64,000 bases of DNA from NCBI RefSeq assembly GCF_011734195.1, contig NZ_JAANTH010000001.1, forward strand, positions 1,178,001-1,242,000. Direction: 5' to 3'. Of the stretch, positions 1 to 64,000 are shown piece after piece. Both the position numbers and the translations under genes were made by a program. The notes under the pieces are model-generated. The model was not told the DNA's origin. It saw only the letters and a program-made list of their open reading frames with translations, and did not search any database. Position 1 is the stretch's first letter, and each line of letters starts with the position of its first letter. The stretch is from Halobacterium sp. R2-5. Lineage in GTDB: Archaea; Halobacteriota; Halobacteria; Halobacteriales; Halobacteriaceae.

Positions 1-1
1 C

Positions 2-838
2 GCGACCGCCGCCGAGAACGAGACGTTCGCGACCGTCGTCGCGGACGCCGACACGGACGGCGACGGAATCCCCGACGAGAACCTCGAACAGGTCTACGAC
101 GCGCTGTTCGCCGCCGCGCCCGACCGCGCCGGCGCCGTCCTCGACCGCGCTGACGGCGAGTACCGCGCCGCCGACGTCCGCGTGACCGTGTCCGCGAGCG
201 CGCCCACGAGCACCATCACCACGGAGATGCGCGGCGTCGCCGACACTGTCCGCGGCGACGGAGCGCTCACCGTCACTGCAACCGGTCCGCCGATCGTCGA
301 CGAGGTCGTCCAGTCGGCGCTGCTGCGGACGCTCGTGGAGTCGTTCCTGCTGACGCTCGGCGTCATCCTCGCGTTCCTCACCGCGCTGTTCTACTGGCGC
401 CACGACGCCGCCGCCCTCGGCGCCGTGACGATGGTGCCGGTGGTCGCCGCGCTCGGCTGGATTCTCGGCGCGATGTACCTCCTCGGTATCCCGTTCACCA
501 CGGAGACCGCGGTCATCGCGAGTATCGCCATCGGCCTCGGCGTCGACTACGCGATCCACGTCAGCGAGCGGTTCCTCGACGAACTCGGCGGCACCGCGGG
601 CGTCTACGAGGCCCTCGACGCCACCGTCTCCGGGACCGGCGGCGCGCTCCTCGCGAGCGCGCTCTCGACCGCGGGCGGGTTCGGCGTGCTCGTCTTCGCG
701 CTCGTGCCGTCGCTGCGGCGGTTCGGCGCCGTCACCGGTACCGCAATCGTGTTCGCGTTCGTCGCGAGCGTGCTCGTGCTCCCGAGCCTGCTGTCGCTGT
801 GGTACCGGTACGCCGGCGTCCACCGCGCCGAGGCGTAG
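2..838 (+). CDS. RND/MMPL-superfamily exporter, C-terminal part (5' end outside window)
   Basis: The reading frame is open from the first bases, so the gene starts upstream; 278 residues are visible. A short extracytoplasmic stretch (with acidic DTDGDGIPDEN) is followed by about five hydrophobic helices. The sequence IASIAIGLGVDYAIHVSERF is the sterol-sensing-like helix pair typical of MMPL/RND transporters, where an acidic residue after Gly-Leu-Gly-Val takes part in proton coupling. The end of the protein (LVLPSLLSLWYRY) matches the last membrane helix of the family. Substrate unknown; lipid or hydrophobic compound export is usual for archaeal MMPL proteins. Confidence 0.85.
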   Translation, partial: ATAAENETFATVVADADTDGDGIPDENLEQVYDALFAAAPDRAGAVLDRADGEYRAADVRVTVSASAPTSTITTEMRGVADTVRGDGALTVTATGPPIVDEVVQSALLRTLVESFLLTLGVILAFLTALFYWRHDAAALGAVTMVPVVAALGWILGAMYLLGIPFTTETAVIASIAIGLGVDYAIHVSERFLDELGGTAGVYEALDATVSGTGGALLASALSTAGGFGVLVFALVPSLRRFGAVTGTAIVFAFVASVLVLPSLLSLWYRYAGVHRAEA

Positions 839-910
839 CCGGCGAGCGCTCGGTGTCGCTGCCGGTCTCCACTGCACGCAGCGACGGCGTGTGCGGCCGT
901 CGTCGGCGGC

Positions 911-918
911 AGAATTAT
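911..918 (+). promoter_or_regulatory. TATA-like element before the 944 gene
   Basis: The AT-rich octamer AGAATTAT lies 26-33 bases before the ATG at 944, the spacing expected for a leaderless or nearly leaderless haloarchaeal transcript. It also argues against the upstream in-frame ATG at 917, which would fall on the element itself. Confidence 0.45.
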
Positions 919-943
919 GCCCGTTCGCGTGCGACTAGAACCC

Positions 944-1165
944 ATGACAGAGAAGCAGCCGACCGAGGCGTGCGGGCGCTGTTCGATGACCACCGTGGTG
1001 GACGCGGTGGACGCGAACAGCGAGGACGGCCTCCGGGACCCGTTCGGCGACGAGCGCATCGAGGTCGAGGAGTCGGCGGTCCGACGCGTGTCGCCGGTCG
1101 CGTGGATGCAGAACGCGACCTCGCGCCTGAACGCGGCCGTCAAGCGGTTCACGTACGGCCAGTGA
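944..1165 (+). CDS. Small protein with one CxxC pair, unknown function
   Basis: 73 residues starting MTEKQPTEACGRC. It contains a single CxxC pair (CGRC) near the N-terminus, then an acidic middle and a basic, amphipathic C-terminal part. One CxxC cannot make a full zinc site alone, so a dimer or redox role is possible, but no family is recognised. The start at 944 is preferred over the in-frame ATG at 917 because of the TATA-like patch at 911-918. It stands alone between the exporter and the DUF5793 gene. Confidence 0.6.
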   Translation: MTEKQPTEACGRCSMTTVVDAVDANSEDGLRDPFGDERIEVEESAVRRVSPVAWMQNATSRLNAAVKRFTYGQ

Positions 1166-1224
1166 GAGACACCTGCACGGGGCGTTACGTTCATTTCCCC
1201 GTCCGCCGTACCTACTCGTAGGGA

Positions 1225-1695
1225 ATGCGCCGGGATTACTTCGAACTGGACGTCGCGAACGTCGACTGGGTCGAGGAGGACGCCGACCCCGAGAAGCCGA
1301 ACGTCACCATCGAGTTCACGGGCGCGGCCGCGGAACTCGAAGACCGACTCACGGACCGGGAGGGCAACCGCCTCGACGCCAGCGAGACAGACGCCACGTT
1401 CCGGCTGACCGACGACGTGGACGACCCGAACGCCGGTGGCGTCGTCGCCGTCACGAACCGCATCACCGGGGAGTTCGTCCTCGAACTCAACCAGGACGCC
1501 GACGACGTCCTGAAGTTCGTGCGCGCGGCCCGCCGGTACGGCGAGGCGACGGGCGACGACGGCCAGTACCGCGTCGAGATCCGCGTCGACGGCGAACAGC
1601 TCGTCGTCTACGAGAAGTCGACGTTCCTCGTCTACAGCGCCGACGGCGACCTCCTGCGCAGCCACAGCCTCATCCCGAGCGGCATCGAGCTCTGA
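1225..1695 (+). CDS. DUF5793-type haloarchaeal protein
   Basis: 156 residues, very acidic and predicted soluble with no signal peptide or membrane segment. The start MRRDYFELDV and the C-terminal beta-rich part ending HSLIPSGIEL match what I recall of the haloarchaea-restricted DUF5793 family; its function is unknown. The sequence alternates short beta strands (VTIEFTG, VVAVTNR, EFVLELN) with one helix (DDVLKFVRAARRYGEA). It is followed 58 bases later by the phosphomutase gene on the same strand, so co-transcription is possible but not shown. Confidence 0.75.
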   Translation: MRRDYFELDVANVDWVEEDADPEKPNVTIEFTGAAAELEDRLTDREGNRLDASETDATFRLTDDVDDPNAGGVVAVTNRITGEFVLELNQDADDVLKFVRAARRYGEATGDDGQYRVEIRVDGEQLVVYEKSTFLVYSADGDLLRSHSLIPSGIEL

Positions 1696-1753
1696 GTTCT
1701 CCGCTCGGGTGCGAACAGCGGAACCTAAGTGAGCGCGGTCGTTCAGCCCGCGT

Positions 1754-3112
1754 ATGGACCTCTTCGGTACGGCAGGGATTCGAGGGAGCGCGGCCGCCGA
1801 CGTGACCCCGGAGCTGGCGGTCGCGGTCGGCGCCGCGGCCGGCGCGGACGCCAGCGACGACGACGAGGAGTTCGTGGTCGCGCGGGACGGCCGGGAGACG
1901 GGGTCGGCGCTCGCGGCGGCGATGAGCGCCGGCCTGCAGAGCGGCGGGATGCGCGTGCTGGACGCGGGCGTGCTGCCGACGCCGGCGCTCGCGTACGCGT
2001 CGCGGGGCCGCCGCGGCGTCCAGCTGACCGCGAGCCACAACCCGCCGGAGGACAACGGCATCAAGCTGTTCGTGGACGGCTCCGAGTACGACCGGGAGCA
2101 AGAGCGCGCCATCGAGGAGCGCGCGGACGGCGACCCCGAGTACGCGTCGTGGGACGACTGGGGGGACACCGAGTCCATCGACGTGCTTTCAGACTACCGC
2201 GAAGCGGTCGCGGAGTACGCCGGCGAGCACGGCGCGCCCCTCGACGGGCTGACGGTCGCGGTGGACTGCGGGAACGGCGTCGCGAGCCTCGCCACTCCGC
2301 AGGTGCTGCGCGAGCTCGGCGCGCACGTCGTCACGCTGAACGCGAACGTCGACGGCCACTTCCCCGGCCGGCCGAGCAAGCCGACGCCGGAGACCATCGG
2401 CGACCTGATGGCCTTCGTCGCGGCGGGCGACGCCGCGTTCGGCATCGCGCACGACGGTGACGCCGACCGCATCGTCGTCGTGGACGGCGACGGCGAAGTC
2501 GTCCACGAGGACACCGTCGTCGCGATTCTCGCCGAGCACTACACGCGGGACAGCGAGAGCGACGACCCCGTGGTCGTCACGACGCCGAACGCCTCCGCCC
2601 GCATCGACGAGCGCGTCGCCGACGCGGGCGGTCGCGTCGAGCGCGTGCGCCTCGGCGCGCTCCACGAGGGCATCGCGGCGGCGGAAGCCGGCGGCGGCGA
2701 CGTCGCGTTCGCCGCGGAGCCGTGGAAGCACGTCCACACCGCGTTCGGCGGCTGGATCGACGGTGTCACCTCGGCAGCCGTGCTCAGTCGTCTCGTCGCG
2801 GACGCCGACGGGCTCGCGGCGCTGCGCGAGCCGGTGACCGAGCGGCCGTACCGGAAGGTCAGCGTCGACTGTCCGGACGCCGCGAAGGCGACCGTGATGG
2901 AACAGCTCGGCGGCGACCTGCCCGCCGCGTTCCCGGACGCCGACGTCGACACCGAGTACGGCGTCCGCCTGGAGTTCCCGGACGCGTCGTGGACGCTCGT
3001 GCGCCCGAGCGGCACCGAGCCGTACGTCCGCGTGTACGCCGAGAGCGACGACGTCGACGCGCTCGTCGACGAGGTCGCGGACGTCGTCGAGGCCGCCGTT
3101 GACGGCGCCTGA
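1754..3112 (+). CDS. Phosphohexomutase-family enzyme; possibly phosphopentomutase/phosphoglucosamine mutase
   Basis: 452 residues with the four-domain alpha-D-phosphohexomutase layout. The phosphoserine loop is TASHNP (Ser94), the metal loop is DGDADR around residue 235, and the phosphate-binding loop is RPSGTEPYVR near the C-terminus. The sugar-binding loop, normally GE-x-SGH, reads AAEPWKHVHTAFGG, so the usual substrate motif is missing and specificity cannot be assigned from it. Archaeal phosphopentomutases belong to this family, and the next genes import and split nucleosides, so ribose-1-phosphate is a reasonable substrate. Glucosamine or mannose phosphate conversion remains possible. 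Confidence 0.85.
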   Translation: MDLFGTAGIRGSAAADVTPELAVAVGAAAGADASDDDEEFVVARDGRETGSALAAAMSAGLQSGGMRVLDAGVLPTPALAYASRGRRGVQLTASHNPPEDNGIKLFVDGSEYDREQERAIEERADGDPEYASWDDWGDTESIDVLSDYREAVAEYAGEHGAPLDGLTVAVDCGNGVASLATPQVLRELGAHVVTLNANVDGHFPGRPSKPTPETIGDLMAFVAAGDAAFGIAHDGDADRIVVVDGDGEVVHEDTVVAILAEHYTRDSESDDPVVVTTPNASARIDERVADAGGRVERVRLGALHEGIAAAEAGGGDVAFAAEPWKHVHTAFGGWIDGVTSAAVLSRLVADADGLAALREPVTERPYRKVSVDCPDAAKATVMEQLGGDLPAAFPDADVDTEYGVRLEFPDASWTLVRPSGTEPYVRVYAESDDVDALVDEVADVVEAAVDGA

Positions 3113-3151
3113 GTCGGGTTAGGCGGCTCACAGGTCGGGTAGACAACGACG

Positions 3152-3159
3152 CATTTATG
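3152..3159 (+). promoter_or_regulatory. TATA-like element of the nucleoside transporter operon
   Basis: CATTTATG lies 29-36 bases before the ATG at 3188 and is the only AT-rich patch in the 75-base gap after the phosphomutase gene. It probably drives the lipoprotein gene and perhaps the whole 3188-8384 transporter operon. Confidence 0.5.
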
Positions 3160-3187
3160 CTGGTACGTCCGTGCCTTACAGGCAACT

Positions 3188-4336
3188 ATGTCTGATTTCG
3201 AACGGCGCGAATTCATCAAGGCCACGGCCGGTGTCGGCGCTGTCGGTCTCGCCGGAATTGCGGGCTGTACGGGGGGACCGTCCGGGGACGGCGACGAGAC
3301 GGAGACCACCGAGGACGCGGGCGGCGACGGCACGACCGAGGACTCGGAGGGGACGACGTCCGCGGGGGACACCACGAACGTCGGGATGGTGTACGCGACC
3401 GGCGGGCTCGGCGACGGGTCGTTCAACGACCAGGCGCAGACGGGCATCCAGCAGGCCGCCGAGGAGTACAACGTCGAGTACAGCGAGTCCCAGCCGGACG
3501 AGGTCGCGCAGTTCAGCGACTACCAGCAGCAGTACGCGAGTTCCACCGACCCCGACTACGACCTCGTCTCCTGCATCGGCTTCCTGCAGGCAGACTCGCT
3601 CTCGGAGACCGCGGCGAACTATCCCGACCAGAACTTCCAGATCGTCGACAGCACCGTCGACGAGCCGAACGTCGGTAGCTACGTGTTCCGCGAACACGAG
3701 GGCTCGTACCTCGTCGGCGTGCTCGCCGGCCACCTCACGACGATGGACTTCAGCGCCGGCGCGGGCTCCACGACGTCCGACTCCACGAACGTCGGCTTCG
3801 TCGGCGGCGTCGAGAGCTCGCTCATCCAGAAGTTCGAGGCCGGCTTCGTCGCGGGCGTGAAGGCGGCCAACGACGACGTCGACGTCCAGACGTCGTACGT
3901 CGGTAGCTTCAACGACACCACGGCGGGCCAGGAGGCCGCGCTCTCGATGTACAACTCCGGTAGCGACATCGTCTTCCACGCGGCCGGCAACACCGGCACC
4001 GGCGTCTTCCAGGCCGCCCAGGACAAGGGCCGGTTCGCCATCGGCGTCGACCGCGACCAGTCCGTCACGAAGGACAACTACGCGGACGTCATCCTCGCGA
4101 GCATGGTCAAGCGCGTCGACACCGCCGTCTACAACGCCGTCGAGGCGACCGTCAACGGCGAGTTCCAGGGCGGCGAGACCACCACGCTCGGTCTCGACGA
4201 CGACGGCGTCGCCTGCGTCTACGGCCAGCAGCTCGGCTCCGAGATCCCCGAGGACGTCAAGACGGCGGTCAGCGACGCCCGCCAGAGCATCATCGACGGC
4301 GACACCTCCGTACCACAGTCCCCGTCCGGCGAGTAA
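3188..4336 (+). CDS. BMP-family substrate-binding lipoprotein, nucleoside ABC importer
   Basis: 382 residues. The N-terminus carries a twin-arginine signal (ERREFIKATAG) and a lipobox (LAGIAGC), so the protein should be Tat-exported and lipid-anchored outside the membrane, as is usual in haloarchaea. An acidic Thr/Asp/Glu linker follows, then the BMP/Med/PnrA fold (NVGMVYATGGLGDGSFNDQA). This family binds purine nucleosides or related ligands. The gene is followed 40 bases later by the matching ATPase and two permeases, forming a complete importer. The exact nucleoside cannot be read from sequence. Confidence 0.92.
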   Translation: MSDFERREFIKATAGVGAVGLAGIAGCTGGPSGDGDETETTEDAGGDGTTEDSEGTTSAGDTTNVGMVYATGGLGDGSFNDQAQTGIQQAAEEYNVEYSESQPDEVAQFSDYQQQYASSTDPDYDLVSCIGFLQADSLSETAANYPDQNFQIVDSTVDEPNVGSYVFREHEGSYLVGVLAGHLTTMDFSAGAGSTTSDSTNVGFVGGVESSLIQKFEAGFVAGVKAANDDVDVQTSYVGSFNDTTAGQEAALSMYNSGSDIVFHAAGNTGTGVFQAAQDKGRFAIGVDRDQSVTKDNYADVILASMVKRVDTAVYNAVEATVNGEFQGGETTTLGLDDDGVACVYGQQLGSEIPEDVKTAVSDARQSIIDGDTSVPQSPSGE

Positions 4337-4376
4337 CTGTCGGCGCCTAGCGCACCACAACCACATTCTGCACGCA

Positions 4377-5948
4377 ATGACGCAAACGGATACGGCCGTC
4401 CGACTAGAAGCAATCACGAAACGGTTCCCGGGCGTCGTCGCGAACGACGCCGTCGACCTCCCGGTCGAGCGCGGCTCCGTGCACGCGCTGCTCGGGGAGA
4501 ACGGCGCGGGCAAGACGACGCTGATGAACGTCCTCTACGGGCTCTACAAGCCGGACGGGGGCCGCATCGTCGTCGACGGCGAGCCCCGGACGTTCGACTC
4601 GCCGCGGGACGCCATCGACGCCGGCATCGGGATGATCCACCAGCACTTCATGCTGGTGGACACGATGACGGTCTCGGAGAACATCGCGCTCGGCAACGAA
4701 CCCCGGAAGTGGGGCGGGCTCGCCGTCGACCGCGACGCCGCGCGCCGGGAGGTCGTCGAGCTCAGCGAGCGCTACGGGTTCGACGTCGACCCCGACCAGG
4801 TCGTCGCGGACGCGAGCGTCGGCGTCCAGCAGCGCGTCGAGATTCTGAAGGCGCTGTACCGCGGCGCGGACGTGCTCATCCTCGACGAGCCGACGGCCGT
4901 GCTCACGCCCCAGGAGGTCGAGGACCTCTTCGACGTCCTCGACGAGCTCACCGACGAGGGGAAGACGGTCATCTTCATCACGCACAAGCTCGGCGAGGCG
5001 ATGCACGCCGCCGACGACATCACCGTCCTCCGGGACGGGGAGAACGTCGGCACCGTGGACGCCGACGGGACCAGCCGGGAGGAGCTCGCGGAACTGATGG
5101 TCGGCCGCGAGGTCGTCCTCGACGTCGAGTCGCCCCCGGCGGACGTCGGCGACACCGTCCTCGACGTGGACTCGCTGTCCGTGCTCGACGACCGTGAGGT
5201 CCCCGCGGTCACTGACGTCACCTTCGAGGTCAACGAGGGCGAGGTGTTCGGCATCGCGGGCGTCGACGGCAACGGCCAGGCCGAACTCGTGGAAGCCATC
5301 ACGGGCCTCCGGGATCCCGAAGCCGGCGACGTCGTCTTCGACGGCGAGGACCTCGCCGGCGTCTCCCGGCGCGACCGCATCGACGCCGGGATGGCGTACA
5401 TCCCCGAGGACCGCCAGGAGCGCGGCCTCGTGATGGACTTCGACCTCGTGGAGAACGGCATCCTCGGCAGCCAGCACAGCGCGCCGTTCGCGTCCCGCAG
5501 CGCCATCGACTGGGACGAATCCCGGGCACACGCCGAGCGCGTCGTCGAGGAGTACGACGTGCGGCCGCCGAACGCGGACAACGAGGCCGTCTCGCTGTCC
5601 GGCGGCAACCAGCAGAAGTTCATCGTCGGCCGCGAGTTCGAGCGCGACCCGCGGCTGGTCGTCGCCACGCACCCGACCCGCGGCGTCGACATCGGCTCCC
5701 AGGAGTTCATCCACGACCGCCTGCTCGAACTCCGCGACGAGGGACGGGGCGTGCTGCTCGTCTCCTCGAAGCTCGACGAAGTCCAGGGGCTCTCCGACCG
5801 GCTCGCGGTGATGCACGACGGCGACCTGATGGCCGTCGTCGACCCGGACGGAATCACCGAAGAAGAACTCGGGCTGCTGATGGCGGGCGAGTACCCGGAG
5901 GGGTACGAGCCGCGTAGCGAGCGCGACGCCACGGGGGTGGTGCAGTGA
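4377..5948 (+). CDS. ABC importer ATPase with two nucleotide-binding domains (nucleoside type)
   Basis: 523 residues made of two fused ABC domains, as in RbsA/YufO-type proteins. Domain 1 has a normal Walker A (GENGAGKTT) and Walker B (LILDEPTAVLTP) but a reduced signature (ASVGVQQR). Domain 2 has a proper signature (LSGGNQQK) but a degenerate Walker A (GVDGNGQAE) and VVATHPTRGVD where Walker B is expected. This complementary degeneration is normal for the family, so one composite catalytic site is likely. The stop overlaps the GTG start of the first permease (GTGA), indicating translational coupling. Confidence 0.93.
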   Translation: MTQTDTAVRLEAITKRFPGVVANDAVDLPVERGSVHALLGENGAGKTTLMNVLYGLYKPDGGRIVVDGEPRTFDSPRDAIDAGIGMIHQHFMLVDTMTVSENIALGNEPRKWGGLAVDRDAARREVVELSERYGFDVDPDQVVADASVGVQQRVEILKALYRGADVLILDEPTAVLTPQEVEDLFDVLDELTDEGKTVIFITHKLGEAMHAADDITVLRDGENVGTVDADGTSREELAELMVGREVVLDVESPPADVGDTVLDVDSLSVLDDREVPAVTDVTFEVNEGEVFGIAGVDGNGQAELVEAITGLRDPEAGDVVFDGEDLAGVSRRDRIDAGMAYIPEDRQERGLVMDFDLVENGILGSQHSAPFASRSAIDWDESRAHAERVVEEYDVRPPNADNEAVSLSGGNQQKFIVGREFERDPRLVVATHPTRGVDIGSQEFIHDRLLELRDEGRGVLLVSSKLDEVQGLSDRLAVMHDGDLMAVVDPDGITEEELGLLMAGEYPEGYEPRSERDATGVVQ

Positions 5949-7231
5949 GCGCCGCCGACCGAGCCCGCGGACTGCTCGGGCGGCTCGTCCGGGCGTCGGC
6001 GTTCGAGCGGTTCCTCATCAGCGCGTCCGCGCTCTTGCTGTCCGTGTTCATCGGCGGTCTCATCATCCTCGCGGCCGGCCGGATGACCGACTGCTCGAGC
6101 GCCGCGTACACGCTCGCGTTCCCCGGGAAGTTCGTCACGCAGTTCGTCGGCGGCGAGGCGCTGTTCGCGATGGGGTTCTGCTACGACCCGTTCGCGGTGT
6201 ACGACCTGCTGTTCCTCGGCGCGTTCGGCGACCTGCTGAGCAACCCGATCAACGGCCAGTTCGCCACCACCGTCGCGGAGACCACGATTCTCATGTTCAC
6301 GGGGGTCGCGGTCGCGGTGGCGTTCCGCGCGGACATCTTCAACATCGGGGTGCAGGGTCAGCTCGTCGTCGGCGCGCTCACCACGGGCGTCGTGCTCGTG
6401 TACGCCGCGCCGCCGCTGGCCGGCCTCGGCGCGCTCGCGACCGTCGTCCTGCTCCCGCTCGGTCTGCTGCTCGGCGCCATCGCGGGCGGCGTCTACGCCG
6501 CGATCCCGGGCGCACTGAAGGCGTACGCGGACGCCAACGAAGTCATCACAACGATCATGCTGAACTTCGTCGCCACCTCTATCGCCCTGTTCCTCGTCTC
6601 CCGAGAGAGCTACTTCAAGGACCCCGAGAGCTTCGCGAGCCAGACCGTCGGACTGCCCGACGTCGCGATGTTCCCGAGCGTCCTGTTCCGGCCGCGGGAC
6701 GACGTCTCGCTGCTCGCGGTCGTGTTCGCCGTCGCCGTGCTCGTCGGCATCTGGTACCTCCTCCAGCACACGCCGTTCGGCTACGACCTGCGCACGAGCG
6801 GGCTCCAGCCGGACGCCGCCGAGTACGGCGGCGTCGACGCCGACCGCACTATCGTCACCAGCATGACGCTGTCGGGCGCGCTCGCCGGCATCGGCGGCGC
6901 CGTCTACGTGCTGATGGTGCTCGGGAACTTCCAGACGGGCGTGCCGTCGTACGGCTTCGACGGCATCACCGTCTCCATCCTCGCGGGGAACAACCCGCTC
7001 GGCGTCGGCTTCGCCGCGCTCCTCTTCGGCGTGCTGAAGAGCGGGTCCATCGTCGTGCAGGTCGGCTCGAACGTCCCGCCGACGCTCGTCGGCGTGCTCC
7101 GCGGGCTCATCATCCTGTTCGTCGCGATGCCGGAGTTCTTCCGGATGCTCGGCAAGCGGTTCGGGTCGTTCCAGCCGGCCGGCGAGCAACCGGTCGCCGC
7201 CGACGGCGCCGGAGGTGGGAGCGATGAGTGA
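5945..7231 (+). CDS. ABC importer permease 1 (BPD_transp_2 type, nucleoside)
   Basis: 428 residues with about ten hydrophobic segments and the branched-chain amino acid/ribose permease pattern, including ADIFNIGVQGQLVVGAL and YANEVITTIMLNF-like residues at the ATPase-coupling loop. It starts with GTG inside the end of the ATPase gene and overlaps the next permease by 8 bases. Together with the second permease it should form the heterodimeric membrane pore for nucleosides. A Cys-containing extracytoplasmic loop (MTDCSSAAYTL) lies after the first helix. Confidence 0.92.
   Translation: MSAADRARGLLGRLVRASAFERFLISASALLLSVFIGGLIILAAGRMTDCSSAAYTLAFPGKFVTQFVGGEALFAMGFCYDPFAVYDLLFLGAFGDLLSNPINGQFATTVAETTILMFTGVAVAVAFRADIFNIGVQGQLVVGALTTGVVLVYAAPPLAGLGALATVVLLPLGLLLGAIAGGVYAAIPGALKAYADANEVITTIMLNFVATSIALFLVSRESYFKDPESFASQTVGLPDVAMFPSVLFRPRDDVSLLAVVFAVAVLVGIWYLLQHTPFGYDLRTSGLQPDAAEYGGVDADRTIVTSMTLSGALAGIGGAVYVLMVLGNFQTGVPSYGFDGITVSILAGNNPLGVGFAALLFGVLKSGSIVVQVGSNVPPTLVGVLRGLIILFVAMPEFFRMLGKRFGSFQPAGEQPVAADGAGGGSDE
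7211..7217 (+). promoter_or_regulatory. Shine-Dalgarno site before permease 2
   Basis: GGAGGTG sits six bases before the ATG at 7224. It selects this ATG over an in-frame GTG at 7215. Internal operon genes in haloarchaea often use such sites, in contrast to leaderless first genes. Confidence 0.6.
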
Positions 7232-8384
7232 CTGGCTGCCCGGCGGCCCGGACCGCAGCATCGCCGCCGACACCTACGACTGGCTGTTCGCCGGCCGCGG
7301 CCGCGTCCAGCAGGCGGTCATCGCGGTGGTACTGGCTGCCGTCGTCGGCCTCGTCGCCGCCGGCGCGTTCGCGCCCCAGTCGAACGCCGGACGGCTGTTC
7401 GACGTGCTCACGGCGAGTTCCACGCTCGCGGCGACGCTGCGGCTGTCGGTCCCCATCGCGTTCGCCGCGCTCGGCGGCATCTTCGCGGAGAAGTCCGGCG
7501 TCATCAACATCGGCCTCGAGGGACTGCTCATCATCGCCGCGTTCGTCGGCGTCTGGGGGACCCAGACCACGGGCAGCGTCTGGTACGGCCTGCTCGGCGG
7601 CGTCGTCGCGAGCACGCTGCTCGCGGCGCTGTTCGCCGTCGTCTGCATCGAGTTCCGCGCCGACCAGATCATCGCGGGGCTGGCGGTGTGGCTCATCGCG
7701 CTCGGGCTCGCACCGTTCCTCTCCTCGGTCATCTACGGCTCGAAGAACACCCCGAGCGTCTCGACGTTCCCGACGCTCCCGGAGATGGGCATCCCGTTCG
7801 TCTCCGAGTTCGTCACGACGCCGCTCCCGCTCGTGAACACGGCGCTGGTCGACGTGCCGTTCTTCGGCGCGCTGTTCGACGCCGGCCCGCCCGTCTACCT
7901 GATGTTCGTCGCGGTCGCGCTGTCGTGGTACACCCTCAACCGCACCGCGTTCGGGCGCTGGGTCGTCGCCAGCGGCGAGAACCCGAAGGCGCTGGACACG
8001 GCTGGCGTGAACGTCCACCGCGTCCGGTACGCGGCCGTCCTGCTCTCGGGCGTGCTCGCGGGCGTCGGCGGCGCCGCGCTCGCACTGGGCGTCGGCCAGT
8101 TCACGGGTAACGGCCCGACGATGGTCAACGGCAAGGGGTTCATCGCCATCGTGGCGTACCTCTTCGGGAACTACCACCCGGTCGGCGCGCTCGGCTCGAC
8201 GATGCTGTTCGCGGGCCTCGACGCCACCCAGCTCACGCTGCAAGCACGGGACGTCTTCCAGGTGCCCGCAGAACTGGTGCGCACCATCCCGTACGTCACC
8301 GTCATCATCGTGCTCGCGCTGTTCGGCCGCACGCGCCTGCCGTCGGCGGCGGGCGACCACTACGAGTCCGGCGAGGACGAGTAG
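7224..8384 (+). CDS. ABC importer permease 2 (BPD_transp_2 type, nucleoside)
   Basis: 386 residues, polytopic. The core GGIFAEKSGVINIGLEGLLI is the signature of the second permease in BMP-type nucleoside importers, where FAEKSGVINIGLEG forms the ATPase-contacting region. Its start overlaps the preceding stop (ATGAGTGA) after a good Shine-Dalgarno site. A late segment, VNGKGFIAIVAYLFGNYHP, resembles the conserved family end. It completes the transporter; the next gene, cytidine deaminase, follows after a 45-base gap with its own AT patch. Confidence 0.92.
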   Translation: MSDWLPGGPDRSIAADTYDWLFAGRGRVQQAVIAVVLAAVVGLVAAGAFAPQSNAGRLFDVLTASSTLAATLRLSVPIAFAALGGIFAEKSGVINIGLEGLLIIAAFVGVWGTQTTGSVWYGLLGGVVASTLLAALFAVVCIEFRADQIIAGLAVWLIALGLAPFLSSVIYGSKNTPSVSTFPTLPEMGIPFVSEFVTTPLPLVNTALVDVPFFGALFDAGPPVYLMFVAVALSWYTLNRTAFGRWVVASGENPKALDTAGVNVHRVRYAAVLLSGVLAGVGGAALALGVGQFTGNGPTMVNGKGFIAIVAYLFGNYHPVGALGSTMLFAGLDATQLTLQARDVFQVPAELVRTIPYVTVIIVLALFGRTRLPSAAGDHYESGEDE

Positions 8385-8429
8385 CCCGAACGCGGCGGCT
8401 TTTTGTCGCGGCTCGCCGAACCCGGTAGT

Positions 8430-8825
8430 ATGGACGACGACGAACTGCTGGACGCCGCACGCGACGCCTTAGCGGAAGCCTACGTGCCGTACTCGGAGTA
8501 CCCCGTGGGAGCCGCCATCGAAACCGCCGACGGCGAGGTGTACGTCGGCACGAACGTCGAGAACGCGAACTTCTCGAACAGCCTCCACGCCGAGGAGGTC
8601 GCGGTCGGTTCGGCGGTCCGGGACGGCCACCGCGAGTTCGCGAAAGTCGTCGTCACGTCCGCGGAGCGGGACGCCGTCACGCCCTGCGGGATGTGCCGGC
8701 AGACGCTCGCGGAGTTCTGTGACGACGACGTGCCCGTGCTCTGTGACACCGGCGACGGCTTCGAGCGCTACACGATCGGCGAGCTCATCCCGGACACCAT
8801 CACGCCCGAGATGCTCGGGCACTGA
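8430..8825 (+). CDS. cdd: Cytidine deaminase
   Basis: 131 residues. The zinc site is intact: the HAEE motif supplies the His ligand and catalytic Glu (SLHAEEVAV), and PCGMCRQ supplies the two Cys ligands. The length matches the homotetrameric short CDA form. It converts cytidine or deoxycytidine to uridine, feeding the uridine phosphorylase encoded next. The ATG at 8430 is preferred over an upstream in-frame GTG at 8403, since a T-rich patch (CTTTTTG, 8400-8406) lies 24-30 bases before it. Confidence 0.93.
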   Translation: MDDDELLDAARDALAEAYVPYSEYPVGAAIETADGEVYVGTNVENANFSNSLHAEEVAVGSAVRDGHREFAKVVVTSAERDAVTPCGMCRQTLAEFCDDDVPVLCDTGDGFERYTIGELIPDTITPEMLGH

Positions 8826-8884
8826 ACGCGCGCCGGCTCCCGAAACGGCAAGACCCTTTGCCCCTGGCCGGCGAATCCGGTGGC

Positions 8885-9706
8885 ATGCCTGGCGACAGCG
8901 AGGACCCCAACGACGAGGTCCAGTACCACGTCGAACTCTCCGAAGGCGACGTCGCGTCCAGCGTCCTGCTCCCGGGGAATCCCGAGCGCCTCGACAAGAT
9001 CACGCCGCTGTGGGACGACCACGACGAGGTCGCCCACCACCGCGAGTACCGCACCGCCACCGGCAGCTACGACGGCACGCCCATCTCGGTCACCTCCACG
9101 GGCATCGGCTCGCCGTCCGCCGCCATCGCGGTCGAGGAGCTCGCGCGCATCGGCGTGGACACGTTCATCCGCGTGGGCTCCTGTGGCGCCCTCCAGGCGG
9201 AGATGGAGCCCGGCGACCTCGTCATCACGCGGGGCGCGGTCCGACAGGAGGGCACCAGCGACGAGTACGTCCGCGAGGACTACCCCGCGGTCGCCGACCA
9301 CGAGGTCGTCGCCGCGCTCGTCGCCGCCGCCGAGCGCCTCGGCCACGACTACCACGTCGGCCTCACGATGAGCTCGGACTCCTTCTACGCGGGGCAGGGC
9401 CGCCCCGGCTTCGAGGGGTTCGAGGCCGCCGGCAGCGACGACCTCATCGCGGAGCTGAAGGACGCGAACGTCGCGAACGTCGAGATGGAGGCGTCGGCGA
9501 TCCTCACGCTCGCGAACGTCTACGGGCTGCGCGCCGGCGCGGTCTGCTCGGTGTTCGCGAACCGCGAGACCGGCGAGTTCCTCACCGAGGGCGAGACCAA
9601 CGCCGCGGAGACCGCGAGCCTCGCGGTCCACCTGCTCGCGAAGATGGACGAGCAGAAGGCGGAAGCCGGCGTGGACAAGTGGCACGCCGGGCTGAGCCTG
9701 GAGTAG
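8885..9706 (+). CDS. udp: Uridine/nucleoside phosphorylase (PNP-UDP family)
   Basis: 273 residues of the NP-I fold. Visible motifs are the phosphate loop (LLPGNPERLDKI), the GSCGAL strand-turn, and the active-site segment NVEMEASAIL with the ribose-binding Glu-Met-Glu. These features favour a uridine phosphorylase-type enzyme. It would cleave uridine, including uridine made by the neighbouring deaminase, to uracil and ribose-1-phosphate. In haloarchaea ribose-1-phosphate can enter a pentose-bisphosphate pathway. The start at 8885 gives the canonical length; an in-frame GTG at 8858 is less likely. Confidence 0.9.
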   Translation: MPGDSEDPNDEVQYHVELSEGDVASSVLLPGNPERLDKITPLWDDHDEVAHHREYRTATGSYDGTPISVTSTGIGSPSAAIAVEELARIGVDTFIRVGSCGALQAEMEPGDLVITRGAVRQEGTSDEYVREDYPAVADHEVVAALVAAAERLGHDYHVGLTMSSDSFYAGQGRPGFEGFEAAGSDDLIAELKDANVANVEMEASAILTLANVYGLRAGAVCSVFANRETGEFLTEGETNAAETASLAVHLLAKMDEQKAEAGVDKWHAGLSLE

Positions 9707-9719
9707 CGACGCGGCCGAC

Positions 9720-9875
9720 TCACTCCTCGTCCCGGGAGTCCCCGGAGAGGAAGACGCTCTCGTCGCCGCCGTGGAAGCGGTCGAGCGCGCGCATCGTGCC
9801 GACGTAGGACCCGATTGCGATCACGGTGACTGCGGCGAGGAGGACGAACCCGTACCAGACCAGTTGGGCGGCCAT
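9720..9875 (-). CDS. Single-pass membrane microprotein
   Basis: 51 residues: MAAQLVWYGFVLLAAVTVIA starts one membrane helix (about residues 5-28), followed by a short charged cytoplasmic or external tail ending in acidic residues. The start was placed at the ATG at 9875; a longer frame to 9992 would add an arginine-rich leader running into the promoter and start of the divergent gene. Function unknown. Confidence 0.6.
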   Translation of the reverse strand: MAAQLVWYGFVLLAAVTVIAIGSYVGTMRALDRFHGGDESVFLSGDSRDEE

Positions 9876-9958
9876 GCGAGCCCGGACGCCGGCGGGCGCC
9901 TTGAAGGTTCGGCGCCCGTTCCCGGAAACGCTAAACCCGGCGGCGCTCTGGTCGGCGT

Positions 9959-10312
9959 ATGCGACCCATCTGGGACGACGACGGCCTCGCACCCGCGTTC
10001 GTGACGGCGTTCGAGGAGTGGGCGACGCGCAACGGCGGAGAGATCGAGGAGTCGACGGACACCACGCTGTTCTGCGAGTTCCCGCCGACCGACGACCAGA
10101 TTCGGCTGCGCGTCGGCCTCTACGAGGCCGGCGGCCGGCACCGCCTGCGCTTCGACACGGTGCGCGAGGAAGTGGAGCTGAAGCTGCTCACGAAGTTCGA
10201 GACGACCGACAGCAAGCTCATCCTGCAGTCGGACAAGGCCAGCCGCACGTTCCAGCTGGACGTGCAGGCCGGCGAGTGGCGCATCCAGAAGCGTCCGGTC
10301 GCGGACGTCTAG
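9959..10312 (+). CDS. Conserved-looking haloarchaeal protein, unknown function
   Basis: 117 residues, soluble, no signal peptide. It begins MRPIWDDDGLAPAFVTAFEEW and has an alternating strand pattern (TLFCEFPP, IRLRVGLYEAGGRHRLRFDT, KLILQSDKASRTFQLDVQAG) suggesting a small beta-sheet fold. I do not recognise a family. Its stop codon shares the CTAG at 10309-10312 with the stop of the flavoprotein gene on the other strand. Confidence 0.7.
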   Translation: MRPIWDDDGLAPAFVTAFEEWATRNGGEIEESTDTTLFCEFPPTDDQIRLRVGLYEAGGRHRLRFDTVREEVELKLLTKFETTDSKLILQSDKASRTFQLDVQAGEWRIQKRPVADV

Positions 10313-11475
10313 AGCGCGTCCCAGGCCTTCATCGCGCGGGACCACGACGTGATCTTCGCGATCCAGCGCGCGGCCGCGCTCTTCTTCAGCATCTTCGCGG
10401 GCGTGCCGTTGAACGTCCGCACGGGCGCCGAGAACCCGCTGACCTCGACGTCGTGGGCGATGGCGGCCTCGCCGATGGAGACCAGCGTCCCCTGGTCGTC
10501 GTACGTCCACGCGCGCAGCGGGCGGTCGTCGATGGCGCGCGCGATGTTCTCCGCGGCGACGTCGGCGGCCTGCCAGGCGGCCTGCGCGGTCGGCGGCGCG
10601 GGCTCGTCGCCCTGGTCGACGAGCGAACAGTCCCCGACAGCGAACACGCGCTCGTCCTCCGTCTGGAGGTTCGAGGACGCCTGCAGGCGGTTGTGCTCGG
10701 CGTCTAGGTCCACGTCCGCGAGCTCGCTCGGGCCCGTGACGCCGCCCGTCCAGACGAACACGTCGTAGGACAGCGCCTCGCGCTCGTCGAACTCGATCTC
10801 GTCTTCCGTGGCGGCGACGATGGGGTCGTCGGTGAGAATCTCGATGTCGCGGTTCTCGATCTGGTGGCGGAGCGCGCCCTGGATCTCGCTGTCGCCCGGC
10901 GGGAAGATCTCGGGCAGCGCCTCCACGAGCACGACGTCGATGGGGGCGTTGTGGCGGTCGCGGAACTCCGCGAGCTCGCCCGCGGTCTGGATGCCGGAGA
11001 GGCCGGCGCCGCCGACGACCACTTTCGCGGGGTTCTCGCGGGTCGCGTCCCGGGCGGCGGTCTTGACGTCCTCGTGGATGCCGAGCGCGTCGTCGAGGTT
11101 CTTCAGCGTGTGCGGGTGCTCGCCCATCCCGTCGATGCCGTAGGTCGCCGTCTCGGAGCCGATGCCGACCAGGAGGTAGTCGTAGTCGACGTCGTCGCCG
11201 TCGGCGAGTTCGACGGTGCGGTCGTCGGTGTCGACGTCGACGACCTCGTCGTGGACGAACCGCGTGCCGCGGGACTTGATGTCCTCGACGGGGATCGAGA
11301 TCTTGTCCTCGACCGCGGGGTCTCGGATGATGCGGTGGGACTCGTGGAGGACGAGGTGGTAGTCCGTCTCGGACACCCAGACGAGCTCCGTCTCCGGGCC
11401 GAGTTCTTCTTCCAGCTTCGTGACGGCGCCGGCGCCGGCGTACCCGGCACCGAGAACGACGACTCTCGTTGTCAT
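10309..11475 (-). CDS. NDH-2-like NAD(P)H dehydrogenase, FAD-dependent
   Basis: 388 residues. The N-terminal dinucleotide-binding motif is VVVLGAGYAGAGAVTKLE for FAD, a second GxGxxG (VVVGGAGLSGIQTAGELAEF) binds NAD(P)H, and VFAVGDCS is the C-terminal FAD-contact motif. The last 30 residues (MLKKSAAARWIAKITSWSRA) are basic and amphipathic, as in type-II NADH dehydrogenases that dock on the membrane and reduce quinone. Sulfide:quinone oxidoreductase is less likely because the redox-active cysteine pair is missing; only one Cys, in VGDCS, is seen in that area. Confidence 0.85.
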   Translation of the reverse strand: MTTRVVVLGAGYAGAGAVTKLEEELGPETELVWVSETDYHLVLHESHRIIRDPAVEDKISIPVEDIKSRGTRFVHDEVVDVDTDDRTVELADGDDVDYDYLLVGIGSETATYGIDGMGEHPHTLKNLDDALGIHEDVKTAARDATRENPAKVVVGGAGLSGIQTAGELAEFRDRHNAPIDVVLVEALPEIFPPGDSEIQGALRHQIENRDIEILTDDPIVAATEDEIEFDEREALSYDVFVWTGGVTGPSELADVDLDAEHNRLQASSNLQTEDERVFAVGDCSLVDQGDEPAPPTAQAAWQAADVAAENIARAIDDRPLRAWTYDDQGTLVSIGEAAIAHDVEVSGFSAPVRTFNGTPAKMLKKSAAARWIAKITSWSRAMKAWDAL

Positions 11476-11524
11476 AGTAACGTGTGCGTGGGCCGACGAT
11501 ACAAAGGCTTTGGAACGCTCGGCG

Positions 11525-12058
11525 TCAGTGCTCGGGTTCCTCGGCGGGCGCCTCCATCGAGTCGATCTTCAGGATGAGAATGTTCGCCGTGTCGTCTTTG
11601 CCGTCCAGGGTCCCCTCGATGACGAGCTTCGACAGCGGCGTCGGGCCGACGGTGACGCTGTCGCCCTCGTGGAACGCCCGGATGGAGCCGCGGAGGTGGA
11701 TCTCCGCGCGGCAGAGCTCGGGGTGGTGGACGCTGGTCAGACCGACCTCCTCGACGTTCGCGTCCTCGACGAGTTCGCCCTCGTGTCGGACCGGGACCTC
11801 CGCGGTGGTGTCGAGCTTCTGGATTTCGAGCGCCTCGTAGGCGTTGACGGTCGGCTTGTAGCCGCCCTTCGGGCCGGGGACGCCCTCGACGAGCTGGAGC
11901 GCTTTCAGGCTCTGCATCTGGTTCCGGATGGTGCCCGGGTTTCGGTCGACCTCCTCGGCGATGTCCTCGCCCTTGACGGCCTGCTCGCGCTCCGTGTAGA
12001 GGTCTACGAGCGCGCGCAGTATCGTCTTCTGGCTGGAGGTCAGTTCAATCGATGACAT
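11525..12058 (-). CDS. Winged-helix transcriptional regulator (Rrf2-like HTH) with C-terminal domain
   Basis: 177 residues. Residues 3-75 form a winged helix (SSQKTILRALVDLY, then AVKGEDIAEEVDRNPGTIRNQMQSLKALQLVEGVPGPKGGYKPT). The second half is a beta-rich domain (EIHLRGSIRAFHEGDSVTVGPT, LVIEGTLDGKDDTANILILKI) that could bind a ligand or mediate dimerisation. The ATG at 12058 lies about 26 bases after the TATA-like TTTAT around 12085-12090 on this strand, so it is chosen over in-frame upstream codons. The target genes are unknown; the epimerase gene diverges 101 bases away. Confidence 0.8.
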   Translation of the reverse strand: MSSIELTSSQKTILRALVDLYTEREQAVKGEDIAEEVDRNPGTIRNQMQSLKALQLVEGVPGPKGGYKPTVNAYEALEIQKLDTTAEVPVRHEGELVEDANVEEVGLTSVHHPELCRAEIHLRGSIRAFHEGDSVTVGPTPLSKLVIEGTLDGKDDTANILILKIDSMEAPAEEPEH

Positions 12059-12159
12059 ACGACTGGTTTGGCCGGTGTTTTCCATAAATCCCCCGATGGG
12101 GAGACTGCGGGACGCGCCGAAACGATGGGTTTTACGGCGCGTCGCGCGACTCACCGCGC

Positions 12160-13080
12160 ATGGACGGAAACCGCGTTCTGGTGACCGGCGGCGCGGGGTT
12201 CATCGGGTCGAACCTCGCGAACCACCTGGCCGCCGACAACGACGTCGTCGCTCTCGACAACGGCTACCTCGGCACCCCTGAGAACCTCTCCGAGGACGTC
12301 GAGTACGTGGAGGCGGACGTCCTCGACGACGACCTCCCGACCGACGTCGACGTCGTCTTCCACCTCGCTGCGCTGTCCTCCCGGCAGATGCTCGAAGAGA
12401 ACCCCCGCGAGGGCGCCCGCGTCAACATCGAGGGGTTCGTGAACGTCGTCGAGCAGGCCCGCGACGACGGCTGCGACACCGTCGTCTACGCCTCGACGTC
12501 GTCGGCGTACGGCAGCCGCACGGAGCCCAGCCCCGAGGACATGGACCTGGAGGCCGCGACGGGGTACGACGCGTCGATGCTCGGCCGGGAGCGCTACGCC
12601 GAGTACTACAACGACTTCTACGACGACCTCTCGTGTGCGGGGATGCGCTTCTTCTCGGTCTACCAGGGTTACGGCGGCAACGAGGCCCACAAGGGCGAGT
12701 ACGCGAACACCGTCTCGCAGTTCGCGGACAAGATCGCGAACGGCGAGTCCCCCGTGCTGTGGGGCGACGGCTCTCAGACTCGTGACTTCACGCACGTCGA
12801 CGACATCGTGCGCGGGCTCGTGACGACCGCCGACCACGAGCTCGCCGGCGTCTACAACCTCGGGACGGGCGACCCGTACTCGTTCAACGAGATGGTCGAG
12901 CTCATCAACAACATCCTCGGCACGGACGTCGAGCCCGAGTACGAGCCGATTCCGCTGGAGAACTACGTCCACGACACGTGCGCCGACATCTCCAAGATTC
13001 ACGAGGCGACCGGCTGGGAGCCCCAGATCTCCTTCGAGGAGGGCGTCGAGCGCGTCTGCGAGCCGTACCTCGACGACTGA
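12160..13080 (+). CDS. NAD-dependent epimerase/dehydratase (GalE-like) with Lys-to-Met change in YxxxK
   Basis: 306 residues of the extended short-chain dehydrogenase family. The Rossmann motif VTGGAGFIGSNL is intact and the Ser/Thr region reads YASTSSAYGS. The catalytic YxxxK is expected at GYDASMLGRERYAEYY: Tyr136 is present but residue 140 is Met (codon ATG at 12577-12579). The C-terminal half has the usual GDGSQTRDFTHVDDIVRG and YNLGTGDPYS motifs for nucleotide-sugar binding. Likely substrates are UDP- or other NDP-sugars for surface polysaccharide or N-glycan assembly; whether it is catalytic is uncertain. Confidence 0.85.
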   Translation: MDGNRVLVTGGAGFIGSNLANHLAADNDVVALDNGYLGTPENLSEDVEYVEADVLDDDLPTDVDVVFHLAALSSRQMLEENPREGARVNIEGFVNVVEQARDDGCDTVVYASTSSAYGSRTEPSPEDMDLEAATGYDASMLGRERYAEYYNDFYDDLSCAGMRFFSVYQGYGGNEAHKGEYANTVSQFADKIANGESPVLWGDGSQTRDFTHVDDIVRGLVTTADHELAGVYNLGTGDPYSFNEMVELINNILGTDVEPEYEPIPLENYVHDTCADISKIHEATGWEPQISFEEGVERVCEPYLDD

Positions 13081-13081
13081 G

Positions 13082-13402
13082 CTACCGGCGGACGAGGTCC
13101 CACGCTACCAGCTTCGTCGCGACGAGCGTCGACGCGACGACCGTCCCGCCGAGGAAGAGACCGGCCGCGTACACCGACCCCGCGAACGGCAGGAGTTCGC
13201 GGGGGAAGTAGACGTACGCCCACGCGGCGACGGCCGCGTAGCAGGCTATCGGTACGAGCAGAACGGCCGCTCGCTGCGGGCCCAGTCGCTGCAGGTCGCC
13301 GTACGTGCGGTCGTGCCAGGGATCTCCCGTGAGCGGCAGCCACGCCAGCCAGCCCACCAGCCGGAACCCGAGGTACCGGAGCTGTCGGCGTTTGGAGGGC
13401 AC
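13082..13402 (-). CDS. Small two-helix membrane protein, unknown function
   Basis: 106 residues from a GTG start at 13402. Two clear hydrophobic segments are seen: AAVLLVPIACYAAVAAWAYV and, near the end, AAGLFLGGTVVASTLVATKLV. A third weaker one is RLVGWLAWLPL at the N-terminus. A TTAT patch about 26 bases upstream of 13402 on this strand supports this start over a GTG at 13459. The stop lies one base after the epimerase stop on the other strand. No family recognised. Confidence 0.6.
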   Translation of the reverse strand: MPSKRRQLRYLGFRLVGWLAWLPLTGDPWHDRTYGDLQRLGPQRAAVLLVPIACYAAVAAWAYVYFPRELLPFAGSVYAAGLFLGGTVVASTLVATKLVAWDLVRR

Positions 13403-13490
13403 ACGCTCACGTCTGTCGTTTCCGACATAAGCGCTTCGCCGGCCGGCGCGTATCCGCACCCACTAAGGGCCGGTCGCCGTAGCTGTCTGC

Positions 13491-14396
13491 ATGTCTCGAA
13501 CTGTCCACGTCATCGGCGCCCCGATGGACTACGGCGCGGACCGACGCGGCGTCGACATGGGGCCGTCGGCGATCCGGTACGCCGACCTCGCGAGCGGACT
13601 CGAAGCGGCGGACGTCGACGCCGTCGACACGGGCGACCTGCTCGTGCCGCGCGCCGAGGAGCGCGACGCGAACGGCGGGAACGCGAAGTTCCTCGACGAG
13701 ATCGAGGACGTCTGTATCCGGCTCGCCGACGAGGTCGCGGGCACCATCGACGACGGCGCGTTCCCGCTCGTGCTCGGCGGCGACCACGCGGTCGCCATCG
13801 GGTCGCTGGCCGGGAGCGCCCGCGACGCCGAAATCGGCGCGCTCTGGCTGGACGCCCACGGCGACTTCAACACTCCTTCGTCCTCGCCGAGCGGGAACGT
13901 CCACGGGATGCCGCTCGCGGCGGCGCTCGGGCGCGGCGAGTTCGCGGACACGGAGTGGGCGAACGCCACCGGCCTCCGCGAGGAGAACGTCGCGCTCGTC
14001 GGCCTCCGCAAGCTCGACGACTACGAGCGCGAGGCCATCCGCGACAGCGAGATGACCGCCTACACGATGAGCGACATCGACGAGCGCGGCGTCACCAGCG
14101 TCATCGACGACGCCCTCGACGTCGTCACCGCGGGCACCGACGGCGTCCACGTCTCGCTGGACCTCGACTGGCTCGACCCCCACGAGGCGCCCGGCGTCGG
14201 GACGCCCGTCCGCGGCGGTGCGACCTACCGCGAGGCCCACGCGGCGCTGGAGGCCATCGCACAGCGGGACGAGAACGTGGACTGCCTGCGGTCGCTGGAG
14301 GTCGTGGAAGTGAACCCGATTCTCGACGAGTCCAACCGCACCGCCGACATCGCCGCCGAGCTCGCCGCGAGCGCGCTCGGCAAGCGGATCCTCTAG
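13491..14396 (+). CDS. rocF: Arginase (ureohydrolase family)
   Basis: 301 residues. The binuclear manganese site is visible in GGDHAVAIG, WLDAHGDFNTP and SLDLDWLDP. The loop SGNVHGMPLA after the second motif and APGVGTPV after the third are typical of arginase rather than agmatinase or formimidoylglutamase. The enzyme hydrolyses arginine to ornithine and urea. It stands alone; its stop shares a CTAG tetranucleotide with the small minus-strand gene. The in-frame ATG at 13491 gives the usual length. Confidence 0.9.
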   Translation: MSRTVHVIGAPMDYGADRRGVDMGPSAIRYADLASGLEAADVDAVDTGDLLVPRAEERDANGGNAKFLDEIEDVCIRLADEVAGTIDDGAFPLVLGGDHAVAIGSLAGSARDAEIGALWLDAHGDFNTPSSSPSGNVHGMPLAAALGRGEFADTEWANATGLREENVALVGLRKLDDYEREAIRDSEMTAYTMSDIDERGVTSVIDDALDVVTAGTDGVHVSLDLDWLDPHEAPGVGTPVRGGATYREAHAALEAIAQRDENVDCLRSLEVVEVNPILDESNRTADIAAELAASALGKRIL

Positions 14397-14554
14397 AGCG
14401 CGGCGGTCGCCACCGCGTACACGAGTCCGGCGGCGGCCGCGGCCAGCGCCACGTGCCCGAGTGCGCCGAACGCCACCGCGGCGCCGGCCAGCACTCTGTC
14501 TGCGATTCCGAGCTCTTCACCGAACACCGCCCGTTCGCGTTCTGCGACGGCCAT
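14393..14554 (-). CDS. Membrane microprotein downstream of gyrA
   Basis: 53 residues: a charged N-terminal part (MAVAERERAVFGEELGIADR) and a long Ala/Val/Leu-rich helix to the C-terminus. The frame is open from the ATG at 14554 to a TAG that shares CTAG with the arginase stop. It lies 118 bases after gyrA on the same strand, behind a leader with two inverted repeats and its own AT-rich patch. The CTAG tail overlap, seen for several other real pairs in this window, supports it being a gene. Function unknown. Confidence 0.55.
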   Translation of the reverse strand: MAVAERERAVFGEELGIADRVLAGAAVAFGALGHVALAAAAAGLVYAVATAAL

Positions 14555-14563
14555 TGTTCTTCA

Positions 14564-14603
14564 CCTACTTCGAGGTAGGCCGTCCGGGGGGACAATCCCC
14601 CGG
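14564..14603 (-). promoter_or_regulatory. Two adjacent inverted repeats in the leader of the 14554 gene
   Basis: One repeat is the near-palindrome CCTACTTCGAGGTAGG (14564-14579); the other is CCGGGGG-GACAAT-CCCCCGG (14584-14603), a 7-base-pair stem with a 6-base loop. They lie between the AT-rich patch at 14653-14660 and the ATG at 14554. They could form an RNA structure in a roughly 75-base leader, or serve as gyrA transcript end or operator. Confidence 0.4.
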
Positions 14604-14652
14604 GGCGGTTCCAGTGAACTCACAACCGCTCCCAGTCTCCGGGAACCCGCGA

Positions 14653-14660
14653 AAATATTT
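14653..14660 (-). promoter_or_regulatory. AT-rich patch between gyrA and the microprotein gene
   Basis: AAATATTT (minus strand) is the only such patch in the gyrA-to-microprotein gap. It could be a TATA box giving a transcript with a leader of about 75 bases, or part of a T-rich gyrA transcription end. Confidence 0.35.
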
Positions 14661-14672
14661 ACCGGGGGAGCG

Positions 14673-17174
14673 CTACTCCGCGTCCTCGTCCGCGTCGCCT
14701 TCGTCGCTGTCCTCGCTCGGGCGGTAGACGGAGACGTCGGCGACCTCGTCGCCTTCCTCGACGTCCATCACCTTCACGCCCTTCGTGTTCCGGCCGACCG
14801 TCGAGATCTCGTCGACGGGGAGCCGGATGATCTGCCCGTCGGCGCTCATCGCGACGAGGTTGTCGTCGTCGCTGACCGTGTCAAGGGAGACGACGCTGCC
14901 GTTCCGGTCGCCGGTCTTGATGTCCACGAGCCCCTTCCCGTTCCGGGACTGCTTGCGGTACTCCGACAGGGGCGTGCGCTTCCCGTAGCCGAACTCGGTG
15001 ACCGTCAGCAGGGTGCGCTCGTCGTCGGGTTCGACCTGCGCGAGGCCCGCGACCCGGTCGTCGCCCTCGAGGTCCATCCCGCGGACGCCGCGGGCGTTCC
15101 GGCCCATCGCGCGGACGTCCGTCTCGTCGAAGCGAATCGCCATCCCGTCCTCGCTGCCGAGCACGACGTCGTGGCTGCCGTCCGTGACCTCCACGTCCGC
15201 GAGCTCGTCGCCGTCCTCGAGGCTGATGGCGATGATGCCCGTCGAGCGGATGTTCTCGAACTCGCCGACAGTCGTGCGTTTGACGTAGCCGTGGCGGGTC
15301 GCCATCGTGAGGTACTCCTCGTCGGACTCGAAGTCGAGGTCGTCGTCCGTGACGACCGCCGAGATCTCCTCGCCGTCGTCGAGGTCGAGGATGTTCACGG
15401 CGGAGGTGCCCCGCGCCGTTCGGGACATCTCCGGCACCTGGTGGACCTTCAGGCGGTAGACCTGGCCCTGGTTCGTGAAGCAGAGCAGGTAGTCGTGCGT
15501 GCTCGCGGTGAACACCGCGGAGACGCGGTCCTCGTCCTTGAGGTCCGTGCCGATGATGCCCTTCCCGCCGCGGTGCTGGGCGTCGAACGTGTCGGCGGGC
15601 ACGCGCTTGATGTAGTCGCTCTCCGTGAGCACCACGACGACGTCCTCCTCGGGGATGAGGTCCTCGTCGGTGACCGTGCCGGTGTCTTCGATGAACGACG
15701 TGCGGCGCTCGTCGGCGTACTCCTCCTTGATGTCCCGGAGCTCGTCCTTGATGACCGAGAGGAGCTCCTCCTCGCTGCCGAGAATCTCCTCTAAGCGCTC
15801 GATGCGGGCGGTGACCTCCTCGTACTCGGACTCGATTTCGGCGGCCTCCATCGACGTGAGGCTGCCGAGCTGCATCCGCACGATGTGGTCGGCCTGCGCC
15901 TGCGTGAACCCGAAACCGTCCTTGAGCGCCTCCTTGGCGTCGTCGCGGTCCTCGGCGTTCTGGATGGTCTCGACCACGTCGTCGGCCTGCTCTAAGGCCT
16001 TCAGGCGGCCTTCGAGGATGTGCGCGCGGTCCTCGGCCTCCGCGAGGTCGTGCTCGGAGCGCCGCCGCACCACTTCCTTGCGGTGGGCGACGTACTCCTC
16101 GAGCATCTCCTTGAGCGTGAGGACCTTCGGCTGGCCGTCCACGAGCGCGAGGTTGATGACGCCGAACGTCCGCTCGAGGTGGGACTCCAGGAGGTGGTTC
16201 TCGACGACGTCCGTGTTCGCGTTCCGCTTGAGTTCGACGACGATGCGGATGCCGTTCCGGTCGGACTCGTCGCGGAGGTCGCGCACGCCGTCGAGGTCGC
16301 CGTCGCGGACGTCGTCCGCGATGCGCTCGACGAGCTTCGACTTGTTCTGCTGGTAGGGCAGCTCCGTGATGACGATGCTGTCACTGGAGTCGCCCTCTTC
16401 GACGTGGTACTCGGCGCGCATCCGGACGCGGCCGCGGCCCGTCTGGTAGGCCTGCTTGACGTCCGAGCGCCCGACGATGTTCCCCGCGGTCGGGAAGTCC
16501 GGCCCCTTCACGTGGTCCATCAGGTCGACGACCGTGCAGTCGGGGTTGTCGATGAGGTGGACGGTGGCGTCGATGACCTCGCCGAGGTTGTGCGGCGGGA
16601 CGTTCGTCGACATCCCGACCGCGATGCCCGACGAGCCGTTGACGAGCAGGTTCGGGAACGCCGACGGCAGCACGTCCGGCTCGGTCAGGCGGTCGTCGTA
16701 GTTCGGCTGGAAGTCGACGGTGTCCTTCTCGATGTCCGTCAGCAGCTCCTCCGCGATGGGCGCCATGCGGGCCTCCGTGTACCGCATGGCCGCCGCGGGG
16801 TCGCCGTCGACGCTGCCGAAGTTCCCCTGGCCGTCGACGAGCGGGTACCGCATCGAGAAGTCCTGGGCCATCCGCACGAGCGCGTCGTAGATAGCGGAGT
16901 CGCCGTGCGGGTGGTAGTCGCCCATCGTGTCCCCGACGATGTTCGAGGACTTCCGGTGGCTGGAGCCACTGGAGACGCCCGCCTCGTGCATCGCGTAGAG
17001 GATGCGTCGGTGGACGGGCTTGAGGCCGTCCCGGACGTCCGGGAGCGCCCGTCCCGCGATGACGCTCATCGCGTAGTCGATGTACGACTGCTCCATCTCC
17101 TCGTCCACGCGGACGTTCTTCACGCGGTCCGCGACCTCCTCGGGTGCGTCTGGGTCTGGTGCTTCCGAACTCAT
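14673..17174 (-). CDS. gyrA: DNA gyrase subunit A
   Basis: 833 residues. The catalytic Tyr132 lies in [10 protein letters not shown] and the quinolone-region motif reads [17 protein letters not shown], with Ser93 and Asp97 at the positions of E. coli Ser83 and Asp87, so no resistance change is visible there. The C-terminal beta-pinwheel is present and begins with the GyrA box as QHRGGKG. Gyrase A2B2 introduces negative supercoils using ATP. The ATG follows the gyrB stop by one base, so both subunits are made from one transcript. The extreme C-terminus is acidic ([13 protein letters not shown]), as is usual for salt-adapted proteins. Confidence 0.97.
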
Positions 17175-17175
17175 G

Positions 17176-19110
<1,935 letters not shown>

Positions 19111-19126
19111 CTAATCCCCCCGGCGG

Positions 19127-19134
19127 TAAAAAAG
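19127..19134 (-). promoter_or_regulatory. TATA-like element of gyrBA
   Basis: CTTTTTTA on the minus strand, 32-39 bases before the gyrB ATG at 19095, suggests a very short leader. The 12-base palindrome CGCACGCGTGCG (19138-19149) lies immediately upstream. Confidence 0.55.
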
Positions 19135-19137
19135 ACT

Positions 19138-19149
19138 CGCACGCGTGCG
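19138..19149. repeat. 12-base perfect palindrome in the gyrBA/top6BA intergenic region
   Basis: CGCACGCGTGCG is a perfect palindrome next to the gyrBA TATA-like element, on the side where TFB would bind. It could be an operator shared by both divergent topoisomerase operons, but such palindromes also occur by chance in GC-rich DNA. Confidence 0.35.
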
Positions 19150-19229
19150 CGCGAAGCCCGCCCGGCTCGTCTCCGGCGCGTCCGCCGTCGACGCGTCCAG
19201 TTTCACTTTCACCACGCACACCGCTGGGG

Positions 19230-19236
19230 TTTTACC
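19230..19236 (+). promoter_or_regulatory. TATA-like element of top6BA
   Basis: TTTTACC, flanked by GGG and CTCC, lies 27-33 bases before the top6B ATG at 19263 in the shared divergent intergenic region. Confidence 0.5.
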
Positions 19237-19262
19237 CTCCTGGCGGGAAGTAACGCCACCGA

Positions 19263-21665
19263 ATGACGTCCTTCCAGTCGACACTCGGCGAGGAGGAAGG
19301 CATCGCGGAGGAGCTCGCCGCGAGCCAGCGGGAGATCTCCATCGCCGAGTTCTTCGAGAAGAACAAGCACATGCTCGGCTTCGACTCCGGGGCCCGAGGG
19401 CTGGTGACGGCCGTCAAGGAGGCCGTCGACAACGCCCTCGACGCCACCGAGGAGGCCGGCATCCTCCCCGACATCTACGTCGAAATCGAGGAGGGCCGGG
19501 ACTACTACACCCTCGTCGTCGAGGACAACGGGCCGGGCATCACGAAAGAACAGATCCCGAAGATCTTCGGGAAACTGCTGTACGGGTCACGCTTCCACGC
19601 CCGCGAGCAGTCCCGCGGCCAGCAGGGCATCGGCATCTCCGCGGCCGTCCTCTACAGCCAGCTCACCTCCGGGAAGCCGGTGCGCATCGAGAGCCGCACG
19701 CAGGATTCGGGCGTGTCGAACTACTACGAGCTCATCATCGACACGGACACCAACGAGCCCGAAATCAGCGTGGAGGAGGAGCTCTCCGCGGGCGAGAGCG
19801 ACCTCCGAGGGACGCACGGCACGCGCATCGAGATGGACATGGAGGCGAACATGCGCGCCCGCGGCCAGCTCCACGACTACGTCAAGCACACCGCGGTCGT
19901 CAACCCCCACGCGCGCATCGAGCTCCAGGAGCCGAAGGGCGAGATCAAGGCCGAGCGCGCCGAGGGCGCCGGCCTCCCCGAGGAGACCGAGGAGATCCGC
20001 CCCCACCCGCACGGCGTCGAGCTCGGGACGCTCATCAAGATGCTCGGCGAGACCGACTCCCACTCGATTTCGGGATTCCTCCAGTCGGAGTTCACTCGCG
20101 TCGGGAAGAAGACCGCCGACGGCATCGTGGACGCGTTCCGCGACCGCCACTACGGCCGCGAGGTGCGCTGGCGGCCGCCCGGAATCGACTCGGAGACGGA
20201 CCTCGAGGCCGCCGTCGTCGACGCCGTCTCGAACAAGGGCGCCGACGACACCGCGGCGTTCGCCGAGCGCGTCGCCGACGCCGTCGAGGACGCCGAGTGG
20301 GTCGCCTACTCCGAGCTCGAAGACCTGGTCGCCGACGCCGCCGCCGAAGCAGAGGAAGCCTCCGGCAAGACGTTCGGCGACACCGTCCGGGGGCACGTCG
20401 TCGACGCGGTGTGGGACGCGCTCACCGAGGACCGCGCGGCCGACGTCTTCCTCGCCGTGGACGAAGCGACGACCACGCAGAAGGACGACGCGACCGTCCG
20501 CGGGCTCGCCGAGCGCATCGCCGACAAGTTCGGCGCGGACACGCCCCGAGACCGCGTCACGCGCGACCGGCTCGGCGAGTTCGTCTACCGCGCCGCGGAG
20601 ATGACCGAGGAAGTCCAGGACGCGACCGTCGGCGAGACCGCCCGCGAGAACGTCGTCGAGGCGCTCTGGACCGACATGGCGACGGTGCCCGACGACCCGC
20701 CGAAGACGAAGGACGTGGCGGGCGACCGCGACACCGCCAGCGAGCTGCTGGACGCGATGGCGAGCGTCGACGTGATGGCGCCACCGACGTCCTGTCTCTC
20801 GCCCATCCAGGCCGACCTCGTGGAGGCCGGCCTCCGCAAGGAGTTCGACGCGGAGTTCTACTCGGCGGCCACCCGCGACGCCGAAGTCCACGGCGGCGAC
20901 CCGTTCATCGTCGAGGCCGGCATCGCGTACGGCGGCGAGCTCGAAGACCAGGGCGGCGTCGACCTGCTGCGGTTCGCGAACCGCGTGCCGCTGGTCTACC
21001 AGCGCGGGGCCTGTGCGACGACGAACGTCGTCAAGGACATCGGCTGGCGGAACTACAACCTCGACCAGCCCGGCGGCAGCGGCCTCCCGCAGGGCCCCGC
21101 GGTCATCATGGTCCACGTCGCCTCGACGAACGTGCCGTTCACCAGCGAGTCCAAGGACGCCGTCGCGTCCGTCGAGGAGATCGAGGACGAGATCGAGCTC
21201 GCGGTCCGCGAGGCAGCCCGCGACCTCAAGTCCTTCCTCAACAAGCGCCAGTCGATGCGGAAACGCCAGCAGAAGCAGAGCGTCATCATGGACATCCTCC
21301 CGACGATGGCGGAGAAGGTCTCGGACATGACGGGTAACGACGACCTCGCCGTCGACGACTCGCTGGCGCGCATCATGAACAACGTCCTCGTCGAGCGCGA
21401 AATCGAGGACGGCGAGGTGACGCTGCGCGTCGAGAACCACGGCAGCACGTCCGCGGACGTCGACGTCACCGACATCGTCACCGCCGAGCCCGCCGACGCC
21501 TCCGACGGCAACGTCGTGGAGATGGACGGCGAGTGGTTCGTGAAGTGGTCGCCGTCGGTCGCCGGCGACGAGACCGCCGAGCTGACGTACAGCGTGGACG
21601 ACGACGCGGAGTTCGACCTCTCCGTGCAGGGCGTCGAGGACGCCCGCCTGACTGTCAACCAATGA
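19263..21665 (+). CDS. top6B: DNA topoisomerase VI subunit B
   Basis: 800 residues, well above the roughly 530 of the Sulfolobus subunit. The GHKL ATPase domain is clear: [24 protein letters not shown] and [17 protein letters not shown]. The central region after [21 protein letters not shown] has an acidic insertion of about 190 residues with two similar helical repeats, followed by the transducer domain ([34 protein letters not shown]) and a C-terminal immunoglobulin-like domain ([10 protein letters not shown]...). Topo VI relaxes and decatenates DNA. The stop overlaps the top6A start (ATGA), so the subunits are translationally coupled. Confidence 0.96.
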
Positions 21666-22771
21666 GCGACGCAAACACCCCAGACACGCCGAAAGGCGAC
21701 GACGCCCGCGACCAGCTCGTCGAGCTGGCCGAACAGTTCTACGACCAGTTCGAGCGCGGCGACATCCCGCGGATGACGCTGCCGACGCGCTCGAAGTCGA
21801 ACATCGAGTACGACGAAGACTCGGACGTGTGGGTGTACGGCGACCGCACGAGCACCCGCTCCGCGAACTCCGTGCGGGGCGCCCGGAAGCTCCTGAAGTC
21901 CGTCTACACCATCGACTTCCTCGCCCAGCAGCTCGACGAGAACCGGTCGTCGACGCTGCGTGAACTGTACTACCTCTCGGAGTCCTGGGACGAGGAGGAG
22001 GCGCAGTTCAACGACCAGAGCGAGTCCGACAAGCTCGTCGAGGACCTCGAGATCGTCTCCGGTGTCAAGCGCGAGGACTTCCACATGCGCCCCGAGGAGT
22101 CCGGCGCGAAGGTGATGGGGCCGCTGCTGCTGCGCGAGCAGACCAACCGCGGCGACCGCGAGATCCACTGCCAGGACGACGTCGGGCAGGGCGGCTACCA
22201 GATTCCGAACAACCCCGACACCATCGAGTTCCTGGAGTGCGACGCCGACTTCGTCATGTGCGTGGAGACCGGCGGCATGCGCGACCGCCTCGTGGAGAAC
22301 GGCTTCGACGACGAGTACGACTGCCTCGTCGTCCACCTCGGCGGCCAGCCCGCGCGGGCGACCCGCCGGCTCACCAAGCGCCTCCACGACGAACTCGACC
22401 TGCCGATCACCGTGTTCACTGACGGCGACCCGTGGTCGTACCGCATCTTCGGCTCCGTCTCGTACGGCTCCATCAAGTCCGCGCACCTCTCGGAGTACCT
22501 CGCCACGCCGCAGGCCCAGTTCGTCGGCATCCGCCCGCAGGACATCGTCGACTACGACCTGCCGACGGACCCGCTGTCGGACTCCGACGTGAACGCCCTC
22601 GAGTCCGAGCTGGAGGACCCGCGCTTCCAGAGCGACTTCTGGACCGAACAGATCGAGCTCCAGCTCGACATCGACAAGAAGGCCGAACAGCAGGCGCTGG
22701 CCTCCCGCGGCCTCGACTTCGTGACGGACACCTACCTGCCCGAGCGCCTCACCGAGATGGGCGTCATCTAG
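21662..22771 (+). CDS. top6A: DNA topoisomerase VI subunit A (Spo11 family)
   Basis: 369 residues. The N-terminal winged-helix cleavage domain has the catalytic tyrosine in [10 protein letters not shown] (Tyr103/104). The TOPRIM metal site is visible as [12 protein letters not shown] and [16 protein letters not shown]. This is the DNA-cleaving subunit of the type IIB enzyme, homologous to eukaryotic Spo11. It starts four bases inside the end of top6B and has no gene following on the same transcript within 70 bases except the unrelated MFS gene. Confidence 0.97.
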
Positions 22772-22844
22772 TCGGGCGGTCTCAGTTCTGCGGCGGATTG
22801 CCGCGTGGGATAGAGGCAAGGGAGTGCAGTAGCACGTCCGTCTC

Positions 22845-24029
22845 ATGGACTCCCGCCCGGCGCTCTCCGAGCACCCGCTCGTGGTCGCCTGCGTCCTCGG
22901 GACCGCGGTCGCCTCGGGCGCCTACGAGATCGTCCCCGCGAGCACCACGCCCGTGCTCGTCGACCAGCTCGGCGCGAGCGCCGCGGAAGTGAACTGGCTC
23001 GTGAGCGTGATGCTCGGCGTCGCCGTCGTCGCGAGCGTCCCCGCGGGCGCAGTCGTCGACCGCTTCGGCGCGCCGCGGAGCTTCGCGTTCGCGACCGGCG
23101 TCTTCCTCGTCGGCGGCGTCGCGAGCTGGCAGTTCGCCCGGCGGGGCGCCTACTGGCCGGTGCTGTGGGCGCGCGTCGTCGCCGGCCTCGGGTTCGTGCT
23201 CGTCTGGAACACCGGCCTCACGGTGTTCGGGCAGTTCCGGAACGCCGCGACCGCGACGGGGCTGTTCACCGCCAGCGGCCCCGTCGGGTTCGCGGTCGGC
23301 CACCTCACCGGTCCGACGCTCGCCGCCGAGTTCGGCGCGCCCGCCGTCTTCCTCGTCTACCCGGCGTTCTTCGTGCCCGCGCTCGCCGGCATCCTCGTCT
23401 TCTGGCCGTCGGAGCTCTCCGGCGGCGGCACGGGCGAACTCCCCTCCCTGTCGAGCGTGCTCGGCGTCGCGCGCGACCGCGGCGTCCTGCTGGTCTGCGC
23501 GCTCGGGTTCGTCTCGTACTCGCTGTACCTCTTCGTGAACTCCTGGGTGCCGACGTACCTCACCGCGGAGCTGTCGCTGTCGCTCGCGCAGAGCGGCGCG
23601 CTCACCGCGACGTTCCCGCTCATCGGCGCCGCAGCCCGCGCGAGCGGTGGCGTCGTCACCGACCGGCTGTTCGGCGGGCGCGCCCGCCCCGTCGTGCTCG
23701 CGTCGCTGGTCGTCTCCGGCGTCGCGCTCGCCGGCATCGCGCTCTCGTCGACGTACCTCGTGGTCGCGGCGTTCCTGCTGGTCGGCGGCTACTTCGTCCA
23801 GCTGAGCCTCGGGCTGTTCTACGGCGTCGTCCCCGGCATCGTCGACGACGCCGACGTCACCACCGCGGTCGCGCTGCTCACGAGCCTCGGCCTGTTCGGC
23901 GCGTTCAGCGCGCCCCTCATCGCCGGCGAACTCATCCAGGCGACCGGCGCGTACGCCGCCGCGTTCGGCTACGCGCTCGCGCTCACTGTCGCCGGGCTCG
24001 TGTTCGCGGTGGCGTACTTCCACGACTAG
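22845..24029 (+). CDS. Major facilitator superfamily transporter
   Basis: 394 residues with about twelve hydrophobic helices in two halves. The loop between helices 2 and 3 reads GAVVDRFGAPRSFAFATG, the D-R-x-G motif A of MFS proteins, and a matching GGVVTDRLFGGRARP occurs in the second half. No substrate can be deduced; a CynX/nitrate-type or sugar-anion-type permease are both possible. Its stop shares CTAG (24026-24029) with the phosphatase on the other strand. Confidence 0.88.
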   Translation: MDSRPALSEHPLVVACVLGTAVASGAYEIVPASTTPVLVDQLGASAAEVNWLVSVMLGVAVVASVPAGAVVDRFGAPRSFAFATGVFLVGGVASWQFARRGAYWPVLWARVVAGLGFVLVWNTGLTVFGQFRNAATATGLFTASGPVGFAVGHLTGPTLAAEFGAPAVFLVYPAFFVPALAGILVFWPSELSGGGTGELPSLSSVLGVARDRGVLLVCALGFVSYSLYLFVNSWVPTYLTAELSLSLAQSGALTATFPLIGAAARASGGVVTDRLFGGRARPVVLASLVVSGVALAGIALSSTYLVVAAFLLVGGYFVQLSLGLFYGVVPGIVDDADVTTAVALLTSLGLFGAFSAPLIAGELIQATGAYAAAFGYALALTVAGLVFAVAYFHD

Positions 24030-24805
24030 CCGAACAGCGCGGGGACGTCCGCCAGCGAGTCGCAGACGTGGTCGGGCTGGACGTCGCTGTCAGCGAGGTC
24101 GTCGTCGCCGCTGACGCCCGTGCGCACCAGGACCGTGGTCATGCCCGTGCGCTCGCCCATCGCGACGTCCGTGTCGAGGCGGTCGCCGACGAGCACGCAC
24201 TCGTCGCTCGACACGCCGATGCGGTCGGCCGCGAGTCGCGCGGTCGTCGCCGACGGCTTCCCCAGCACGGCGTCCGGCTCTCGGCCGGTGACGCCCGCGA
24301 CCGCGCGGATGATGGCCCCCGAGCCGGGCGAAGGGCCGCGCTCGGTGGGAATCGTGCGGTCGCGGTCGGTGCCGACGAACGCCGTCTCGTCGTCGAGCGC
24401 GTCGAGGGCGGCCTGCAGGTCGCGGTAGTGGAAGTCGCGGTGGTAGCCCGCGACGACCACGTCTGCGGCCCCGGGTTCCTCGGCCAGCGCGAGGTCGGCG
24501 TCCCGGAGCTGGTCGACGATGGACGCCTCCGCGATGGGGAAGACGGCTTCGTCGGCGTGGTTCTCGCGGAGGTACGCGACCGTCGCGTCCGTCGACGTGA
24601 GCACGTCCCCGACGGTGGCGTCGATGCCGAGGTCCCGCAGCCGCGCGGCGTACTCGCGGGGCGGAACCGTGGGGTTGTTCGTCAGGAAGAGCACGCGGTC
24701 GACGCGCTCCCGGAGCGCCGCGATTGCGTCTCGGGCGCCGGGAATCAGCGTCTCGCCGCGAACGACGGTGCCGTCGAGGTCCACGACGGCGCCACGAGCG
24801 TCCAT
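24026..24805 (-). CDS. HAD-superfamily phosphatase, subclass IIA (NagD-like)
   Basis: 259 residues. HAD motif I is VVDLDGTVVRG, motif II is FLTNNPTVPPREY, the catalytic Lys is in LGKPSATT and the final acidic motif is LVGDRLDTDVAMG. The C2A cap between motifs II and III and the TNN-x-P signature place it with NagD/phosphoglycolate or glycerol-1-phosphate phosphatases. In archaea with ether lipids, a role in sugar- or glycerol-phosphate turnover is plausible, but the substrate is not visible. The ATG at 24805 gives the family-standard start (MDARGAVVDLDGT). Confidence 0.88.
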   Translation of the reverse strand: MDARGAVVDLDGTVVRGETLIPGARDAIAALRERVDRVLFLTNNPTVPPREYAARLRDLGIDATVGDVLTSTDATVAYLRENHADEAVFPIAEASIVDQLRDADLALAEEPGAADVVVAGYHRDFHYRDLQAALDALDDETAFVGTDRDRTIPTERGPSPGSGAIIRAVAGVTGREPDAVLGKPSATTARLAADRIGVSSDECVLVGDRLDTDVAMGERTGMTTVLVRTGVSGDDDLADSDVQPDHVCDSLADVPALFG

Positions 24806-24844
24806 GCCGGCGGTTGGGCGGCGGGGCTGTTCAAGCCACCGCAG

Positions 24845-26512
24845 TCAGCCCTGCTGCTCGGCGAGGCGCTCGACGCGCTCGATGGTGTCCGCGGTCTCCG
24901 GGGTCTTGTCCTCGCGGACGGTGACGAACCGCGGGAACCGGAGCGCGTACCCCGAGTCGTACGTCGGCGACGTCTGAATCTCCTCGTAGCCCACCTCGAA
25001 GACGACCGCCGGTTCGAGGTCGACTTCCTGGCCGTCCTCCGCGCGGATGTAGGGTTCCAGCAGCTCGGTGAGGTCCGCGAGCTCCTCGTCCGTGATGCCG
25101 GTCGCGACCTTCCCGATGGTCGCGAACTCCCCGGTCTCCTCGTCGCGGGCGGACAGCAGAAAGGTTCCGAGGAACGACGCGCGCCGCCCCTCGCCCCACT
25201 CCGCGCCCGTCACGACCAAATCGAGGGTCTCCACGTCGGGCTTTCGCTTCAGCCAGTGTTTCCCGCGGTCCCCGGGCGTGTACGCCGCGTCCGGGTCCTT
25301 CAGCATGATACCCTCGTGGCCGTCCTCCAGGGCGTCCTCCTCGAAGTCGGCGATTTCGTCGGCGTCGCCCGTGACGAGCAGCTCCGAGACCGCGGACTCG
25401 TCGCCGACGACGGCCCGCAGGCGCTCGTGGCGCTCCCGGAACGGCGCCTCCAAGAGGTCCTCCCCTCCCGCGTGCAGGCAGTCGAACGCGTTCAGTTCGA
25501 CGCGGATCTCGTCGCGCATCTCCGCGACGTCGTGCTTCCGGCGGAAGCGCTTCAGAATCTCCTGGAACGGCAGCGGGCTGCCGTCGTCGTCGACCGCGAC
25601 CGCCTCGCCGTCCAGAATCGCGGGCGCCGCGACGTGCTCCTCGACGAACTCGACGAGTTCGGGGAGCGCGTCCGTCACCGACTCCATGTTCCGCGAGTAC
25701 AGCGACACCTCGTCGCCGTCCCAGTGGACCTGGACGCGCGCGCCGTCGAACTTCGTCTCGACGGCCGCCTCCTCCCATTCGTCGAGGGCGTCCGTGACGG
25801 TGCCCGCCTGCGCGAGCATCGCCTGCACGGGTCGCCCGACCTCCAGGTGCATCGCGTCGAGGCCGTCCACGCCCTCGTCGCGGGCGGTCTCTGCCACGAG
25901 TCCGTAGTCGTTCGACACCTGGAGCGCGCGCTCCGTCGCCTCTACGGGTACGTCGAACGCCGCCGCGACGGCGTCCCGGACCGCGCCCTCGCCGACGCCG
26001 ATGCGCATCTCCCCGAGCACGAGCCGCGCGAGGTACCGCGCCTCCTCGCCCGAACAGTCGTTGAACAGCCCGAACAGCAGCGTGACCTTCTCGTCCTGGC
26101 TGCCGTCGCCAGCCGCGTCCGCGAGCGCGGTCAGGTCCTCGTACACCGCGGCGACCGTCAGGCCGTCGTCGGCGTCCCCGCCCGCGAACGCGCCCAGCCC
26201 GGCCTGCCCGCCGAGGTCGAGGTCCGCCGCCACCTCGCCGATGTCGCCCGTCTCCGCGAGGCGCTCTTCGACGTCCTCGACGCCGACGTTCGTCGACGCC
26301 GCGCGGGCGAGCGCCTCGTAGCAGAGCCGCGGCCCGACGGCGAGTTTCGTCTCCGAGTGCGCCGGGAACACCCGCCCCTGCACGAACCGCGCGACGACGT
26401 CGAGGTCGTCGCCCGCCTCGCCGAACAGGTCCGCGACCTTCGCGACGACGTCGAGGTCCGCGTCCGTCGCCTCCACGTCGGCGGCGTGCGCGGCGAACGA
26501 GCCGAACTCCAT
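24845..26512 (-). CDS. lig: ATP-dependent DNA ligase
   Basis: 555 residues with the archaeal three-domain layout: N-terminal DNA-binding domain, nucleotidyltransferase domain with the AMP-accepting Lys254 in ETKFDGARVQVH, and a C-terminal OB-fold (DLVVTGAEWGEGRRASFLGTF). Other ligase motifs are AILDGEAVA and EGIMLKDPDAAYTPG with GKHWLKRKPD. It joins nicks during replication and repair. The ATG at 26512 is preferred over a longer frame, because a TATA-like GTTTTAAC lies 26-33 bases before it. Confidence 0.95.
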   Translation of the reverse strand: MEFGSFAAHAADVEATDADLDVVAKVADLFGEAGDDLDVVARFVQGRVFPAHSETKLAVGPRLCYEALARAASTNVGVEDVEERLAETGDIGEVAADLDLGGQAGLGAFAGGDADDGLTVAAVYEDLTALADAAGDGSQDEKVTLLFGLFNDCSGEEARYLARLVLGEMRIGVGEGAVRDAVAAAFDVPVEATERALQVSNDYGLVAETARDEGVDGLDAMHLEVGRPVQAMLAQAGTVTDALDEWEEAAVETKFDGARVQVHWDGDEVSLYSRNMESVTDALPELVEFVEEHVAAPAILDGEAVAVDDDGSPLPFQEILKRFRRKHDVAEMRDEIRVELNAFDCLHAGGEDLLEAPFRERHERLRAVVGDESAVSELLVTGDADEIADFEEDALEDGHEGIMLKDPDAAYTPGDRGKHWLKRKPDVETLDLVVTGAEWGEGRRASFLGTFLLSARDEETGEFATIGKVATGITDEELADLTELLEPYIRAEDGQEVDLEPAVVFEVGYEEIQTSPTYDSGYALRFPRFVTVREDKTPETADTIERVERLAEQQG

Positions 26513-26537
26513 CACCGTCCGGTAGCCGGCTCCCCCA

Positions 26538-26545
26538 GTTAAAAC
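26538..26545 (-). promoter_or_regulatory. TATA-like element of lig
   Basis: GTTTTAAC on the minus strand, 26-33 bases before the lig ATG at 26512, implies an almost leaderless mRNA. Confidence 0.55.
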
Positions 26546-26574
26546 GCGCGAAGCGCGGCGGCCCACCCACCGCG

Positions 26575-26582
26575 CTTATTAG
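26575..26582 (+). promoter_or_regulatory. TATA-like element of gshA
   Basis: CTTATTAG lies 25-32 bases before the ATG at 26607 in the short divergent gap between lig and gshA. Confidence 0.55.
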
Positions 26583-26606
26583 TCGCCCGGCGACAAACCC
26601 CACGAC

Positions 26607-28136
26607 ATGCCAGGCCCGGACCTCGTGGATCGAGTGGGTGACGTCCTCGACGTGGACGCCGAGGAGTTCCAGCGGCACGTCCGCGAGGACGCCGAGGTCG
26701 TCAAACAGGAGATCGCCGCAGGCACCTTCGACAACCCCCAGGCCATCGTCGGCCTGGAGTACGAGTTCTACGCGGTCAACGACGAGGGGTCGCTCGCGCG
26801 CGTCCCCCGCCGCGTCCTGGAATTCGTCGGCTTCGAGAAGGAGCTCGGCCTCCACAACGCCGAGATGACGACGAGCCCGCAGCCGCTGAACGAGCACGGC
26901 CTCCGCGCCCAGGAGATGGAGGTCCGCGCGAACCTCGACGCCGCCGAGGAGCCGATGGCCGCGGAGGGGCTGCACCTCGTCAGCGACGGCATGTGGACGA
27001 TTCCGCCGGAGGGCGAGACGGCCCGGGGGTACCTCACGGACAGCGTGGAGCGCGACGGCGCCGAGATCGCGACCAACATGTCGGCGTCTGCGCGCTACCA
27101 CGCGATGGCGAACACCGACCAGCCCGCCGGAATGGGACTCGACGCGCCCCACGTCTCCCTGGAGGCGGACACGGTGATGCCGGAGGCGCTCATCACGTCC
27201 ATCCAGCCGCACTACCAGGTCCCGCAGGCCGTCGACCTGCCGACGTACTTCCGGTACGCGGTCCGGTTCGCCGGGCCGCTGCTCGCGCTCTGTGTGAACT
27301 CGCCGGTGTTCCCGCCGGACCTCTACGACGAGGACGCCGAACCCGAGGAGATTCTCGTCGACGGCTGGCAGGAGTCCCGAATCGACGTCTTCGAGACGGT
27401 GCTGAACGTCCCCGGCGAGTCCGAGAAGGTGCGCTTCCCCGAGGACTTCTCGAGCGCCGCGGACGCCGTCGATCAGGTCGCGACCGACAACACCATCGTC
27501 CCGATGCCGGTCTCGAAGGGCGGCCGCTTCGACGACGAGTTCGCGCACTGGCGGCGCAAGCACGGCACGTTCTGGCGGTGGGTGCGGCCGGTGTTCGGCG
27601 GGTCCTCGAAGGAGGACGCCAACGCCCGCATCGAGTTCCGTCCCATCGCGGGCCAGCCGACGGTCCGGGACACCATCGCGGTGCAGGCGGCGTTCGCGGG
27701 ACTGCTGGAGAACCTCCCGCGGACCGAACACCCGCTCTACGACCTCGACTGGGAGGACGCCCGGGAGAGCTTCTACGAGGCCGCGCGGAACGGCCTCGAC
27801 GGCGACCTCGCGTGGATCACCGCGGACGGCGACCGCGTCGACGACACCGAGGAGATCTACGTCGACCTCTTCGAGCAAGCGGAGGCCGGACTGCGCCGTC
27901 GCGGGCTCTCCGAGGAGGAAGCGGCGAAGTACCTGTGGCCGCTCCGCCAGCGCGCCCGCCACGAGACCACGCCCGCGTCCTGGAAGCGCGACCGGATCCG
28001 GAGCGCGCTCTACGACGGCAACACCTTCGAGAACGCCGTCTACGCGATGCAGTGCGAGTACTTCGAGAACCAGCGCGAGACGCTGCTCTCGGGGAGCTTC
28101 GCGGACTGGCTCGGACGCGGCGACGGTCTCGACTGA
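26607..28136 (+). CDS. gshA: Gamma-glutamylcysteine ligase (glutamate-cysteine ligase family)
   Basis: 509 residues. The N-terminal part IVGLEYEFYAVNDEG and HNAEMTTSPQPL matches the glutamate-binding, ATP-grasp-like core of the GCS2/GshA superfamily, and NARIEFRPIAGQPTVRDTIAVQAAF carries the typical ExRP substrate segment. Haloarchaea use gamma-glutamylcysteine, not glutathione, as the main thiol, and a Halobacterium member of this family has been shown to have this activity. The gene stands alone, diverging from lig. The substrate assignment rests on family resemblance. Confidence 0.85.
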   Translation: MPGPDLVDRVGDVLDVDAEEFQRHVREDAEVVKQEIAAGTFDNPQAIVGLEYEFYAVNDEGSLARVPRRVLEFVGFEKELGLHNAEMTTSPQPLNEHGLRAQEMEVRANLDAAEEPMAAEGLHLVSDGMWTIPPEGETARGYLTDSVERDGAEIATNMSASARYHAMANTDQPAGMGLDAPHVSLEADTVMPEALITSIQPHYQVPQAVDLPTYFRYAVRFAGPLLALCVNSPVFPPDLYDEDAEPEEILVDGWQESRIDVFETVLNVPGESEKVRFPEDFSSAADAVDQVATDNTIVPMPVSKGGRFDDEFAHWRRKHGTFWRWVRPVFGGSSKEDANARIEFRPIAGQPTVRDTIAVQAAFAGLLENLPRTEHPLYDLDWEDARESFYEAARNGLDGDLAWITADGDRVDDTEEIYVDLFEQAEAGLRRRGLSEEEAAKYLWPLRQRARHETTPASWKRDRIRSALYDGNTFENAVYAMQCEYFENQRETLLSGSFADWLGRGDGLD

Positions 28137-28204
28137 GCGGCCGGCCGGCTACACAGCGTCGAGAGAACCGGAGAACGGGAGAGAATCGCAGCCGGCCGAG
28201 CCGA

Positions 28205-28936
28205 TTACAGGACGTCTTCGACGTCCTTGTGGCCGATGATCTCGACGTCGTTCCGCGTGATCTTCGTGACGTGGATGCCGTTGCCGGACGCGGTGTCGCG
28301 CTCGCTCGCGGAGTCGATGGCGCGCGCGGCGACCTCGACGGCCTCGTCGAAGGAGATGTCCTCGTGGTAGTCCTGTTCGAGCACGCCGAGCGCGTACGGC
28401 ATGCCGGAGCCCTGCGCGGTGTACTTGTCCGAGAGGGAGCTACCGGACGGGTCGAGGCTGTAGACGTGGCCGCCCTCGTCGTCGACGCCGCCGAGGATCG
28501 GGACGACGCGGAAGAACGGGCCGCCGCGGAGGAGGTTCGACGCCATCGTCGCGAGCGCGTTGATGTTCATGTACTCGCCGCGGCGGGCCTCGTAGAGGTT
28601 CGCCTCGGCGCGCAGCGAGCGGATGAAGCTCTGGGCGCCGCCGACGGAGCCGGACATCGAGAGCGCGGCGTTGGGCTGGATCTCCTCGACCTTCTGGACG
28701 TCCTTGTTGGAGACGACGCGGCCGCCGAGGCTCGCGCGCATGTCGGAGGCCATCACGACGCCGTCGTCGGTGGTGAGCCCGACGATGGTGGTGCCGGTCT
28801 TGTTCACGTACTCGTCGTCGGCCTGCGAGCGGTCGTTGTCGGGGAGGGAGCCGACTTCCGGCTCGTAGGGGTTCTGGGTGCCGCCGAACCGCGCCTGGTT
28901 CCGGGCGAACTCCGAGCCGTCGTTGCTGTTGAACAT
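28205..28936 (-). CDS. psmB: 20S proteasome beta subunit
   Basis: 243 residues: an acidic propeptide of about 48 residues ending NKTG, then the mature start TTIVGLTTDDGVVMASDMRAS with catalytic Thr49 and the Asp equivalent to position 17 of the mature chain. The segment SGSVGGAQSFIRSLRAEANLY is the usual core helix pair. It forms the inner proteolytic rings of the archaeal 20S proteasome with alpha subunits encoded elsewhere. Self-cleavage before Thr49 is expected. The gene is monocistronic. Confidence 0.96.
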   Translation of the reverse strand: MFNSNDGSEFARNQARFGGTQNPYEPEVGSLPDNDRSQADDEYVNKTGTTIVGLTTDDGVVMASDMRASLGGRVVSNKDVQKVEEIQPNAALSMSGSVGGAQSFIRSLRAEANLYEARRGEYMNINALATMASNLLRGGPFFRVVPILGGVDDEGGHVYSLDPSGSSLSDKYTAQGSGMPYALGVLEQDYHEDISFDEAVEVAARAIDSASERDTASGNGIHVTKITRNDVEIIGHKDVEDVL

Positions 28937-28961
28937 TACCAGACGTTACCAGTCGGGCACG

Positions 28962-28969
28962 GATAAAAC
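28962..28969 (-). promoter_or_regulatory. TATA-like element of psmB
   Basis: GTTTTATC on the minus strand, 26-33 bases before the psmB ATG at 28936. Two copies of TTACCAG lie between it and the start. Confidence 0.55.
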
Positions 28970-29032
28970 CATCTTTTCCGGGGATTCGGACCACGGGATA
29001 ATCGCACGGTAGCGGTCGTCTGCGCCGCGTCT

Positions 29033-29206
29033 TCAGTTCGCGGCGTGGGCCTCGTAGGCCTGTTCGGTGCGCTCGACGACGCGGTGGACGGGCAGCGTGA
29101 CGCCGGCCTGCCGGACGAGGACTGCGACGGGCAGCAGCGCGATGCCCAGCGCGAGGGCGGACTGGTACAGCGTGAACAGCGCGAGTCGGGTGGTGCGGTC
29201 GAGCAT
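29033..29206 (-). CDS. Single-pass membrane microprotein
   Basis: 57 residues, MLDRTTRLALFTLYQSALAL at the start, one hydrophobic helix (about residues 8-32) and a basic/acidic amphipathic tail ending EQAYEAHAAN. The ATG at 29206 is supported by a strong TATA-like TTTATATG 27-34 bases upstream, which places a longer alternative frame (to 29467) outside the transcript. Function unknown. Confidence 0.65.
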   Translation of the reverse strand: MLDRTTRLALFTLYQSALALGIALLPVAVLVRQAGVTLPVHRVVERTEQAYEAHAAN

Positions 29207-29232
29207 CGGGATGGTCTGCCTCAGGACACACC

Positions 29233-29240
29233 CATATAAA
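29233..29240 (-). promoter_or_regulatory. TATA-like element before the 29206 gene
   Basis: TTTATATG on the minus strand, one of the most consensus-like TATA boxes in the window, 27-34 bases before the ATG. The remainder of 29241-29459 holds no convincing gene. Confidence 0.6.
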
Positions 29241-29459
29241 TGTCTTCCGACGGGTCGGATGGGCCGAACCCGGCGCAGTCGTGCGGTTTCTCGGTTCGGC
29301 GACTTCCGGCGCCCGCAGACCCCCGAACCCCGTAGCGAGGCGTAGCGGTTCCGTCGCTGTCCGGACACCACTCCGTAAGTTATGGCGACGTTTCCAGTCA
29401 CGTCCGGCCCACAGGGTCGAAACCGCAAAGCACGACATTCCGCGCCTCGATGAACGAGT

Positions 29460-29831
29460 ATGAGCAACTACGTCGTTGCGATGGAAGCCGCGTGGCTGGT
29501 GCGTGACGTCGAGAACTCCGACGACGCCATCGGCGTCGCCGTGAGCGAAGCCGGCAAACGACTGAACGACAAGGACCTCGACTACGTGGAGGTCGAGGCC
29601 GGGGTCACGACGTGTCCCGCGTGCGCGGAGCCCCTGGACGCCGCGTTCCTCGCGGCGAACACCGCGCTCGTCGGGCTCGTCCTCGAGCTCACGGTGTTCA
29701 ACGCGGACAGCGTCGAGCACGCCGAGCGCATCGCGAAGAGCGAGGTCGGCGGCGCGCTCCGCGACGTCCCCCTCGAAGTCATCGAGGTCGTCGAGGAGGA
29801 CGGCGAGGAGGCCGAGACCGAGGACGCGTGA
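29460..29831 (+). CDS. DUF555 / UPF0212 family protein
   Basis: 123 residues. The sequence begins MSNYVVAMEAAWLVRDVENSDD and contains a CPAC pair (TTCPACAEPLDAAF), features of the archaea-specific UPF0212 (DUF555) family. The two cysteines may bind metal in a dimer. The family is widespread in Euryarchaeota but its role is not established. The acidic tail (EEDGEEAETEDA) is typical of haloarchaeal versions. It is followed 41 bases later by the HTH-CBS gene, which has its own promoter patch. Confidence 0.88.
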   Translation: MSNYVVAMEAAWLVRDVENSDDAIGVAVSEAGKRLNDKDLDYVEVEAGVTTCPACAEPLDAAFLAANTALVGLVLELTVFNADSVEHAERIAKSEVGGALRDVPLEVIEVVEEDGEEAETEDA

Positions 29832-29842
29832 CCTCCCGAAAC

Positions 29843-29850
29843 TTTATTAA
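29843..29850 (+). promoter_or_regulatory. TATA-like element of the HTH-CBS gene
   Basis: TTTATTAA lies 23-30 bases before the ATG at 29873, supporting that start over an in-frame codon at 29864 and implying a leaderless mRNA. Confidence 0.6.
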
Positions 29851-29872
29851 TAACTCCTGGTAATTGCGGCGT

Positions 29873-30412
29873 ATGCGTCTCCCGACGCCGAAGGACCTCC
29901 GCGAGCGCCGCACCTCGCTGGAACTCACGCAGAGCGAGCTCGCCGAGCGAGCGGGCGTCTCACAGCCGCTCATCGCCCGCATCGAGGGCGGTGACGTCGA
30001 CCCGCGACTGTCGACGCTGCGCCGCATCGTCGAAGCGCTCGACGAAGCCGAGGGTGACGTCGTCCGCGCGAAGACCCTGATGCACGAGGACGTCATCAGC
30101 GTCGCGCCCGACGACGCCGTCAGCGACGCCGTCGAGAAGATGCAGAACGCCGGCTACTCCCAGCTCCCGGTCATCACGAACGGCGTCCCCGTCGGCTCCA
30201 TCAGCGACAGCGACGTCGTCCACGCCGGCGAGGACGTCGGCGACCACCCCGTCCGGGACGTGATGAGCGAGAGCTTCCCGACCGTCTCCGAGGACGCCAC
30301 GCTCGACGAGATTTCGAGCCTGCTGGACCACTACAAGGCCGTGATGGTCACCCACGACGGCGAGACGGTCGGCATCATCACGCAGGCCGACGTCGCCGCC
30401 CGCATCAGCTGA
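29873..30412 (+). CDS. HTH (XRE-type) regulator with two CBS domains
   Basis: 179 residues. Residues about 1-60 form a Cro/CI-type helix-turn-helix (LTQSELAERAGVSQPLIARIEGG). Two CBS motifs follow, LMHEDVISVAPDDAVSDAVEKMQ and VRDVMSESFPTVSEDATLDEI, forming one Bateman module that normally binds adenine nucleotides such as AMP, ATP or S-adenosylmethionine. HTH-CBS proteins are common in archaea and are thought to couple energy or nucleotide state to gene expression. Its stop overlaps the ATG of the next gene by one base (TGATG), so the two may be co-translated. Confidence 0.9.
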   Translation: MRLPTPKDLRERRTSLELTQSELAERAGVSQPLIARIEGGDVDPRLSTLRRIVEALDEAEGDVVRAKTLMHEDVISVAPDDAVSDAVEKMQNAGYSQLPVITNGVPVGSISDSDVVHAGEDVGDHPVRDVMSESFPTVSEDATLDEISSLLDHYKAVMVTHDGETVGIITQADVAARIS

Positions 30413-31125
30413 TGCCCGACGAGTCGACGGACGAGACATCGAGTGACGAGACACCTCCAGACAACCGAGGGGACGAGGACGACGAGCGCATCGACGAGCG
30501 CGTCGTCGTCGTAGGTTCCGTTGCACTCTTCGCGGTGCCGGCGGCGATGGCCGCCCTTCTCCCGTACATCGACTTCCCCGCGTGGGCGTTGCGTAGCTCC
30601 CCAGCGCTCGCTCCCGCTGCCATCACCCTGTACTGGTTTCTCACGAGGCCCGAAGACGACGAACGGACCGACGGAACGGGGTCCAGCGAAGAGGGAACCG
30701 ACCCGGAGCTGGAGCTCGTGAGCGCGAATTACAAGATGTTCAGCAAGCAGGCGATGTACCGCGACCGTCTGCTGATGCGTGCGAACTACTTCTCCGTCGC
30801 GGTCGTCGGCGTGCTGGTCAACATCTTCCTCCGGACCGGCCCCCAGTTCCGGCCCGCAGTTGCCATGATCGGTGCGACGAGCGCGTACGCCTTCTGGCTG
30901 GCTACCGAGTCCTACAAGGGGGCACGGGACGAGCTGAACGAGGAGATCAGGACCTTCGAGGATACTTGGCAGGAGTTGTCTGTCGTCGAGACGTACGACA
31001 CGCGCGAGCGATCGCCCGTCGGGAAGCGGAGCCTCTCGTCGTACTTCGTCGGGCTCCAGATTGCGACGACGGCGCTGTGGGTGGTCGTCTACGTCGGGTA
31101 CACGAGCTACCTCGCGTACTTATAA
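30412..31125 (+). CDS. Five-helix membrane protein, unknown function
   Basis: 237 residues. A 30-residue acidic head is followed by helices at about 31-51 and 63-78, an acidic linker, helices at 126-141 and 147-164, an amphipathic charged stretch (SYKGARDELNEEIRTFEDTW) and a last helix at 209-232. No catalytic motif is seen. The paired middle helices preceded by YKMFSKQAMYRDRLLMRANY loosely resemble the small helical effector modules found beside nucleotide-sensing genes, but this is weak. It overlaps the HTH-CBS gene by one base and its base composition is less GC-rich than its neighbours, suggesting transfer. Confidence 0.75.
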   Translation: MPDESTDETSSDETPPDNRGDEDDERIDERVVVVGSVALFAVPAAMAALLPYIDFPAWALRSSPALAPAAITLYWFLTRPEDDERTDGTGSSEEGTDPELELVSANYKMFSKQAMYRDRLLMRANYFSVAVVGVLVNIFLRTGPQFRPAVAMIGATSAYAFWLATESYKGARDELNEEIRTFEDTWQELSVVETYDTRERSPVGKRSLSSYFVGLQIATTALWVVVYVGYTSYLAYL

Positions 31126-31126
31126 C
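31119..31126 (+). promoter_or_regulatory. TATA-like element overlapping a stop codon
   Basis: CTTATAAC overlaps the TAA of the membrane protein gene and lies 28-35 bases before the ATG at 31154, so the phosphatase gene probably has its own promoter. Confidence 0.5.
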
Positions 31127-31153
31127 CGCGCTCGCCCAACGACTATTCGACAG

Positions 31154-31933
31154 ATGATAGACCTCCACGAAGCGCTGGAGACCGCCGCCGAAGCCGCTCG
31201 TCTGGCCGGTGACTTCCAGCGCTCCGCCTTCACCGAAGACCACGACACCGATTACAAGGGTCCCGGCGACCCTGTTTCTGAAGTCGACCTCGAATCGGAA
31301 CGTCGTATTCTCAAACACCTCACGGACGCGTACCCTTCGCACGGGATTCTCTCCGAGGAGGACGGCGGGGTCGGCAACCAAGACGTCCGCTGGGTCGTCG
31401 ACCCGCTGGACGGCACGTCGAACTATCTCCGCGGGCTCCCGGACTTCTGCGTGTCCATCGCACTCGAAGTCGAGGGGACCCTGCGGGCGGGCGTCGTCTA
31501 CCGTCCGATGAGTGACGACATGTACGCCGCCACGCTCTCGGGAGACTCCACTACCGCGAGCGTCGCGCTCGAACCCGCCGAGACGACCGACCCGGAGAGC
31601 GCGCTCGTTTCCCTCCCGTACTCCTCGTCGCGGGCCGGCCGCGACGACGTCTGGGCGGTCCACCGGGCGTTCGGTTCGACGGTCGAAGGCATCCGCTCGA
31701 CTGGCTCCGGAGCGCTCGACCTCGCGCACGTCGCCGCCGGGCACACCGATGCCGCCTGCGGGTTCAACCAGAGCCTCTGGGACCGAGCGGCGGGAGAAGT
31801 TCTGGTCGAGGCCGCGGGGGGAACGTTGACCGATCACACCGGCGGCGAGAATCACGACGGTGACTTCCTAGCGTCTAACGGCCACCTCCACGGAACGCTC
31901 GTCGACTGCATTCCGGACCGAAGCGTGGACTAA
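31154..31933 (+). CDS. Inositol-monophosphatase (FIG) family phosphatase
   Basis: 259 residues. Metal-binding motifs are complete: ILSEEDGG (Glu68/69), WVVDPLDGTSNYLRGLP (Asp83, Asp86) and LWDRAAGEVLVEAAGG (Asp210). The family includes inositol monophosphatase, fructose-1,6-bisphosphatase and 3'(2'),5'-bisphosphate nucleotidase; the sequence alone does not separate them, though the length fits an IMPase/CysQ-like enzyme. It lies in the less GC-rich patch and converges with the Nudix gene, sharing the bases CTAA (31930-31933) for both stop codons. Confidence 0.85.
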   Translation: MIDLHEALETAAEAARLAGDFQRSAFTEDHDTDYKGPGDPVSEVDLESERRILKHLTDAYPSHGILSEEDGGVGNQDVRWVVDPLDGTSNYLRGLPDFCVSIALEVEGTLRAGVVYRPMSDDMYAATLSGDSTTASVALEPAETTDPESALVSLPYSSSRAGRDDVWAVHRAFGSTVEGIRSTGSGALDLAHVAAGHTDAACGFNQSLWDRAAGEVLVEAAGGTLTDHTGGENHDGDFLASNGHLHGTLVDCIPDRSVD

Positions 31934-32847
31934 GCGGGTTCGAGGACTATCTCGGAGTACTCGGAAAGTGTGCGGTCGAACCACTCCTCGCCGACCTCAC
32001 GCCGACCGAGCAGCAACACCATCAGCAGCGACTTGTGCGACATCCCGTCGAAGCGTTCGGTGGGGACTCTCTCGGGCGCCGCGGTCGCGGTTCCGTCGAC
32101 GGCGAGTTCGACTAGCCCGTCGAGCGCTGCTTCGGTGAGCGGCACGAACACGAACTCGGTGAACTCGTCTGCGTCCGGTGCTCGTCGCGCCGTCCGCAGG
32201 ACCGACGAAGCGCTCTCGTCGACGTAGACCACGGAGAACAGCGCCGGGTTCAGGTGCGATTCGGGGGACGTATCCTCGAAAACGCCGAGACAACGGACTC
32301 GATTGCCGTCGGCCATCACGCCGAGTTCCTCCTGTAGCTCGCGACCCACGATTGCACGAGTCGGTTCAGCGTCGCCGTCTCGGAAGTCGTGGTTCCTGTC
32401 TAGGTAGCCGCTACCCGGGAAGGAGAGAAACGGGCCGCGGTCCGCCTGGGGTGGCTTGACTCCGAGGAGCACCTGTCCGTCGGCGACGACAGCCACGAAC
32501 GACGAGAGCAGGTGGACCGACTCGGTCAACTGCCGCCGTCCATCGTCCGTGAGTTGGTCGGCATCGAACCGGGGGCTCTCGGCGACAGTGAGGCGGCGCA
32601 GATAGTGGTCCCTGAATCGAGTAGGTCCGACGTGGATTCGAGTGTCGTCGACGCCCCGAAGATTGAGACTGGGGCCGTCGTGGAGGTTATCGTCGCCGTG
32701 GACGAGCGACGCCCACGCCTCCTCGACGACGGCGGCGTCTCCGTCGGGAATCGAGTACGTCGCGTCCGGGTCGAAGGACCACTCAACGGTATCGGGCGGA
32801 ACGCCCGCCACACCGAAGTCGCCCCAGCGGTGAAACGAGAAGCTCAC
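31930..32847 (-). CDS. Nudix hydrolase-like protein with N-terminal extension (NUDT22-like)
   Basis: 305 residues. The Nudix box at about 155-177 ends REL-QEE-L-G-V with Glu161, Arg169, Glu170, Glu173 and Glu174 in the right places, but the first Gly is Phe155. About 110 residues precede the fold and include GPSLNLRGVD and HVGPTRFRDHY, which remind me of NUDT22-type proteins that cleave UDP-glucose or UDP-galactose; this is a recollection, not a search result. The GTG at 32847 is supported by a TATA-like CTCTATAG 24-31 bases upstream and a palindrome between the two. Confidence 0.75.
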   Translation of the reverse strand: MSFSFHRWGDFGVAGVPPDTVEWSFDPDATYSIPDGDAAVVEEAWASLVHGDDNLHDGPSLNLRGVDDTRIHVGPTRFRDHYLRRLTVAESPRFDADQLTDDGRRQLTESVHLLSSFVAVVADGQVLLGVKPPQADRGPFLSFPGSGYLDRNHDFRDGDAEPTRAIVGRELQEELGVMADGNRVRCLGVFEDTSPESHLNPALFSVVYVDESASSVLRTARRAPDADEFTEFVFVPLTEAALDGLVELAVDGTATAAPERVPTERFDGMSHKSLLMVLLLGRREVGEEWFDRTLSEYSEIVLEPA

Positions 32848-32857
32848 ACGGGGCTGT

Positions 32858-32870
32858 GGTCTGTCAGACC
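32858..32870. promoter_or_regulatory. Inverted repeat between TATA-like element and Nudix start
   Basis: GGTCTG-T-CAGACC is a perfect 6+1+6 inverted repeat placed between the TATA-like element and the GTG of the Nudix gene, a classical repressor position. No such repeat is seen at most other promoters here. Confidence 0.5.
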
Positions 32871-32878
32871 CTATAGAG
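32871..32878 (-). promoter_or_regulatory. TATA-like element of the Nudix gene
   Basis: CTCTATAG on the minus strand, directly next to the inverted repeat and 24-31 bases before the GTG start at 32847. Confidence 0.55.
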
Positions 32879-32946
32879 ATGTGGGTCGCTCTTCCACCCC
32901 GGTGTGCGCCGTGGACCGGTTCCGAACGTGGCGTTATCAGTTCGGG

Positions 32947-33927
32947 TCAGAGTTCGAGGCCGCGGACTGCCACGTGGGAACCAGCTTCGACACGCCCGAT
33001 CCGCTCGCCGTCAGTCGCGGCCACGAGCGCGTCGGCGTCCGCGGGGTCGACGGCGGCGACGAACCCGGTGCCCATGTTGAACGTGCGGTGCATCTCCTCG
33101 TCGCTGACGTTGCCCGCGTCCTGCACGAAGTCGAAGACGTCCTGCGCCGGGAACGGGTCCGTGACCTCGTAGCGGAACGCGCCCATGCGTTCGAGGTTCG
33201 TCCAGCCGCCCCCGGTGACGTGGGCCGCCGCGTGCACGTCGTATTCGTGCAGCGCATCGAGCAGGTACGTGTAGATGCGGGTCGGCTCCAGCAGCGCCTC
33301 CCCAACTGTCTCGTAGCCGTCGCCGGGGAACGGCTCGTCGAAGCCGCCGGCGCGGTCGGCTGCCTCCCGCGCGAGCGTGAGGCCGTTCGAGTGGATGCCC
33401 GACGACGGGAAGCCGACGAGCACGTCGCCCGCCTCGGCTTCTCCCGGGAGCAGGTCGTCGTCGGTCGCGACGCCCGCGACCGTGCCCGCGAGGTCGAAGT
33501 CGTTCACGACTTCCGGCATGACGGCTGTCTCGCCGCCGACGAGCGCCACGCCCGCTTCCTCCGCGCCGGCAGCCAAGCCCTCGCCCAGTTCGGCGGCGCG
33601 GTCCTCGTCGGGCACGTCGACCGCGAGGTAGTCCACGAACGCCGCGGGCTCGACGCCCGCCGCCACGAGGTCGTTGACGTTCATCGCGATGCAGTCGATG
33701 CCCACCGTCGAGTAGTCGTCGAGGGCGACCGCCACGAGCAGTTTCGTGCCGACGCCGTCGGTCGCGAGCGCGAGGTACTGGTCGCCGAGGTCCACCAATC
33801 CGGCGTACTCGGTGGTGTCCCCGACCTCGGAGACCGCGGAGACGAGCGCCGCGGTCGCCGCCTCGCTGTCCTCGATGTCCACGCCCGCCTCGGAGTACGT
33901 GAGTTCGTCGTCGCTCCCGTCGCTCAT
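32947..33927 (-). CDS. purM: Phosphoribosylformylglycinamidine cyclo-ligase (AIR synthetase)
   Basis: 326 residues of the PurM/ThiL/HypE ATP-binding superfamily. Signature segments are LTYSEAGVDIEDSE at the start, ATDGVGTKLLVA and DCIAMNVNDLVAAGVEPAAFVDYLAV in the ATP site, and ALVGGETAVMPEV. It forms aminoimidazole ribotide in purine synthesis, the step after PurL, whose gene is also in this window (45169) but not adjacent. The gene appears to be monocistronic. Confidence 0.95.
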   Translation of the reverse strand: MSDGSDDELTYSEAGVDIEDSEAATAALVSAVSEVGDTTEYAGLVDLGDQYLALATDGVGTKLLVAVALDDYSTVGIDCIAMNVNDLVAAGVEPAAFVDYLAVDVPDEDRAAELGEGLAAGAEEAGVALVGGETAVMPEVVNDFDLAGTVAGVATDDDLLPGEAEAGDVLVGFPSSGIHSNGLTLAREAADRAGGFDEPFPGDGYETVGEALLEPTRIYTYLLDALHEYDVHAAAHVTGGGWTNLERMGAFRYEVTDPFPAQDVFDFVQDAGNVSDEEMHRTFNMGTGFVAAVDPADADALVAATDGERIGRVEAGSHVAVRGLEL

Positions 33928-33980
33928 ACACGAGCGTGCGCATCTCGGGGCGAAAAGCGTGCCGGTCTATGCGCGGACGA

Positions 33981-34571
33981 CTATATCCCGAAGAAGAACA
34001 AAAGCGCCGGCCCGATGGTGACGACCGCGGCGGCCGCGTACACCGTCTTGTTCCACTGCAGGACCGTCGCGCCGTCCAGCGGCCCGAACGGGATCATGTT
34101 GAACCCGGCGAGCAGCACGTTGATGAACAGGCCCCGCCAGCCGATGTCGGGCGCGACGACGAACACGCCCAGCGAGACGACTGCGAGCGCGACGTTCGTC
34201 AGCGGGCCGGCGAGCGCGATGAGGCCGTGCTCGCGGGGCGTGATGCGGCCGCGGTGGTGGACCGCGCCCGGCGCCGCGAACAGGAACCCCGCGAAGCCGC
34301 CCGCCACCGCGAGCGCGAGCATCCCGAAGTCCGCGCGGAACTCCGCGTGCTGGCCGAAGTGCACCGCGACCACCTTGTGCGCGAGCTCGTGCAGGAGGAA
34401 CGCCACGCCGACCGTCGCGAGACTCAGCGCGAACTCCTCGGCGAACAGCCGGCTCGCCAGCACGTCCATCACGTTCGTCGCCGAAATCGGGACGTACAGC
34501 AGGCTGAACGCCAGCCCGAGCGCCAGCCACGCGACGAGGAGGTCCCGGAGCTCCCGGCTGCTGAAGTTCAC
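33981..34571 (-). CDS. Site-2-protease-type membrane zinc metalloprotease (M50)
   Basis: 196 residues with about five membrane helices. The zinc-binding HELAHK motif (His61, Glu62, His65) lies inside a helix, and the third ligand is in NMIPFGPLDG (Asp166), the usual site-2 protease pair. No PDZ or CBS domain is attached, so this is a minimal form. It starts with GTG overlapping the stop of the TraB gene by four bases (GTGA), so the two membrane proteins are translationally coupled. Likely role is intramembrane cleavage of a regulatory or signal protein; the substrate is unknown. Confidence 0.88.
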   Translation of the reverse strand: MNFSSRELRDLLVAWLALGLAFSLLYVPISATNVMDVLASRLFAEEFALSLATVGVAFLLHELAHKVVAVHFGQHAEFRADFGMLALAVAGGFAGFLFAAPGAVHHRGRITPREHGLIALAGPLTNVALAVVSLGVFVVAPDIGWRGLFINVLLAGFNMIPFGPLDGATVLQWNKTVYAAAAVVTIGPALLFFFGI

Positions 34572-36070
34572 CGTACCAGCCCCCAGATCGCGTCGGCGCT
34601 GTTCTGCGCGCCGCGGACCATCGCGTCGCTGACCGCGCCGACGCTGTCGAAGGGCCCACCGATGAGCGGCAGCACGACGAACGGGAACAGGACGCTCGCG
34701 ACGATGCTGCCGACGTTCGTCATCGCGACCACCGCGATGAGCCGGAACAGCGGCACTTCCACCATCTGCCCGAGCAGGTCCCGGATCGGCGTCTCCTGGT
34801 CGTCCAGTAGCTCGTTCAGCGTGCCGATGTCGGCGACGCGCACGGAGAGGTAACGCAGCTCCACGTAGCCCGCGAACCACCCGGGCGCGAGCAGCGGGTT
34901 GATGCTGGTCAGCCACGCCACCGCGCCGCCGACGCCCGCGCTCGTCCAGTGCGCGCCCGCGAGCTTCGCCGCGCCCATCGAGATTATCCCGTTGAACAGA
35001 AACCACGCGCCGAACACCTGCAGGAGGACGGTGTTGTCGACGCCCGCCATCACGAGCAGCACGAAGAACGCGAGGAAGCCGACCGTGATCAGCAGGCCGA
35101 AGAGCTTGGCCGCCGAGAAGCGCTTCTTCCGCGTGCCCGTCAGGGACTCCATCGGCGGGAGCTCCTCGGGGTGGTCGAGGTAGCGCTCGACGCCCTCGCG
35201 GTGGCCGGCGCCCAGCACCGCGACGACGTGCTTGCCCTGCGCGCGGAGCGCGACGAGGTTGTGCGCGATGAACGCGTCGCGCTCGTCGATGAGCGCTTCT
35301 GCGCCCGCGGGGCTGAAGCGCCGGAACTCCTCCATCATCGCGGAGACCACGTCCGCGTCCGTCAGGTCGTCCATCGAGAACTCTTCGACGTCCTCCTCGG
35401 GCGCCGAACGCGCGAACAGCACTGCGAACACGGCGCCGAGCACGAGCGCGCCCGCGACCGCGAACAGCACGGCTTCCGCGAGCCCCGCCAGCAACACCAG
35501 CACCGTCCCCGCGACGCCGGCCGCGGGCGGCGGCGGAATCAGGAACGGTCCGGCGACGAACTCCGCGGCGACGCCGACGACGAACCCGAAGAACGCGCCG
35601 ACGCCCAGTCCGAGCGTCCGGCTGTCGGTCACGCCGAGCGCGAGCTCGCCGACCAGCCGGAGCTTCTCGACGGCGGTCATGCGCGCCCAGAAGCGCTGAA
35701 TCGTCACCTGGATGTCGCGGTCGACGAGCGCGACGTCCGCGCCGGTGCGCTCGGCGGCGTCGATGCCCGCCTTCATGTCCGCGCCCGGCTCGATGCCGAA
35801 CTGCTCGCCGAGGCGCTTCTGGACGTACGACAAAAGCCAGTACGCCAGAAACTGGAACGCCATGCTCCCCTTCAGGAGGTCGCTGGCCTCCAGGTCCTCG
35901 GGCGTCCCGCCCTGCATCTGGCGGTACCGGCCCTCGTCGAGTTCGACCGCGACAGTGTCGGGATTCTCTTCCTCGACGACGCGCTCGACCTCCTCGACGC
36001 TGTCCGCGGAGACGTGGGCGGTCCCGACGACGCGCACGGACCCCTCGCTCGCCGCGGATTCCTCGCTCAT
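34568..36070 (-). CDS. TraB/TIKI-superfamily membrane protein
   Basis: 500 residues. The TraB/TIKI fold is marked by two GxxH motifs: VVGTAH (His19) and LGAGH (His290), with AVELDEGRY between. TIKI-type members are metalloproteases and TraB of Enterococcus affects peptide pheromone. Two or three hydrophobic helices (about 150-222) sit between the motifs and four more follow at the C-terminus (from about 317). The ATG at 36070 (MSEESAASEG) is chosen as the start of the conserved region. It is coupled to the downstream site-2-protease gene. Confidence 0.85.
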   Translation of the reverse strand: MSEESAASEGSVRVVGTAHVSADSVEEVERVVEEENPDTVAVELDEGRYRQMQGGTPEDLEASDLLKGSMAFQFLAYWLLSYVQKRLGEQFGIEPGADMKAGIDAAERTGADVALVDRDIQVTIQRFWARMTAVEKLRLVGELALGVTDSRTLGLGVGAFFGFVVGVAAEFVAGPFLIPPPPAAGVAGTVLVLLAGLAEAVLFAVAGALVLGAVFAVLFARSAPEEDVEEFSMDDLTDADVVSAMMEEFRRFSPAGAEALIDERDAFIAHNLVALRAQGKHVVAVLGAGHREGVERYLDHPEELPPMESLTGTRKKRFSAAKLFGLLITVGFLAFFVLLVMAGVDNTVLLQVFGAWFLFNGIISMGAAKLAGAHWTSAGVGGAVAWLTSINPLLAPGWFAGYVELRYLSVRVADIGTLNELLDDQETPIRDLLGQMVEVPLFRLIAVVAMTNVGSIVASVLFPFVVLPLIGGPFDSVGAVSDAMVRGAQNSADAIWGLVR

Positions 36071-36178
36071 TGACTCGACGTTAGTCGTGGCGGCCTTACG
36101 CTTGTCGAAAGCCCGACGAGCGACGGCGCGTCGTCGCCACTCGGAAGGATTGAAGCCCCGGCCCGTAGAACCACGAGT

Positions 36179-36634
36179 ATGCCCGAATCGTCGCGCCTGA
36201 TGGACTCGTACACGGAGATGACCGAGCTGCTGTTGCCCAACGACACGAACAACCTGGGGCGCGCGCTCGGGGGCGCGGTCCTCCACTGGATGGACATCTG
36301 TGCGGCCATCGCGTCGATGCGGTTCTCCGGCCGGCAGTGTGTCACCGCGTCGATGGACCACGTCGACTTCATCGCGCCCATCGAGATGGGCGAGGTCGCG
36401 GTCGTGGAGGCGTTCGTCTTCGACGTCGGGAAGTCCAGCATCGAGGTGAAAGTCGAAGTCCGCGCGGAGGACCCCGTGGAGGGAACCGAGCGCAAGACCA
36501 CGACCTCGTTTTTCACGTTCGTCGCGCTCGACGACGACGGCAACCCCACGGAAGTGCCGCGACTGGACTGCGAGACGGAGGCCGAGGAGGCGCTCCGGCA
36601 GGAGGCCCTCGAGGCGCACGCCGAACAGCAGTAG
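36179..36634 (+). CDS. Acyl-CoA thioesterase, hotdog fold
   Basis: 151 residues. The start YTEMTELLLPNDTNNLGRALGGAVLHWMDICAA is typical of the YciA/BACH-type acyl-CoA thioesterases, with the catalytic Asn/Asp region at NDTNNLGRALGG and the hotdog helix following (VLHWMDICAAIAS). VTASMDHVDFIAPIEMGEV is the usual central strand. The enzyme hydrolyses acyl-CoA thioesters; which acyl chain is unknown, and haloarchaea make little fatty acid. It diverges from the TraB gene and ends two bases before the remains of the UbiA gene. Confidence 0.9.
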   Translation: MPESSRLMDSYTEMTELLLPNDTNNLGRALGGAVLHWMDICAAIASMRFSGRQCVTASMDHVDFIAPIEMGEVAVVEAFVFDVGKSSIEVKVEVRAEDPVEGTERKTTTSFFTFVALDDDGNPTEVPRLDCETEAEEALRQEALEAHAEQQ

Positions 36635-36635
36635 C

Positions 36636-37229
36636 CTAGTCGAGGCGCGGCACGTCGACGGTGACGACGGCGCCGGTCGGCTCGTTGTCCGCGAACGCCA
36701 GCGGCAGGAAGGTCGGGGACACCGCCCACGCGAGCGCGACGACGGCGGTGTTGACGACGAGGACGTCCTTGAGACGGTGCATCTGGTCGCCGGGCTGGGG
36801 GAGCTAGTCGGTCGCGTACAGCACCCAGAAGCCGCCCGGCAACAGCGCGAGCGGCCCGCCGAGCATCGAGACCGCGAGCGCCGTGCCGTACGCCGCCGCG
36901 GCCGCGACGTACAGCGCGTCGCGGTGCCGTCGCACGAACGCGGCCTGCGCGAGCTTGTCGACGGCGTCGTCGTCCACGTCGGCGATGCGGTCGTTCGCGT
37001 AGACGGCGAACGTGACGAGGCCGACGACGAGCGGTGCCGGGCTCAACGGCAGCGACAGCACCGCCATCGCGATGCCGACCTCGACCACGGTGATTACGGA
37101 GAGGTACGCAGAGCTGTACACCAGCGTGTTCCAGAGCCGTTTCGCGCCCGCGAGAACGCGGGCGAGCTGTGCGAGCAACCACGTCGGTCCGCCGGGGAGG
37201 GTCCGCCGGCGATTTCGTTCCTGTGACAT
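36636..37229 (-). pseudogene. UbiA-family prenyltransferase, disrupted by an in-frame TAG and C-terminally truncated
   Basis: From ATG 37229 the frame reads 141 residues with family features: NTLVYSSAYLSVITVVE and the Asp-rich YANDRIADVDDDAVD, then FWVLYATD followed by TAG (36804-36806). The same frame continues LPQPGDQMHRLKDVLVVN and then TAVVALAWAVSPTFLPLAFA, which is family sequence, to a stop at 36636. A Trp codon (TGG) would fit at the TAG position. After PLAFADN the family continues for roughly another 90 residues that are absent, including the second Asp-rich motif. The natural enzyme would prenylate an aromatic or isoprenoid substrate; the remnant should be inactive. Confidence 0.8.
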
Positions 37230-37293
37230 CGTTGGGTTGTCGCCCGGCGACGCCGCCGGGCTGACGCGGGATGCCACGCCCGAAACCGCCTTA

Positions 37294-37301
37294 TTATTAT
37301 A
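37294..37301 (-). promoter_or_regulatory. TATA-like element of the broken UbiA gene
   Basis: TATAATAA on the minus strand in an unusually AT-rich 50-base patch (37289-37337). It is 65-72 bases before the ATG at 37229 and could still give a transcript across the pseudogene. Confidence 0.4.
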
Positions 37302-37451
37302 CCCGTTTCATAACTTATAAAACTAGAAAATAATCGGTCCGGGCCCGTACGCGACGACGCGGGCCGTCCCGGATACGGTGCTGAGACGGTCGCGCGCGTA
37401 CTGAACGACCCCCCACGTTTATTCGCTCGCTCGCCGTTGTCTACGAGAACG

Positions 37452-37757
37452 ATGACAGAGCACGCGAAATCCCTCCTGCGAGAAATCGACGAGACCGCCG
37501 CGGACGTCTTCGACCTCGCGGACCGGAGGCGAGCGAAGGAGCGGGCCGGCTCCCGCCGCGACGCGTACGAGAAGGGGTTCAACGAGGTCCAGAGCCTCGC
37601 CGGGAAGCCGCAGGCCCGCGAGCTCGCGGAGTGGATCCAGTCCGAGATGCGCGAGCGCGAGGCGTTCCCGTCGGCCCGCAACGTCCGCCAGCAGGGCGCG
37701 AAAATCTGCCGGGAGAGCGGCCACGAGGTCTCGACGAACGACTGGCTCGGCGCGTAG
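37452..37757 (+). CDS. Small charged helical protein, unknown function
   Basis: 101 residues, all-helical by appearance, starting MTEHAKSLLREIDETAADVF and rich in charged residues; no Cys-pair, signal or membrane segment. The ATG at 37452 is supported by a TATA-like GTTTATTC at 37417-37424. It may bind nucleic acid or another protein, given the basic patch DRRRAKERAGSRRDAYEKGF, but no family is recognised. Confidence 0.65.
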   Translation: MTEHAKSLLREIDETAADVFDLADRRRAKERAGSRRDAYEKGFNEVQSLAGKPQARELAEWIQSEMREREAFPSARNVRQQGAKICRESGHEVSTNDWLGA

Positions 37758-37803
37758 CCGGGACACGCGCAGGTTTTTCCCGAGCGACCACCAATCTCCG
37801 CTC

Positions 37804-38253
37804 GTGACACTCGACGCGCCCGCACCCGACCCGCCCGAGCTGGAGGGCGACCCCGACGAGTACGACGACGTCACCGTCCAGGGAACGGACTACCACCGCG
37901 ACGACCTCCAGGAGTTCCTGGAAGCCGGCGCGTGGGAGGAGGCCTTCGAGTCGTGGGCCGCGGAGACGGACCTCGACCGCGAGGCGTTCGACGTCGCCGT
38001 CGACCTCGGACTGTTCGACGAGTTCGACTTCTTCTGGGACGACTTCGCGGACCGCGTCGGCTACCACGCGCCCGGCCTCCCGGAGAACTGGCGCGAGCGC
38101 GACATCCACCCCGACCTGGAGTCGTGGGAGACGGTCTCCGCTATCAACGCGTCGCTGGCGGAGCTCGGCGCGGAAGTTTCGAACCTCCTCAAGGCGGAGT
38201 ACGTCGACTGGGAGGCCGAGTACGACGCGCCCGACGACCTCCCGGACTTCTAG
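37804..38253 (+). CDS. Very acidic soluble protein, unknown function
   Basis: 149 residues from a GTG start, with a TATA-like GTTTTTCC 24-31 bases upstream. It is strongly acidic and rich in aromatic residues (DEFDFFWDDFADRVGYHAPGL). No membrane segment, Cys or catalytic motif is evident; it looks helical and globular. The stop shares CTAG (38250-38253) with the esterase gene on the opposite strand. No family recognised. Confidence 0.7.
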   Translation: MTLDAPAPDPPELEGDPDEYDDVTVQGTDYHRDDLQEFLEAGAWEEAFESWAAETDLDREAFDVAVDLGLFDEFDFFWDDFADRVGYHAPGLPENWRERDIHPDLESWETVSAINASLAELGAEVSNLLKAEYVDWEAEYDAPDDLPDF

Positions 38254-39347
38254 TTCGAGAGCGTGCGGTCGAGGAACTGCTCGATGACTTTCGGGCCGGC
38301 GGGCGGCCCGTTCGAGACGCGCTCTTTCAGTTTCCCGTCCCCAGGAGTGCACTTCGCCTTCGTAATCGTCTGATCGACGGTCGGCTTCTGGGTGAGCCCG
38401 TCGAACCCGAACCCGTGGCCAAGGTCGTGGAGTTCGTAGTACGTCGTATCGACGCAAGCCTCGCTCAGTGCATCGTAGAGGATTGTGCTCTGCTGGTACG
38501 GGACGGTGACGTCCTGCCGTCCGTGCATGAGGAGGAACGGCGGGTCGTCGGGGTCGACGTACGTTATCGGGTCGGCTCGTTCGACCAGTTCCTCGTTCTC
38601 CGTAATCTGGCCGCCGACGAGCAGTGACTCCGGCGAGTTCGGCGCGTCGTGGCTGAATCCTTTCCCGTCCAGTTGCGGGTCCATCTTGAGAAAGTCGGTC
38701 GGCGTGTACCAGCCGACGACAGCCTGCACACGGCCGGACTCCCCCGGGTAGACGGTCTTCTCAATGTCGTAGACGTCGCCCTCGATTTCCTCCACGTCGC
38801 CGGCCGTCCCGGCGAGGACGGCGAGGTGCGACCCGGAGGAACTCCCCCAGGTCGCGACCCGTTCCGGGTCGAGATTGTACTCGTCGGCGTGTCCGCGCAA
38901 CCACCGAATCGCCGCCTTCACGTCGACGATGTGGTCCGGGAACGTACCTCTCGGAACGGGGTTGTCTGGCGACGGGCTGATTATCGGGTCGACGTCTTCC
39001 GGAATTTCGGAGAGCCGGTGGTCTACCGTCGCCATCGCGTAGCCGCGGCTGACGAAGTACTCCTCAAGGTCCGGCGTGTCCTTCCGCGTGTTCACGAGCC
39101 AGCCGCCGCCGTGGACGAAGACCACGAGCGGTGTCGGCTCTTCGCTGTCTGGAAGGTACAGGTCGAGTTTGAGTTCGCCGCTATCGCGCTCGGCGTACGT
39201 CAGTCCCTCGTGGAACGTGACGTCGCTACTCGGCGTCGGTGTGTCCGACTGCGCGAACGCGCTTCCCGGGAGTGTCAGTGCTGCTGCGGCGGCGCCGGCG
39301 GTGCTGAGGAACTGCCGGCGAGTCGTCAGTGTATACTTCCTGGCCAT
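38250..39347 (-). CDS. Tat-exported alpha/beta-hydrolase (esterase)
   Basis: 365 residues. The N-terminus has a twin-arginine signal (TTRRQFLSTAGAAAAALTL) ending near AFAQS, with no lipobox, so the protein is probably released or held by other means outside the cell. The hydrolase fold shows the oxyanion loop VVFVHGGGWLV, the nucleophile elbow TWGSSSGSH, an acid in MHGRQDVTVP and a His near DLGHGFGF. The family covers esterases, lipases and feruloyl-esterase-like enzymes. The ATG at 39347 places the arginine pair near residue 10; an upstream in-frame codon at 39374 is less likely. Confidence 0.87.
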   Translation of the reverse strand: MARKYTLTTRRQFLSTAGAAAAALTLPGSAFAQSDTPTPSSDVTFHEGLTYAERDSGELKLDLYLPDSEEPTPLVVFVHGGGWLVNTRKDTPDLEEYFVSRGYAMATVDHRLSEIPEDVDPIISPSPDNPVPRGTFPDHIVDVKAAIRWLRGHADEYNLDPERVATWGSSSGSHLAVLAGTAGDVEEIEGDVYDIEKTVYPGESGRVQAVVGWYTPTDFLKMDPQLDGKGFSHDAPNSPESLLVGGQITENEELVERADPITYVDPDDPPFLLMHGRQDVTVPYQQSTILYDALSEACVDTTYYELHDLGHGFGFDGLTQKPTVDQTITKAKCTPGDGKLKERVSNGPPAGPKVIEQFLDRTLSN

Positions 39348-39517
39348 TGTCGACGCCTGCCACTCGTCACCCACCGATAATTGTTAAACGGCGAGTAACG
39401 CCGCCAAGATGCCAGTATCTGTCCGTCCGCTGGATTCGGGCAGCGCCCGCAACGAAGAAGAGATACGGTACGCCGCGCGGGTACTGAGCGCAAACCGTGG
39501 GCGACAGCGCGAACTGC

Positions 39518-40789
39518 TCAGTTCTCGACCGCTGCGGCGGCGTTGATAATCGTCTCCTCGCCGAACGCGGGGCCGACAAGCTGGAGGCCGACCGGGAGGC
39601 CATCAGCTTCGCCCGCGGGCACCGAGATGGCGGGGAGGTTCGCGAGGTTCACGGGCGTCGTGTTCGCGTCCGCGAGGTACATCTTCAGCGGGTCGTCGAG
39701 GCTCTCGCCGAGCTCCGGCGGGAGAATCGGCATCGTGGGGGACGCGAGCACGTCGACGTCCTCGAAGGCCTCGTCGAAGTCCTGTTTCACCCACGCGCGG
39801 GCCTCCTGGGCCTGCTTGTAGTACTTGTCGTGGTAGCCCGCCGACAGCGCGTACGTCCCGAGGAGGATGCGGCGCTTGACCTCGTCGCCGAACCCCTCCG
39901 AGCGCGCCTCGGAGAACGTCTCGTTCCAGTTGCCGTCGTAGCCGCCCGAATTCCCGTAGCGCACGCCGTCGAAGCGCGCGAGGTTCGAGGACGCCTCGCT
40001 CATCGCGATGACGTAGTACGCCGCGACGGCGTACTCGACGGAGGGCAGGCTGACCTCCTCGACGGTCGCGCCCTGCTCGCGGAGGTCGTCGATGGCTTCC
40101 TCGAACGTCTCCACGACCGCGTCCTCCGCGCCCTCGACGAGCTCCGTGGGGACGCCGATCGTCAGGCCGTCGACGTCGCCGTCGGCGGCGCTCGCGAAGT
40201 CCGTGTCCGCCCCTTCCTCGCGGGTGGTGCCGTCGCGCTCGTCCGGGCCCGCGATGACGTCGAGGAGCGCTGCGGCGTCCTCGACGGTCGGTGCGATGGG
40301 CCCGATCTGTTCGAGGCTGTTCGCGTACGCGACCAGCCCGTACCGGGAGACGAGGCCGTACGTCGGCTTGATGCCGACGACGCCGCAGAACGCGGCCGGA
40401 CACCGAATCGACCCGCCGGTGTCCGTGCCGAGCGCGAGGTCCGCGTCGCCCGCGGCGACAGCCGCCGCGCTCCCGCCGGAGGAGCCGCCGGGGACGTGGT
40501 CCTCGTCGACGGGGTTCTTCACGGGACCGAAGTACGACGTCTCCGTGGTCGTCCCCATCCCGAACTCGTCCATGTTCGCCTTCCCCGGGATGGTCGCGCC
40601 CGCGTCCTTCAGGCGCTCGACGACGGTGGCGTCGTACGGCGGCACGTAGTCCTCGAGCATCTTCGACCCACAGGTCGTGCGCACGCCCTCCGTGGAGATG
40701 TTGTCCTTGACGGCGACGGTCCGCCCGGCGAGCGGGCCGTCCTCGCTGCCCTCGATTTCCTCGTCGGTGATGTACGCGTTCAGGCTCAT
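39518..40789 (-). CDS. gatA: Glutamyl-/aspartyl-tRNA amidotransferase subunit A
   Basis: 423 residues of the amidase-signature family. The Ser-cisSer-Lys triad is visible: Lys28 in VAVKDNIS, the glycine-rich GGSSGGSAAAVAAG loop and the nucleophile in GTDTGGSIRCPAAF. It is shorter than bacterial GatA (about 480 residues) because the N-terminal helices are abbreviated, as usual in haloarchaea. With GatB and GatC it converts Glu-tRNA(Gln) to Gln-tRNA(Gln). Its ATG overlaps the gatC stop by one base. GatB is not in the window. Confidence 0.95.
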   Translation of the reverse strand: MSLNAYITDEEIEGSEDGPLAGRTVAVKDNISTEGVRTTCGSKMLEDYVPPYDATVVERLKDAGATIPGKANMDEFGMGTTTETSYFGPVKNPVDEDHVPGGSSGGSAAAVAAGDADLALGTDTGGSIRCPAAFCGVVGIKPTYGLVSRYGLVAYANSLEQIGPIAPTVEDAAALLDVIAGPDERDGTTREEGADTDFASAADGDVDGLTIGVPTELVEGAEDAVVETFEEAIDDLREQGATVEEVSLPSVEYAVAAYYVIAMSEASSNLARFDGVRYGNSGGYDGNWNETFSEARSEGFGDEVKRRILLGTYALSAGYHDKYYKQAQEARAWVKQDFDEAFEDVDVLASPTMPILPPELGESLDDPLKMYLADANTTPVNLANLPAISVPAGEADGLPVGLQLVGPAFGEETIINAAAAVEN

Positions 40790-41064
40790 CACGACACCTT
40801 CGGGCCCTTGAAGCGGCCGTCCTCGCTGTCGTCGGCGTTCTGCAGCGCCTCGTCCTGGCTGAGGCTGTCCTCGACCTCGTCGCTGCGCATCACGTTCACG
40901 AGGTCGGGCTCGGCGTCGACCTCGGGGACCTCGTCGAGAGCCTCGAAGTGTTCGAGGATGTCGCCGAACTGGTCGGCGAACTGCGCGACCTCCTCGTCGT
41001 CGAGGTCCACCCGCGCGAGGTCCGCGACGTGCTCGACCTCGTCGGCGTCCACAGAATCGCTCAT
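40789..41064 (-). CDS. gatC: Glutamyl-/aspartyl-tRNA amidotransferase subunit C
   Basis: 91 residues. The N-terminal pattern VEHVADLARVDLDDEEVAQFADQFGDILEHFEALDEV is the GatC helical domain, and RSDEVEDSLSQDEALQNA followed by GRFKGPKV is the conserved tail that wraps around GatA. It stabilises the GatCAB complex. It is the first gene of gatCA, with TGATG coupling to gatA. Confidence 0.95.
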   Translation of the reverse strand: MSDSVDADEVEHVADLARVDLDDEEVAQFADQFGDILEHFEALDEVPEVDAEPDLVNVMRSDEVEDSLSQDEALQNADDSEDGRFKGPKVS

Positions 41065-41167
41065 GTCTCCGGAATTGTGGCTGGCGTCGGTAAGCGTTTC
41101 GATGCCTCACGCGGCCGGTTCGCGTGCAACCGTCTGCCACAGTCCTTTTGTGCGGTCGGCCCCTGCT

Positions 41168-41177
41168 TACGTACGTA
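41168..41177. promoter_or_regulatory. 10-base palindrome upstream of tfb
   Basis: TACGTACGTA is a perfect palindrome in the gatC-tfb divergent gap, close to the AT patches (GTATTAG, GTTTTCG at 41175-41190) that could be the tfb promoter. It may be an operator or chance. Confidence 0.3.
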
Positions 41178-41222
41178 TTAGACGTTTTCGCGACCACAGA
41201 ACCCGCCCCTCCCCAATCTCCC

Positions 41223-42206
41223 ATGAGTGACAGAACGCGGACCCGAGACGAGCGCGAGACCGCCCGCGAGGAAACAGCGGAGCGCGAGGAGCACGAGGAA
41301 TCGGAGTTACACTGTCCGGAGTGCGGCGGCGACCTGGTCGTCGACGACGAGCGCGGGGAGACGGTCTGCGAGGACTGCGGGCTCGTCGTCGAGGAGGACA
41401 GCATCGACCGCGGGCCGGAGTGGCGCGCGTTCGGCAGCAAGGAGAACGACCAGAAGAGCCGGGTGGGCGCCCCGACGACGAACATGATGCACGACAAGGG
41501 GCTGTCGACGAACATCGGCTGGCAGGACAAGGACGCCTACGGGAACAGCCTCTCGTCGAACCAGCGCCAGAAGATGCAGCGCCTCCGCAAGTGGAACGAG
41601 CGCTTCCGCACTCGTACCTCCAAGGAGCGCAACCTCAAGCAGGCGCTCGGCGAGATCGAACGCATGGCGTCCGCGCTCGGCCTCCCGAAGAACGTCCGGG
41701 AGACTGCGTCCGTAATCTATCGCCGCGCGCTCGACGAGGACCTCCTGCCCGGCCGCTCTATCGAGGGTGTCGCCACGAGCGCGCTGTACGCCGCCGCCAG
41801 GCAGGCGAACACGCCCCGCAGCCTCGACGAGGTCGCGAACGTCAGCCGCGTCGACCGCGACGAGATCGCGCGCACGTACCGCTACGTCGCCCGCGAGCTC
41901 GGCCTCGAAGTCGCGCCCACCGACCCCACGAGCTACGTCCCGCGGTTCTGCTCCGAACTCGGCCTCCCGGACGAGGTCGAGCGCCGCGCCCGCGAGCTCC
42001 TCGGGAGCGCCCAGGAAGCCGGCCTCTACTCCGGGAAGTCGCCCGTAGGGCTGGCCGCCGCCGCAGTGTACGCCGCCAGCCTGCTCTCGAACGAGCGCGT
42101 CACCCAGAGTCAGGTCAGCGACGTCGCGAACGTCAGCGAGGTCACTATCCGGAACCGCTACCACGAGATTCTGGAGGCCGGCGGCGAGCCGAACGTCGAA
42201 GCCTAG
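41223..42206 (+). CDS. tfb: Transcription initiation factor IIB (TFB)
   Basis: 327 residues. A zinc ribbon with four Cys (31, 34, 49, 52; CPECGG and CEDCG) is followed by the B-finger/linker (RGPEWRAFGSKENDQKSRVGAP) and two cyclin-fold repeats (from NLKQALGEIERMASALGLP and from DPTSYVPRFCSELGLP), the second ending with the helix-turn-helix that reads the BRE (VTQSQVSDVANVSEVTIRNRY). Haloarchaea encode several TFBs that select promoter sets; which one this is cannot be told here. The N-terminus has a longer charged extension than many TFBs. Confidence 0.95.
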   Translation: MSDRTRTRDERETAREETAEREEHEESELHCPECGGDLVVDDERGETVCEDCGLVVEEDSIDRGPEWRAFGSKENDQKSRVGAPTTNMMHDKGLSTNIGWQDKDAYGNSLSSNQRQKMQRLRKWNERFRTRTSKERNLKQALGEIERMASALGLPKNVRETASVIYRRALDEDLLPGRSIEGVATSALYAAARQANTPRSLDEVANVSRVDRDEIARTYRYVARELGLEVAPTDPTSYVPRFCSELGLPDEVERRARELLGSAQEAGLYSGKSPVGLAAAAVYAASLLSNERVTQSQVSDVANVSEVTIRNRYHEILEAGGEPNVEA

Positions 42207-42418
42207 TCTTCGACGTCGTAGCCGAGCTCCTCGACCGTCTGTTCGATCTCCTCAGCGGAGACGAGCGCCTCGCCGTGCCGCACGACGACCTCGCCGGTCT
42301 CGTCGTCGACGGTGACCAGTTGGATGCCCTCCTTCTCGTGGAGCGCGTTCTCGATTTCCTCGCCGTCGCTCGTCGACTCCACGCCCGCGGCCGTGAACGT
42401 CGTGCGGCTATTCGCCAT
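42203..42418 (-). CDS. HMA-like small protein without the metal CxxC
   Basis: 71 residues fitting the beta-alpha-beta-beta-alpha-beta ferredoxin-like fold of heavy-metal-associated domains (TTFTAAGVES, then IENALHEKEGIQLVTVDDETGEVVVRHGE, then EEIEQTVEELGYDVED). The CxxC metal site is absent and there is no Cys at all, so it is unlikely to carry copper. It shares CTAG (42203-42206) with the tfb stop. Function unknown. Confidence 0.7.
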   Translation of the reverse strand: MANSRTTFTAAGVESTSDGEEIENALHEKEGIQLVTVDDETGEVVVRHGEALVSAEEIEQTVEELGYDVED

Positions 42419-42608
42419 CCGCTTCCTCCCCCGATTGCCGGACAGTCAATTGCACACGACGACGTTCGTGCATCTGCGTGTTAGCCCTTGGGGCGCCCGT
42501 AGCTGCCGAATAGCTTCGTCTATCGACCCGCTCGTTTTCACGTGATTACCAGCCACGCGTCACCTGGAGACCGAACCCCATTAGGCCGGGTACCTCCTCC
42601 CGGAGCGT

Positions 42609-43079
42609 ATGGAGACGACGCGTCACTTCACCGCGACCGTCTACGTCGTCAACGACGGCGCGACGGCGCTCCACGAGCACGACCGGCTCGGCATCACGAT
42701 TCCCCCGGGCGGGCACGTCGACCGCGACGAACTCCCGCACGAGGCGGGCAAGCGCGAGGTGCGCGAGGAGACCGGCCTGGACCCGACGCTGCTCGGCGAG
42801 GCGCCCGACGTCCCCGCGCCCGACGGGTTCGCGCTGCCGTCGCCGCGCTACCAGCTGTGCTACGACATCAACGTTCAGGAGGACGGTAGCGTCGGCCACC
42901 AGCACATCGACCACGTCTACTTCGCGACGGTCCCCTCGCGGGACGTCGACCCCGCGGACGGCGAAGCGAGCGTCGACGTCTGGGAGTGGTACGACCCCGC
43001 CGACCTCCGCGAGAGCGACCTCGACGCCGACACCGTCCAGATAGCGCTGGAAGCCATCGACGAAGCCGAGTCTGCCTGA
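42609..43079 (+). CDS. Nudix hydrolase
   Basis: 156 residues with a canonical Nudix box: G-HVDRD-E-LPHEAGK-REVREETGL, containing all catalytic glutamates. The fold starts VYVVNDGATALHEHDRLGI and ends with helix ADTVQIALEAIDEA. The substrate (oxidised nucleotide, NDP-sugar, dinucleotide) cannot be determined. A TATA-like CCATTAGG lies 24-31 bases before the ATG, so the gene is probably leaderless. Confidence 0.9.
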   Translation: METTRHFTATVYVVNDGATALHEHDRLGITIPPGGHVDRDELPHEAGKREVREETGLDPTLLGEAPDVPAPDGFALPSPRYQLCYDINVQEDGSVGHQHIDHVYFATVPSRDVDPADGEASVDVWEWYDPADLRESDLDADTVQIALEAIDEAESA

Positions 43080-43144
43080 GAACACCCAGCTCGCGGCTGC
43101 GCCGCTCACTCAGTCCGTGGACTCCCTCTGGTCGTCCACACGGC

Positions 43145-44257
43145 TCACGGGTCGCTCGGCTCCTCGCTCGCACTGTCTGTGGCCTCCCGTTGGTCGACCA
43201 CACGGCTCTCTACGTACTTCGTGACGTGGTCGTCCATCCGGCGCTTGAAGCCCGCCCGTCGGGCGAGCCGGTCGACCTCGCGGGCGACGAGGCTGCCGTA
43301 CTGGACGGCCTTCTTCTCGCGGTCGCAGACCGCGTCGGGCAGCCGGTCGCGGGCCGCCTCGCGGAGCGCGCGCTTCTGGACGTCGCCCGAGACCAGCCAC
43401 TCCTCGGGGAGTTCGAGCGCAGCGCGCACGACGTCGTCGTGGAGCAGCGGCGTCACCGGTTCGACGCCCGCCGCGCGAACCGCGCGCACGTCCCGTTCCA
43501 GTTGCTCGGGCAGCGTCTCCAGCACCTCTCGCCGCGCGCCCCGAATCGTGTCCGCGTCCGTCCGCGGGTCGTCCGGCGCCGCGGCGACTTTCGCGTAGCC
43601 GCCGAACAGCTCGTCCGCGCCCTGCCCGAGCGCCAGCCGGGAGAAGCCGTCCGCAGCCACTCGTTCTGCGACGAGGTAGAGCGGGAGCGCGATCTGGACG
43701 GCCATCGCGTTCGTGCGGTCGATTGCCCGCGCCACTTCGGGGACCGCGGCCTCGATGTCGTCGAGTGTCACCTCGTGGACGCGGAGGTCGTCGCTGCGCC
43801 CCATCGCGGCCGCGGACTCGCGGGCCGCTTCGATGTCCGCGCAGCCCTCGTAGCCGACGACGTACAGCGGCGCGTCGAGGTCGGCGGCGACGAGCGCGGA
43901 GTCCACGCCGCCCGAGAACGCAACCGCGAGGTCGTCGTCCGGCACGTCGAGCGCGCCGTCCAGCGCGTCGCGAACGCTCCCGACCGGGTCGTCGTCGCTC
44001 GCGGGCGGGTCGGGGAGCCGCCACGCGCGCCGCGTCTCGCCGTCTTCGCCGACGTGGCCGGCGGGCAGCAGCGTCGGGTCGGCGAGGTCGTCGGGGCTGC
44101 GGCTCCACGCGTCGCCGTCGTAGTAACAGAGGTCGCGGCCGAGCACGTCCCGGACGAGCCGGCCGTCCGGGAGCCGGCCCGCGAAGCCGTCCGCGCCCGG
44201 GAGCGGATTGCCGTCGGCGAGGGCTTCGCGGACGGTCGCCGCGAGCGCGTCGTCCAT
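43145..44257 (-). CDS. Asparagine-synthetase-like enzyme lacking an active glutaminase domain
   Basis: 370 residues. The C-terminal ATP-pyrophosphatase domain is clear: AVAFSGGVDSALVAADL (115-120 for the P-loop) and SRLALGQGADELFGGY. The first 90 residues look like the tail of a class-II glutaminase domain (VRDVLGRDLCYYDGDAW, DPTLLPAGHV) but the N-terminal catalytic Cys and most of that domain are missing, so glutamine cannot be the direct nitrogen source in the usual way. It might use ammonia or make a different amide or adenylate. It is the second gene after the PHP protein, one base apart. Confidence 0.88.
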   Translation of the reverse strand: MDDALAATVREALADGNPLPGADGFAGRLPDGRLVRDVLGRDLCYYDGDAWSRSPDDLADPTLLPAGHVGEDGETRRAWRLPDPPASDDDPVGSVRDALDGALDVPDDDLAVAFSGGVDSALVAADLDAPLYVVGYEGCADIEAARESAAAMGRSDDLRVHEVTLDDIEAAVPEVARAIDRTNAMAVQIALPLYLVAERVAADGFSRLALGQGADELFGGYAKVAAAPDDPRTDADTIRGARREVLETLPEQLERDVRAVRAAGVEPVTPLLHDDVVRAALELPEEWLVSGDVQKRALREAARDRLPDAVCDREKKAVQYGSLVAREVDRLARRAGFKRRMDDHVTKYVESRVVDQREATDSASEEPSDP

Positions 44258-44258
44258 C

Positions 44259-44942
44259 CTAGAAGAACTCGCCGAGGCGGTTCTTCACGCGGCGCTTCGC
44301 GCCGCCGGCGGCCTGCCGGAAGCTGATGTGCCACGGCGTGCGCTTGCCCTCGACGCTCGTCCGCCCCTCGCGGATGGCGTCGAGGATGCCCTCCAGGGAC
44401 TGCTCGTCTGCGCCGACGCGGGTGACCGCCTGCCCCACCATCTCGGCGATGTGGGCGTCGCTGCCGGCGGTCATCGGGAGGTCGTGGGTGCGCGCGAAGC
44501 GCTCGGCCTTCCGGTTCGCGCGGCCGGTCAGCAGCCGCGAGTTGTACACCTCGATGGCGTCCGCGGACGCGAGCTCGCCGTCCGTGATGTTCGGCGCGAC
44601 GCCGCTGCGCGAGGACTGGAACGGATGGGGCACGACGGCGAGCCCGCCCCGGTCGCGGATGGCGTCGACGGTCTCGCCGAACGGCAGGTGGGAGGGGACT
44701 TCTTCGTCGACGCCGATGGCGAGCACGTGGCCGTCGGCGCTGGTCACCTCCATCCCCGGGATGCCGACGAGCCCGTACTCCTCGGCGAGCTCGGCCGCCC
44801 GCAGGCTCGCCTCGAACTCGTCGTGGTCGGTGACCGCGAGCGCGTCGAGCCCCACCGCCTGCGCCTGCTCGAGGAGCATCTCGACGGGGTCCCGGCCGTC
44901 GTAGGAGAGCTCGGAGTGCGCGTGGAGTTCGACCGAAAGCAC
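44259..44942 (-). CDS. PHP-domain metal-dependent phosphoesterase
   Basis: 227 residues. Metal ligands of the PHP fold are all present: HAHSELSYDG at the N-terminus, VTDHDEFEAS, IPGMEVTSADGH, VVPHPFQSS and MTAGSDAHIAEM. The family includes DNA polymerase-associated phosphoesterases, histidinol phosphatase and 3',5'-nucleotide phosphatases; this short stand-alone form resembles the YciV/RNase AM-type hydrolases in outline. It starts with GTG at 44942 and is followed one base later by the asparagine-synthetase-like gene, so the two probably form an operon. Confidence 0.9.
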   Translation of the reverse strand: MLSVELHAHSELSYDGRDPVEMLLEQAQAVGLDALAVTDHDEFEASLRAAELAEEYGLVGIPGMEVTSADGHVLAIGVDEEVPSHLPFGETVDAIRDRGGLAVVPHPFQSSRSGVAPNITDGELASADAIEVYNSRLLTGRANRKAERFARTHDLPMTAGSDAHIAEMVGQAVTRVGADEQSLEGILDAIREGRTSVEGKRTPWHISFRQAAGGAKRRVKNRLGEFF

Positions 44943-45168
44943 GCGTCGTCATTGCCCGGGGGTGGGCAAAAGCGCCCCGGTCCGGACCCGCCGCGAGCGC
45001 CCTAGCGGCGGGCGGCCAGCAGCGCGGCACTGGGGTCTGTGAGCACGAGCGCCGCGTTCCGAGTGTCGCCGCTGGAACAGCGAAACCCGGGCCGACGCGA
45101 ACCCGAATGTTGCCCACGTCCGTGCACATAGAAACGACTAAACCGCCGTAGGAGAACCAAGAAGGTGA

Positions 45169-47283
45169 ATGCCACTCGCCGACTCGGACCGACGCCTCGT
45201 CGAAGCGGAGCTCGGCCGCGACCCGACGCGGGCGGAGGCCGCGCTGTTCGAGAACCTCTGGAGCGAGCACTGCGCGTACCGCTCCTCTCGGCCGCTGCTG
45301 TCCGCGTTCACCACCGACAGCGACGACGTCGTCGTCGGGCCGGGCGACGACGCCGCGGTCGTCTCCGTCCCCGGTACGGACCAACTCGTGACGTTCGGCG
45401 TCGAGAGCCACAACCACCCCTCGTACGTCGACCCCTACGACGGCGCCGCCACGGGCGTCGGCGGCATCGTCCGCGACACGCTCTCGATGGGGGCGTACCC
45501 GATAGCGCTCGCGGACGCGCTGTACTTCGGCGGCTTCGACCGCGACCACTCCCGGTACCTCCTCGACGGCGTCGTCGAGGGTATCAGCGACTACGGGAAC
45601 GCCATCGGCGTCCCCACCGTGACGGGGAGCACGCAGTTCCACGACGGCTACGAGGGCAACCCGCTCGTGAACGTCGCGTGCGTCGGCCTCGTCACCGAGG
45701 ACCGCCTCGTCACGGCCGCCGCGAAAGAACCCGGGAACAAGCTCGTGCTCGTCGGGAACGCAACGGGCCGGGACGGTCTCGGCGGCGCGAGCTTCGCAAG
45801 CGAGGACCTCGCGGAGGACGCCGAGACCGAGGACCGGCCCGCGGTCCAGGTTGGCGACCCGTACACGGAGAAGCTCCTCGTGGAGGCCAACGAGGCGCTC
45901 GTCGACGAGGACCTCCTGCTGGCCGCCCGCGACCTCGGCGCGGCCGGGCTGGGCGGCGCGTCCTCGGAGATGGTCGCGCAGGGCGGCCTCGGCGCGCGCA
46001 TCGACCTGGCGAACGTCCACCAGCGCGAACCGAACATGAACGCGCTCGAAATCCTGCTCGCCGAGTCCCAGGAGCGGATGTGCTACGAGGTCCGCCCGGA
46101 GGACGTCGAGCGCGTCGCGGAGATCGCGGACCGCTTCGACCTCGGCTGCTCGGTCATCGGCGAGGTGACCGAGGGGAACTACGTCTGCGAGTTCGAGGGC
46201 GAGACGGTCGTTGACGCGCCCGCGGAGTTCCTCGCGGACGGCGCGCCGATGAACGACCTCGAGCGCGAGGAGCCGAGCGAGCGCGACACCGACCTGCCGG
46301 ACGTCGGAGTCGGCGAGGCGTTCGACGCGGTGCTGTCGAGCCCGAACACGGCGAGCAAGCGCTGGGTGTACCGCCAGTACGACCACGAGGTCGGTAACCG
46401 CACGCTCCGCCGGCCCGGCGAGGACGCCGCCGAACTCGCGCTCCACGAAGTAGCTGAGGCGGGCGGCGAGGAGACGGCGCTCGCGTTTTCGGCGGGCGCG
46501 AACCCGAACTGGACGGCGGCGTCGCCGTACCGCGGCGCGTACGCGACGGCCGTGGAGAACGCGACGAACCTCGCGGCCGTCGGCGCCGAGCCGCTCGCGG
46601 CGGTGGACTGCCTGAACGGCGGGAACCCCGAGAAGCCGGACGTCTACGGCGGCTTCGCGTCGGCTGTCGACGGTCTCGCGGACGGCTGCCGCGCGGTCGA
46701 CGCGCCGGTCGTCGGCGGGAACGTCAGCCTCTACAACGACTCCGCTGCGGGCCCCGTACCGCCGACGCCGACGCTCGCGATGCTCGGCGTCCGGGCGGGC
46801 TACGACGCGCCCGGAATGGCAGTCGCGGGAGAGGGCGACCTCGTGCTCGTCGGCGGGCACGACGAGACGCTCGGCGGGAGCGAGTACCTCGCGCAGTTCG
46901 ACGGCAGCGCGCCGTTCCCCGACGTCGAGTCCGAGGGCGTCGCCGGGGTCCGGACGGCCGCGGCACACGACGCGACGCTCGCGGTCCACGACGTCAGCGA
47001 CGGCGGGCTCGCGGTCACGCTCGCCGAGATGGTCGGCGAGGACGCGGGGGTCGACGCCGAAGTGCCGAGCGTCGGCGCGCTGTTCTCCGAGGCGCCGGGG
47101 CGCGCGGTCGTGGAGACGACCGACGCCGACGTGCTCCGGGAGGCCGTGGACGCGCCCGTGGTCGACCTCGGCGAAGCGACGGCCGACGGCGCGCTCGCGC
47201 TCGGCGTGGCCGGCGAGTCCGTGAACTACGAGCACGAGGAGATCGCGGACGCGCGGCGCGTCCTCGAACGCGAACTCGACTAG
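45169..47283 (+). CDS. purL: Phosphoribosylformylglycinamidine synthase subunit II
   Basis: 704 residues, the small PurL type that works with PurQ and PurS. Typical segments are [63 protein letters not shown] and, in the second half, [32 protein letters not shown] and [15 protein letters not shown]. It makes FGAM from FGAR with ATP and ammonia channelled from PurQ. PurQ/PurS are not adjacent. Its stop is the left part of a CTAG shared with the small gene on the other strand. Confidence 0.95.
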
Positions 47284-47426
47284 AAGAACGCGGGCAGCAG
47301 GTACGCGACCGCGAGGCCGACGAGCAGTACGATGAAGCCGGTGCCGACGTGGCTAGTGGAGTACTCCTGCATCGGTGACGTGACGCGGCCCGCGTCCCCG
47401 TGGTCGTCGTGAGCGTGGTCGGACAT
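47280..47426 (-). CDS. DUF7550-like micro-membrane protein
   Basis: 48 residues: a His/Asp-rich head ([18 protein letters not shown]), the segment [12 protein letters not shown] and one membrane helix ending LPAFF. This His-rich head plus VTSPMQ plus single helix matches a small haloarchaeal family I recall as DUF7550. The His cluster could bind metal. It shares CTAG (47280-47283) with the purL stop. Function unknown. Confidence 0.75.
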
Positions 47427-47471
47427 ACGCGGCGGTTGGATGTGCCCTCACTTGGCAGTACCGAACCGGCG

Positions 47472-47912
47472 CTACTGGTCGCGGGGATGGCGGACGATGT
47501 GGACGTCGTAGCGGTCGTCCGAGGAGACGGTCTGGCCGACGGAGCTGATGCCGCCGACCATCCGGCCGGCGTTGTCGCTGCCGATGAACACGACCGACGC
47601 GTCGCGCTCGACGGCGAGCTCGCGAATCGCGCGACTCACGCGGCCGCGGGGCGCGTACCTGTCGACGACCCGGTACGCGAACCCCGCACTCGGGTCGAGG
47701 TCGGTCACGATGGCCTGGAGGTTCGCGGTGACTCGCTCGACCGAGAACTCCGTGTCGCCGCCGAGCCACCCGCGCTCGCGGGCTTTCTTCGCGTCGCGCG
47801 GAACCGCGGTGACCGCGACGACGTCCTCGTCGACGGTGGTCGCGAACCGGGTTGCGCGGTCGAGGGCGGCCCGCGAGAGCGGCGAGTTGTCGAACGCGAC
47901 GACGAACGTCAT
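47472..47912 (-). CDS. Universal stress protein (UspA family)
   Basis: 146 residues. The N-terminal strand TFVVAFDNSPLSRAALDRA and the C-terminal ATP-binding loop IGSDNAGRMVGGISSVGQTVSSD fit the ATP-binding Usp subfamily. Haloarchaea carry many such single-domain proteins, thought to act in stress response. An inverted repeat lies 87 bases upstream (47999-48019). Confidence 0.88.
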   Translation of the reverse strand: MTFVVAFDNSPLSRAALDRATRFATTVDEDVVAVTAVPRDAKKARERGWLGGDTEFSVERVTANLQAIVTDLDPSAGFAYRVVDRYAPRGRVSRAIRELAVERDASVVFIGSDNAGRMVGGISSVGQTVSSDDRYDVHIVRHPRDQ

Positions 47913-47998
47913 GTCAGCGGCTCTTGTTCGCAGGGGGTGAAACCACTATCGACTCCCCCGACTGCTCGTACCCGGTCCGGCCCGCCGCTGCCGGCGCG

Positions 47999-48019
47999 CT
48001 GTCACTCCCTTGGTGACAG
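47999..48019. repeat. Perfect 7-base inverted repeat between two small genes
   Basis: CTGTCAC-TCCCTTG-GTGACAG has a 7-base-pair stem and a 7-base loop in the divergent gap between the stress protein gene (47912, minus) and the 48076 gene (plus). It could be an operator for one or both, or an RNA hairpin. Confidence 0.4.
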
Positions 48020-48075
48020 TGAGTAACTGAGAGAACGCGCGACCTATCCGTCCGTGCGGCCTCCTGCCCGACACC

Positions 48076-48216
48076 ATGACACCGCCAGCTGAGGCCGACG
48101 AGTCGCGAACGGAGTACGGAATCACGGACGAGGACGCTGAGCAGATCGGCCGGTACCTGGCGAAACGCCCCCACGAGCGCACCGTCGACGACCTCCGGCC
48201 GCCCGCCGACGACTGA
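48076..48216 (+). CDS. 46-residue acidic protein, unknown function
   Basis: Starts MTPPAEADESRTEYGITDED and ends with a helix and tail ERTVDDLRPPADD. It has the acidic composition of real haloarchaeal proteins and good codon use (G/C at most third positions), and the frame is closed neatly by TGA. A pattern of YGITDED..IGRYL..RTVDDLRP seems to recur in haloarchaeal small proteins as far as I recall. Confidence is limited by length. Confidence 0.55.
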   Translation: MTPPAEADESRTEYGITDEDAEQIGRYLAKRPHERTVDDLRPPADD

Positions 48217-48395
48217 GTCAGTACCGGTAACGGTCAGTCTCTCGGGCTCGGAGGAGATTCGACCGCCGCACTGTGGGACGCCCCAAACTGCGTTCGAGCG
48301 GGACCGCGCTCCGACTCTCCGGAACGGGCACGGGCGGGCAGCGTCCCGAACGGAACCGCCACATGAACTTTACCGAGGCGTCCGCATTATAGCGT

Positions 48396-48671
48396 ATGGC
48401 TGAACCGACGGAAGACAACATCATCCACCGGGAGCTGGACACGGACGCGGAGAACCCCGCAGTCGAAATCGCGGAGCTCGTCGCCGACGTCGAGGGCACG
48501 GACACGACCGAGCTGCCGGCGATGTACGACATCGCCGACCACGTTCTCGACCACCTGTTCTCGACGCCGCCGGCGCCGGAAGCCCAGTTCAAGGTCAGCT
48601 TCAGCTACGAGGGGTACCGCATCACGGTCGAACAGAACGGCGCCGCGGAGCTCATCGACACCGAAACCTGA
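48396..48671 (+). CDS. HalOD1 domain protein
   Basis: 91 residues, matching the halobacterial output domain 1: AVEIAELVADVEGTDTTELPAMYDIADHVLDHLFSTPP followed by FKVSFSYEGYRITVEQNGAAEL. The domain is usually fused to receiver or GAF/PAS sensors or stands alone in large numbers in haloarchaea, presumably as a signalling output of unknown mechanism. Here it is a stand-alone copy with no kinase or receiver next to it. Confidence 0.85.
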   Translation: MAEPTEDNIIHRELDTDAENPAVEIAELVADVEGTDTTELPAMYDIADHVLDHLFSTPPAPEAQFKVSFSYEGYRITVEQNGAAELIDTET

Positions 48672-48768
48672 GGAACGAGCCGGGACGGACAGCGGGAGGT
48701 GAGTGTCCCGACGGCGTGTCCGCGTTCGGACTGTTTTTGTGGGGGCGGACCCTACTCGTCGCTATCAC

Positions 48769-49581
48769 ATGGCTTTGACTAAGCGCGTCATCCCGTGCGT
48801 CGACGTCGACGTCGACGACGACGGGAACGCCGCCGTCTACACGGGCGTGAACTTCGAAGACCTCGAATACACGGGCGACCCCGTGGAGATGGCCAAACGG
48901 TACAACGAGGCGGGCGCCGACGAGTTCGTCTTCCTCGACATCACGGCGAGCGCGGAGGGCCGGGAGACGATGCTGAGCGTCGTCGAGCGCGTCGCCGACG
49001 AGGTGTTCATCCCGCTGACAGTCGGCGGCGGCATCCGTGACACCGACGACATCAAGGAGACGCTGCGCGCGGGCGCCGACAAGGTCTCCATCAACACGGG
49101 CGCCATCGAACGCCCGGAGCTCATCACGGAGGGCGCGCGGGCGTTCGGCAACCAGTGCATCGTCATCAGCGTGGACGCGCGCCGGCGCTTCGACGAGGAC
49201 GGCGAGCACTACGAGCAGGTCGACGGCGAGTCCTGCTGGTTCGAGGCGACCGTGAAAGGCGGCCGCGAGGGCACCGGCATCGACGTCGTCGAGTGGGCGG
49301 CGGAGGCCGAGCGCCGCGGCGCCGGCGAGCTGTTCGTGAACTCCATCGACGCCGACGGCACGAAGGACGGCTACGACCTCCCGCTGACGGGTGCGGTCTG
49401 TGACGCCGTCTCCACGCCGGTCATCGCGTCCTCCGGCTGTGGCTCCCCGCAGGACATGGTGGAGGCGTTCGACGTCGGCGCGGACGCCGCGCTCGCGGCG
49501 TCGATCTTCCACTACGGCGAGTACACCATCGAGGAGACCAAGCAGTACCTCGACGACCACGACGTTCCGGTCCGCTACTGA
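48769..49581 (+). CDS. hisF: Imidazole glycerol phosphate synthase subunit HisF
   Basis: 270 residues forming a (beta/alpha)8 barrel. Catalytic aspartates are seen in RVIPCVDVD (Asp12) and [10 protein letters not shown]; phosphate-binding loops are TVGGGIRD and [11 protein letters not shown]. With HisH it makes imidazole glycerol phosphate and AICAR in histidine synthesis. An inserted [13 protein letters not shown] segment after VDARRRF is typical of haloarchaea. A TATA-like GTTTTTGT lies 29-36 bases before the ATG at 48769, supporting it over an upstream in-frame codon. Confidence 0.95.
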
Positions 49582-49651
49582 CCGCAAGCTAGTCGCCGGT
49601 GAACTTTCGGGAGTTTGTTTCGCGGCGCTGTAACTGTAAACGCTACGAATG

Positions 49652-49659
49652 ATTTATCA
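49652..49659 (+). promoter_or_regulatory. TATA-like element before the 49683 gene
   Basis: ATTTATCA lies 24-31 bases before the ATG at 49683, in the 101-base gap after hisF. Confidence 0.55.
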
Positions 49660-49682
49660 TACGGGTCGTTGAGAATAACCGT

Positions 49683-50087
49683 ATGCCCTACTCTGGTGCG
49701 TCCGGGCCGGGGGACCCGGGACCTGCCCAGTGCTCGGACGACGGACCGCTCGACGCCGGGCGGGCCGCCGTCGAAGCCGTCGAGTGCGACTCGGCGCGCT
49801 TCGTGAGCCTGGCGCACGCGTCCGGCGGCCTCCAGCCCACGTATCTCGTGTTGACGAACAGCGACCGCGAGGCGACGCGGCTCTCGGCGACAGACGTGCT
49901 GTCGGTACCCGAGATCCAGAACGCGATCGCGTACTTCGGCGAGGAGACCGACAGCGTCCGCGTCCGCACACAGCCCGGTCGCCGCAAGGCGTTAGAAGAA
50001 CACGTCGACGCGCTGGCCGAGCGCAGTCAGGCGCCGGCCTTCGAGTTCGCGAATCGCCGCTTCGAGCTGTCCGTCGTCGCCGGTTAG
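49683..50087 (+). CDS. Soluble haloarchaeal protein, unknown function
   Basis: 134 residues, starting [20 protein letters not shown]. After a Gly/Pro-rich head come strand-like [20 protein letters not shown] and helix-strand elements ([45 protein letters not shown]). No membrane segment or known motif. The stop shares TTAG (50084-50087) with the rpoL stop on the other strand. Confidence 0.7.
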
Positions 50088-50368
50088 GCCGCCGCCTCGA
50101 ACGCGTCCGCGAAGTCCCGGAGCTCGTCGCCCATCCGGCCGGCCGCCGACTCCAGCGCGCTCAGCGGGTCGGCGCCGTCCTCGGTCTTGATGGTGAGCAC
50201 CGGCTCCGTCTGACCGCCGGACTGCTCGGGGTTCACGTCGTACGAGGCCGCGGTGACGCCCTCGGTCTCGAGGAGCGCGCCCTTCAGCCCGTTCATGAAC
50301 GTGTGGTCCTCCCCGCTAATCTCGATCGTGAGTTCCGCGTCTCCCTTCTCGATGACCCGCAGTTCCAT
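50084..50368 (-). CDS. rpoL: DNA-directed RNA polymerase subunit L
   Basis: 94 residues, the archaeal Rpb11/AC19 counterpart. [20 protein letters not shown] is the N-terminal strand pair, [31 protein letters not shown] the dimerisation core that pairs with RpoD, and [22 protein letters not shown] the C-terminal helix. The ATG at 50368 is chosen because the longer frame adds an arginine-rich leader with no family resemblance. Confidence 0.95.
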
Positions 50369-50427
50369 GCGACGTGGTTCGCCCGTATCGCGTTTCAACG
50401 TTTCGAAGCGTCGGTTCGCGGGCGGAC

Positions 50428-50435
50428 GGTTTATG
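50428..50435 (+). promoter_or_regulatory. TATA-like element of the rhomboid gene
   Basis: GGTTTATG lies 26-33 bases before the ATG at 50461, supporting that start over an in-frame upstream codon at 50374, which lies before the promoter. Confidence 0.5.
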
Positions 50436-50460
50436 CCATCGGGGCCAGCCATCTTCCCGT

Positions 50461-52230
50461 ATGAACGTCTCGCCGGTGGTCGTCGTCGCCGCGGCGACGG
50501 TCGCCGTCCTCGCAGCGACCGCCGCCGTCCCACGGTACCGTCGCCTCGGACCGCTCGCTCGCGCCGCGCCGCTCGGCGTCCTCCTCGGCATCGCCGCCGC
50601 CGCGGCGCTGGAAACCGTCGGCGTCTGGAGCGCGGCCGCGTACGCCGCCGTCGTCGCGCTACTCGCGACCGGCGCGGCCGTGATGTCGGTCGGCGAGGGA
50701 CGCGCGGTCGTCCGGCGCGTCCGTAGCCGGCTGCTGTTCGGCGTCCCGTGGGGGACGCTCGCCGTCGTCGCGGGCGTCGCCGCGTTCTACCTCGTCGTCC
50801 AGTTCGGCGCGGCGGGGTCGCCGCTGGTCGTGCCGTTCGTCTCGTGGTCGTACTTCTACCCGCTCGGGACGGTCACGTCCGCGTTCGCGCACGCCAGCCT
50901 CGGCCACGTCACCGGGAACCTGCTCGGGACAGTCGCGCTCGCGCCGCTCGCGGAGTACGCGTTCTCGCACTACCCGACGGAGCGCGGCGAGTCGTCGTTC
51001 GGCTCGTGGACGACGAACCCCTACGTCCGGGCGTTCGTACTGTTCCCCGCGGGTGTCCTCGCGCTGGGACTGCTCACGGGCGTGTTCTCCTGGGGCGCGA
51101 CCATCGGCTTCTCCGGCGTCGTCTACGCGTTCGCCGGGTTCGCGCTCGTGCGCTTCCCGCTGGCGACTGTGCTCGCGGTGTCCGCGCGCGAACTGCTCTC
51201 CTTGCTCTGGTCGGTCCTCCAGAACCCGATCACGTACGCCTCCGCGTCCTCGTCGTTCTCGGCGCCGTGGTGGGCCGGCGTCTCCGTGCAGGGCCACCTC
51301 TTCGGCTTCCTCGCCGGCGCGGTGCTGGCGGCCGCGCTCGTCGCCCGCCGCGACCGCGGACCGTCTGCGGCCCGCGTCTGGTTCGGCGCCGTCGTGCTCG
51401 GCGCGTCGATGTCGCTGTGGGCGGTGTGGTGGTACGGCGGCGTCGACGAGTACGTGCTGTTCCGCGCGCTCGGGCTGTTGCTCGTCGCCACGCTCGCCGT
51501 CCTGCTGACCGCCGCCGTGCGCGCTGACGCGGCCACCCTCGTCCGCGACGTCTCCACGCGGAAGGTCGCGTTCGCGCTGCTGCTGTTGCCGGTCGTGACG
51601 ATGTCGCTGGTCGCCGTCCCGGTGAACCTCACCACCGTCGCGGACGCCGACCTCCCCGGCGATCCCGTGGAAGTCCGGGGCTACGAGGTGACGTACGCCG
51701 AGGACGTCACGAACGAGCGCGTCGCTGGCGTCGACCTGCCGTACGGGAGCGAGGCGACGAACGTCTCGGCGAGCGGCGTCATCGTCGCGAACGACGGCCG
51801 CGACATCTGGACGGAGGAGGTGAGCGCGAGCAGACTCGGGTTCTACGGCGACCAGACCGTCACCGTGGGCGGCGTCGGCTGGAAGGAGACGGTCGGCGTC
51901 CACCGCCGCGGCTGGGTGCCCGCGGGCGGGGACGCCGTCTACAACGTCTACGTGACGCCGCCGGACGAGTCGACGAGGCACGTCTACAGCTCCGAGGGCT
52001 CGACGGCCGACCCCGTCGTCGGCGGCCGGGCGGTGCGCGTGGACGCCGCTGGCGGCGGATTCGGGCTGGAGGTCCTGCGGAACGACACGGTCGTCGAGAC
52101 CGTCGAGCTCCCGCGGGGCAACGAGTCCGTCGACGCGGGCGGGCTGACGTTCGCGCGGAACGAGAGCCGCGTGCTCGCGGCGTACGGCAACACTACCGTA
52201 ACGATCGCGACCGAGGAGTCCTACGAGTAG
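50461..52230 (+). CDS. Rhomboid serine protease with C-terminal ectodomain
   Basis: 589 residues. Rhomboid hallmarks are complete: [10 protein letters not shown] (His144, His149, Asn153), nucleophile Ser218 in GFSGVVYAF and His279 in VQGHLFG. Two helices precede the core and three follow it. From about residue 390 ([20 protein letters not shown]) the protein is a beta-rich, acidic domain of roughly 200 residues with NxS/T sites (for example NVSAS, NESV, NTTV), probably outside the cell. Such an ectodomain could present or recognise substrates. Stop codons of this gene and the methyltransferase abut. Confidence 0.9.
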
Positions 52231-52839
52231 TCACCACTCGATGCGGAACGCCTCGACGTCGAGGCGCTCGCGCTCGCTCGTGTGGAAGTCGAACTGGCGG
52301 GCGACGTCCAACTCGGCGGCGAACGCGTGCGTGACCTCGCCGCCTCCGTCGGCCGCGAACGACTCCACGAACGACTGGCTGCCCGCGTTGTGAATCGAGT
52401 ACGAGACGCTCGCGACGTCGGCGGTGGCCGCGAGGAACGCGCGGTCGGCGTGTTCGCTGCCGCGCTGCGCGCCGAACGGCGGGTTCATCACGACCGTGTC
52501 GACGCTCGCCAGCGGCGGCCGCGTGGCGTCTCCGAGCAGCCAGTCGACGGCGACGCCAGGGTCGACGCGCGCCTCGTTCTCGCGCGCGACGGCGAGCGCT
52601 TCGCGGTCCCGTTCGACGGCGAGGACGCGCGCGGGCTCCCGGGTGGCGGCGCCGAGCGCGAGTATCCCCGTGCCGGTGCCGAGGTCGGCGACCGTGCGGC
52701 CGGCGAGGTCGCCGTGGAGGTCTGCGAGGTGGAGGAGGTGGGCGGCGAGGTCCGCGGGCGTCGGGTACTGTTCGAGCGCGGCGCTCGGGTCGCGGAACCC
52801 CTCGACCGCGGCCAGTCGCTGTTCGAGCGCGCGTTTCAC
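52231..52839 (-). CDS. METTL5-like N6-adenine methyltransferase
   Basis: 202 residues. EQYPTPADLAAHLLHLA at 24-40, the SAM loop ADLGTGTGILALGA and the catalytic NPPFG (119-123) match the METTL5/archaeal homologue group, which methylates adenine in small-subunit rRNA. The N-terminal MKRALEQRLAAVEGF is also typical. It starts with GTG. It is 53 bases downstream of the 53279 gene on the same strand and could share its transcript. Confidence 0.9.
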   Translation of the reverse strand: MKRALEQRLAAVEGFRDPSAALEQYPTPADLAAHLLHLADLHGDLAGRTVADLGTGTGILALGAATREPARVLAVERDREALAVARENEARVDPGVAVDWLLGDATRPPLASVDTVVMNPPFGAQRGSEHADRAFLAATADVASVSYSIHNAGSQSFVESFAADGGGEVTHAFAAELDVARQFDFHTSERERLDVEAFRIEW

Positions 52840-52892
52840 GTCCGCAGCGAGGGCTCGGGGAGCGAAGAAAGCTACGTCACGCAGCCGGTCCG

Positions 52893-53279
52893 TCAGTTCA
52901 GTGAGAGGCCGTTGACGTCGACGGCGAGGCCGTCGCGGCGCGCGCGCTCGGCGACGGCGGAGAGGGCGGGACGGACTTTCTCCGGGGCGGCGGCCTCGCG
53001 GACGTCGACAGTGAGGCGGTTCGCGCCGAGGAAGGAGGCGTTCTCGACGAGGTCGCGGAGGCGGTCGGCCTCGCGCTGGGTGGCGAGCGAGCAGTCCTCG
53101 TCGAAGGCGGCGTCCACGGTGACTTCGGCGGGAACGTAGCCCTCGTCGGCGAGGTCGTCGGCGAACGCGCGGAGGTCCTCGCGGGACGCGTCCGCGATGG
53201 CGCCGGCGTCGACGGCCACGGGCGTTGAGTCGGTGGGTCGACAGCCCTCGACGGGGCCGGACTGGCGTGACGTGCTCAT
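52893..53279 (-). CDS. Haloarchaeal protein of unknown function upstream of the METTL5-like gene
   Basis: 128 residues. A Ser/Thr/Pro-rich head precedes AVDAGAIADASREDLRAFADDLADEG, EVTVDAAFDEDCSLATQREADRLRDLV and ANRLTVDVREAAAPEKVRPALSAVAERARRDGLAVDVNGLSLN. The alternation of strands and helices suggests a small alpha/beta fold, and the closing DGLAVDVNG is a regular strand. The ATG at 53279 follows a TATA-like patch (TTTTTGTA at 53306-53313) and an inverted repeat. Confidence 0.7.
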   Translation of the reverse strand: MSTSRQSGPVEGCRPTDSTPVAVDAGAIADASREDLRAFADDLADEGYVPAEVTVDAAFDEDCSLATQREADRLRDLVENASFLGANRLTVDVREAAAPEKVRPALSAVAERARRDGLAVDVNGLSLN

Positions 53280-53287
53280 GCTACCTC

Positions 53288-53299
53288 ACCATACATGGT
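53288..53299. promoter_or_regulatory. Inverted repeat between TATA-like element and the 53279 start
   Basis: ACCAT-AC-ATGGT is a 5+2+5 inverted repeat 9-20 bases before the ATG at 53279 (minus), where a repressor would block transcription start. The surrounding 53280-53340 stretch is unusually AT-rich. Confidence 0.4.
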
Positions 53300-53361
53300 A
53301 GAAATACAAAAAGGTTTGTTAATGCACAGTAGTAATTTTCCGGGCGGCCGGCAACCCCGTC

Positions 53362-53369
53362 GTTATTTG
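53362..53369 (+). promoter_or_regulatory. TATA-like element of the histidine kinase gene
   Basis: GTTATTTG lies 24-31 bases before the ATG at 53393, giving a leaderless arrangement. Confidence 0.5.
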
Positions 53370-53392
53370 CTGAGATAGTCCCATGCGAGCGT

Positions 53393-55600
53393 ATGGACGT
53401 CGGTACGAGCGCGACGACCGAGCCGATACGCGTCCTCCACGTCGACGACGACGAGTCGTTCGGTGAACTCGCCCGCACGTACCTCGAACGCGTCGACGAC
53501 TGTCTCGACGTCACCACCGCGACCAGCACGACGACCGCCCTCGGCGCCCTCGACGGCCACGACTGCGTCGTCTCCGACTACGACATGCCCGAGCAGAACG
53601 GCATCGAGTTCCTCGAACGCGTCCGCGACGAGCGCCCCGAGCTGCCGTTCATCCTCTTCACCGGGAAAGGCAGCGAGGAGGTCGCCAGCGACGCCATCTC
53701 CGCGGGCGTCACCGACTACCTCCAGAAGGAAGTCGGCACCGACCAGTACACCGTGCTCGCGAACCGCATCCGGAACGCCGTCGAGCGCCGGCGCTCCGAG
53801 CGCGCGCTCGACGAGCACAACCGCCGCCTGCAGACGCTCATCAGCAACCTCCCCGGGATGGTGTACCGCTGCCGGAACGAGCCCGGCTGGCCGATGGAGT
53901 TCGTCGGCGGCGAGTGCGAGCAGCTCACCGGCTACCCCGCCGCCGCACTGGAAGCCGGCGACGCCGTCTGGGGCGAGGACGTCATCCACCCCGACGACCG
54001 CGACGGGATGTGGACGACCGTGCAGAGCGCCATCGACACCGGCGACCCCTTCGAGGTCACGTACCGCGTCGTGACGCGGGGCGGCGACACGAAGGTCGTC
54101 TGGGAGCGCGGGCGCGGCATCCGCGACGGTGACGGCGGTGTCGAGGCCATCGAGGGGTTCATCACGGACGTCACCGACCAGCGCCGCCGCCAGCGCCGCC
54201 TCGAACGCACCTCCGAGCGCTTCGAGGCGCTGTTCGAGAACTCCCCGGACATGGTGAACATCCACGACGCCGACGGCGCCATCGTCGACGCCAACCAGCG
54301 GTTCTGCGAGGAACTCGGCTACGACCGCGCCGACGTCGTCGGGATGCGCGTCTGGGACGTCGACACGGAGGCCGACCCGGAGGGGGTCGCGTCGATGGAG
54401 GCCGAGATGGAACGCGGCGACGTGCGGCGCTTCGACGCGGAGTTCGAGCGCAGCGACGGCTCGACGTTCCCCGTCGAAGTCCACCTCGCGCAACTGGAGG
54501 TCGGCGGCGAGCGCCAGTACCTCGCCATCAGCCGCGACGTCACCGAACGCAGGGAACGCGAGGCCGAACTCCGGCGGCTGAAACGCCAGTACGAGACGGT
54601 CTTCGAGAACGCCCAGGACGGCCTGTTCCTCCTGGAGGTCGTCGGGGACGACGACGACGTGGAGTTCGTCTACCGCCAGCTCAACCCCGCCCACGAGGCG
54701 ATGAGCGGGCTGTCCGCCGAGAGCCTCGTCGGGAAGACCGAGCACGAGGCGTTCCACTCGGCGCTCGGCGACCAGACCACCTCCCACCACCGCCGGTGCT
54801 ACGAGCGCCGCGAGCCCGTGGAGTTCGAGGAGGTGTTCGAGTTCCCCGCCGGCGACATCGTCGTCTCGGGCACCGTCTCGCCGGTCGTCGTCGACGGCGA
54901 GGTCACCCACCTCGTCGGCGTCACGCGGGACGTCACGGAGTTCAAGGAACGCGAGCGCGCGCTCCGCCGGGAACGCGACCGCCTGGAGGAGTTCGCGGAC
55001 ATCCTCAGCCACGACCTCCGCAACCCCCTGAACGTCGCGCAGGGGAACCTCGAGCTCGCCCGCCGAGAGGTGGACGCCGACCACCTCGACACCGTCGCGA
55101 ACGCCCACGAGCGGATGCGGACGCTCATCGACGACGTGCTCGCGCTCGCCCGCCAGGACGGCACCGTCACCGACCTCGAGGACGTCGCGCTAGACCGCGC
55201 GGCCAAGCGCGCGTGGTCCACGGTCGCGACGGGCGACGCCGCGCTCGCAATCGAGAGCGAGCAGGTCGTCCGCGCCGACGAAGGCCGGCTCGTACAACTG
55301 TTCGAGAACCTCTTCAGAAACGCGGTAGAGCACGCTCCCGAGAACCCGGACGACTCCGTCACGGTCCGCGTCGGAGACGTAGACGGCGGCTTCTACGTCG
55401 AGGACGACGGGTTCGGCATCCCGGAAGAGGAGCGCGGGCGCGTCTTCGAATCCGGCTACTCCACCGCCGACGGCGGGACGGGTCTCGGGCTGACGATCGT
55501 CTCGGAACTCGCCGCCGCGCACGGCTGGGACGTGGCAGTCACCGAGGGAACTGACGAGGGGACGAGAATCGAAGTCACGGGCGTCGAGCCCGCCGAGTGA
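53393..55600 (+). CDS. Soluble hybrid histidine kinase: receiver, three PAS domains, HisKA, HATPase
   Basis: 735 residues. Receiver at 12-125 with phospho-acceptor Asp62 (VVSDYDMPEQNG) and the conserved Lys in DYLQKEVG. PAS domains at about 145-260, 275-395 and 400-520 (starts LISNLPGMVYRC, FEALFENSPDMVNIHDADG and YETVFENAQDGLFLL). Phospho-accepting His540 lies in ILSHDLRNPLNVAQGNLELA; the ATPase motifs are LFRNAVEHA, VEDDGFGIPEEERG and GGTGLGLTIV. No membrane helix, so it senses inside the cell. No separate response regulator is next to it, which is usual for haloarchaeal kinases. Confidence 0.93.
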   Translation: MDVGTSATTEPIRVLHVDDDESFGELARTYLERVDDCLDVTTATSTTTALGALDGHDCVVSDYDMPEQNGIEFLERVRDERPELPFILFTGKGSEEVASDAISAGVTDYLQKEVGTDQYTVLANRIRNAVERRRSERALDEHNRRLQTLISNLPGMVYRCRNEPGWPMEFVGGECEQLTGYPAAALEAGDAVWGEDVIHPDDRDGMWTTVQSAIDTGDPFEVTYRVVTRGGDTKVVWERGRGIRDGDGGVEAIEGFITDVTDQRRRQRRLERTSERFEALFENSPDMVNIHDADGAIVDANQRFCEELGYDRADVVGMRVWDVDTEADPEGVASMEAEMERGDVRRFDAEFERSDGSTFPVEVHLAQLEVGGERQYLAISRDVTERREREAELRRLKRQYETVFENAQDGLFLLEVVGDDDDVEFVYRQLNPAHEAMSGLSAESLVGKTEHEAFHSALGDQTTSHHRRCYERREPVEFEEVFEFPAGDIVVSGTVSPVVVDGEVTHLVGVTRDVTEFKERERALRRERDRLEEFADILSHDLRNPLNVAQGNLELARREVDADHLDTVANAHERMRTLIDDVLALARQDGTVTDLEDVALDRAAKRAWSTVATGDAALAIESEQVVRADEGRLVQLFENLFRNAVEHAPENPDDSVTVRVGDVDGGFYVEDDGFGIPEEERGRVFESGYSTADGGTGLGLTIVSELAAAHGWDVAVTEGTDEGTRIEVTGVEPAE

Positions 55601-55604
55601 GCGG

Positions 55605-56639
55605 CTACCAGGTGCCGTGGAAGGTGTCGAAGGAGAGGTCTTCGAGGGGCTTGTTCCCCACCGCGATCTCGTACTCGCCGGGCGTCAGCATCGGCTTGTG
55701 GAACTGCGGGCCGTCGTCCGTCGTGATGCGCGGGCAGCCCGTGTTCACGAACGCGTCCATGTCGAAGTTCCGGAGGCGGTCCGGGGTGACCTCGTCCATC
55801 GTGATGAGGTAGGCGTTGTCGTTGTTCTCCACGATCTCGTTGGCCTGGTCCCAGCGGCCCTGTCCGATCTTCGTGCAGAAGATGACGCCCCACTTCTCGG
55901 CGTCCATCGCCTTGTGGACGGTGGCGTAACGCTGCTTCAGGAACTTCTCCGTGTCCGCGACGGACACCGAGTTGTTCACCGGGTCCGCGATGACGACCTT
56001 CTTGTCGGGGTGCTCCATCGCGAGGCCGAGCGGGTGGAACTTCCCGCCGCCGACGTACAGCACCTGGTCGGCGTCGATGTCCGCGCTCGCGTAGTTACAG
56101 CCCAGGACCTGGCCCTCGTGGGTGAGGCGGTCGTCGCCCTTCCGCGTGTGGACGTCGAAGCCGCGCTCGGTCAGCCACTCCTTCATCTCCCCGAAGAGGT
56201 TCATGTGCTGGGCGGTCGTGACGAGGCCGACGTCCCCGACCTCCAGCTCTTCGAGGGACTGCTCCATGATGGGCTCGACGTCGACGTTCGAGAACAGCGG
56301 CACGTAGATGATCTTCTCGGACTCCTTCATCGGGGAGTGCCCGAAGTGGACGAAGACGTCCGTCCGCCGCATCATGTACGTGTCCAGGTCGCAGGCGCCG
56401 TAACACGGCTGGCCGGAGATGAGGACGCGCGTGTCCTCGGGCAGCAGCTTCCGGAGGTCGTCCGCGACCCCGGGCGCGCTGCGCTTCAGCCCCTCGGGGA
56501 ACTGCAGACCGACCTTCTCCGCGTCGCGCTCCTCGACCGCTTCCACGATGCGGTCGAGCTCGTAGTCCCACGTCCGGTCGTGTTTCAGGGAGAGCCCCGT
56601 GTTCCGGAGGTCTCCGGAGGTCCGCTCCTGCTGACTCAT
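55605..56639 (-). CDS. dph2: Diphthamide synthesis enzyme Dph2 (non-canonical radical SAM)
   Basis: 344 residues. Iron-sulfur ligands expected for archaeal Dph2 are seen as Cys79 or Cys83 (GQPCYGACD), Cys181 (LGCNYAS) and Cys302 (NTGCPRIT). LQFPEGLKR at the N-terminus and TAQHMNLFGEM are also characteristic. The enzyme splits SAM to transfer 3-amino-3-carboxypropyl to His of elongation factor 2, the first step of diphthamide. The start at 56639 (MSQQERTSGDL) is the likeliest; an upstream in-frame codon at 56699 exists. Other diphthamide genes are not nearby. Confidence 0.94.
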   Translation of the reverse strand: MSQQERTSGDLRNTGLSLKHDRTWDYELDRIVEAVEERDAEKVGLQFPEGLKRSAPGVADDLRKLLPEDTRVLISGQPCYGACDLDTYMMRRTDVFVHFGHSPMKESEKIIYVPLFSNVDVEPIMEQSLEELEVGDVGLVTTAQHMNLFGEMKEWLTERGFDVHTRKGDDRLTHEGQVLGCNYASADIDADQVLYVGGGKFHPLGLAMEHPDKKVVIADPVNNSVSVADTEKFLKQRYATVHKAMDAEKWGVIFCTKIGQGRWDQANEIVENNDNAYLITMDEVTPDRLRNFDMDAFVNTGCPRITTDDGPQFHKPMLTPGEYEIAVGNKPLEDLSFDTFHGTW

Positions 56640-56771
56640 TGAGACGCCGTACGCTGTCACGCCGTTTAACGTCGGCGCTTCCCCCTCCCGCTCGGTCACG
56701 GCACCAGACGGAGCGAGACGCCCGAAACTCCTTGTTGTGGACTCTCATGAAGGGGTGCCGATGCCATCACT

Positions 56772-56779
56772 GTTTTATG
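56772..56779 (+). promoter_or_regulatory. TATA-like element of the polyamine-type ABC operon
   Basis: GTTTTATG lies 24-31 bases before the ATG at 56803 and selects that codon over an upstream in-frame ATG at 56737. It probably drives the whole 56803-60778 operon. Confidence 0.6.
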
Positions 56780-56802
56780 TCGCACTTCGTTTGAGCCCGG
56801 GT

Positions 56803-57927
56803 ATGTCAGGCAACGGCCTGGACAACACGGGCGAGAATCGAGACACTAGACACAGCTCTGCGAGCCGCCGAGCGTTCCTCGGTGCGGCCGGGACCGCCGG
56901 CGCGAGCGCGCTCGCGGGCTGCACGGGAATGCTCGGTGGAAGCGGCGGACCGACGACGCTCCGCGTGACGGTCTGGAGCGGCAACTACGTCGAGCGCTTC
57001 GAGGAAGCCATCCGCCCCATCTTCGAGTCCCGGTTCGACGCCGAACTCGAGCTGGTCTCCGGGTGGAACTCGCTGCTCGCGAAGATCAAGTCTGCGCCCG
57101 CCGACGACCCGCCGTTCGACGTGACGGTCGCGTGCGAACCAATCTACTACAACGGCCGCACGCAGGACCTCTTCGAGGAGCTCCGCTACGAGGACCACAT
57201 CCCCAACATCGACAACGTCATCCAGCACTACAAGGACATCCGTCCGCACTCCCACGGCGCCCCCGTCGACGGCGCGCCGCTGAGCATCCTCTACGACACG
57301 GACCTCGACGAGCCCGTGGAGACGTGGAGCGACTTCACCGACTCCGTCGTCCAGCAGTCCGACGGCGTCGGCGTCGACTCCGGGTTCTGGATCTACCCGC
57401 TGCTCGCCGCGGGCGTCGGCACGGACGCCGCACCCGGCGCACAGGAGCTCTACGAGGAACAGCACCACGACGCCCTCGTGGACACCATCGAGGCGTGGCC
57501 CGTCGAGGGGTGGGCGTCCTCCGGGACGGACATCTGGCAGCAGTTCCAGAACGGCATCATCGACGCCGCCCAGTGGTACTTCGACCAGGTCTACTACGAC
57601 ATGGAAGACCACCCGAACGTCGAGTTCTCGATGCCCGAGCAGAACGCCGGCTGGATGAACAACTGGGCGGTCGTCCGCGGCACTGACAAGCGCCGGCTCG
57701 GCGAGGAGTTCATCAACATGCTCCTCGACCCCGAAGTCCAGAGCAAGTGGGCCGAGGACCACCCGCTGTTCTTCACCACGTCGGACATGTCCTACCCCGA
57801 CGACCTCGCCCAGTACCTCCCGACCACCGCGGAGGAGGCCCAGCAGTGGTCCATCCCGCAGTGGGAGGAGGTCGCTCCGCACTCGGCGAAGTTCTCTGAC
57901 AAGTTCAAGCAGATGAAGAACCAGTAA
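56803..57927 (+). CDS. Substrate-binding lipoprotein, spermidine/putrescine-type ABC importer
   Basis: 374 residues. Tat signal SRRAFLGAAGTAGAS and lipobox SALAGC show an exported, lipid-anchored binding protein. The mature domain (TLRVTVWSGNYVERFEEAIRPIF, then AKIKSAPADDPPFDVTVACE and FQNGIIDAAQWYFDQVYYDM) belongs to the PotD/extracellular solute-binding family 1 group. Ligand may be polyamine or another small cation; related members bind thiamine, phosphonates or iron, so specificity is open. It is the first gene of a four-gene importer operon. Confidence 0.88.
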   Translation: MSGNGLDNTGENRDTRHSSASRRAFLGAAGTAGASALAGCTGMLGGSGGPTTLRVTVWSGNYVERFEEAIRPIFESRFDAELELVSGWNSLLAKIKSAPADDPPFDVTVACEPIYYNGRTQDLFEELRYEDHIPNIDNVIQHYKDIRPHSHGAPVDGAPLSILYDTDLDEPVETWSDFTDSVVQQSDGVGVDSGFWIYPLLAAGVGTDAAPGAQELYEEQHHDALVDTIEAWPVEGWASSGTDIWQQFQNGIIDAAQWYFDQVYYDMEDHPNVEFSMPEQNAGWMNNWAVVRGTDKRRLGEEFINMLLDPEVQSKWAEDHPLFFTTSDMSYPDDLAQYLPTTAEEAQQWSIPQWEEVAPHSAKFSDKFKQMKNQ

Positions 57928-57931
57928 GGCG

Positions 57932-59065
57932 ATGGCTTCTGTAACACTCGCTGACCTGACCAAAGAGTACGGTGACCTGACCGCCGTGGACGGCCTCGAC
58001 CTCGACGTCGACGACGGCGAGCTGCTGTGTCTGCTCGGCCCGTCGGGCTGTGGGAAGTCCACGACCCTGCGGATGCTCGGCGGCCTCGAGACGCCGACTG
58101 ACGGCGACGTCTACATCGGCGACGAACGCGTCACCGACGAACCGCCGTACGAGCGGGCCACCTCGACGGTGTTCCAGTCCTGGGCGCTGTTCCCGCACAA
58201 GAGCGTCCTCGAGAACGTCGCGTTCGGCCTGAAGATGGACGGCGTCGACGAGAACGAGCGCAACGAACGCGCCCGCGAGGTCCTCGACGTCGTCGAGATG
58301 GGGGAGTTCGCGGACGCCGACCCCGGAGACCTCTCCGGCGGCCAGAAGCAGCGCGTCGCGCTCGCGCGCTCGCTCGCCATCGAGCCGGACGTCCTCCTGC
58401 TCGACGAGCCGCTGTCGAACCTCGACAAGCGGCTCCGCGAGCAGATGCAGCTCGAACTCCGCAACATCCACGACGAGGTCGAGACGACGTTCGTCCACGT
58501 CACCCACGACCAGAACGAGGCGTTCACGCTCGCGGACAGCATCGCCATCATGAACGACGGTGACGTCGAGCAGGTCGGCGAGCCACGGGAAGTGTACGAC
58601 GACCCGGTGAGCCTCTTCGTCGAGGAGTTCCTCGGGGACACGAACCTCGTGGACGCCCGCGTGGCGACGGAGATCGACGGCGGCGTCGTCGCCGCCACCG
58701 AGTTCGACGAGGAGATCGAGGTGCCGACGCCGGGCGGCGACGTCGGGCCCGGCGACCCACTGACCATCTCGTTCCGCCCCGAAGAACTCGACGTCTCCCG
58801 GGTCGCCGCCGACGGCGGCCAGTCCGCCAAACCGGTCGAGACTGGGGACGTGACGACCTCCCTCGAGGGCACCGTCACGGACGTCCTCTATCGCGGGTCG
58901 TCGGTCCGGTTCTACGTCCAGATCGGGGAGACGAGCGTCTTCTTCGAGCAGAGCGTCGGGGACCAGACGGACTTCGAGGTCGGCGACTCCGTCGTCGTCT
59001 CGTGGGACCCCGCGGACCTGCTCGTCTTCTCGGAGGGTGAACGCCTCGGGCGAGGTGGGACGTGA
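57932..59065 (+). CDS. ABC importer ATPase (PotA-like)
   Basis: 377 residues. Walker A is GPSGCGKSTTLRML, Q-loop in TSTVFQSWALFPHKSV, signature LSGGQKQRVALARSLA, Walker B LLLDEPLSNLDKRL and H-loop THDQNEAFTLAD. About 120 C-terminal residues form a TOBE regulatory domain (FRPEELDVSR, GTVTDVLYRGSSVRFYVQIG). It starts four bases after the binding protein stop and its TGA overlaps the next ATG (TGATG). It powers the importer encoded here. Confidence 0.94.
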   Translation: MASVTLADLTKEYGDLTAVDGLDLDVDDGELLCLLGPSGCGKSTTLRMLGGLETPTDGDVYIGDERVTDEPPYERATSTVFQSWALFPHKSVLENVAFGLKMDGVDENERNERAREVLDVVEMGEFADADPGDLSGGQKQRVALARSLAIEPDVLLLDEPLSNLDKRLREQMQLELRNIHDEVETTFVHVTHDQNEAFTLADSIAIMNDGDVEQVGEPREVYDDPVSLFVEEFLGDTNLVDARVATEIDGGVVAATEFDEEIEVPTPGGDVGPGDPLTISFRPEELDVSRVAADGGQSAKPVETGDVTTSLEGTVTDVLYRGSSVRFYVQIGETSVFFEQSVGDQTDFEVGDSVVVSWDPADLLVFSEGERLGRGGT

Positions 59066-59973
59066 TGGGCGCGCTGGCCGACGAGTCGATGTTCGCGTGG
59101 TTCGGCGAACGCATCAAGAGCCGAGACCCCACGTCGGTGTTCCTGCTCGCGCCGCTCGCGGCCTTCGAGCTGGTGTTCTTCGTCGTCCCCTTCCTCATCC
59201 TCGTCCGGATGAGCCTCAACAGCCAGCCCGAGACGGGGTTCTACGAGACCGGCTGGACGCTCGCCGCCTACGGAGACATCCTCGCGTCGGACCTCTACCA
59301 GCAGATGATCCTGTTCTCGTTCAAGCTCGGCGTCATCGCGACCGTGACGGCGGTGGTGCTCGCGCTGTTCTACGCGTACGCCGCCTACCGCGCCGACGGC
59401 TTGACGAAGTCCGTACTGCTGTTCTCGGTCATTCTCCCGCTGCTGACGACGCTGGTCGTGAAGACGTACGCGTGGCGGCCGCTGCTCGCGCCGAACGGCG
59501 TGCTCAACGACTTCCTCCTCTCGGCGGGGCTCGTCGGGAGTCGCATCCAGTTCGCGCCCTCGATGTTCGGCACCGTCGTCGGGCAGGTGTACATCGTGTT
59601 CCCGTACGCCGTCCTCGCCATCTACAGCGTGCTCTCGACGCTGGACTGGGACGTCGTCGAAGCCGCGCGGGACCTCGGCGCGTCCCGGCCACGGTCGTTC
59701 GTCGAAGTCGTCCTCCCCGAAGTCCTCCCCGGCGTCGCCGTCGCGACCGTCGTCTCGTTCGCGTGGAGCGTCGGCGCGTACGCGGCCCCCTCGCAGCTCG
59801 GGACGGGCTCCCAGACCACCTTCGCCATGGAGATCGGGAACCTCATGCTCACGAACTTCAACTGGCCGCTCGGCGCGGCGTTCGCCCTCCTGATGCTGGC
59901 CGCGATGCTGGCGGCGTCGCTGGCCGTGATTCGCCTGCTCACCGGGTCCGTGGGAGGTGTCCAAGATGTCTGA
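59065..59973 (+). CDS. ABC importer permease (PotB-like)
   Basis: 302 residues with six or so membrane helices. The coupling EAA motif reads EAARDLGASRPRSFVEVVLPEVLPGVAVA. Helices include APLAAFELVFFVVPFLILVRMSL and SFKLGVIATVTAVVLALFYAYAAY. The chosen ATG at 59065 overlaps the ATPase stop by one base. It pairs with the following permease. The first 30 residues include a short amphipathic lead (MGALADESMFAWFGERIKSR). Confidence 0.93.
   Translation: MGALADESMFAWFGERIKSRDPTSVFLLAPLAAFELVFFVVPFLILVRMSLNSQPETGFYETGWTLAAYGDILASDLYQQMILFSFKLGVIATVTAVVLALFYAYAAYRADGLTKSVLLFSVILPLLTTLVVKTYAWRPLLAPNGVLNDFLLSAGLVGSRIQFAPSMFGTVVGQVYIVFPYAVLAIYSVLSTLDWDVVEAARDLGASRPRSFVEVVLPEVLPGVAVATVVSFAWSVGAYAAPSQLGTGSQTTFAMEIGNLMLTNFNWPLGAAFALLMLAAMLAASLAVIRLLTGSVGGVQDV
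59952..59959 (+). promoter_or_regulatory. Shine-Dalgarno site before the second permease
   Basis: GGGAGGTG sits six bases before the ATG at 59966 and favours it over an in-frame GTG at 59957, which lies inside this site. Confidence 0.6.
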
Positions 59974-60778
59974 CGTCGTCTCCCGCGAACGCGTCGAGGA
60001 CGCCCTGTTCCGCGCGGGCTACTGGCTCGTGTTCGCCGTCCTCATGCTGCCCATCGTCGTCGTCTTCGTGACGTCGTTCCAGCAGTCGTCGTACCTGACG
60101 TTCCCGCCCAGCGGCTACACCCTGGAGTGGTACGCGACGTTCTTCGGTAGTGAGGAGTGGCTCGGCGCCGTCCGCGACAGCCTCCTCATCGGCGTCGGTT
60201 CGTCCCTGCTCGCGACCGTCCTCGGCGTCACGGGGTCGCTGGCAGTCCAGCGCTCGGACTCGCGGGCAGCGAAACTCCTCCCGCCGATCGTCTTGCTGCC
60301 GCTGCTCGTCCCGCCGGTCGTGCTCGGGCTCACCCTGCTCATCTACTTCAACCGAATCGGGCTCACGAACAGCTACGTCAACATCGTCGTCGCACACGCG
60401 CTGTGGGCGACGCCGCTCGTGTTCTTCATCATGCAGTCCGTGTTCGCGCGCTTCGACTGGAGCCTCCGCGACGCCGGCATGGACCTCGGCGCGCGTCCCG
60501 GTCGCGTCTTCTACCACGTCATCCTGCCGAACGTCCGGAGCGGCGTCGTCATCTCCACGGTCGTGGCGTTCATCGTCAGCCTCCAGGAGTTCATCATGGC
60601 GCTGTTCCTGAAGTCCTTCGAGGTCCAGACCGTGCCAGTGCTCGCGTGGACCTCCCTCCAGTCCTCGCTCACGCCGATGGTCAGCGTCGTCTCCGCGTTC
60701 CTCGTGCTCGCGTCCGTCGTCGGCGTGTTGCTCTCGGCGGCCGTGATGAACCTCGAGTGGCTGGCCGAACAGCTGTAG
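59966..60778 (+). CDS. ABC importer permease (PotC-like)
   Basis: 270 residues, about six membrane helices. The EAA motif reads DAGMDLGARPGRVFYHVILPNVRSG. The first helix (AGYWLVFAVLMLPIVVVFVTSF) and the following loop QQSSYLTFPPSGYTLEWY are characteristic of PotC-like permeases. It overlaps the preceding gene by eight bases and ends the importer operon; the next gene follows after 50 bases. Confidence 0.93.
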   Translation: MSDVVSRERVEDALFRAGYWLVFAVLMLPIVVVFVTSFQQSSYLTFPPSGYTLEWYATFFGSEEWLGAVRDSLLIGVGSSLLATVLGVTGSLAVQRSDSRAAKLLPPIVLLPLLVPPVVLGLTLLIYFNRIGLTNSYVNIVVAHALWATPLVFFIMQSVFARFDWSLRDAGMDLGARPGRVFYHVILPNVRSGVVISTVVAFIVSLQEFIMALFLKSFEVQTVPVLAWTSLQSSLTPMVSVVSAFLVLASVVGVLLSAAVMNLEWLAEQL

Positions 60779-60828
60779 CCGCCCCCGCTTCCGGCAGCTT
60801 CAAACCCCGCGAGCGCCAACCGCGAGAC

Positions 60829-61227
60829 ATGAGCGTCGACTCCGACTCCGCGACCGCCACCGGCACCTCGAAGGCCGACGACCTCGCGCGCCAGCTCGGC
60901 GAAGCCATCACGGACACGCCCGAGTACCAGCGCTACGAGGAGACGAAGGCCGCGGTCGAGGACAGCGAGGAAGTCCAGGAGCGCATCAGCGAGTTCGAGG
61001 ACCTCCGCCAGGAGTTCATGCTCGCGCGCCAGACCGGCGACGCCACCCAGCAGGACGTCGAGAAGGTCGAAGACGCCCAAAAGCGCCTCCACGAACACCC
61101 CGTGATGGCCGAGTACCTCGACGCCCAGGACGAACTGGAAGCCAAGTTCGAGCTCCTCAACGACCTGATCTCGGAGCCGCTGGCCGTCGACTTCGTCGGC
61201 GAGTCCGGCGCCTGCTGTCAGGACTGA
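60829..61227 (+). CDS. YlbF-family protein
   Basis: 132 residues, helical. ARQLGEAITDTPEYQRYEETKAAVEDSEEVQERISEFEDLR and the following QEFMLARQTGD match the YlbF/YmcA family, which in Bacillus forms the RicAFT complex that acts on mRNA processing and competence. The C-terminus carries a Cys-Cys pair (GESGACCQD), like the Fe-S-related cysteines of the bacterial complex. In archaea its role is unknown. Confidence 0.88.
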   Translation: MSVDSDSATATGTSKADDLARQLGEAITDTPEYQRYEETKAAVEDSEEVQERISEFEDLRQEFMLARQTGDATQQDVEKVEDAQKRLHEHPVMAEYLDAQDELEAKFELLNDLISEPLAVDFVGESGACCQD

Positions 61228-61295
61228 CTCCCCTTCTTCGCCGCGCCGTCGCGCGACCCCGGAACGTTTAGGAGCCGACCGAGAGACCTACCGGT

Positions 61296-62138
61296 ATGGT
61301 CCACTCCGACTGGGGCGACTGGCTCCCCACCGCCGTCGAGGACGCGGCGCCCGAGGGGGTCGCCGTCTGGTATCTCGGCTGCAACGGTTTCGTGCTGAAG
61401 GGCTCTGACGGGACGACGCTGTTCGTCGACCCGTACCTCGGCACGGGCGACCCGCCGCGCACGACCCGCATGATTCCGGTGCCGTTCAATCCGCGGGACG
61501 TCACCGAGGCGGACGCCGTGCTCGCAACGCACGAGCACACCGACCACGTCCACGGCCCGAGTCAGGCGCCGATTCTCGCCGAAACCGGCGCCGCGTTCTA
61601 CGCGCCCGACGACTCCGTGGCGGTCGCGCGCGGCGAGGAGGCGTGGGACGACAACTACGCCGTCGACACCGACCAGTACGAGGAAGTCGTCGAGGGCGAC
61701 AGCTTCGAGGTCGGCGAGTTCACGGTCCACGTCGAGCCCGCGCACGACCCGGACGCCACTCACCCCGTCTCGTACGTCTTCGAGCACGACGCGGGCACGA
61801 TTTTCCACGGCGGCGACACCAAGCCGAGCGACGAGTTCGCCGAACTCGGCGCGGCGTACGACATCGACCTCGGGATTCTGGCGTTCGGGACAGTCGGGAA
61901 CATTCCCGACAAGCAGACTCGCGAGCCGAAGCGCACGCGCTGGTACAACGACGAGAACCAGATCGTCGAGGCCGCCAGCAACCTTCAGGTCGACCGCCTG
62001 CTGCCTTCCCACTGGGACATGTGGAAGGGCCTGACGGCGGATCCGACCGCCCTCCACCACCACGTCCGGAGCTTCGAGTCCCCTCGTTCGCTCGAGATCG
62101 CGGAAATCGGCGACCGCGTGGACGTGACAGGGAAGTAA
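61296..62138 (+). CDS. MBL-fold metallo-hydrolase (UlaG-like)
   Basis: 280 residues. The metal motif THEHTDHVHG is in the standard place, with later ligands in VEPAHDPDATHP, IFHGGDTKPS and LLPSHWDMWKG. Overall order (VWYLGCNGFVLKGSDGTTLFVDPYL) resembles the L-ascorbate-6-phosphate lactonase group of metallo-beta-lactamase fold enzymes; substrate unknown. A TATA-like ACGTTTAG lies 25-32 bases before the ATG. Confidence 0.9.
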   Translation: MVHSDWGDWLPTAVEDAAPEGVAVWYLGCNGFVLKGSDGTTLFVDPYLGTGDPPRTTRMIPVPFNPRDVTEADAVLATHEHTDHVHGPSQAPILAETGAAFYAPDDSVAVARGEEAWDDNYAVDTDQYEEVVEGDSFEVGEFTVHVEPAHDPDATHPVSYVFEHDAGTIFHGGDTKPSDEFAELGAAYDIDLGILAFGTVGNIPDKQTREPKRTRWYNDENQIVEAASNLQVDRLLPSHWDMWKGLTADPTALHHHVRSFESPRSLEIAEIGDRVDVTGK

Positions 62139-62160
62139 CGTTCCCCTGCGAGCGGCGGGT

Positions 62161-62168
62161 AATTTAAG
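62161..62168 (+). promoter_or_regulatory. TATA-like element upstream of the coiled-coil gene
   Basis: AATTTAAG lies 24-31 bases before the ATG at 62192 but 52-59 bases before the assigned GTG start at 62220; see the start-frame finding. Confidence 0.5.
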
Positions 62169-62219
62169 TCTCCGTCCGCGTAGGTGGGGGTATGCACGAC
62201 CCACACGCGGGTGGTTCCA

Positions 62220-63590
62220 GTGAGTGACGAGACGGTCGTCGAGACCGACGGCGTCGCGGTGAGCAAGTTCTTCAACGCCGAGGACTTCCCCGTGCCCGCA
62301 GTCGCCTTCGACGTCGACTCCTCGCGGGACGACGCGGTCACCCTCCGCATCGTCGACGAGATTCCCGACGAGTTCGGCATCGACCAGATCGGGTTCCACC
62401 CCGAGTACGGCAGCGAGCACTGGACGGCCAGCGGCGACGGCGTCGTCCGGTTCGAGCGCGAGATCGACGCCGGCGAGACGTTCACCACCGTCTACGGCGT
62501 GCGCATGGAGGACGGCCAGGACGAGACGCCGTTCCTCTCCGCGCCGACCGTCGAACTCGACGGCGAGGACATCGGCGACGTCGTCCCGCCGGAGTCCACG
62601 TCGGTCGTCCGCGAGCTCGCGGGCGGCGAGCGCGACACGGTCCCCGGTCTCGAAGACGACGGCGAGGAGGCCGGCCTGGAGGCCGACATCGAGGGCAGCA
62701 TCGAGTCCCTCGAAGAGGAGGACGCCGAAATCCTCGAGGGCGACGTCGACATCGGCGCCGACGACGAGCCGGAGTCGGAGCCCGAGCCCGAGCCCGCTCC
62801 TGAGGCGGCGTCGAACGCGAGCGAGGAAGCCGAGGGGGGCTTCGAGGAGGAGCCGCCGACCGAGCCCGAGGCCGAGGGCTTCGGCGCCGAGCAGCCCGAC
62901 CCGCCCGCGGCTGACGCCGAGGAGCTGAACGAGCCCGAGGCGCAGGGCTTCGACGGCGACGACGCCGACGAGTCCGGCGAAACGGCCGCCGAGCCCGCAG
63001 CCGTCGGCTTCGACGCGGGCGACGTGGCCGGCGCGCTCGCGGAGGCCATCCGGAACGACGAGGTCAGCGACGACGACCTCGCGACGTTCGAGGAGGCGTT
63101 CGGCGGCGTGCCGAACAGCACCGAGGTCGAGATCGACCACCTCCAGAGCCGCGTCTCCGAACTGGAGGCGTACACGGACGCCTTAGAGGAGTTCCTCGAC
63201 GAGGAGGGCACCGCCCAGCAGCTCGTCAGCGACGTCGAGAGCGAGGTGTCCTCGCTGTCCGCGGAGCTCGCGGACCTCGGCGACGAGCTCGCGGAAGTGG
63301 AGGCGAGCGTCGAGGACGCCGCCGGCGACCGCGAGGAGCTCCGCGAGCGCGTCGCGGACGTGGAAGCCGACGTGGGCGCGATAGACGACCTCCGCGAGGA
63401 CGTCGAGCGCGTCCGCGGGGACGTCGACGCCCTCGACGAGCGCCTCGAAGACACCGAGGAGGACGTCATGGCGGTCGACGAGCTCGAGGGCGACCTCGAG
63501 GACGTCTCCGAGGACCTCGACGACCTGGAGGACCACGTCGACGACATCGAGGAGTGGCGCGACCAGCTCTCGGACGTCTTCGGCACGTAA
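62220..63590 (+). CDS. Acidic coiled-coil protein with three EPxAxGF repeats
   Basis: 456 residues from GTG 62220. Residues 1-about 125 look like a compact beta-rich domain (VSKFFNAEDFPVPAVAFDVDS, SGDGVVRFEREIDAGETFTTVYGV). Then comes a disordered Glu/Asp/Pro/Ala stretch with three copies of a short motif (EPEAEGF, EPEAQGF, EPAAVGF), a short helical segment (GALAEAIRNDEVSDDDLATFEEAFG), and about 150 residues of coiled coil to the end. No signal or membrane helix. No family recognised; a scaffold or signalling role is possible. Confidence 0.8.
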   Translation: MSDETVVETDGVAVSKFFNAEDFPVPAVAFDVDSSRDDAVTLRIVDEIPDEFGIDQIGFHPEYGSEHWTASGDGVVRFEREIDAGETFTTVYGVRMEDGQDETPFLSAPTVELDGEDIGDVVPPESTSVVRELAGGERDTVPGLEDDGEEAGLEADIEGSIESLEEEDAEILEGDVDIGADDEPESEPEPEPAPEAASNASEEAEGGFEEEPPTEPEAEGFGAEQPDPPAADAEELNEPEAQGFDGDDADESGETAAEPAAVGFDAGDVAGALAEAIRNDEVSDDDLATFEEAFGGVPNSTEVEIDHLQSRVSELEAYTDALEEFLDEEGTAQQLVSDVESEVSSLSAELADLGDELAEVEASVEDAAGDREELRERVADVEADVGAIDDLREDVERVRGDVDALDERLEDTEEDVMAVDELEGDLEDVSEDLDDLEDHVDDIEEWRDQLSDVFGT

Positions 63591-63647
63591 CCCCGGCTCT
63601 TCTCCCGAATCACAACGGTTTTCGGCGCGCGCCGGCTCTCTCCGACA

Positions 63648-64000
63648 ATGACAGCGCCGGTGCGCGTCGCCGTCCCGCGGAAGGGGCGGCCGCTGGAAGC
63701 CGTGCTCGACAGATTCGCCGCTCGCGCCGACGCGACCGCGGTCGCCGACGAGGTGGCCTCGACGCTCCGCTACGAGAAGGCCGTCACGAAGGACGAACAG
63801 GACGCCGAGCGGGGCGTCTACGACCGCCTCGCCGCGTACAGCGAGCCCGAAGACCCCCGCCGGCCGGACTTCACGCTGCTGCGGGACGCCCGCGCGGGCA
63901 AACCCCGGCGCGTCGTCTTCGATTCGCTGACCCTCGACGTCGGGGGGACGCCCGTCCAGCTCGTCGGCCGCGAGGAGCCGTTCCGCGCGCTCCGCACCCA
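63648..64000 (+). CDS. Unidentified protein, N-terminal part (3' end outside window)
   Basis: 117 complete codons are visible from ATG 63648 and the frame is open to the window end. The first residues VRVAVPRKGRPLEAVLDRF recall the start of HisG (ATP phosphoribosyltransferase), but the next part (TAVADEVASTLRYEKAVTKDEQDAERGVYDRLAAY) does not follow HisG. A haloarchaeal family with a phosphoribosyltransferase-like or RNA-binding start is possible. The function is not assigned. Confidence 0.7.
   Translation, partial: MTAPVRVAVPRKGRPLEAVLDRFAARADATAVADEVASTLRYEKAVTKDEQDAERGVYDRLAAYSEPEDPRRPDFTLLRDARAGKPRRVVFDSLTLDVGGTPVQLVGREEPFRALRT

Follow-up and report, generated by a model that had tools for sequence, protein, structure and literature searches.

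LyeJ is a UbiA-family lycopene elongase of bacterioruberin synthesis, and its gene is expected in a neighbourhood with CruF. A haloarchaeal carotenoid locus that includes a UbiA gene is mentioned in PMC3403918. The broken gene dealt with here shares the UbiA superfamily with LyeJ but represents another subfamily, which is paired with a histidine kinase. It lies in the window, by which is meant the whole stretch of 64,000 nucleotides analysed, a part of contig C1 of the 2.98 Mb genome (five contigs) of Halobacterium sp. R2-5. Elsewhere in this genome a separate, uninterrupted UbiA gene (C2:431283) adjoins a CruF-type (PF04240) gene (C2:432193), and this pair rules out loss of LyeJ or of bacterioruberin as the meaning of the broken gene.

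Solved archaeal UbiA members include Archaeoglobus fulgidus UbiA (4tq3/4tq4), the Aeropyrum pernix protein (4od4/4od5) and digeranylgeranylglyceryl phosphate synthase (6m31/7bpu). All of these were matched by the structure model of an intact relative of the broken gene (L092, pLDDT 87.9), which has the all-helical UbiA fold and whose best matches were solved archaeal UbiA members; identity to them is 14–17%, and the window copy differs from them in being truncated. The PF01040 model scores over its cut-off in three of three intact relatives (49.5–62.1 bits vs 34.2), so named family membership and predicted fold agree that the intact protein is probably a membrane prenyltransferase. A sequence-profile search of the PDB gave no match for UbiA at E<=0.01, and no NCBIfam model exceeded its cut-off for the two UbiA relatives scanned.

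HisKA_7TM is a known domain of archaeal kinases (PMC5847659, PMC6944256), and what archaeal kinases sense is presented as an open question in the latter paper. The lost neighbour of the broken gene, as kept in the congener G012, carries HisKA_7TM (PF16927, 203.9 bits), PAS (36.8) and HATPase_c (51), all over cut-off, and by these domains the intact protein is probably a sensor kinase. A structure search with its model (pTM 0.44) returned, among the 50 matches listed, mostly kinase, PAS and phytochrome titles, none useful for the 7TM part. The letters "prenyl" do not occur in the main text of PMC5847659 and PMC6944256, so that neither paper ties HisKA_7TM kinases to a prenyltransferase under that word.

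Two Bacillus systems are comparable in outline. The ComQ-ComX-ComP locus (PMC4008528) likewise has the gene of a prenyl-transferring enzyme beside that of a multi-TM histidine kinase, but ComQ belongs to PF00348 and not to UbiA. DesK (PMC8301901) resembles the present case in that a histidine kinase with several TM segments is linked to the lipids of the membrane. Against this background, the locus in the window is best read as a two-gene unit, a UbiA-type prenyltransferase and a 7TM-PAS sensor histidine kinase, that has very probably been inactivated in this haloarchaeon, and recently.

The interrupted frame and the deletion junction

The frame concerned runs on the minus strand from 37229 to 36636, is interrupted by a TAG at 36806-36804 and ends at a second TAG (36638-36636); a single base separates this end from the stop codon (36632-36634) of a convergent thioesterase gene. 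Its first 141 codons (36807..37229, minus strand) encode the N-terminal part of a UbiA-family prenyltransferase and hold the first Asp-rich motif, NDRIADVDDD. Upstream lies an AT-rich, promoter-like patch (37230..37332, minus strand) that is partly conserved in congeners, the blastn match with G002 reaching about 37332. When its two stops are translated as X, the intact proteins of three congeners align with it over about 190 residues, with identities of 74% (G010), 76% (G012) and 72% (G002), which marks it as a gene remnant and not a chance frame. An earlier note, made from the sequence alone, had read the TAG with an open frame beyond it as a broken UbiA gene, and both the sequence and this 72–76% identity bear it out. 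The 141-residue fragment on its own has no Pfam match at E<=1.

The same note took the TAG (36804..36806, minus strand) to stand in place of a tryptophan codon. The three intact congeners indeed have W at this column, as do six of the eight full-length rows of alignment A1 (the other two have V and F), and within the context YAxDW the W is at least 90% conserved in the 24 rows of alignment A2. Relatives with an intact shorter protein ending at the same TAG, which the note named as evidence against its reading, were not seen: among those listed, the open frames with a UbiA match are at least 287 residues long, the window's own and one piece truncated by the end of its contig being left aside. 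Of 98 genomes searched with the UbiA frame, the window's own included, 41 gave a match at E<=0.001, many of these matches being distant UbiA relatives. No further copy of the broken gene was found in its own genome at E<=1.

Beyond the TAG, UbiA coding sequence continues (36698..36803, minus strand) as far as an 11-nt junction, CGTTCGCGGAC (36687..36697, minus strand), which is found in both the UbiA and the kinase genes of relatives. In G010 the two genes carry it without change, whereas in G012 and G002 the UbiA copy differs at one position. The remainder (36636..36686, minus strand) consists of the last 16 codons and the stop of a 7TM-PAS histidine kinase gene, in frame with UbiA. The stretch 36639-36734, which crosses the junction, is 59% identical over 32 residues to kinase residues 527–558, and the codons TTC GCG GAC (FAD) have the same frame in both genes. 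The note's description of the frame after the TAG as family sequence therefore holds up to the junction and fails for the final 16 residues, NEPTGAVVTVDVPRLD, which are the C-terminus of the histidine kinase.

In G012, G010 and G002 the gene order is thioesterase, then histidine kinase and UbiA on the other strand, with open frames of 307–328 residues for UbiA and about 560 residues for the kinase; the window is collinear with them except for the missing stretch. The two copies of the junction sequence are spaced by 2088 bp in G012, 2087 bp in G010 and 2083 bp in G002. Collinearity and this spacing together indicate a deletion of about 2.1 kb with in-frame fusion: judged by the congeners, the last 126 UbiA codons are gone, and with them all but the 16 kinase codons past the shared junction sequence. 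A second event, deletion or gene fusion, had been suspected, and it proves to be a deletion by which UbiA was joined to the end of the adjacent kinase gene. The estimate of about 90 absent residues was too low; positions and lengths give 126 against each of the three congeners. We infer that the short repeat was the cause, slippage or recombination between its copies presumably having removed the intervening sequence and left an in-frame junction.

The deleted part includes the second Asp-rich motif (NVRDxEGD-like). Full-length relatives in alignment A1 hold both Asp-rich regions characteristic of a UbiA prenyltransferase and the window copy only the first. Alignment with close relatives hence gives what decay predicts, a W at the TAG column and a lost C-terminal part, and the gene, like a pseudogene, has a premature stop and lacks an essential part that intact orthologs have. 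The deletion breaks both genes whether or not the TAG is a sequencing error, and probably no functional product would remain. No kinase of the same kind was found in the genome at E<=1e-60 or 1e-80 (14 of 25 and 3 of 29 candidates scored, respectively), nor was another UbiA-kinase pair.

The locus in the genus and the age of the breakage

The convergent neighbour, an intact 4HBT thioesterase gene (36179..36634, plus strand; PF03061, 4.2e-19), serves as synteny anchor, since it occurs in all 13 genomes of the genus and adjoins a TraB-like gene in all 13 stretches. At this locus UbiA and kinase are intact in three genomes (G002, G010 and G012) and the window carries the fused remnant; G009 has an intact kinase and a UbiA gene cut by the contig end. 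Neither gene was seen there in the other eight. One of these, G004, has kept the UbiA upstream region (L064:8455-8876; 79% over 187 nt) together with a short 5' relic. In a three-gene tree G004 pairs with G012, whose genes are intact (100/99), and the window branches off outside a group formed by G010, G002, G012 and G004 (97/99), which makes the losses of both genes in the window and in G004 independent.

This second loss bears on one of the alternatives, namely that the TAG is an error of sequencing or assembly, that the junction was misassembled, or both. Single-base errors and false joins do occur; the junction, however, joins the two genes cleanly at 11 nt, in our judgement seemingly too short for the usual false join, and the loss of the same two genes in G004 shows that members of this group can do without the unit. 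Error is accordingly regarded as very improbable.

Two further genes lie near the locus. A small gene of 101 codons (37452..37757, plus strand), with no Pfam match over cut-off, stands beside it in G012, G002, G004 and G006 and is absent from the other stretches. Between the P149 gene and gatA the window has an esterase-like gene (38250-39374, minus strand) with a twin-arginine-like signal, both features recognised by eye; a tblastn search at E<=1e-3 did not find it in the stretches fetched for the 12 congeners, and so it may be an insertion here.

The codon model (own script) covered the 166 codons before the junction in four genomes, with the thioesterase, P149 and TraB genes as controls; the tree shape was picked by likelihood for each gene and differs between genes. 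Omega on the window's UbiA branch is 0.077 (about 0.03–0.15) vs 0.17 elsewhere (p 0.04 for the difference), and omega = 1 is rejected on that branch (2dlnL 58). In none of the control genes does the window's branch differ in omega from the others. The UbiA branch of the window is long, 0.80 vs 0.21–0.28 for the other three genomes, the window's values in the control genes being 0.21–0.30. Changes seen in the window alone, counted at sites on which the other three genomes are in agreement, are 12 synonymous and 8 nonsynonymous in the 131 codons before the TAG, and 6 synonymous and none nonsynonymous in the 35 codons after it. The relaxed, neutral evolution expected of an old pseudogene thus left no sign in the remnant, and neutral decay is rejected by the model. 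Purifying values on this branch point instead to a breakage that is probably recent, not the outcome of long decay. A low omega may mean either that the remnant has hardly drifted or that its product is still under selection; we prefer the first reading, since the gene has lost half of the enzyme along with the partner kinase.

Continued selection on a product would be the premise of both remaining alternatives, which we regard as very improbable. In one, read-through of the TAG, by suppression or by pyrrolysine-like decoding, would yield a UbiA-kinase chimera of 197 residues with a use in the cell. In its favour, no other stop interrupts the frame before its end, and constraint is seen before and after the TAG, but the best PylS score in the genome is 27 bits against a cut-off of 178, TAG is the stop of 16 of the 42 heuristically predicted genes of the window (TGA of 19, TAA of 7), and such a chimera would have neither the second Asp-rich motif nor the main part of the kinase. 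The preference for decay over read-through voiced in the earlier note is upheld on the same grounds: no PylS over cut-off, TAG as a common stop, and a product missing the second half of the enzyme. A PF04240 gene at C1:1093968, flagged with a "TAG inside", is no instance of recoding, the TAG being its natural end: the 156-residue protein before it matches all 13 genomes of the genus nearly end to end. That the 141-residue N-terminal fragment is a shortened, functional membrane protein under selection is equally improbable, as the low omega of 0.077 that would suit it extends to the part after the TAG, needless for a short protein, while half of the enzyme is gone and no relative (one being cut by a contig end) was seen to end here.

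The UbiA-kinase pair in haloarchaea

Recent inactivation of a single UbiA gene would be ordinary by itself, and it is the conserved pair behind it that is worth following. A scan of named genomes by UbiA alone (alignment A1) yielded 41 loci, to which two stretches fetched earlier for UbiA were added. In all 43 (L091-L131, L041 and L042) a kinase directly adjoins UbiA, with 44–53% identity over most of its length; it lies downstream on the same strand in 40, upstream in two and on the opposite strand in one. Clustering of the ORFs revealed no other family in more than 12 of the 43 loci.

Two further samples were also searched; the samples overlap. In the 98 genomes, all 25 kinase matches at E<=1e-94 have UbiA nearby (that of G009 at a contig end), and the kinase is present at 25 of 26 UbiA loci (E<=2e-37, plus the contig-end piece of G009), the exception being the window. 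At one locus (L164, G073:C2) the two genes are about 1.65 kb apart, unlike the other linked loci. Weaker kinase matches numbered 23, and none of the 19 that were opened has UbiA in its flanks, of which about 2 kb either way was covered as far as the contig reached. In a tree built from 44 kinases the 25 UbiA-linked rows fall within one clade of 27 rows (100/99; midpoint root), which also contains two kinases from the window's family (L174 and L176) with no UbiA in the fetched stretches.

Among 392 genomes of the phylum, for which three kinase candidates were scored per genome, there are 32 UbiA matches at E<=3.1e-54, all in the window's order, and the kinase is close by at 30 of them. It is missing from the window and from G410, where no such kinase occurs within about 5 kb (L188, G410:C1:1324000-1336000). 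In G083 a UbiA that falls short of the E<=3.1e-54 limit has a more divergent kinase beside it. Six UbiA relatives from outside the order were opened, and five are without such a kinase in 12 kb; near the sixth, a kinase match of only 47 bits lies on the other strand.

Proximity to a histidine kinase is not a general property of UbiA genes in the controls: within 1.5 kb, a weak HK-like ORF (45 bits) accompanies one of the six UbiA genes over the Pfam cut-off in the window's own genome, and none accompanies the six distant UbiA genes of relatives (L031, L033-L037). On these comparisons of gene order and sequence, UbiA and the 7TM-PAS histidine kinase are a conserved haloarchaeal gene pair. G410, L174 and L176 and the relatives outside the order speak against strict pairing. 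Searches of open-access literature on prenyltransferases, histidine kinases and archaea brought up no paper that we recognised as describing the pair, and passages of PMC12419801 and PMC3403918 contain no description of it.

The pair is held together in several haloarchaeal families while its outer neighbours differ, and in a set of six related species both genes have gone together on two occasions or more. That the two genes adjoin, occur together and are lost together suggests one functional unit. In the intact unit UbiA would attach an isoprenoid chain to an acceptor, and the kinase would sense the product or what this does to the membrane; the genes would then be useful as a pair and be lost as a pair. 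More specifically, and only as a tentative proposal by analogy, UbiA might make or remodel an isoprenoid membrane molecule that is read by the 7TM part of the kinase, with a logic like that of ComQ-ComP or DesK; the window would then be a case of loss by one deletion and G004 a second loss. The sensor part of DesK is, to our knowledge, unrelated, and the comparison with it is an analogy only. With a conserved enzyme beside it, the archaeal kinase has a specific candidate for where its signal comes from. The pair offers a lead, open to testing, on the signal of an archaeal 7TM kinase, and the two natural double losses, in the window and in G004, provide comparison strains.

The gap between UbiA and the kinase was inspected by eye in 41 sequences, some of them partial, and spans 52–243 nt to the assumed kinase start. 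A ComX-like peptide was looked for there and none was recognised. TATA-like stretches precede the kinase start, nothing else being conserved, and the kinase may thus have a promoter of its own. In the Halorubrum saccharovorum contig of this set (L126) the gap, at about 8906-9114, contains the sequence AGATGTGTATAAGAGACAG near an N, which seems to be a sequencing-library adapter within the assembly.
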